Origin: Entophlyctis helioformis
Lineage: Eukaryota; Chytridiomycota; Chytridiomycetes; Chytridiales; Chytriomycetaceae
Length of the DNA stretch: 35,807 nt
Direction: 5' to 3'
NCBI GenBank assembly: GCA_025526915.1
Contig: JAHLKH010000230.1
Location: 1-35,807 of the forward strand
Positions 1-35,807 of this stretch are shown one piece after another. Position numbers and translations under genes: made by a program. The notes below the pieces were generated by a model. That model ran no database searches, was not told the DNA's origin, and saw only the letters and a program-made list of their open reading frames with translations. The stretch's first letter is position 1. The number at the start of each line of letters is the position of its first letter.

Positions 1-16
1 TGTCCTCACAGCCACG

Positions 17-1743
17 ATGACGACGAAGCGACAGACGGCAGTCAACGCAGACGCAGACGCAGCAGCCAGCGAAGAGCATGTGCGCCGTCTGCAGAGCCAG
101 CTGCAGAGCACAGCAGAGCAGCTGGTTGCCCTTGGCCGCACGGACATTGTGCTGGCTGTGGTCGAGCAGGTCGTTGGAGCGAGTGGCAGCCAAGCCGTCG
201 AGCCAGGACAGTCAGGACAGCCGCAAGAACAGCCATGTGTGCCTCGCTATGTGGTGCCGCCAGCCACCGGCGACCTTGCATACGGACGCAGCCACTGGGA
301 CGGCAAGCCCGCCGAGATCCACGCCATGATCCTCAAGCACGCCGGACCACTCACTCGCTTCCTCAACGGCATACTCGGCGATACGGCCACACTCGACGAA
401 GCGACCAAGTTGGAGATGTGGATCGATGCGTTCAAGACGGACTGGCAGGGCGATCTGGCTTTGCTGCCTGACGTTAGGCTGACGGCCGACAACGGGCTGC
501 TCCTCGCACCCTCTCGCTCCATGTACGACCGTCTGTGCAAGCGCTTTCCTCAGCACACAGAGACGGAGTGTGCAAGACATGACGCAGACCACAACAACTA
601 CGATGGATCGTTCGATGCCACTCGTTTTGAAAGCCACCGGCTGCTTCTCATTCCCATGCGGCACGGCTGGTTCGATCTGATCGACTTTACGTTTCCGATC
701 GCACTCGCTCGCATGGCGATCCGCTTTGGCTGTCTCGATCTGCTCAAGCATCTCGACGACAAGTACAAGACTCTCCAACGCTGGATGGCGAACACGATGC
801 GACAAGCTCGTACTGGCACGGCGCAGTTGCTCAAGCCGCACGTTGTGGAAGTCTTGAGGTCATGCAGTACCTGTTTGAGAGGGGCGTGACAGGATGCACG
901 ACCGATGCCATGGACTCGGCAGCTGCCTACGGCCATCTGCACGTCGTCAAGTGGCTTCACGCCAACAGGACGGAAGGATGCACAGATCAGGCGATGGATT
1001 ATGCGGCCGCCAATGGCCATCTGCATGTCGTCAAGTGGCTACATGCTAACAGGACCGAAGGATGCACGACTGAAGCCATGGACTGGGCGGCTGAATGCGG
1101 CCACCTGCATGTCGTCAAGTGGCTGCATGCCAACAGGACGGAAGGTTGCACAGCTGCTGCGATGGATGACGCGGCTGCCTACGGCCATCTCCATATCGTC
1201 AAGTGGCTCCACGAGAACAGGACAGAAGGATGCACGACTGAAGCCATGGACCTTGCGGCTGCCTACGGCCATCTGCATGTTGTCAAGTGGTTACACGCCA
1301 ACAGGACGGAAGGATGCACGGAGAAGGCTATGCATTTTGCTGCACGCGAAGGCCATCTGCATGTGGTACAGTGGGTCAACGAGATCTGCAGTTTAGAGTG
1401 TACGACCCGTGGACTGGATGTCGCCATCAGCCGGGGACACATGGACATTGTCAAGTACATGCACTCGAAAGGCGGCCGCGCATCAAACACAGCCATTGAG
1501 TTTGCGGCCAATTCGGGCAAACCCGAGATGGTGCGGTACTTGCTAGATTGCGGATACGCGGTTGAACTCGGAGCACTCGAATGTGCCGAGACAGCCGAGA
1601 TGGTTGATTTTCTCTTTGCCAGCCTCACTCTGGACCGGGCACAGGCGCTGCTTGCAGAAGCAACCCAAGGAGATGACGCCGACCAGACCACCATCGAGGA
1701 ACTCGAGTCGACCATCCAGAAACTGCAAGCATCAAGCATGTGA
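17..1743 (+). CDS. Ankyrin-repeat protein, F-box-like N-terminus (copy 1)
   Basis: Ankyrin-type protein of unknown partner. The N-terminal part has a short coiled segment (about residues 20-55) and then a conserved block containing GKPAEIHAMILKHAGPLT, which resembles the start of an F-box-like module. The C-terminal half is a run of 28-residue repeats with the core [17 protein letters not shown], then a family tail containing SLTLDRAQALLAEA and a short coiled end. The frame breaks near 763-806: codons run in one frame to about 800, while the homologous sequence from YWHGAV onward is in another. A 44-nt GT..AG intron at 763-806 would restore one frame (join 17..762, 807..1743; 560 aa), but it is shorter than any other intron here, and copy 3 has the same break without the donor. 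The alternative is an inherited frameshift. The first ATG in frame is at 17; any upstream promoter lies outside the window. Confidence 0.75.
892..1395 (+). repeat. Six 84-bp in-frame coding repeats
   Basis: Units begin at 892, 976, 1060, 1144, 1228 and 1312, each starting ggatgcac or ggttgcac, and each encodes one 28-residue ankyrin-like unit. Identity is high at the DNA level, including third positions, which suggests recent unit expansion or gene conversion. Later units in the gene are diverged. Confidence 0.9.
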
Positions 1744-2007
1744 TGAGTGGAAAGCCAAGACTCGTGTTGGAATGAAGACATGATTGCTCGTGCGTTGAGG
1801 TTGCAACCATTGACGAGTGCGTTGAGCCGCATGGCACTTTCAAGCCGGCATGGATCAGCGAGATACCACGGTGGTTGGACGGATAGCTCAGATCGCCCTT
1901 CCTTGGCAGCGAGATGCCTGCTGCTGCCGATCGCTGGCCCTGGAGCTATGGTGGGATCTCTGCATCCAACGGCCTTGTAGATCGACGCAAGACTACCGCC
2001 GTCGCCA
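1744..2007. repeat. 3' flank repeat, copy A
   Basis: Non-coding sequence after the copy-1 stop is nearly identical to 5548-5820 after the copy-3 pseudogene. Shared strings include cattgacgagtgcgttgagc and agcgagataccacggtggtt. Similarity fades after gtcgccag. This shows that a genomic segment, not only the coding part, was duplicated. Confidence 0.85.
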
Positions 2008-2097
2008 GGCATGTGTTTGCCATCGACACATCAACACAGCAGCCAGCATGTCTGTCCTTCAGCTGCCAAGCCACCAAAGCGAGCACACTCATGATCT

Positions 2098-3594
2098 TCA
2101 TTTCGAGCTGGTCTTTCGCCTCTTGGGATTGGCTTCCTTGTCTGCCTTGGCTTTGGCCTTCTCGAGCCGCTTGACTGCCGCCTCGAGTAGCTTGACGATC
2201 GTCTTGAACCCCTCTTCTTTCGTCTTGGCCTCCTCAAGCAGAGTCCGAGCGCGCTCGAGTGTCAGACTGTCGATCATCGACTTTCGGACAGCAGGATCCT
2301 TGACCTCCAAGATCGTGTTTGCATCAAACGAATATCGATTGTCCAGCAGGAACTGGACAATGTCGGCATATTTATGCACCACAGCCATCCAGAATACGCG
2401 AGGCGTGAAGGCGTCGGGCTGGTGTGCGTGGAACCACTTGATCATCTCAAGGTGGCCTTCGTCTGCAGCCTCTTCAATGGCTGCTCGAGCATCAAAGTCA
2501 GGGATCCGAGGAAGCAGGAACGTGAGAACGTCAAGATGCCCTCCTTTGGCTGCAGCAACGACGGCGTCATTGTCAACCATGGATGGGTAGTGCTCAACCA
2601 GCCATTTGAGCGCATGCAGATGACCGTACGTAGCCGCATTGGCCAAAGCCCGTTTGGTGCATCCCTCACGCCATTTGGCATGCAGCCACTGCATCACGTC
2701 CAAGTGGCCACCTTTGGCTGCATCAGCCATGGCTTCGGTCGTGAAGCTGCCGTTGCCTGCGTCGTGCAGCATCTGCAAGGTTTCCAGACATCCACTCGCA
2801 GCAGCGTGATTCATGGCCGGCTCCAAGTCAAACTCTCGAAACTGCGACAGATCGACGACCTTGCGCGTGAAGGCGAGGTGTCGCAGGAGAGCAGCATGGC
2901 CATGTACGATCGCCCACCAACCAAGCGCAATCGGGTACTTGTAGTCGAACAGATCGAACCAGCCACGGCGCGCGGGAATATAGAACAGCGAGAGCCGGTT
3001 GAAGCCCAAGAAGTGGTTGCTGACATAGGCGTTCAGGAGACTGGGCTTGGTGACACCGAGCTCCCATAGTTGCTGTCGATACGGACAGCGGAGCCGCAGG
3101 CGCTCGTACATGGACCGAGTGTGCACTTGGCTGAAGCTGTCCTGGAACATGAGCGGCGTGTCGGGCAGCAGAGCCAGGTCGCCCTGCCAGTCACGCTTGA
3201 ACGCATCGGCCCAGATCGCCAACTTGGTCGCTTCGTCGAGCTCTTCCTTGGTGCCGAGCTTGCCGTCGAGGAACTGGTGCAGAGGGCTGACGAGGTCCAG
3301 GATCATGGTGCGGATCTCTGCGGGCATCCTGTCCCACCACGACGACCCCCACGGCATCTCGACGGTGGCAGCATCGTCGTTGAACCTGTTGGCTGCATCG
3401 TCGTTGTCGTCGTCGTTGCTGTCGCTGGCTGTTGCAGCGCCAGAAGACGGAGACGCAGAGCGCTGTCGCCAAGTGCTGCTGCTGTTCCCCTTGCGCACGC
3501 CGCCCTTGAACGTCGCAGCCGCTCGCTTAGTTTTGGCCGCCACAGCTGCCACAGCCGCCTTGTCAGCCAGCCGTCCACTCTCTTGCTGCTCCAT
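2098..3594 (-). CDS. Ankyrin-repeat protein, F-box-like N-terminus (copy 2)
   Basis: Intact single-exon relative of the flanking copies on the opposite strand, about 498 aa from the ATG at 3594. The same frame stays open up to 3909 but overlaps the start of copy 3, and that extension looks non-coding, so I prefer 3594. Order: Ala/Lys-rich and acidic Asn/Asp low-complexity region; conserved block MPAEIRTMILDLVSPLHQFL (F-box-like); WADAFKRDWQGDLALLPD; about seven degenerate ankyrin units such as KGGHLDVMQWLHAKWREGC; family tail with SLTLERARTLLEEA; Lys-rich coiled C-terminus ending in a possible basic nuclear signal (KRRKTSSK). Its repeats are much more diverged than those in copies 1 and 3, so it was not part of their recent duplication. 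Molecular role unknown. Confidence 0.8.
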   Translation of the reverse strand: MEQQESGRLADKAAVAAVAAKTKRAAATFKGGVRKGNSSSTWRQRSASPSSGAATASDSNDDDNDDAANRFNDDAATVEMPWGSSWWDRMPAEIRTMILDLVSPLHQFLDGKLGTKEELDEATKLAIWADAFKRDWQGDLALLPDTPLMFQDSFSQVHTRSMYERLRLRCPYRQQLWELGVTKPSLLNAYVSNHFLGFNRLSLFYIPARRGWFDLFDYKYPIALGWWAIVHGHAALLRHLAFTRKVVDLSQFREFDLEPAMNHAAASGCLETLQMLHDAGNGSFTTEAMADAAKGGHLDVMQWLHAKWREGCTKRALANAATYGHLHALKWLVEHYPSMVDNDAVVAAAKGGHLDVLTFLLPRIPDFDARAAIEEAADEGHLEMIKWFHAHQPDAFTPRVFWMAVVHKYADIVQFLLDNRYSFDANTILEVKDPAVRKSMIDSLTLERARTLLEEAKTKEEGFKTIVKLLEAAVKRLEKAKAKADKEANPKRRKTSSK

Positions 3595-3908
3595 GCGTTG
3601 CGGCTGCTGTTGTTTGTTGGTGTCCAGGCTGACTCGCGACGAAAACGGCTTCCAGATCTGCCCTGCGACCGTCGCACTCCTGGCTGCGGTGTTCCTTTCA
3701 TGGATCAGGCAGCTCGGTTCCAGGTGCTCGCTGTGCACGCCCACTAGCCCCAACGCCAAGCCCACCCACGCCAGCCCACCACTGTGCACCATGACATGCC
3801 GTGTCTGTGGATGTCCCACATTCTCGTTCGTTGCAATGGCACTTGTTGGACGATCGTTTCGAGTGGATCTTGTCCTCACAACCACAAAGCGAGCAAGCGG
3901 CTTTGACA
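3595..3908. promoter_or_regulatory. Divergent intergenic region between ankyrin copies 2 and 3
   Basis: About 314 bp between the preferred start of copy 2 (-) and the start of copy 3 (+). The last 40 bases (from about 3869, tgtcctcaca...) match the first bases of the window, so the duplicated segment starts here or upstream. No TATA box recognised. Confidence 0.4.
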
Positions 3909-5547
3909 ATGCAGGCGGAGCGACAGACGGCAGACAACGCAGACGCAGACGCAGCAGCAGCCAGCGACGAGCATGTGCGCCGTCTGCAGAGCCAGCTGCA
4001 GAGCACAGCAGAGCAACTGGTTGCCCTTGGCCGCACCGACATTGTGCGTGCTGTGGTCGAGCAGGTCGTTGGAGCGAGTGGCAGCCAGGCCGTCGAGCCA
4101 GGACAGCCAGGCAGCCAGCAGCAACGACTGCACAGCCAGGTGTGCCTCGCTATGTGGTGCCGCCAGCCACCGGCGACCTTGCGTTCGGCAGCAGCCACTG
4201 GGACGGCAAGCCGGCCGAGATCCACGCCATCATCCTCAAGCACGCCGGCCCGCTCACCTCTTCGTCAACGGCATACTCGGCGACACGGCCACACTCGACG
4301 AAGCGATCAAGATGCAGCTGTGGACCGATGCGCTCAAGGTCGACTGGCAGGGCGATCTGGATCTGCTGCCTGACGTCAAGCTGACGGCCGACAACGGACT
4401 GCTCCTCGCACACTCTCGCTCCATGTACGACCGTCTGTGCGAGCGCTTTCCTCAGCACACTGAGCCCTGTGGCAAGTCGACGCACGCAACAACAACTACG
4501 ACGACCCGTTCGATGCCACTCTTTTGACAGCCGCCGGCTGCTTCTCATTCCCATGCGGCACGGCTGGTTCGATCTGGTTGACTTTACGTTTCCGATCACA
4601 CTCGCTCGCATGGCCATCCGCTGGATGCCTCGATCTGCTCAAGCATCTCGATCTCAACCTCAACATGCTCCAACGCTGGATGGCCAACACGATTCGGCTG
4701 ACGAGTACTGGCATGGCGCAGTTGATCACGCGGCAGGCATGGACATCTCGATGTTGTGCAGTACTTGTTTAGTTTTGGTGTGTCATGCACGAAGCAGGCG
4801 ATGAATGGTGCGGCTGGAAAGGGCCATCTGCATGTCGTCAAGTGGCTCCACGAGAACAGGACGGAGGGATGCACAGATCAGGCGATGGACTGGGCGGCAG
4901 AAACGGCCACCTGCACGTGATTGAGTGGCTGCATGCCAACCGGACGGAAGGATGCACAAGCAGGCGATGGATTACGCGGCTTGGAAGGGCCACTTGGATG
5001 TCGTCAAGTGGCTACATGCCAACAGGACGGAGGGATGCACGGCTGCTGCGATGGACTGGGCGGCCATGTACGGCCATCTGCATGTGGTGCAGTGGCTCCA
5101 CACCAAACGAACGGAAGGATGCACGGCTGCTGCGATGGACTACGCGGCTCGCAGCGGTCATCAGCATGTTGTAAGGTGGTTGCACGAGATCCGCGATGAA
5201 GCGTGTACGACCCGTGCATTGGATGCCGCCATCAGCCGGGGCACGTGGACGTTGTCAAGTACATGCACTCGCAAAGCAGCCGCGCATCAAACAATGCTGT
5301 TGAGTTTGCAGCCACAGCCGGCAAACCCGAGATGGTGCGGTACTTGCTAGATTGCGGATACGCGGTTGAACTCGGAGCACTCGAATGTGCCGAAACAACG
5401 GAGATCGCCGATATCCTCCTTGCCAGCCTCACACTGGACCGGGCACAGACGCTGCTTGCAGAATCAAACCAAGGAGATGCCACGAACCAGGCCACCATCG
5501 AGCGACTTCGAGCGACTATCAAGAAACTGCAAGCGTCAAGCATGTGA
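3909..5547 (+). pseudogene. Ankyrin-repeat pseudogene (copy 3)
   Basis: Clear paralogue of copy 1 over its whole length, but broken. Following the homologous protein requires at least nine frame changes, near 4140, 4255, 4515, 4625, 4690-4710, 4750, 4900, 4960 and 5240. Recognisable stretches are DEHVRRLQSQLQSTAEQL, GKPAEIHAIILKHAGPLT, WFDLVDFTFPITLARMAI, the 84-bp ankyrin units (for example [17 protein letters not shown]), and the family tail SLTLDRAQTLLAES. The final stop at 5545-5547 is in the same context as in copy 1. Neighbouring genes are intact, so general sequencing error is unlikely. The break near 4690-4710 is the same as the one in copy 1. Confidence 0.85.
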
Positions 5548-5820
5548 TGAATGGACAGTCAAGACTCGCCCACTGCCGTTGGAATGAAGACACGATTGCT
5601 TATGCGTTGTGATGATGCAACCATTGACGAGTGCGTTGAGCCGCATGGCACTTTCAAGCAGGCATGGATCAGCGAGATACCACGGTGGTTGGACGGATCG
5701 CTCAGATCGCCCTTCCTTGGCAGCGAGATGCCGGCTGTTGATCGCGTGTCTTGGAGCTCCGGTGGGATCTCTGCATCAAACGGCCTTGAAGAACGACGCA
5801 AGGGTACCGTCGTCGCCAGA
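5548..5820. repeat. 3' flank repeat, copy B
   Basis: Partner of 1744-2007. It carries the same order of sequence blocks with scattered substitutions and a few small indels, and ends near gtcgccaga. Confidence 0.85.
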
Positions 5821-5962
5821 CGCCTTGCGTCGGTTCATCACGGATATGGCTGTCACCAGATCGTCCCAACTAGCCACTACATGAAATGAATGTTCATTGG
5901 GCACGACCAAAACCACAAGCACCACCGCCACACACGACCTCGACCATACACCATCCACACAC

Positions 5963-8900
5963 TCAGAGGATAACCGAGTCGTACAGCTGCACATGCCGCA
6001 TGGGAAACGAGCCCTCCTTCTTCGTGTCCATATCGTACCCGAGACACCATCCGTTCTTGTAGATCTCGCGGATGCACACCATGGCTCCTTGGACGAGATC
6101 CAGCTCGTTGGGCCGCACAGCCGTGTACGGGGTCACGACACAGAAGCGTGCGACCTGGCGCGGCTGTTTGGGTTTCTTGGCTTTCTTGATGGACGGCGGC
6201 GACGAGGCAAAGTGCGACGGCGGCGAGTGGAACGACGATGATGGGGACGAGCCCGATGTTTCGGAATGCGCGTATGGGCGGAGGGATTGCTGCTGCTGTT
6301 GGTGTTGGTGTTGTTGTTGGTACTGCTGATGTTGCTGTTGGTGGGGCATGGGGAGCAGCGGCACGGAGCGTGGGGCGGCCACGGGAGTGGGCATGGCACC
6401 GGCACGCTGGCTCAGCTGTTGCTGGAACTGCTGGAACTGCTGGAATTGCTGGAACTGCTGCATCTGGGCAAGCTGCTGCCGTTGCAGCGGCGTCATGGCT
6501 GCCAGCTGCGCCGGGGTGGGCACGGGCACGTTGATGGGCATGTTCAACGGCGTGGGCAGTTGCTGCGCAAGTTGCGGCTGTTGTTGCTGCGGTTGCTGGG
6601 GCTGTTGCTGGGGTTGGAGCTGTCTGGGCTTCTCGGGAAGCCGCTGCGGCGGGATCTGGCCGACCGAGCCGACGCGCGGCGGCGGCACAACACGCGACCG
6701 GGCAGGCGGGTTGACGCCGGCTCTAAAGTAAGCGTCATTGTCCTGCTCGTACGCCATGAGCGAGTCGAGCAGCGTGTCCATCTGGGCAGCCTTGGACGAC
6801 GCGTTGGGGTCGGCCGCGTGGTTGAATTCGACCGGCTGCGTGAGCGAGCGGCCGACTTGGTCCAGACTTGCGAGCAGATCCTCCAGCTGGTCCTGCGTCT
6901 GCGACGGCTGCATCAACCGCTCGGTGTTGATGGTCAATGACGGCTGCTGCTGTTGCTGCTGTTGGGGAGTTTCGGGCGTGCTGGGCCGTGCTGATCCAGA
7001 CAACAGCGATCCGAGCTGCGACACGGGAGCCGTGACGGACGGCGGCGTCGATGGCGGCGTCGTAACCTGGCCATGCATGCCCGAGTCGAGCTGTGCAAGC
7101 AGATTGTCAACAACCGATGCACCGCCAACGCCGCCGGACTCGCCAAGCCGGTTGCGGTGGAACGACATCTTGCGCATGTACTGGCCGGTGCTGTTGCCGT
7201 CGCTGCCCTCGCTGGCACCGCCCTGCATGTGGCTGCCGGTCGAGTAGATCTGTGCTTCGGCAAGACGGTCGGCGAGCTCGTCGATGCTGAGCAGACCGTC
7301 AAGACCGTCGTCGTCCGAGTCGTGGTCGTCCGCACCGCCACCCGCGGCCGGTGCCGCAAAGGATGCAGCCTCGTTCTCGTGCAGGGTGGCCAGGTTGCGA
7401 TCGCTGGTGCCAGCGCCGTTGCTGCTGACCACGCTGCCACTGCCGGCCGCGTTGGAGCCGCCGCTGGGGTACAGACGCGACGACGGCGGCAGCTGATGCG
7501 CAAACTGCGGCGATGGAGCGCCATTGCTGCTGCTGCCGCTGCCTCCATTGTAGTTGTTGTTGTTGTTGCCCTGTTGCGCGTACTGCTGGTGGTCGAGCGA
7601 CGATCGGCCGACAGACGATTCCGAGCCGCGTCTCGACGCCGAGAAGGACGTAAAGGGCGGCGGCGTCATGCGGCCGGTATCGGCATTGCCGCTCATGGAC
7701 GCACGCGGCTGCGCCGACCGCGACGAGCGCAGACTGGCGAGGTCAGCGTTCGACGGACGGGCGTTTGACAGCGACGACATGAACGCCATGGCGGAGGTGA
7801 TGGTGGACGCGGTGGGCGTCAACATGGGCGGCGTGACGAGATCAATGGCGGGCGAGATGGCCGCGTCCAGCTCGTCAAAGAGGGCGACCGACTCGGCGGC
7901 CTTGGCCGTCTGCGGCGGCAAGGCAATCACGGTCGTCTCGAACGCGTAGTGTGGATCGTCGTCGCCGTCGAGATGCAGACGGAAGCGCACGAGCGACCGC
8001 ACGGACACGGTGAGGCAGTCGACCGAGATGGGGTGGGTCTTGGCATCCGTTGTGAGGCGCACGGTGCGGGCAAAGATGGGGGCGTCGGGGCCGGTCTCGC
8101 TTGCCGCGGGGACCTCGCGCACCGATGCCAGCGATGCCGCGCTGGGCACGACGGCATTCAGGTTGCGCCGCGTGTTCTCGTTGGTGACGGCGCGGTATGT
8201 GGAGACGGTCTCGATGGACATGGTGGCGGCGGCGATGGATCTGCCGGGCGGGATGTAGGGAACGGCAAACTGCACGGCAAAGGGGTGGCCGGGGATGATC
8301 GAGCGCGACGGCACATGGATCACGACGGTGGCCTTTTCGGGGTCGCCCGGCGTGTCGAACTTGAGCGGTGTGGGCGTAGCGAGGATCCGGAGGCTCTGGT
8401 CGAGGGGCATGATGATCGTGATGGGCACTTGAACGGTCACACTGGGCTTGAGGACCTGGAACGTCTCGAACCACGTCAGGGTCGCCTTGAGGCTGTTGGA
8501 TTGGATGGGCAATTTTGGCGATACGCGGTGGTGGGACAAGGACAGCACGTGGTGGCACAAGGAAAGTCAGCGATTGCGAGCGGACGAATGGACGGATGGG
8601 CGACGATAAGGTGGTCCACAGGAGGGGGCGTAGGTGTGAGTGGGTGAGTGGGTGAGTGAGTGAGTGAGGGGGCGTAGGTGTGAGTGGCGAAGTGAGTTGG
8701 GAAGTGAGAGTAGGTGTGGGCGGTGTAGGCAGAACCGCCAATGGAACATGGCGGCACAGCCAGGTTGGCCGAGCGGGCCGAGCCGGCGAAATTTTGGTTG
8801 CAGGCGGGCGGGTGCACAGGCCAATCCAGCAGGGCAATGAGGCTGCTCGACGCCAGACGTCGGCAGACAGCCGACAGAGCCGACGGGCAGCGTGGCGCAC

Positions 8901-9471
8901 GGCCCAATATGCTTTGGACTGCTGCTGCTGCTGGTGCTGCTGCTGCTGCTGCTGAAGACGACGGTGTGCTGTGCTGCGCTGTGCTGTGCTGTGCTGTGCA
9001 CCAGACAAGGCAGCGCCAACAAGGAACATGCGGCAGGCAGCTGAAGGAGCGAACAAGCGAGCCAGCGAGCCCAGCATGCCGCACACACCTGTACTTGATC
9101 ACCGCACGGCCGTCGTCCATGGACGGCGGCAGGCCAACGGGCAGGGGGATGCTGAACGGCAGCGTGAGCAGGCCGTCGGGCATGTCCTTTGGATCAAACG
9201 TCTTTGGCCCACGCACGACGGCGGTTGCCGCGGCCAGCTGGTATGTGTGCACCTCGCCCGCGGGGCCAAACGCCTTGCGGATCTTGGTGCCGTTCCACAG
9301 CGTCTCGGAGACGCCCTGGAAGTCGAGCGTCACCTTGGTGTTGGTCAGCGGCTTGACGGACGGCAGGCGCAGCGTGCCCTGCAGGGTCGCGGGCGTGCTG
9401 CCGCATGCGACGATGAACGTCCGGGCCGACGGGTCTGACGGGAGGATGGCGAGCGTGGTCGGTCCCGACAT
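5963..9471 (-). CDS. Alpha-arrestin with C-terminal SH3 domain
   Basis: Predicted cytoplasmic trafficking adaptor. Two exons: 9471..9089 and 8492..5963 (970 aa), separated by a 596-nt intron with donor GTGTGT and acceptor ccaacag. Residues 1-128 form an arrestin N-domain (KVTLDFQGVSETLWNGTKI, LTLPFSIPLPVGLPPSM, AVIKY). After the junction (YSLKATLTWFETF) come the arrestin C-domain strands to about residue 270, including IPGHPFAVQFAVPYIPPGRS. The middle is long and disordered: Ser/Gly-rich, then Gln-rich with a QFQQFQQ run, and Pro-rich. The last ~60 residues are an SH3 domain (VVTPYTAVRPNELDL, NGWCLGYD, EGSFPMRHVQL). I see no PPxY motif of the kind that recruits Rsp5-type ligases in yeast arrestins. 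Known of the family: alpha-arrestins link membrane proteins to ubiquitin ligases or endocytic machinery. Inferred: here the SH3 may replace PPxY-based recruitment. Confidence 0.85.
8570..9000. repeat. Simple-repeat cluster inside the arrestin intron
   Basis: The 596-nt intron (8493-9088) is unusually long for this window. It holds GTGA-type repeats (about 8636-8670), a CTG run (about 8920-8955) and a TGCTG/TGTGC run (about 8965-9000). Confidence 0.8.
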
Positions 9472-9797
9472 GGCGGTCTGGTTTTGCGGGGAAAGCCGAA
9501 GCCGCAATTTTGGCTGCGTTGGCCATTGGCGTTGGTGGCACAATGGGCCGACGCAGTCGTATCTGCCATCGTGCCGGCCAGCCAGCAGCCAGCCAGCAGC
9601 AGGTCAGCCAGCCAGCAGCCAGCAGGTCAGCCGGTCGGCCGGCTTGCCATCAGCCAGCAGGTCAGCTGGCGATCTCGAGATCACGCTGCGATCCAGCTGA
9701 GATCCGACGCATTTCGGCGGGCTTTGTCTGCAGCTTGAACAGCCAGGCATTGGCATTGACATTGACAGGCACCGACGACCACGCAACAGCAGCAGCC
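9472..9797. promoter_or_regulatory. Divergent promoter region, arrestin / TMEM120 genes
   Basis: 326 bp between two start codons on opposite strands, so it must hold both promoters. Its centre (about 9575-9665) is a degenerate CAGC/CAGCAGGT repeat. No TATA box seen. Confidence 0.5.
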
Positions 9798-11463
9798 ATG
9801 AACAACCGCAAGACAGCCGGTGCCAGTGCCAGTGCCGGTGCTACTGCCGGCATCACCAACGGTAACGGCAATGGCACCGCGGCGGACAGCCCGGCAGAGT
9901 CGCCTGAGCAGGCCAAGCTGGCAGAGCTGCTCGCCGGACTCAAGGCTCTCGAGGTGTGTGTCCGAGTGTCCGAGTGATGTGTGTGCGCTGGTGTGCAAGA
10001 GCCACTCTGCCCAGTGCATTGTGCATGCCCCGCACAAGCAACACCGTCTGACAGCAGAGACGTCTGCAGGAAAAGGCCGCCGTGTACGACTCGCTCGCCA
10101 AGCAGATCCAGGCACACGAGCAAGTGTGTCTCAAGGACCTCGCCGCACAAGCCAAAGCCGTGCGCTCCTTTATCAAGTCGCAGCAGCGTGCGGCCACTGC
10201 TGCCCGTAAGACGTCAAAGCACGGCGATCGTCCACCAGTAGTAGCAGCAGCATCAGTCGAGTCCGAGTCCAAGCCCATCCCGCAGTCCGCGCTCGACTCG
10301 CTCGACCGCAAACTGCAGGACATGGAGTTCCAGTTCCCCCGCCCGCCGTCGCTGATACTCCGGCTCGCCCTCGGCTCCTGTGCCCCCTTTGCGCTCCGCC
10401 CACTCAAGCTGCGCATCGCCTACAAGCGCGACTACGAGCTGTTCAAGCTCGGCATGACGATCGCGTCCACGGTCGTCATTGCCGCGTGTCTGGCGACCGG
10501 CTCGCGCCTCCTCGACGCCGTCTACGAGTTCCTCATGCTGTACTATTACTGCACCATCACGCTCCGTGAGCATTTACTCGTCGTCAATGGCTCGCGTATC
10601 CGCAAATGGTGGCTCGTGCACCACTACTTTTCCATCATCCTGTCGGGCGTCGTGTTGGTGCGTCGTGTCTCGTATCTCTCCCTCTCTCTCCTGTTGGCAT
10701 GCATGACTGACAACGGGGCGGCAAACCCCCTCCTCCTCCTCCTCCTCTCTCCTATCTCCTCCCGCAACAGATCTGGCCGCCGAGCGACTCGTACACCGCC
10801 TTCCGCCCGCTGTTCCTGTGGTTCTGCGGGTTCCTCTGCGTGCTGCAGGTGCTGCAGTACCGCTACCAGACGTCGCGGCTGTACGCGCTGGTCGCGCTCG
10901 ACAAGGCGCGGCCAATGGACACGGTCATTGGCGACGGCGTCGTCACGGCGCAGCCCGAGCTCTCTCCCGGCGGCAGTGGTGGCGATGACAGTGGCAGCAG
11001 TGGGGGCAGTGGCAGCAGTGGAAATGCAGGTGGCAGTGGAAGGGGCGGGAAGCTGCCAGCGGCGAGACGGTCGGACCACACCAACGTCAGCGTCAACCGC
11101 GCGTTTGGCTTCCTGACGCCGTTTCTGGTCGTCGGGCAGGGCTGGCAGCTGTACATTTCATGGACGCTGTACGAGTTGTATGTTCAGCGTGTGCGGGACG
11201 GCATCGAGTGGCATGTACGTCCTGCTCGTTCCGCTTGTCTGTGTGCAGTGCATGGACTGTTGATGGACTGACTGACCGACTGACGGACGGACGATACCTT
11301 GGCACAGGTGCTGGCTGTCGCGATCCTGTTTGGCGTGCTGGGCTGCGGCAACCTGTTTGTGACGGCACGGACGGTGCTGTCCAAGCGTGCGGGCAGCCTG
11401 GTGCTCAAGGACGCGTCGCCGGCTGCTTCCCAGCCAGCCTTTTCCGGCTTTAAGCGCGACTAG
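9798..11463 (+). CDS. TMEM120-family multi-pass membrane protein
   Basis: Exons 9798..9953, 10070..10657, 10771..11214 and 11308..11463 (447 aa), all introns phase 0 with donors GTGTGT, GTGCGT and GTACGT. Layout matches TMEM120: an N-terminal cytosolic coiled coil (about residues 35-90), an amphipathic linker, then about six helices from residue ~175. Diagnostic stretches are KLRIAYKRDYELFKLGM, YYYCTITLREHLLVVNGSRI, KWWLVHHYFSIILSGV, LQYRYQTSRLYALVALD and FLTPFLVVGQGWQLYISWTL. Known of the family: animal members sit in the ER or inner nuclear membrane, structures show bound coenzyme A in a fold resembling ELOVL elongases, and an ion-channel role for TMEM120A is disputed. The HHY motif in the CoA-pocket region is kept. 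Unusual here: a Gly/Ser-rich insert at about residues 314-344 in a loop. Confidence 0.9.
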
Positions 11464-11657
11464 TCCACGACCGTGGCTTGTCCATGTCCAGCGATGCTTG
11501 CTGCGAGAGATCCGGCCAGATCCAATTCATTGAAAAAGTGGAATAGGGACAAGAGGGAATGACAATGTGATCCGCTCTCCAAAAGCCCGATGAAGAAGTA
11601 TTAGTCACAAAAGAAGGAAAAAGGCGGGAGAAAGGACCCTTTTGGCCAGACCAGTCT

Positions 11658-14140
11658 CTACGGCGCCATGAACGAGTTGGTAAACTTGTGGTGTCCCTCG
11701 TCCAGCTTGATCGACCCGAGCTCCATCTCGTGCAGCGCCTTGCCGGCAGGCACCATCGGGTACACGTGCTCGTGCTTCTCAACAATGGCGTCCAGAATGA
11801 CGGGCTCCTTGGTCGCCAGGAACTCGGCCATCACGTCCGGAAGCTCATCCTTGGTGCGGATGCGCAGGCCCTTGCACCCCATCGACTCGGCAAACTTGAC
11901 AAAGTCGGGGTTGCGCATGACGGTGCCCGAATACCGCTTGTCGTAGAACAGGTCCTGCCATTGCTTGACCTGTGACCACCTCAAGCGTCAGTCTTGAGTG
12001 CAAACCCACAACAGATGGACCCATCCGACAGTCTGGCAGACGGGACCACTCACCATGCCCTGGAAATCGTTATTCAGAATGAGCGCCTTGACGCCAATGT
12101 TGAACTGGCGCGCCGTCATCATCTCCATGCCCGTCATGGAAAACGACGCGTCGCCGTCAATGTCGACGACAATCTTGTCTGGGAAGGCCACCTTGGCGCC
12201 AATGGCCGACGGCAGGCCAAAGCCCATGGTGCCCAGACCGCCAGACGTGATGAACGAGCGCGGCGATCTCCAGCGGTAAAACTGTGCGGCCCACATCTGG
12301 TGCTGGCCGACGCCGGTAGTGATGATGACATTGTCCTTGATGTGCGCCGTCTGCCTGTTGAGCTCCTCCAGGACCTCCTGCGGCTTGAGGGCGGCGCCAG
12401 GCTGAGACGGCACGTAGGTGAAGGGGTACTTTGCCTTCCACTCGGCCAGCTGCTCGAACCATGCAGTGCGCGAGTTGCGCGGGTTGATAAACGGCAGCAT
12501 GTGGGCAATGTTGGCAGCCACGTCGCCCTCGACGGCGACCGTGGCCTCGACGACCTTGTTGATGTTCTTGGGCATGATCTCAAAGTGGAAGATGCCGCCG
12601 CGGTTGGAGAGGGCGGCGCGCTTGGCGGCGGGAGCAAAGCGCTTGAGGTTGCCCGTGACGCGATCGTCGAAGCGAGCGCCAAGCGCCACAATGACGTCGG
12701 CCGACTGCATGGCAAGGTTGGCGTAGGCCGAGCCGTGCATGCCAAGCATGTGCAGCGATTTGGGGTCCATTTCGTCGAATGCACCAAGGCCCTGGAGGGT
12801 CGTGGTGACGGGGATGATGCCGCGATCGGCGAGCTCCTTGAGCACCAGCGGGCCCTGCGGCGTGGCGAGCATGCCCTGGCCGACGTAGAGCAGCGGCTTC
12901 TGGGCCTTGTTGATGGCGTCAGCGGTGCGCATGATGGCGTCCATGGTGGCAGCCGAGGGGTGCATCTGTGCCGAGGGCGAGAGCGGCTTGCGGCCGGGGA
13001 TGGCGGTGCCGATGCCGCCCTTGATGGGACGGGTCAGGGTACCTGCGGTGACGTCCTTGGGCAGATCAACGAGCACAGGGCCAGGACGGCCCGAGGTGGC
13101 AATCTCAAAGGCTTCGTTGATGCGGCGGGGCAGCTCGGAGATGTCCTTGACCATGACGTTCCACTTTGTGCAGGATCTGGAGATGCCGACCACGTCGGCC
13201 TCTTGGAAGGCGTCTGTGCCGATGGCGGTTGTGGGGACCTGGCCGGTGAAGACGACCATGGGGGTGCCGTCGGAGAGGGCATCCTGCATGGGAGTGATGA
13301 CGTTTGTCGCGCCGGGGCCGGACGTGACGAGGACGACGCCGGGCTTTCCACTGTCGCCGGAAGTAGAGAGAGAGAGTCAGTCTCGGGGTCAAGGAGAGGT
13401 TAAGGGGGAGGAGCATATTGATGGCATGCTATGCGATGCTATGAGATGCTATGCGATGCGATGCTCTGTGATGCTATGCGATGCGATGAACCGCACGTGC
13501 AAGACGAGCGATGCACGCACGTGCCAGCGAGACTGATGGATGGCAGATGGATGGCAAGAGACATCAAGGGACAGACAGAGAGACAGCAAGAGAGCAGCAA
13601 GAGAGCAGCAAGAGACGCACGTTGCACGAGCGTAGCCCTCTGCCATGTGGCCGGCACCCTGCTCGTGGCGGGGCAGCACAAAGTCAAAGTAGTCGCTGTT
13701 GTAGATGGCGTCGTAGACGGGCAGGATGGCGCCGCCCGGGTAGCCAAAGACGACCTTGACGCCGTGACGGAGCATCATCTCGTGGAAGATCTCGCCGCCG
13801 GTGAGGCCGACGAGCGACGAGTCGGCGGTGGCCGAGGCCGCATGCGGTCTCGCTGTTGTGGTCGTAGTGGTCGGTGTGGTCGCTGCAGGGGCAGGAGCGT
13901 GTGCGTGTGCGTGGGCATGTGCGTGTGCGTGGGCATGTGCCGGGTCTTGGGCCAGGCGCGGCTTTGTGGCCGTGGCAGCAGCTGAGCAGGCGTGAGACAG
14001 GCGACAGACAGGCGTGAGACAGGCGACAGACAGACGTGAGACAGACGGGGCGTGAGACAATAGACAGACGCACCAGAGGACAAGGGCCGGGTGGCAGGCC
14101 GCAGCAGCACGGCGCGAGCGAGGCGGCGGGTGTGGAGCAT
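11658..14140 (-). CDS. ILV2: Acetolactate synthase catalytic subunit, mitochondrial
   Basis: First step of valine/leucine/isoleucine synthesis (ThDP-dependent condensation of pyruvate). Exons 14140..14074, 13981..13621, 13350..12054 and 11969..11658 (678 aa). Exon 1 encodes [20 protein letters not shown], an Arg-rich amphipathic mitochondrial presequence; the next exon starts with a His-Ala alternation and Thr-rich linker. The enzyme core follows: [20 protein letters not shown], the ThDP-activating Glu in [12 protein letters not shown] (about E129), [27 protein letters not shown], the Mg/ThDP motif from DIDGDASF to NND (about 539-570), and [10 protein letters not shown]. The Pro and Trp positions known in other AHAS enzymes for inhibitor resistance (QVP, KQW) are the common wild-type residues. 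Introns are 92, 270 and 84 nt; the first two are made largely of short repeats. The 3' end faces TMEM120 with a 194-bp gap. Confidence 0.95.
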
Positions 14141-14390
14141 GTCTTGGTGGGTGGAGTGGACAGAGAGAGAGACGGAGAGAGAGAGTTGGTGGGCAGAGAG
14201 AGAGACTTTCGCTGGCACTTGTGGTTGTTCTCCTCGGCGGGGCTGGGGGGAGAGAGAGACGGGTCGGACAGAAAACCGGGGATTCGTTCACGCGGCATTC
14301 AAGCGGCATTCATCCGGTGTGTGTCTGTGGAGTGTCTGTGGGAGTGACTGTTGGCGAGAGGGAGTGACTGTGGGCCACTCTGTATGTGTC

Positions 14391-14463
14391 TGTCCCTCTC
14401 TGTCCCTCTCTGTCCCTCTCTGTCCCTCTCTGTCCCTCTCTGTCCCTCTCTGTCCCTCTGTCC
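14391..14463. repeat. 10-bp tandem array (CTGTCCCTCT)n
   Basis: About seven near-perfect tandem copies of a polypyrimidine 10-mer about 250 bp upstream of the ILV2 start. Mirror-like polypyrimidine tracts of this kind can form triplex DNA; no function is shown. Confidence 0.9.
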
Positions 14464-15143
14464 CTCTTGTCTCTGTCGGTCTGTTCCTCTGGGTATCCAT
14501 CGAGCATCCCTCAAGCAAGCATCCCTCAAGCAAGCATCCCTCAAGCATCTCTCGAGTGAACATGCATCGATCGACTCATCCGACGAGTACTCATTCTCGC
14601 GCCATGCTCTCGCTTGATCACTCACTCGCTCACTCGCTCACATGCCGCAATGCCGCAATGCCGCAATGGCGCAATGCGGCGGCTGCTTCCGCAATGCCGG
14701 CCGCAATCATGACAACGATGACGATGCTGCATGGCCGCAATGCTACCATGCCGCAATGGCGCAATGGTTGGCCCCCTCCCCCTCCCCCCGCACTGCCCAC
14801 ACTCAAAAGCAGCCAGATGCCCCTTCCATCCCTTCCATCCCATCAGTCCCATCGATCCACTTCAGGTGTGTGTCCCTGCTGTCCACCATGTCCACCATGT
14901 CCCACTGCAACGCCTCTGAAGGCGTCGTTGGAAGGCGTCGTTGGAAGGCGTCGACGCGCTGGCCGATGGCGTTTTTTGTGTTGTTGTTTGTGTTGTTTGG
15001 GCCAAACTTGCTGCCCCAAACCGACCGACCGACCGACCAGCCAGCCAGCCAGCCAGCCAGCCGGTCGCGTGAGCATGCCCGCAACTGACCCGCAACTGAC
15101 CCACCACCACCTGACCCGCCGCCACCTGATCAGTCTCGGCAAC

Positions 15144-15148
15144 TATAA
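15144..15148 (+). promoter_or_regulatory. Possible TATA box of the Ecl1-like gene
   Basis: tataa inside aactataaga, about 245 bp upstream of the ATG at 15392 and followed by CT-rich sequence. Position is plausible only if the 5' UTR is about 200 nt. Confidence 0.3.
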
Positions 15149-15391
15149 GACGGCCCTTCCCGCCCATCCACAAACATCGTCGTCGCTCTGTCACGCTCGC
15201 ACGCTCTGCATCCCTCCGCCTGGCAGCACCCTCTCCGTCTAGCAACACCCATCCCTCCAGCAGCACTCTCGCCCTCTCGACGCCTGCCCATCGACGCCTG
15301 CCGCAGTCTCCCACAGCAAACCGCATACCGCAAACAGCCATCCACCGCAAACCACCACAAACCACCACAAACCAACCAACAACCCGCTGCA

Positions 15392-16458
15392 ATGGACTAC
15401 ATGGTCGGCTGGTGCCTCGTCTGCGAAAAGGCCGTTCCCGTGAGTTTGTGCCTCTGCCTACCTGCCTGCCTTCCATGGCCCTACGCCTGCCTTCCCGCCT
15501 GCCTTCCCGCCTGCTCGTCCTCGGCTGCCCTCGGCTGCCCTCCGGGCCTGCAGTGACCAGCCGTGACTCGCCCCCGTTGAGCATCCGCATCACGCGACCA
15601 ATTTCTCCGTCAGCCATTGCTGCGTCCCCCCTTCCGATGTGTCAGCCATTGCGCTGCTGCCCGCCTGGTCGGCCGCCGTGTCGTGTCGTGTGCCTACGCA
15701 TGACCGCGTCTCGTGCCCCGCCCCCCGCTGCTCGTGATCTCCGCTGGCACTGGCGCTGGCCCTTCCGCTCCGTCGCCCCCTCCCTCTCTCCTTCCGCATC
15801 GTTCCTCGCCGTGCTCGTCGTGCTCGATGCTAATCCGTGCCCTGCACACCTCCCTCCTCGACAGGCCAACTACCTCTACTGCTCCCAGGCCTGTCAGTTT
15901 GCCGACTTTGTCGTCGACGATCACCAGCATCATCATCAGCAGCAGCAACAGCAGCAGCAGCAACTGTCGCTCTCCCACTCGAGCACCCACATGAACCTCG
16001 ACAACTCGTGGGTCACGCCTCTCGACGACTCAGAGTCCATCCTCGACTCGCTCGACTACGCCACCTCCTCCACCGCCGGCCGCAGACGCTCGCCGTCCTT
16101 CAACGGCCACCCCGCCGCTGCCCCGTCCGCGTATCAGGGCCTTGCTCCTTACAGCACATCGTCGTCGTCGACCGCGTCCGCGTCCGCACAACGGACTGCA
16201 TCCTACGGATCGCGCGCGGCCAGTGGCTACCTGTCGCCCTCGCCCTCGCCCGACTCGTTCATGTCCGTCCTGTCCGCCGCCGGCCGCTCGCCGCCCTTTG
16301 CACCCATCTCGCCGCCTTCCGACTCGTTCCCCAAACTGCTGCGTCGCGGCCACCGTCACAAGGACCACCGTCGTCGGTCACAGCAGCCGCCTGCCTCGGC
16401 CACCATCACTGGCTTCCCCTCCAATCAACAGCAGCCCCAGCAGCACACGAGTCGCTAG
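15392..16458 (+). CDS. Ecl1-like small zinc-binding protein
   Basis: Exons 15392..15439 and 15865..16458 (213 aa), 425-nt intron with donor GTGAGT and acceptor cgacag. Exon 1 encodes only MDYMVGWCLVCEKAVP; exon 2 continues ANYLYCSQACQFADF. Together they give Cys8-x2-Cys11-x10-Cys22-x3-Cys26, the LYC-S-x-x-C pattern of the fungal Ecl1/life-span regulatory factor family (PF12855). The rest is disordered: His/Gln run, Ser-rich, Pro-Ser blocks and a basic patch HRHKDHRRRSQQ near the C-terminus. Known of the family: fission yeast Ecl1 proteins extend chronological life span and respond to sulfur, zinc or amino-acid starvation. The assignment rests on a short motif, so another treble-clef protein is possible. 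It is divergent from ILV2 and convergent with the 68-aa gene. Confidence 0.65.
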
Positions 16459-16682
16459 GCATCTCTCGCTCTGTCCTGTCCTGTCCTGTCCCGGCCCTCG
16501 TCTCCGTGTCCTGAGATGCAATACCCACCTTCCCCCCGTCACCACGCTTGACGCTCGCTTCCGTCTTTGACGTTTCTTTGTACACATTCCGTCTGCCTTC
16601 GATCCCTTATGCAAGCCTCTCCGGCAATGAATGCTCTAATATTATCGTTGCCCTGTGTAGCTCGCCCTTTATGCAGATGGTG

Positions 16683-17098
16683 TCATTGCCGCTCCTTGTC
16701 CTCTGCGGCCTGCTTGGCCCGCTTCTTGGCCTCGCCCATGGCCAGCATGCCGTCTGTCCCGTGCCCCATTGCGGCCGTCTGCCTGTTAGTCGTCCATGCA
16801 CCCACAAAGCCCCCCTCACTCGCCCATCCATCCACTCACAGTAGCCTGTCTTGATCATGGTGACTTCGAGCAGTGCGCCAACCACCAGGCCGATGCCAAA
16901 GGTGCGCAGATAGAACGACGCCGGCGCTGGCGGCAGTTGCTGTCCATGCCATGCCATGCCATGCCATGCCATGCCACGTCCCCCTCCGCCTGTCAGTCTG
17001 CGTTCTGTTTGTGCTGGGCATAGAGCGGTGCAGCTACAGCTGGCCCTGCTCCTCGCACTCACTGGGATGGGCTTAAAGGGCAGCCGAGCGGATGTCAT
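16683..17098 (-). CDS. 68-residue single-pass membrane protein, three small exons
   Basis: Exons 17098..17063 (36 nt), 16939..16840 (100 nt) and 16753..16683 (71 nt). Donors are GTGAGT twice; acceptors are gacag and gggacag. The product starts MTSARLPFKPIP and has one transmembrane segment, RTFGIGLVVGALLEVTMIKT (about residues 24-43). It then reads GYYGMLAMGEAKKRAKQAAE with a charged helical tail. The acceptor at 16753 was chosen because it alone joins KTGY to YGML in frame with a sensible tail. The size, single helix and basic flanks fit a small mitochondrial inner-membrane or assembly protein, but I do not recognise the family with certainty. It is too finely split to show as a long open frame. 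Intron 1 contains a CCATG repeat. Confidence 0.6.
16944..16976. repeat. (CCATG)n pentanucleotide repeat
   Basis: About six copies inside intron 1 of the 68-residue gene, immediately upstream of the acceptor read on the minus strand. Confidence 0.9.
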
Positions 17099-17258
17099 GG
17101 CCGATATTCCGAATGACGTTGTCACGCAAACCCGAGAAACTGTCCTGCCAAACGCTTCACTACGTCTGGTTCGAAGGGCCAGTTGGTCCGTCTTACCTTG
17201 CTTGCCGCAAGAGTCCGCTCCCGATCGGCACTGCCGCTCGCCTGCACGCCAACCCACA

Positions 17259-17262
17259 TACA

Positions 17263-17320
<58 letters not shown>

Positions 17321-17330
17321 CGCGCGCGCG
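17259..17330. repeat. (CA)n-(CG)n alternating purine-pyrimidine tract
   Basis: A CA run of about 50 nt interrupted by catac, followed directly by a pure CG run of about 12 nt, ending 3 bp before the ATG at 17334. Such alternating tracts are classic Z-DNA formers. It lies in the divergent promoter shared with the 68-aa gene. Confidence 0.95.
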
Positions 17331-17333
17331 ATC

Positions 17334-19285
17334 ATGCCGTACCTGCCCATCCAATGGGTGTCCCTCACATCCTCCATCGCCTGCATCAGTCTGTTCCTGT
17401 ACTATGCCTACTTTCTCGCAGGCCGCATGCTCCCGCTGCTGCAGAAACGCGACGAGCGCATCTACACTCTTCTGATCCTCGTCTGCAACGCGATTGCGCT
17501 CCTGGGTCAGGTCGGCTTCCTCTGTCTCAACCACATTCCGAACCCCGTGCCCCCGGCCGCGTGGCTGGCCCTCGTCAACTGGTGCGCGCTGCTCAAGACG
17601 GGGCTGTTTGTCATGATCCAGCTGTCGGGCGTGTACTACTACGTCGGCATCGCTAATCAGGGCAGTCTGGCGCTGTTTGTGGCGCTCGAAGTCGCTGTCG
17701 TCTTGGTGCATGTCGCGTTGGCCGTGCCCATGTATTGCCAGTACATCGTCTGGACCAATGTCGACGACGCCATCTGGGCTGCTCAAGTGAGTGGCATTGC
17801 GTTGGCTGGATGGGTCGGTCGAGTCTCACCCGCCTGCCTCGCATCGCCTGTTTGGATTCCCGGCTGACCCCATTCACTTTGCTCCCCGACGCCGTCTTCC
17901 TAAAGTGGTTTCACATCACCGGGCCCAGCTGGTTCGTGTTTGTGGCAGTCTATGACATCAGCCAGGGCCTGTACCTCATGTGGCGTCTCAAGTTTGAGCT
18001 CACCGGATTCGCCATCTTCGCCAACCAGCGCGTGTCTGCCAAGATCATCGAGCGCGTCCGTCGAGAAAGCCGCTCGTTCCTCTCGCTCATCCTGCTCATC
18101 ATCGTCTCGGACTCGATTGGCATCTTTGGCCAGTTCTCGGGCATCTACCGCGTGTTTGGCGACGGCCCGACAAAGGTGGTCGTGGGCCGCGCCATGTCCG
18201 AGCTGGGCGGCGTTGGCCATGGCGTGCACATGGTCGCTGCAACGTGGCTGTTCATTCTGCTGTCGCGGCTCGCGGCCATTTACGCGTCGGCCAAGACCGT
18301 CGTCGACTCGCTCGACATGAGCCAAGAGCTCTCCCGCATCAGCCGCGCGTCGGGCAAGTCGCTCGTGCTTCCCAGCAATCTCGTCGCGGCCTCGGCGCCA
18401 GCGGGTGCCGTCAAACGCAGCGTGTTTGGCAGTATCGGCGGCAGTCGCCATATCGGCGCAACGTTGAGCGCCATGGCCGCTTCCCCTGCTTCGCCCGCCG
18501 CTGTCGCGTCCCCCGCCAGCGCAAGTCGCGATCGCATGCATGACCAGCTGCCGCACCAGCCTTACAGCAACCCCGCTCTCCACCTGGCGATCTCGTCCAA
18601 AAAGACACCGCCGTCCTATACACCGCCCGTACGCCGCGGGAGCCTGGACGGCTCGCCTGCACCCATCGACATCAACCGCCGCCGTCGCGACAGCAGCAAC
18701 CTTCGCGACATGGCCGCCCCAACGAGCTCGCCCATAGACTTTTATCCCGCACAGGGTCGCCGCAGCAGTCTGACGGCGAGACCGTCGCCCGTCGATCCGC
18801 CCGTCCCTGCTCCCTATGCGGCACTCTATCCATCCGACGACCACGCGCAGCAACCGCAACCGCAGCAGGCTGCCTGGACACGCTCGCGTCAAAACAGCGT
18901 TGCGTCCAGTTCAAGGGGTCATTACCCGAACCAGATTGTTATGCATGCGGTGCCTGTGACGGCGGCTGGTCTTGGGTCTGCTGCCCCCGCGATGCTGCCG
19001 CTCGCCGGCATGGACGGCAATACCCAGGGTCTTGGTATCCCGCGATCGGGTTCAAGCGGATCCGGCGGTCCGGCATCAGGCATGCGCCGCTCATCATCGT
19101 CTGGATCAGGTGGGCCAGGAGCAGGCGTGCGCCGCTCGTCGTCGGCTGGATCGGGCGGATCGGCCGGCGGCCGAGGCTCACCGCTCGTTGACATGGCACT
19201 GTCGGTGCATATGAAGGCTCTTGACCCTGTGCTGGCCACGCCACAGAACTCGTATGTTCATGACACGGACGAGGCGAGGGATTGA
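17334..19285 (+). CDS. Seven-helix membrane protein with long Ser/Gly-rich tail
   Basis: Exons 17334..17786 and 17906..19285 (610 aa), 119-nt intron with donor GTGAGT and acceptor taaag. Seven hydrophobic segments in the first ~320 residues, among them SSIACISLFLYYAYFLAG, IYTLLILVCNAIALLGQVGF, TGLFVMIQLSGVYYYVG, ALFVALEVAVVLVHVALAV, SWFVFVAVYDISQGLYLMW, FLSLILLIIVSDSIGIFG and AATWLFILLSRLAAIYAS. A ~290-residue cytosolic-type tail follows, with Ser/Arg clusters and three GS-rich RRSSS repeats near the end (about 575-600), good candidates for phosphorylation. The topology is GPCR-like, but I see no diagnostic motif of a named class. The translation start sits directly after a CA/CG tract; no other in-frame ATG precedes TM1. 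Confidence 0.7.
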
Positions 19286-19364
19286 CTCGCCACGCAATAC
19301 ATCATGCTGTTTTACATGAGAATCGGGTGGTTTCGTCTTTTTCACAACACCGCCAGATCTAGGG

Positions 19365-20653
19365 ATGCAGGCTGACCGCAACACACCAACGTCGTTTGCC
19401 GTGCTCGGGGCAGGGCTGATTGGCTGCTACGTGGCTGCGCGGCTGCTGCATGCGGGACACACGGTGCATCTCATTGGCCGGCCGTCGCTGCAGGCCAAGC
19501 TGGCACGCACCGGCGGTCTCTCCTTCTCGTCCATCTCGCAGCCGACGCCAATTGTTGTGCCGCACGACCGCTTCAAGGTGTATGCCTCGCTGGCGGACAT
19601 GGCTGCCGACGGCGCGGCTGCCGACCATGTGCTCGTGACGCTCAAGCGGGTGTCGTTTGTGGCTGCGCTCGAGGACTTTGCGGCTGCGCTATCGGCTGCC
19701 GGTGCTGATGCTGATGCTGATGCTGATGCTCGTCGTCGGCTGCCGTCGTCGTTTGTGACGCTCATGAACGGACCCAATCCACGCGTCGAGTTCCAGCGTG
19801 TTTTGCCGCAGGCCCAACTGACTGTCGGCATGGTACGAGTGCTTGCCGTCGTGATCATGCCATGCCATGACTCGCATCTGCACCTATTCATCCGTCTCTC
19901 GGCTGCTCAAACACACACATGCATATGCACCAGTGGCCCTTTAATGTCGTTGAAGTGTCTGACGGCGTGTTCCACCAGAGCGTCCAGAGCACGGCGATCG
20001 AGCTGCAAGACACACCGACAGGCATCCAGCTCGCATCCGTGCTGGAACACGCCGGCATCCCCACACACACGACAGCAGACATATCCGCCGTGCTGTACGG
20101 CAAGATGCTGCTCAATCTCAACAACGCGGTCAATGCGCTCGCTGCCATGCCGCTCCGCCAGCAGCTGCGCTCCTACGACTACCGATGCATCACATCGCGG
20201 TGCATGCACGAGACGCTGGTCGTGTTCCACGCTGCGGCGATCGTGCCCGTACCGCCCCTCCCCAATATCCCTGTCGCCGTCATGCCGTGGGTGCTCGTGT
20301 TGCCGGATGCCATCTACAGCATCGTCGCGCGATCGTCGCTCGATATGGATGAGATGGCCGTGACGTCCATGCACCAGGACCTCCAACACGGCCGGCGCAC
20401 GGAGATAGCGTACCTGCAGGGCCACATTGCCGACCTTGGACGCCAGACCGGTGTCGACACGCCTGTCTGTGATGCCATTGTCCATCTCGTGCGCCAAGCT
20501 GAGCAGCGCAATGCCGACATGCTGGCTTCTGGCCGACCTTGTACCATGCACCGATACTCTCCCCAAGAGATGGAGGAGGCGGTTGATGATGGCCGTTCTC
20601 CGAAAGCGTCGTCGACCTCGCTGTCTTGGACACCATGGATCGGATGGTTATGA
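19365..20653 (+). CDS. Ketopantoate reductase family protein (ApbA/PanE)
   Basis: NADPH-dependent reduction of 2-dehydropantoate to pantoate (CoA pathway) is the family reaction. Exons 19365..19832 and 19934..20653 (395 aa); donor GTACGA, acceptor gcaccag, phase 0, giving the smooth join LTVGM/WPFNVVEVSDGVF. Residues 11-40 are a Rossmann nucleotide-binding motif (AVLGAGLIGCYVAARLLHAG, GxGxxG at 15-20). The C-domain signature VLYGKMLLNLNNAVNAL includes the conserved catalytic Lys (about K213) and Asn. The C-terminal ~70 residues keep helices of the family (QGHIADLGRQTGVDTPVCD, the substrate-side end). An Asp-Ala dipeptide run (about 112-121) is an insert. Substrate could differ from ketopantoate in some fungal paralogues. 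Confidence 0.85.
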
Positions 20654-20683
20654 CCCACGTCACTTGGCATCATAAAATACACT

Positions 20684-20731
20684 GTACAAACGAGGCGGGT
20701 ATGGCCGGTTAAGCAAATGACGTCGCATCTA
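20684..20731. repeat. 48-bp dispersed repeat, copy 1
   Basis: Begins gtacaaacgaggcgggtatg. It matches 25210-25257 at 43 of 48 positions without gaps, in the same orientation. It lies between the ketopantoate-reductase stop and the stop of the three-helix gene. Confidence 0.8.
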
Positions 20732-20732
20732 A

Positions 20733-21282
20733 TCAGATTGCATCGACCTCCTTCTTGTCCGGCTCTTTCTGGTTGTCGCCGCCGCCTGGTGCTTGACTGA
20801 CGGCATTGCTGGGGCGAGTACTGCGCATGTTGCGACGGAACGCTTCCGTGAGACCCTCCTCGTCTGCTGCTTTGGTCAGCCGGGCGATCTTGGCGCGCAG
20901 AGCAAGCAGTAGGATAGTGAAGCAGATGCAGAGTGCCCACAGGTCCACGCCACAGAGCACGTATTTGCTCGCGGTGTCTTTCCGCCTGCATGTCAGTCTC
21001 TCTCTCTCTCTTGTCCACTGCACAACCACACTGCATCGCACGCGATCGCTGCTTACAGTAGATCTGAGACACGAGCACAATGAGACCGCCGCCTGCTGCG
21101 ATGAGCGTGAGCCGCACTGATGTCATCTCAACAGAGTAGTATGTGGAGCGTCTGGCGTAGATCATGACCGTGCCAATGAAGAACAGCAGGTACAGCGATC
21201 CGGTGATGCCGATGCCCAGTGTGTACGCTGGCGACCATGCATTGGTTGTGCGCCAGTCTGAACGCACATAAAGCGACGACAT
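20733..21282 (-). CDS. Three-helix membrane protein, possibly a truncated 7TM gene
   Basis: Exons 21282..21057 and 20977..20733 (156 aa), 79-nt intron (donor GTAAGC, acceptor ggaaag, giving QIYYTASKYV). Helices: YTLGIGITGSLYLLFFIGTV, VRLTLIAAGGGLIVLVSQIY and YVLCGVDLWALCICFTILLL, then a charged tail (RAKIARLTKAADEEGLTEAF) and a Lys/Asp-rich end. The order and the Cys/Trp positions in helix 3 recall the first half of fungal 7TM proteins of the RGS-receptor type, but the gene stops after helix 3. A Ty3-type fragment begins about 100 bp upstream, so the gene may be a remnant. It may equally be a genuine three-helix protein. Function unknown. Confidence 0.5.
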
Positions 21283-21382
21283 GCTTGCTGTGTTGGTGAC
21301 TCTCTGGCCAAGTGCGTGTTTGGCCACGTCATCGCTTTCCGTCGCGTCCAGACTGCAGAGACTCGCCAACAGACACAGCACA

Positions 21383-22870
21383 GAGCGCCGTCCAGAAGGC
21401 AGACAGGAAGCGAGCGTCGCGGTCCGAGACAATAGACGACGGCAGACCGTGGCCAGCAAGCACCCATCGGTTGAGGAACAGCGCGGCAAGATCCTCGGCA
21501 GTCGCATCGCGTCGCGCCGGCACGCACTTGACAAGCTTTGTCAGGCGATCCACAACCACAAACACATCGTCGTTGCCCTCGTCCGACATGGGCAGCAAGG
21601 CAACGTCGCAGGCCACAGACTGGAAGCGGTCGGCAGGGATGGGCAGCGGGTGCAGCAGACCGGCAGGCGCCTGCGTCGACGAGTTGAACCGCTGGCAGGC
21701 GTCGCACGAGCCCACAAAGCGGCCGACCGACGCAGCCATGTCCGGCCAGTAGTAGTGCGCACGCAGACGGCCGTATGTTCGTTCGCGGCCCTGGTGGCCG
21801 GCATGGGCCGGCTCGTGGTACGAGGTGAGCAGGTCGGTGCGCACTTGACCCTCTGGGATGTACATGCGACCCTCGTAGAACCACAGGCCGTCGACCAGCT
21901 CGAGCTTGGCTGCCAACTGACGCTCGTGTGCAGCAGCATCAGCAGGATTGGCCTTCCAGCGAGCGACGTTGAGCAGGAACGGGTCGGCAGCAAACAGCGG
22001 GCGGATGCGAGCAGTGATGCCAGAGGTGACCGTCGTCAGGGCAGACACTTCAACCGTCGAGCGGCATCGAGCGCAGTGCGGGGCAACAGTCACATGGCGC
22101 GACAGCATGTCAGCCAGGTGGTTCTCACCGCCCTGGATGTACTGGACGGTCGCATCAAACTCCTGCAGCTCCATGATCCAGCGAGCCTGGCGGTACAACA
22201 GCTTGGGCTGCGTCGAGATCCAGCGCAGCGATGCATGGTCGGTGTGGATGGTGAAGTGCACACTGAGCAGGTAGTGCCGGTACTTGTCGCAGGTGTCCAC
22301 GATTGCCAGCATCTCGCGCTCGTGGGTCGGGTAGTTGCGTTCCGCATCATTGAGCTTGCGCGAGTAGAACGAGACCGGATGGATCTTGGCCGTGCCGTCC
22401 GCATCAACATGCTTCTGGCCAATCCAGCCACCAATGGCAAACTCGGATGCGTTCACACAGCTATGATCCAGTCCCTGCACAAGCACGTCTGCCCTGACAC
22501 GATGGAGTGCACTGTCCTTGAGCTGCTTCTTGACCATTGTGCACTCCAAGCCATCAAGCATCTGCGCAAGCACTCCAAAGTCAAGGCCAAGGAGCAGGAT
22601 CTGATGGATATGGTCGATGCCCAGCAGTATGGCATTGTCATGTGGCTGGAGAATGTCACGCAACCCTCTTCTGAGGATGTCAACAGGATGGTCAGGTCTG
22701 TGCGTCCTTGGATGCTGCTGCCATCCCGAGCTGATTGAGGACACTTGCGCACTGAGAGACCGGCGTGTGCCAATAGGCCTCTTGAATGGCATCGAGTTGA
22801 CCATCATGGAGGTCCAAGGCAAAGAACAGCTCGTGCGCATGTGGATGTGTAATGGATGTAGGATAGTCAC
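21383..22870 (-). mobile_element. Truncated Ty3/gypsy-type retrotransposon pol fragment
   Basis: One frame stays open on the minus strand through most of this stretch. In order: a degenerate end of the reverse transcriptase region (to about 22560); the RNase H tether and domain (FAIGGWIGQKH, PVSFYSRKLNDAERNYPTHE, FTIHTDHASLRWI, QGGENHLADMLSRH); a chromatin-independent linker; the integrase zinc-binding HHCC region (HEPAHAGHQGRERTYGRLR, YYWPDM, CDACQRF); and part of the integrase core with its first two acidic residues (ACDVALLP, VSDRDARFLSAFW). The third catalytic Glu, the C-terminal integrase part, gag, protease, most of RT and both LTRs are missing. It is a dead fragment lying between the three-helix gene and the LRR gene. 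Confidence 0.85.
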
Positions 22871-22903
22871 TTGAATACATTCACAAGCAGTATTGGCTTC
22901 GAT

Positions 22904-24914
22904 TTACAGAGGCGTCATGGCAATGGAATCAGACTGAGCAGCGGTCATGGCAGGCTTTCTTGCTCTGTTGCGATAGACCATGGCAACCTTGACGATGACT
23001 GCAAGGACAATCACACAGCCGAGCACAATCGAGATGATGCTTTGTATTCCCAAAGGCTTTGGTGGCTCTGCCACTGTCAATAGAACACCAAGGACGTGTC
23101 AGTGTTTTGGCTTATTGCCAGGCATGCGATGGTGAGCATGGCGTGGCGTACCTTTCATGCACAGACTGGCAACGTTCTCATTCGTGAAAGTGATGCTTGT
23201 GTTGCGAGTGTCGCATTCGTCGCTACTACCAGCTCGCATGTTGAGGTTGGTCCTGCCTTCAAGCTTTGGATTGTTGTAGAGTCGCCTGTTGTGAGGATGC
23301 GAGTCAGCATTGAGGCGCTTGCCATGGCACCTAGAGTGGGACGGCGACTTACAGAAGCTCCAATGTCTTGCCATCCAACGCTGCCGACACGTTTCCTGAC
23401 AGCTGGTTGTTCTCGAGTGACCTGTACATTCATCCAGCAAGAGTGGTTAGTGCATGGCATGCGAATACACCAAGACTGCCGTTCAAGTTGATGACTTACA
23501 GATATCTGATACTCGACAGGTTTCTGAAGGATGCTGGGATTGGGCCAGTCAGCTGGTTGTTGCCCATATAGCTGCATTCAGCCAACACTGTGGTTAGAAT
23601 ATCATGTGAATGCAATGCCGTGAGTGCAGCATGGAACTGATACAGTGACTTACAGGCTAAAAAGCCGCAACTGGCCCATAGAGTCGGGGATTGGGCCAGT
23701 CAGCTGATTATTGCTCAGATCTCTGCATGCCAGTGCGTCAGCCATGCAGCATCGCACGATCCAAATGCGATTGAAATGTTGTGCATTTACAGGCTGCTGA
23801 GGTATGGAAGACGACCAATGAACTCTGGGATGCTGCCCGAGATGCGATTGTCACCAGCAAAGCTTGCAAGGCAGGACCATGAATGTCAGCCAACCATGCA
23901 TGCTATACAGTTGATGGATCCGAGATGCATTTGTTTGCTTACACCATGGTCAGGTTTGTGCATCTGACCACGCCATCAAGCGTGCCAGTGAAGCTGTTGT
24001 TGTTAATGTCCCTGTGCAAGCAAAGCATAATGCCGTCAGCTTCAACCAACGCCCAGTCGTGGCCAGCGGCATGCATCCAACTTGCAGTCTGTACAGCTTT
24101 GGGAGAGCAGGCAGTGCCGACAGATCCGAGGCAAACTGATTGTATGACAAGTCACTGTTTGGATGGTCAGCAAGAAGATTGTCCAGACTGCTGCTCAGAT
24201 GGACTCACAGGTAGGTCAACATGGTCAAGGGCTTGAGGACATCGAGCGAGCCAGAGAGTGCATTGTCAGCAAGATCCCTGCTCATCGACATTGTGCGAGT
24301 CAGCAGCGGATCTGACTGGTTGCGAATGTGGCCAGTGCACAAGCACAACTTACAGGGATTCAAGAGAGGCCATGTTGCCAAGAGCAGCTGGAATGCTTCC
24401 ATTAAGTCTGTTAAAGGAGAGCTGCAGAAACTTCAGCATTGTCAGGTTGCCAAACGATGCTGGGATACTGCCCGACAGCAGGTTGAAAGAAAGGTCCAAT
24501 GAAGTCAGCTTGGCCAGGTTGCCAAGCGATGCTGGGATGCTGCCTGTCAGATTGCTGCTCACTTGCCTGCAGTGAGGTGCGAGGGTGAGTGGATATCAAC
24601 AGCAGAGATGAGCTGGCACGACTCACAGCGAGACAAGCTCAGTGAGCAATCCAAGCGACTCCGGCAGTGGGCCGGTCAGCTTGACACTTCGCAGAAAGCT
24701 GCGACGGTTCACCAAGCAAGTGGCGTTCAAGCGGTGGTCAGCAAGGAGAGCCAGATGAGAGCAAGGCGGCAACTACACACAAGCTGGTCACTCTGTTGTT
24801 GGTGCACTCGACTTGAAGAATCTCGGTATGTGTAGAGATGCAGCAGTTGGGGATATTGGCAAAGACCGACGGGAACGCCTGGGTCAGAACAGCGCAGTCT
24901 GCAGGTGCACTCAT
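22904..24914 (-). CDS. Leucine-rich-repeat single-pass membrane protein, 12 exons
   Basis: Exons (minus, 5' to 3'): 24914..24781, 24698..24627, 24566..24354, 24277..24209, 24154..24086, 24011..23943, 23862..23791, 23722..23654, 23571..23500, 23421..23353, 23285..23152 and 23073..22904; 403 aa. Introns are 54-82 nt, all phase 2 except the last (phase 1). The first exon is a Cys cap (ADCAVLTQAFPSVF, CC, ECTNNRVTS). Then come about eleven plant-type LRRs of 23-24 residues (NNQLTGPIPASFRNLSSIRY, SNLTGSIPASLGNLAKL), a Cys-containing C-cap, one transmembrane helix (IISIVLGCVIVLAVIVKVAM) and a short Arg/Lys tail with no kinase. Outside-facing LRRs suggest adhesion or recognition. No signal peptide is visible after the ATG at 24914, so an upstream exon may exist. 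The intron after the fifth exon begins GC, not GT. Confidence 0.8.
24012..24085 (-). other. GC-AG intron in the LRR gene
   Basis: Read on the minus strand, the exon ends ...agact and the intron starts gcaagt and ends gcacag. Frame and 69-nt exon length are exactly kept, so this is a GC-AG intron with an otherwise perfect donor. Confidence 0.75.
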
Positions 24915-25824
24915 GTCGCCAAGTTGGTGGGCTGAGTGCAGCAGGCGGCGGCGTCTTTTTGAGCGATTTGGTCCGAGCAGCCAAGCACATGACAGCCAAG
25001 CACCCGTTTTTGGGGCTCATCCAATTGGATTGAGGGCATGCTCAAGGCATAGGCTGGCGATCTCTGCGGCGGCATTTGGCGAGTTGGATCCAGAGGCTCC
25101 GTTGATGATGCAAGCAGCAGCAGGACGTCTTCTCCCGGACGTCCGCCAAGGCGTGCGATGCATATTGCCGCGTCTGGTACAGTATAAACGTGTCGTCACG
25201 CTGCGAAGCGTACAAACGCGGCGGGTATGGCCGTTTAAACAAATGACATTGCATCTAAGCACGTTGTATCACGTCACATTACAACGCATTCATTGCATCA
25301 CATCCCATTCGTTTCATCACATCTCATCTCATGCCGGCTGCTCTTTGCTCCTTGCGTTTGCCTTTGTCTCCACGTATGTCTCCACGATTGTCTCCACATG
25401 TAAGAGGCGTCTGTGAGGCGTCTGTGAGGCGTCTGGCGCGTTGGAGAGCTGGCTGACAGGCCCTACACGCTCTCTACTCGCTCGATGCGGGAAATGCAGA
25501 GACCACAAGTCTAGGTCGACGCCAGGCGATAGACACGGTGGATATGGCATCCCACTCTGAGCATCTGGGTCTGGGCTGCGCTGTTTGGCGCGTGCGCTGT
25601 TGACAGGCGTCTCGAGAGGTGTTTTCCAATTCCGTCGTCTTGCCAATATTCTGGCTCGCTGGATTGGCTGCTGCTGCTGCCGAGCCAAGAATTGGGGGCA
25701 GGCAGGCCGGGTCCATGCTTTTGGAGCTGCTCACGGTCGCGCAGGCAGATATGCGTGCGACTGGCAGCGCATACTGGAGCAGCACCGCCACAAGACACTG
25801 CTGCTACTGCTGCTGCAGGTGCAG
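24915..25824. other. Gene-poor stretch upstream of the LRR gene
   Basis: Should contain the LRR promoter and perhaps a missing 5' exon. It holds the second 48-bp repeat (25210-25257) and CATCACATCTC/CTCCACG-type repeats (25265-25400). An open stretch at about 25619-25780 (LLELLTVAQADMRATG) may belong to an upstream exon of the next gene. I see no complete gene. Confidence 0.4.
25210..25257. repeat. 48-bp dispersed repeat, copy 2
   Basis: Begins gtacaaacgcggcgggtatg; 43 of 48 identical to 20684-20731. A gtataaac string lies about 25 bp upstream. Together the copies flank the block holding the three-helix gene, the pol fragment and the LRR gene. Confidence 0.8.
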
Positions 25825-26558
25825 ATGCAGGCCGTGAGAGCAGCCAAACAGCTCGACCAGAGAGCGCTGCTGAATGCGTTGGTGCGTGAATGCGTGAGGG
25901 CGTGAATGCGTGAGGGCGTGAGGGCGTGAGGGCGTGAGGGCGTGAATGCGTGAATGCGTGAGAACGGTGTTTTCAGAAGCAACGGCGGAGTTCTGCTTGG
26001 GCAGGAGCAGCGCAGGAGCAGCGCAGCATTGGCGGGGCGAGTCGGTACGCATGCAGCGGCCGTCTGTCGTGTCCATCTTGGCCACGGCCGTCAGGACAGA
26101 AGCGGCAGTCGGCCTGTGTAGACTGCGGCCTGTCCCGCTCGCCGTTGTTGCTCGTGTCGCTCGTGTCGCTCGTCGCTGGCTGGTGGATGCGCATTGGGCG
26201 TCGGCGGCTTCGGACGTATCTGTGGCATCTGTGGCGTCTCGACCCAGCGCCACGGCGAGTATTCTGCTCGTGCAGGTCGGCTCTCGAAGCAGTTGCTTCT
26301 GTGCCGGGGTGCTTATACGTCGGCTTCACTGCCTGTCAACTGGCAGTTGCCAATATCCAAGCGCTTTCGCATGCCCGTCTCGCACAGGCCGCTGTGTCGA
26401 GAGCATTGGTGGGGCCGAATAAGCGACGCATGGATAGGCAGCAGGCGGAGTTGGCTGTCGTGCTGCTCATGGCCAACTCCGATTTGCTGCGTCAGGAGTT
26501 GTCGATTCCGGTGGCGTGGGTCTGGCGGCCGTGGAGGGCAGGGAGAGCAGGGCGTTGA
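25825..26558 (+). CDS. Tentative small spliced gene, helical product of unknown function
   Basis: Minimal model: 25825..25881, 25977..26044, 26095..26275 and 26388..26558, 158 aa. Phases agree at all junctions (0, 2, 0); donors are GTGCGT, GTACGC and the weaker GTCGGC; acceptors are ttttcag, cgtcag and gcacag. The product reads MQAVRAAKQLDQRALLNAL, then an Ala/Gln-rich stretch, a Val/Ala/Arg-rich helix, and QQAELAVVLLMANSDLLRQE at the end. Helical, no recognised domain, no signal peptide. Coding may start further upstream (RILEQHRHKTLLLLLLQ is in frame from about 25765), and the last exon might instead splice on to 26612 or beyond. The evidence is only splice-site consistency and plausible composition. 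Confidence 0.35.
25882..25965. repeat. GCGTGA(A/G)(T/G) heptamer array
   Basis: About eleven tandem 7-bp units, gcgtgaat or gcgtgagg in register, filling most of the first intron of the tentative gene. One unit directly supplies the GTGCGT donor context. Confidence 0.85.
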
Positions 26559-27303
26559 GAGGCGCGTGGCCGTGGTGTGGCTGGACGTGACGTGACGTCC
26601 GCGCGTGGATTGCAGATGAAATGCTCGGCAATGGCAGGAGGCTCGCGTCAAATCAGCCCGCACTCCCACGCCTGCAAGCAACCATGCGCGTCGTGATCGG
26701 AGATTGTGGAGAGCAGCTGGTGGAAAGCAGCTGTTTGTGGGGGACGGTTGTGGCCGAATGCAGATCCCTGTCGTGGAACAATTCGGCTGTTAGGATGACG
26801 ACGCGGTGGAGAGAGGACAGTGGGGAGAGCGCAGTGGAAAGAGTGTGGTGAAGAGAGCACGGTGGAGAGAGCGCGGTGGAAAGAGCGCGATCGAGAGAGC
26901 ACGGTGGAGAGATGCAGATCTGCAAACAATAGTCTCGCCACTGCGGTGATGCAAAGGAGCAGCCGGTCCTTATCCACGTCTGCTTTGCAAGCCGGCGTGG
27001 AACAAAAATGAATTGGGATGCAGATCGGCGGCTCTGGTCCGCATGGCTGCGTTTGTCTCGCGTACAGGCGAGTGAGCGTGCATGCAGAGACAGCGAGCCA
27101 GCAAAGCCGAGGCAATTGGGGAGATGCGGAGGAATCGGCATCGCCATGATGCGCAGACAGCAACTGGCCGTTCACAGATTCAGTCACTGTTTGAGCGTCA
27201 TGGCGTTGCACGGCGACATGTTATGGATAAATGTTGGATAGTAGGGCGAACGCAGAGGGTGGAGAGAGTGGAGAGAATGACCGCAAGCCCTGCAGCTTTG
27301 CGT

Positions 27304-27428
27304 GCTGCTTCGCGAACTGCTTCGCGAACTGCTTCGCGGACTGCTTCGGGTGCAGCTTCGGGTGCGGCTTCGCGAACCGCTTTGTGTGCTGCTGGTTGTG
27401 TGCTGCTTCGCGAACTGCTCGCGAACTG
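27304..27428. repeat. 12-bp array (GCTTCGCGAACT)n
   Basis: About nine degenerate units. Each perfect unit contains the palindrome ttcgcgaa. On the minus strand it reads as AKQF or REAV peptide repeats in two frames, a property of the 12-bp period. Confidence 0.85.
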
Positions 27429-28140
27429 CTGGTTGGGCGATTGGCCACTTTCTTGGCCTTTCCAGCTGATGTGGTCTCGCTTCAACAACCGCAGCAGCCT
27501 CAACCGCAAGACAGACTGGAGCGTCTCGCGCTCATCTGCCTGGGTGAAGCGACCCAGCGCGTTGGCAACTCGGCATCTGCATCGGCACAGGCGGCAATGG
27601 CCGTGTCGGGGTCGGCGTTAGCGGCGGGATGCTCTTTGGGACACTGTGACCAACAGGAAGCAGCACTTACCGGCCGGCCGAGCAGAGACCAACGGTGGTA
27701 GCGTGAGTGGTATTGAATACCGCGCAGCCGTGCCTGGTCTGGGGAGGTCTGGACTGGGGAGGTACCCGTCGACACGACCGTCGTGGGCACACAGCCGAGC
27801 AGACAGCCGTGGACCCGTCGGCGGGTTGCACGGACAGACCGACGGCCTGCCTGCCTGCAAGGGTCGGGCGAAGCCAGACATGATTCCCGCCCGGTGATTC
27901 GCCGCAATTGCGAGCGAGCGAGCGAGCGGCACTGCGGAGCTTGTCGCGCTGGCTGTGGGCGGTCGGTGCGGGTCGGGTCACGACCGAGATGCGGACAAAA
28001 GGCAATGGTGCATGGGCAGGTCAGCACTCGCTTGCAGGCATTGAGAGTCTCCTTACCCCCTGGTTCAAGCTCGCAACAGAGGCTGGCGGAACGGAGCAGC
28101 AACCTCCGCCGTTGGCTCGACCCACTTGGGCCGGCTGGCC

Positions 28141-28212
28141 GGCGTCTGGCGTCTGGCGTCTGGCGTCTGGCGTCTGGCGTCTCGCGTCTGGCATCTGGCG
28201 GCTGGCGTCTGG
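28141..28212. repeat. 7-bp array (GGCGTCT)n
   Basis: About ten units of ggcgtct with few variants. Because 7 is not a multiple of 3, all frames read repeats of period 7 residues such as PDARRQT, which should not be taken for protein. Confidence 0.9.
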
Positions 28213-28774
28213 AAGCTTGTTGGGCCGCTGCGAGTGCGTGAGAGAGAGACCGGAGCAGCCAGAGCAGCGGCCGGGGCGAGGGCCAGGGTGAAGGCACGAC
28301 GAGGGTGTCTGAGTTGGTGGCGCTTGTGCCGCCAGATATTCTTGTCGTTGTGGAAAGTTTGGAAAGACCGCTTTGGGTTGAACACGTTCAGCACGATCTG
28401 CACAACTCGAAAATGGTGGCGCCGGCACGAGGGACACAAGCACTGTCGCCCTTGTACAGCAGACCTGCCTGTGATTTGCCACAACGGCAAGCTAGAGAGC
28501 AAGCGATATTGATGCTGGCCGTGGGCGATGGTACTGGCCGAGCTTACAATGCCGTCTGTCTGACAGAGCTATGCCCGTGTCCTTGTCGCGTGTCATCATG
28601 GATCATTCAGCCCACAAAGCCACCAACCAGCTCCCAAAAAACTCCGAATAAATGTGCCCCAGGTTGGCATGAATTGACGGCCCGACTTGGTGCTTCGATA
28701 ACCCTTGCCCCAACTAAATCTTTCGCCATCGCTCCCACCGTTCCATTTTTCGCGGCAACCACTCTCGGTCGACC

Positions 28775-29773
28775 ATGTATATATCCAGTCGCCGAGCATC
28801 GGCGTTACACCAAGCAGTACCGAGTGGCGCCGATGGCAACCGGCCAGCAAGCAGCATCAGACTGGTTCCACTGGAAGACGTCGTTATGCTTGTCGCAACC
28901 ATCAACGCTATCGCCGCCGGTCTGTGTGTCCTCTTTGTTATCTTTTCATCACGTCATCTTTACACACAAAAGTTCTTTACAAAGATGCCGCTGCTCGCCC
29001 TTGTGTGCTGGTTCGCCTCGACGCTTCTCATCTGGTTCTCGGCGCATTTCCCCAGCGTTGCTGCCATGCCATACATTTCCTACGCTTTGGGCTCAGTGTT
29101 CGACTTTGTGGGCCGGTCGCTGTTCGTATGGTTCATTTACTGCCGAACGGCGGCGTTGTGGCCCGACGCGCCTGGCGTCCGGGTCGTCGCCTGGCTGGTG
29201 TACGGCGTGCAGACGGTTGTCTTTGGCTTCGTCATGTACGCAACGTTTCCGGGCGGCCCTGTTAGTCCTGGCTCGCCCGTTTACGTCGGCACTCTCGCAA
29301 TGTACACTGCAAGCGATCTGCTCACAAGTATCCTCGACGGGCTGCTCATCGCGAGACTGTGGGCGCTGCACTCTAGGCTCGGCACCGACCAGTCGGCCGC
29401 ACCGTTCATCCACCTCCACCTGTTCTACTTTTACAGCGCGGTCGTGTGTGTGGGGTTTGTGATTGCACTCCCGTTTGTGTTTGCCCTCCTGAGCATCTTG
29501 GGACTCAGCCCGTTCCTGGCATTCGCAAGCCTGGTGTCCTTTCGTATCGCTCTCACGGACGTGTTCTCCAACCTCATCCGAGACTCGCTCGTTGGTCGCC
29601 AACTGCTGGATGCCGGTCAGCCTAGCCCGCCCCATGGAACCCCTGACAATAAGCGTCTCAGCAGACACGCCGAGCAACATCCGTGCATCAGGCATTCGGC
29701 CTTGACTGGCGCTGCTGGCGCTGCTGGAGATGCGCCAGTCGAACAGACGCGGCCGATATTGTGCCTTGAATGA
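28775..29773 (+). CDS. Seven-helix membrane protein (GPCR-like topology)
   Basis: 332 aa if started at the ATG at 28775. The next in-frame ATG (28886) falls inside helix 1, so the upstream one is preferred, although tatatat at 28778-28784 could be a TATA box favouring the shorter form. Seven hydrophobic segments: LVATINAIAAGLCVLFVIF, LLALVCWFASTLLIWFSA, YALGSVFDFVGRSLFVWFI, VVAWLVYGVQTVVFGFVMY, AMYTASDLLTSILDGLLIA, YSAVVCVGFVIALPFVFALL and SPFLAFASLVSFRIALTDVF, then a ~75-residue tail. Topology and length match a 7TM receptor-like fold, and helix 5 (SDLLTSILDGLLIARLW) resembles helix 5 of the protein at 17334 (YDISQGLYLMWRL), suggesting one lineage-specific family. Single exon as read. Ligand and coupling unknown. 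Confidence 0.7.
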   Translation: MYISSRRASALHQAVPSGADGNRPASSIRLVPLEDVVMLVATINAIAAGLCVLFVIFSSRHLYTQKFFTKMPLLALVCWFASTLLIWFSAHFPSVAAMPYISYALGSVFDFVGRSLFVWFIYCRTAALWPDAPGVRVVAWLVYGVQTVVFGFVMYATFPGGPVSPGSPVYVGTLAMYTASDLLTSILDGLLIARLWALHSRLGTDQSAAPFIHLHLFYFYSAVVCVGFVIALPFVFALLSILGLSPFLAFASLVSFRIALTDVFSNLIRDSLVGRQLLDAGQPSPPHGTPDNKRLSRHAEQHPCIRHSALTGAAGAAGDAPVEQTRPILCLE

Positions 29774-29967
29774 AACACTGCAATCAATCATCAATGACGC
29801 GTTTGATAAAGCCCAGAGCCCACACCAACGCGATCGCCGCGCTGGATTACCAGATGGCAAGGCCGGCCACACACAACAAGAACAAGAGTGCCGGGAACGA
29901 GAAGACGCCATCCAGCGCTGCCCCAGTGCAAGACCAGCTTTTAATGGAAATAATAATCGTACAGAGG

Positions 29968-32900
29968 TCACCGCATCATCGACGGCACGCTCACTGCAGC
30001 ACCACCACGGCTCCCACTCCCACTCCCACTCCCACTGCCCGACACTGGCTTCTGCTCGCCATTCGAGCACAGCGAGGCACCTGCTCCACCGATTCCGCCC
30101 TCGACGCCACCGACACCACCACCACCACTGCTCGTACTATAAGAGCAACAGACACCATCACGATCGTGCTGATGCCCGTCATTGCAGTGATGCCGACCGC
30201 CGACAGCGGGGATGGGCGTGCCGCTCGGCTCGCTGGCACCATCACCCATGCTGCACCCACTCGTCGCGTGGTCCGTGTACGTCGGGTCCGTCGTGCCAGC
30301 CGGCGGCCGTAACACGGACAGAATGCTTCCCGCATGCTGATGTCCGTGGCCATGACCCTCAGCGCTATGGTCGTCAAGCGCCGCTGCGAACCCGGATGCG
30401 ATCGGCGGCTGGCCCGTGACGTTCATGGCAGGCTTGCTGGTCGCAACAGTACCGACGTCCTTGCCTGCGTCCGTGCTGGTATCCGTCTGCTTGCTCGTGC
30501 TCTTGACGCTCTTGCTGCCTGCCTTGACGCGCACCGCGCCAAGCGGCGGTCGGCCCTCCCCTTCTCCACCCTCCACCGTGTCCGCTGGATCGACTGGGTC
30601 CATGGCACCTGCACTCGCAGCCACACTCGCAGCCACACTCGCAGCCACACTCGCACTGCTGGTCTCGAGCGGCACGTACCGAGGATCCGACGGGCCCTCG
30701 ACGACAACGCGAAGCCGCTCATCCGACTCTGGCACGCGGTGCGAGAACACGACGCGCACGTTGCGGGCAAGGTACAGCCGCCGCCGCTTTGTGCACACAA
30801 ACTGCAAATGGATCGCGTACCGCAGCACCCCTGCTCCTCCCGCTGTCGCGGACGGCGAGGCTGGCAGTGCCGATGTGGATGCAGGCGTGGTTCCAGACGC
30901 TGGCGTTGATGCGGATGCGGATGCTGCCGAACAGGCATACGACTTTTGCCGCAGAAACGTCTTGCTGCCTGGCGGCATGTCGCGGAAATCGTATGGCACC
31001 AGGTACACCTTGACAGCCGTGCGGCTGGGGTTGCGTATCACAATCTGCAGTTGGCCTTTGAGGGGCAGGCGGTAGCCGTCATGGTCGGGCTTGCTGCTGC
31101 CTCCACTGCTACGCCGGCGTGTGTTGTCTGTCGTAGGCGTGTCCGTGTCTGCAACCTTGTCTGCATCTGCACCTGGCGTTGTTGCTGTTGCTGTTGTGGC
31201 AGTGTCCGTTGCAGTCCCAGGCGTATCGGGCGACTCCCGGCCATGCCCACCGACCGTCGACGCAGACGTCACACTGTCGGCCTCATCGCCGCCATCCGCA
31301 GCACGACCGCCCCGCACGTCAATGCATCCGACATAGGGCGTCACAGGCACATTCTCGCCCGCCATTTCGTAGAAGCAGGCCGAGAACCCAACCACGACAT
31401 GCGGCGGACACTTGAGCTTGCTGCTGCTGCTGCTCCGGCGGCGGCCTCCGCTCCCGCTGCTGCCGCACTTGCCTGAACCAACCACGCCAATGTCCGCGAC
31501 GAACGGTATGGGCCGCGACGGCAGCGTCGACATGCGGCCCGAGAGAATGGACTCCTCGTACGATCCGACGAGCGAGCCGAACAGATCAGTAGGTGCGGGC
31601 ATGGGGATGCTGTCGCGGTGCTGGTGGAGGCCATGGTAGCCGCGGAGACTCGTCGGCCGGTCGACGGGCGGTGTGCGCAAAAGGTCGGCGACATCATCGG
31701 TGAAGTCAAAGCCATAGTTGGAGGGTGTTGGTGTGGACGTGGTCGCTGTCGTGGTCGTAGTCGCGGCTGTGGACGCGGTTGTGGACGCGGCGATCAAGGG
31801 CGTCGGGACACTCACGGCTGTCGTTGCTGCTGCTGCTGCTGCTGCTATTGACGAAACGTCCCTTGTTTGGCGTTCGCCGCGTGGCGGGATATCGACGGTC
31901 AACGCTGCACGCGGCATCGGCCGAACAGGTGCTCGAACCCCACTCCCACTCTCGCTCTCGCTTCCCCCACTCGATCCATCCTGCTTGAACAGCAATCGCG
32001 CGGTGGGAGCAGGTGCAGCCACAAGCGCACCAGGCGGCTGTGGTGCACTGAGGGGGCCATCGCTATCATCCGACGACGCCGAGCCTGTCCGTATCATGGC
32101 GCGTCCAAGTGCCGACCGGAACACTGGCACCGCGGTTAAAGCCACAGGCACAAACGCTGGATTCCGAACCAAGGCCGGTCTGCCCATTTCCCGTTGCTGT
32201 TGTTGACGCTGTTGATGTTGTTGATGCTGCTGCTGCTGTTGCTGCTTGTCGCGACTGCTACTGCTGGCCGGCACAGCCGACGAGCCCAAACGAAGATGCG
32301 AGATCGTGAGCACGCGTTTCTGGATCGTTGGGGACGGGAACGGCGACCCGCTCATCGACTGGCGGTCCGGGTACGACACAGGCGGCAGCGGCAGTGACGT
32401 ATCCGGCTGCCCAAAGCCACTTCCATCACTCCCATCGCACTGCAGCTCTGCATTCGGATCCATTTCCGCCGATGTGGGCGACATGGGGAACGTCAGGTCC
32501 TCGTCCTCATGCCTGTCGTGGCCGTCGTCTTGGTCGTCCGTGTTGTACCCGTCCTCGTGCTCATCATCGACCTTGGTGGCAACATCCGGCATGTTGCTAG
32601 CAACACGGCCGACCGACAAGGCGGTGCCAACACGGTTAAAGCCAGCGCAGTCGTACACGACCGACAGATGCAGGAGCCCGGCCATGGCCGCAGCAGGGCG
32701 GAAGCGGTGCACCATGAGCCGCGCTTGGGAATCAAAGCCCGATGATCCGTGACCACTGGGCAGTGGTCCGTCCGGCGTGACCGGCGCCACGTGTGTCCCA
32801 TCGGCCATTGACACACTACAGCGTCGCGCGTGTCGCGTGCCGAGTCACGTCCGGGAGTCGCGGTGTCGGAGTTGCCACGCCGCGTCAACGACCGCGACGG

Positions 32901-33727
32901 CCAGAGTCGGAAAGAGCAGACCGTGAGACGACCGCGACCCACGACAGCACGCAACAGAGACACGCAAAGGCACGCGCAAACACACCTGTACACGAGCTGG
33001 CCATGGGATCCAGCAAGACCCGCGCCGAGCGGCAGCAAGCGCACCTGCGAGCACACGGCCTCGACAAGCAGGAGCAAGTCCGTCGCGCCATCCAGCAGAC
33101 TGCCCGTCGTGGCGCGGCCTCCGAGTCCGTGCGCCGTGCTGGTTCCATAGCCGCGAGTGAGTGAGTTTGAAGGGACGGCGTGCTGAGCCACGAGACCGCA
33201 CCCCGACACGTACCTCTCAGACGGCGTTGGCGCTGGCGGCGCTGAAGGCAGCGATGGCGCAGCCGACAGAGGGCCGGCCTCGTACGACACGATCCATCGC
33301 TCGACCAGCAGCCCGGGGGCCGAGCCGCCGACGACGAAATCCACATTGACGGGCAGCCCGCAGCGCCAGAACTCGTCGTGGCCGAGCAGCGCATCGAGAC
33401 TCCATCCATGCTGGCTGAGGTGGTGGCTGCCATTGTCATTGTCGCTGTCAACGGCGAGAGCGTCGGATGGCGCGACGGGCGTCGTGGATGGCGAGTGTGA
33501 CAGCGAAGACGATGGCGATGGCAATGGCTGACGGTGCCTGCCGACACGGTCGCGCAGAAGCGCCAGGCTGATGCGTGTGAGCGCCTCGAGCACCTGGCGA
33601 TGAGCGGCCGGCTGGGTACGGGCGGTAGCATCTGTTGCTGTTGTCGTCGTTTCAGTGGCAGTCGGAGGCGCAGGGCTTGTCCCTGATGTTGCGATGTCGG
33701 TCAGCTGGCCAGCTCAGCAGGCTTAAC

Positions 33728-33763
<36 letters not shown>

Positions 33764-34092
33764 CAATCGGACCGACCAAAACATGGCTGTTGCAGCTGTT
33801 GCAGCTGTTGTTGTTGCTGTTGCAAGAGCGCCTTCATACTCGTTGTGGTTGTGGTTGCCGTTGTCGTTGTCGTTGTCGATGCTGTGGATGCCAAGGCCGT
33901 CGTTGCTGCTGATGCCGTTGCCGATGCCGATGCTGATGCCGAGGCCAAGAGCAGCCGAGATGGGCCGTGTGGAGGGGCAGTCGGAGTTGCGCAAACTCCG
34001 CCCGCCTGGCTGCTACTGCTGGTATTACTATTACTATTGCTGCTGGTATTGCTGCTGGTAGTGCTGCTCTGGCTGCTGCCTGTCCACTGCAT
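29968..34092 (-). CDS. Atos-family protein with N-terminal HORMA/Atg13-like module
   Basis: Exons 34092..33777, 33712..33214, 33138..32986 and 32815..29968 (1271 aa); introns 64, 75 and 170 nt, donors GTCGGT, GTACGT, GTGTGT, all in phase. An in-phase alternative acceptor at 32755 would remove 20 residues. Residues 1-145 are low complexity. About 146-380 have an HORMA-like order: VLEALTRISLALLRDRVGRH, FWRCGLPVNVDFVV, LLVERWIVSYE, TDLLLLVEAVCSQVRLLPLG, QLVYS and AGLLHLSVVYDC. Residues ~734-823 are the Atos conserved domain (SLVGSYEESILSGRM, CPPHVVVGFSACFYEM, VPVTPYVGCIDV). Residues ~903-1039 are the Atos C-terminal domain (LKGQLQIVIRNPSRTAVKVY, DFRDMPPGSKTFLRQ, RLYLARNVRVVFSHR). Known of the family: Drosophila Atossa is nuclear and acts in gene expression; fission yeast relatives were linked to meiotic chromosome segregation. 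The start at 34092 and the first intron are the least certain. Confidence 0.85.
33728..33767. repeat. (GGCA)n tetranucleotide run inside an Atos intron
   Basis: About nine copies of aggc (GCCT on the coding strand), making up most of the 64-nt first intron (33713-33776). Confidence 0.9.
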
Positions 34093-34249
34093 GGTCGCCG
34101 TCGGTCAGCCAGGGCGGAGTGGGAGTGGGAGAGAGCCAGCCAGCGAGAGCGAGTCGCAGAGTCAAAGTCAAATGGTCACGTGACACTTTCAAACTGGCCG
34201 CTTCAGAGCCACGGCGGCCGGCTTTTGCGTTTCACCACATTCATTCATC
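34093..34249. promoter_or_regulatory. Short divergent promoter, Atos / eS17 genes
   Basis: Only 157 bp separate the two start codons. It contains GAGAGCCAGCCAGCGAGAGC-like sequence, tcacgtga (an E-box-like palindrome at 34176-34183), and caccacattcattcatc just before the eS17 ATG. Confidence 0.55.
34176..34183. promoter_or_regulatory. tcacgtga palindrome (E-box/CACGTG)
   Basis: Perfect 8-bp palindrome in ggtcacgtgacac, 67 bp upstream of the eS17 start. CACGTG is the core bound by fungal bHLH factors such as Cbf1 or Tye7; several fungal ribosomal-protein promoters carry Cbf1-type sites. Binding is inference. Confidence 0.5.
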
Positions 34250-35375
34250 ATGGTGCGTGGTCTGCGCGCGCTGTGTCGGGCAGCAACGAGCAGCAGCAGG
34301 CAGCAGGCAGCGACGACAACGACGACGACGACGACGAGCAGCAGACAGCAGCATCGACAGCAGACGCCCGATGGATGCATGACGGACGGATGGATGGACA
34401 GACGGACGGACGGGCCGCTGTCTACCAGCCCTTCCACGGATGGGATGGATGGGATGGGATGGGATGGGATGGCTCGACTTCACACGGCTCAGCAGGGATG
34501 AACCGTCGACTCGATTCAGCTGCCGAATCAGTTGCCGCCAACAGCCCAGGAGCACCAACACACCAACACCACCTACTCGCTGCTGCTGCTGCTCTTGCTG
34601 CTCTTGCCGCCGCCCAGAACGGCTGCCCTTGCCATGCCAGACAGCCAACACACCAGACTAACGCACAGTCTCCGTTGCGCACCGACAGGGCCGTGTTCGC
34701 ACAAAGACTGTCAAGAAGGCTTCGCGGGTTCTCATTGAGAAGTACTACCCCCGCCTCACTCTCGACTTCCAGACCAACAAGAAGATCGCCGATGAGGTCG
34801 CCATCATTGCCTCGAAGCGTCTCCGCAACAAGATTGCCGGCTTCACCACCCACCTGATGAAGCGCATCCAGCGTGGTCCCGTCCGCGGCATCTCCTTCAA
34901 GCTCCAGGAGGAGGAGAGAGAGCGCAAGGACAACTACGTCCCCGAGGTCTCGGCTCTTGCCGTCGACACCATCGAGGTCGACCTTGACACTGCCGTACGT
35001 CTCTTGCCCCTCCTTTTTTCTTGTTGCGGCCCAGCTCGCTATCTGAGCCTGCCGTGTGTGCCTGCGTGCATTGTGCGAGTGCTGACGTTTTTCTGCTGGC
35101 AACACATGGACAACCGGACGACTTGGCCTGTTCTGGATGGGCGTGAACCGGGCGGGCTGGATCGCATCGCATCGCAACGTTGTGTTGGATCCCTGACTGG
35201 CTGGCTGCTCTGGACGTCCGTTGCTCGATAATCAAACCTCGACCAACAGGCTCTCCTCAAGGCCCTCAACTTTGATGCCATTCCCGGTGTCACCAGCGTC
35301 GACCCCGCCGCTGCTGCCGCTGGCGACCGTGTCGTTGGCGCTGGCAACCGTGACCGTCGCCCCCGCCGCAACTAA
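34250..35375 (+). CDS. RPS17: 40S ribosomal protein eS17
   Basis: Small-subunit ribosomal protein. Exon 1 is just the ATG (34250..34252), followed by a 436-nt intron (donor GTGCGT, acceptor ccgacag); exons 34689..34994 and 35250..35375 complete 144 aa. The core is unmistakable: [70 protein letters not shown]. The C-terminal ~40 residues are lineage-variable, here Ala/Gly/Arg-rich. An intron directly after the start codon is also found in the budding yeast gene. Intron 1 holds low-complexity sequence including a CGA run and a GGGAT repeat. Codon use is the most biased in the window (GCC, AAG, CGC), as expected for high expression. Confidence 0.97.
34436..34472 (+). repeat. (GGGAT)n G-rich tract in eS17 intron 1
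   Basis: tgggatgggat pattern with at least five GGG runs spaced by AT, so a two-base-loop G-quadruplex is possible on the sense (RNA) strand. Confidence 0.85.
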
Positions 35376-35506
35376 GCGCGCGTAGTCACGTTGTTGAATA
35401 CACAATCATGCCCCCCAACTACCTCGTTGCCCGTAAAGGTCCTCTTGGCATGTCCAGTCTGCAAAACGCGTGGTTCATTGGGTGGGCCTCCCGTCTGCAC
35501 CCTCTG

Positions 35507-35807
35507 CTAGTCTGTTGGCGGCCGTTGCATTTCCAGGATCTGCAGCACCTGGTCCAGATCCCTCATGTCGACCTGCACGGCAGCAGACGGTTAGAGCATA
35601 TCCAGTGAGCCAGCATGTGCAGCATACACAGCCGTTGATGCGCACCAAGAGATTGGCAGTCTTGTAGGTGCTCAGGTACAGCAGATTGAGGCCGGCCGTC
35701 ACGAGGGGATCGGACATGGAGAACACGATGCCAAAGCGATCGAGGCCGCAGTGCGTGAGATCGACCTGGATGCAGCACAGCCCGGCCTGCTGCTCGTCGC
35801 CCTATAC
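35507..35807 (-). CDS. ACT-domain protein, CASTOR/GATS-like (3' end only)
   Basis: The gene runs off the right edge. Two exons are visible on the minus strand: 35801..35646 and 35572..35507. The 73-nt intron has donor GTGCGC and acceptor gtgcag; a further acceptor (gtatag) sits at the edge, 35802-35807. The visible product reads CIQVDLTHCGLDRFGIVFSM, SDPLVTAGLNLLYLSTYKTA, NLL/VDMRDLDQVLQILEMQ and ends PPTD. The beta-alpha-beta pattern with GLNLLYLSTYKTANLLV matches the C-terminal ACT repeat of fungal GATS-like proteins related to the animal arginine sensor CASTOR1. Known: CASTOR1 binds arginine and regulates TORC1 via GATOR2. Whether the fungal relatives sense an amino acid is not shown by the sequence. 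Confidence 0.7.

Follow-up and report, generated by a model that had tools for sequence, protein, structure and literature searches.

The window, a stretch of 35,807 nucleotides that makes up contig C230 of an assembly totalling 29.6 Mb in 482 contigs, encodes an Atos (FAM214/Atossa) protein that is very likely a full-length member of its family with an N-terminal HORMA domain, a paralogue of the one in the autophagy scaffold Atg13 that stands separate from it in the tree. The HORMA domain and the Atos core were probably fused before fungi and animals split. The domain was probably lost from Dikarya, perhaps from other lines too, and its fold suggests a role in docking.

The gene occupies the minus strand in four exons, with splice sites assigned by eye and by frame.

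34092 to 29968, minus strand: Atos gene from ATG to stop, four exons, 1260-1276 codons including the stop, according to which exon 1/2 junction is used
33783 to 34092, minus strand: exon 1, rich in Ser, Thr, Ala and Gln and of low complexity; 3' boundary anywhere from 33783 to 33728
33214 to 33712, minus strand: exon 2, with HORMA helix A and the first two strands; 5' boundary at 33712, 33682 or 33675
33139 to 33213, minus strand: intron 2, 75 nt, GTACGT...CAG
32986 to 33138, minus strand: exon 3, with helix C and its VRLLP motif and the beginning of the QLVY strand
32816 to 32985, minus strand: intron 3, 170 nt, GTGTGT...TAG
29968 to 32815, minus strand: exon 4, with the final HORMA strands, the linker and the Atos core
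31330 to 31572, minus strand: PF13915 (DUF4210), part 1 of the Atos core, E 1.4e-22, 80.4 bits against a cut-off of 21.2
30670 to 30828, minus strand: PF13889 (Chromosome_seg), part 2 of the Atos core, E 1.9e-22, 79.6 bits against a cut-off of 22.9

The presence of PF13915 and PF13889 in the large open reading frame of exon 4 identifies the gene as a member of Atos/FAM214, and with both core domains at E-values near 1e-22 it is an ordinary member in that respect. The closest relatives of this gene, and of the Atg13 gene of the same genome, belong to chytrid fungi. Six choices of the exon 1/2 junction maintain the frame, all of them upstream of the HORMA domain, and introns 2 and 3, whose junctions fall within the domain, are more firmly placed. 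Since intron 2 contains no stop and keeps the frame, a form retaining it could also be read through. The same region is colinear on a second contig, C87, with 97.1% identity over 8.3 kb around the gene, and C87 is presumably the other haplotype. Its copy of exon 4 has one base missing at each of window positions 32614, 32637 and 32731, within about 120 bases, which is probably an assembly error. The Atos gene has a divergent, head-to-head neighbour, the gene for ribosomal protein eS17 (34250-35375, plus strand), which probably starts near 34250 (placed by eye), less than 200 bases from the Atos ATG.

The elements of the HORMA domain are distributed over exons 2-4 as follows.

32614 to 33602, minus strand: HORMA domain (Atg13-like)
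33546 to 33590, minus strand: helix A, LEALTRISLALLRDR, matching helix 23-50 of the orthologue model
33330 to 33371, minus strand: FWRCGLPVNVDFVV, conserved Trp and strand, matching strand 80-86 of the orthologue model
33279 to 33311, minus strand: LLVERWIVSYE strand, with L, E and W the same in all 13 aligned domains
33015 to 33080, minus strand: helix C with VRLLP, DLLLLVEAVCSQVRLLPLGAGL, with Arg and Pro unchanged in all 13 aligned domains
32647 to 32736, minus strand: closing strands ARLMVHRF ... LLHLSVVYDC, matching strands 180-184 and 193-202 of the orthologue model

Translated positions place all the peptides quoted in the earlier note on the minus strand in the order it gave. The interval it proposed, 32755-34092, fits less well, as it covers low-complexity exon 1 and misses the closing strand in exon 4 although that strand was quoted; the domain extends from 33602 to 32614. 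QLVY sits at the end of exon 3, and LLHLSVVYDC finishes at 32647. In an alignment of 56 full-length Atos proteins, the LxERW strand never varies at L, E or W, and positions of the Atos core are invariant too.

That the domain adopts a HORMA fold, as the earlier note had proposed, is supported by an AlphaFold2 model and fold searches of the orthologue P0009, which is 38% identical to the window domain. The model shows the HORMA fold, with a long helix A, a beta sheet, helix C and C-terminal strands; the last of these might form a safety belt that closes over a peptide in a two-state manner, and the rows of the fold search tie in Z. The Atg13 HORMA domain (PF10033; PDB 4yk8_B, 4j2g, 5c50, 5xuy, 8do8) has the same fold and order of elements. 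Common to both are the SK..Q....AR pattern of helix A, an E-x-W strand, a helix C ending in R-x-x-P and a closing strand after Gly, and the fission-yeast Atg13 chain has LERWIV where the window has LLVERWIV. Mad2, REV7 and other HORMA proteins (PF02301) show 10-16% identity in the fold-search rows, against 17-20% for the Atg13 chains, and none of the nine sequences scanned matched PF02301 at E <= 1.

The proposed kinship with Atg13 is likewise supported, by profile comparison with shuffled controls, by HMM searches run in both directions and by matches to PDB sequences. A profile of 68 Atos domains aligned to one of 17 Atg13 domains with P 2.8e-15 and a score of 105.6 over 192 columns; the reversed profile scored 17.0, and none of 20 column shuffles exceeded 17.6. 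Within small sets, all 17 Atg13 rows are recognised by the Atos HMM (E 2.3e-13 to 3.1e-7), and in the other direction the best Atos row reaches 1.6e-13 with the Atg13 HMM. Of the first five rows that the full-length Atos profile retrieves among PDB sequences, four are Atg13 chains: 4yk8_B, from fission yeast, at 7.9e-8, then three others at 0.14-0.22. Ataxin-7-like protein 3, in fifth place, is aligned outside the HORMA domain. With a 13-sequence profile of the domain, the best rows are 4yk8_B (3.6e-6) and 4j2g (0.021); the five rows behind them are weak and unrelated (E 0.04-2.4). Taken by itself, the window domain has no Pfam match at E <= 1, and its score of -1.2 bits with the Atg13 HMM lies within the range of shuffles. 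Its link to Atg13 therefore runs via its relatives, of which eight of eight scanned, picked from those already labelled, narrowly pass the PF10033 cut-off. Homology to Atg13 and the HORMA fold are thus supported by sequence comparison and modelling of orthologues of the window protein, and we regard the HORMA/Atg13 identity of this family of domains as close to certain.

A search with the Atos core yielded 133 proteins from 7987 scored candidates, mostly with fungal names and some nameless; the counts that follow refer to the 120 of these 133 that were listed. A family HMM built from eight N-termini labelled PF10033 and the window finds the HORMA domain in the window and in 76 of the 120 proteins, eight of them by construction. 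The domain is not universal in Atos: the remaining 44 of the 120 listed gave no match to the family HMM, some of them perhaps with missing N-termini, starting as they do near the core. These 44 comprise all 19 proteins recognised by name as Dikarya, nine with other names and 16 without a clear name. The family HMM finds the module in relatives from chytrids, Basidiobolus, Umbelopsis and Mortierella, which bears out the suggestion that it is an ancient component of Atos and not a local fusion. The description of this part as little noticed agrees with the searched literature (PMC open-access articles), where we found no published statement of a HORMA/Atg13 domain in Atos; it does not extend to automated annotation, since the precomputed Pfam label PF10033 (ATG13) marks 35 of the 120 listed proteins. 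The absence of the domain from the Dikarya proteins examined may be one reason for the little notice it has received. The component families are known, and their combination is already visible in automated Pfam labels and in a few UniRef names of fungal proteins; what is new is its extension to mammalian ATOSA and to this genome, in which Pfam does not detect the domain.

The reach to mammals has moderate support. The LLLERW motif expected in ATOSA is found at the predicted place, and ATOSA shares with fungal Atos the order of helix, W-P strand, LERW strand, helix and later strands. The profiles of the two align with P 2.9e-6 and a score of 43.3 over 111 columns; the highest score among 20 shuffles was 20.5. 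The four top Foldseek matches of the ATOSA model are all ATG13 HORMA chains, at E 0.011-0.027, with nothing at E 0.001. That model is of low confidence, with pLDDT of 26-79 in the domain blocks and VIA scores under 8, the tool's safe level, and since its alignment includes fungal rows it is not independent. An Atg13-like HORMA domain confined to Atos of chytrid and Mucoromycota type, with an unrelated N-terminus and a coincidental LLLERW in vertebrate ATOSA, would account for the quality of this model and for several further results. The Atg13 HMM misses ATOSA (best domain E 1.1), the direct comparison of ATOSA with the Atg13 profile is weak (P 6e-4, shuffles 0.019), and the PF10033 label is carried by none of the 120 proteins of the mammalian ATOSA search among the matches listed. 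The profile match between ATOSA and fungal Atos, the common order of elements and the identity of the top structural matches argue against such a restriction, which we consider rather improbable. The Atos HORMA domain probably exists in vertebrate ATOSA as well.

Much less credible is that a true Atg13, the autophagy subunit, became fused to the Atos core in this lineage and acts in the Atg1 kinase complex, as database names might suggest: P0042 is called 'Autophagy-related protein 13' in UniRef, and three more listed names start with 'Autophagy-related prot'. The same genome possesses a separate Atg13 gene on contig C132 (65 bits), the spliced product of which retrieves 23 Atg13 proteins. Both Atg13 and an Atos protein with the domain are present in at least five other species, namely Basidiobolus meristosporus, Basidiobolus ranarum, Synchytrium microbalum, Polyrhizophydium stewartii and Gaertneriomyces semiglobifer. 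In an unrooted tree from a quick search, one branch with SH-aLRT 100 splits 62 Atos from 17 Atg13 domains; several branches are long, including that of the window, whose letter make-up was flagged as odd. The motif WFN[LIV] after helix A occurs in none of 77 Atos domains, against 16 of 23 Atg13 proteins, some of the rest being truncated. The Atos domain thus differs from Atg13 in its fusion to DUF4210 and Chromosome_seg, in the missing WFN[LIV] and in its position in the tree, across a fully supported branch from Atg13, and Atos adds an Atg13 paralogue, rather than Atg13 itself, to the small set of eukaryotic HORMA families. The C-terminal disordered region of Atg13 binds FIP200/Atg17 and ULK1/Atg1; in the window protein the C-terminal part is the Atos core instead. 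We take the W of WFN[LIV] to be W50 of human ATG13. According to a study of the human protein (PMC9931213), ATG9A is held in a groove built from W50, a Trp of the connector between helices A and B, together with helices A and C. The absence of the motif from all 77 Atos domains suggests that the binding surface of Atg13 is perhaps not kept and that the Atos domain may dock something else.

The least probable reading, a chance likeness or wrong gene model in which the upstream exons are noncoding and the gene starts at exon 4, could appeal to the low complexity of exon 1, its unsettled junction and the in-frame intron 2, while the two genome copies, identical at the point in question, are uninformative on selection; it is opposed by the 110.9 bits that the window domain scores with an HMM of 67 relatives' domains (window excluded), against a maximum of 2.2 bits in 1000 shuffles, and by 24-42% identity to 12 relatives, conserved through three exons, which argues against a transcript starting at exon 4 only.

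HORMA domains are docking modules, and we know of no biochemical mechanism for Atos. With an N-terminal HORMA domain, a little-studied gene-control protein gains a concrete mechanistic lead from a docking-type fold so far known in autophagy and cell-division control, and this lead points to a testable partner, peptide and two-state switch. Docking would take one of two forms: the domain would pair with another HORMA domain, in the manner of Atg13 and Atg101, or would clasp a short peptide beneath its safety belt. In either case, binding would bring or switch the C-terminal beta-rich Atos core. Whether such docking is the main job of the domain we judge to be about an even chance. In the human ULK1 complex, parts of one account describe the ATG13 HORMA domain as pairing with ATG101 and helping to hold ATG9A (PMC9931213). 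Candidate HORMA partners are encoded in the genome studied here: Atg101 on contig C1 scores above the cut-off, and two contigs have matches to PF02301 (HORMA). Twin sub-threshold Atg101 matches of 15.6 bits also occur within long open reading frames at C130:54007 and C462:9519.

Between the HORMA domain and the Atos core lies a further conserved element.

32287 to 32349, minus strand: conserved linker motif GSPFPSPTIQKRVLTISHLRL (GSPFPSPTIQKRVL)

In many chytrid rows the motif, GSPFPSPTxQKRVL, follows the domain by about 30-120 residues, and it is partly present in Umbelopsis rows. Speculatively, SPFPSP...KRVL is a candidate internal closure or phospho-motif. A bolder and doubtful proposal, with only a slim chance of being right as a whole, is that Atos proteins are HORMA switches. 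The domain would close on a conserved motif of the protein's own linker, which in chytrid-like fungi reads SPFPSPxxQKRVL, perhaps regulated by proline-directed phosphorylation; alternatively it would borrow Atg101, the partner of Atg13. Either way, nutrient or autophagy signals, or the meiotic state, would be linked to control of transcription through the Atos core, in lineages ranging from fungi to vertebrates.

FAM214B may be without a HORMA domain; if so, the domain would be dispensable where FAM214B replaces fly Atos. Sections of the fly study report that FAM214A and FAM214B each substitute for fly Atos, which is chiefly nuclear, raises certain mRNAs, needs its conserved domains, and supports macrophage metabolism and tissue invasion (PMC9194793). 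The domains given there for fly Atos are DUF4210, Chr_Seg, TADs, NLS and NES, with no HORMA named in those sections, and the word 'autophagy' is absent from the main text of that paper (PMC9194793).

Elsewhere in the window, an open frame of 351 residues at 28718-29770 on the plus strand matches no Pfam family at E <= 0.001 and contains several hydrophobic stretches by eye; by its sequence it perhaps encodes a membrane protein. A retrotransposon-like open reading frame with RT RNase H and integrase H2C2 domains lies at 21332-22903 on the minus strand. Tandem repeats of an 84-nt unit are found at 891-1384 and 4822-5169. The first array falls inside an open reading frame with ankyrin matches (631-1740, plus strand), and ankyrin matches are also found at 2101-4149 on the minus strand.
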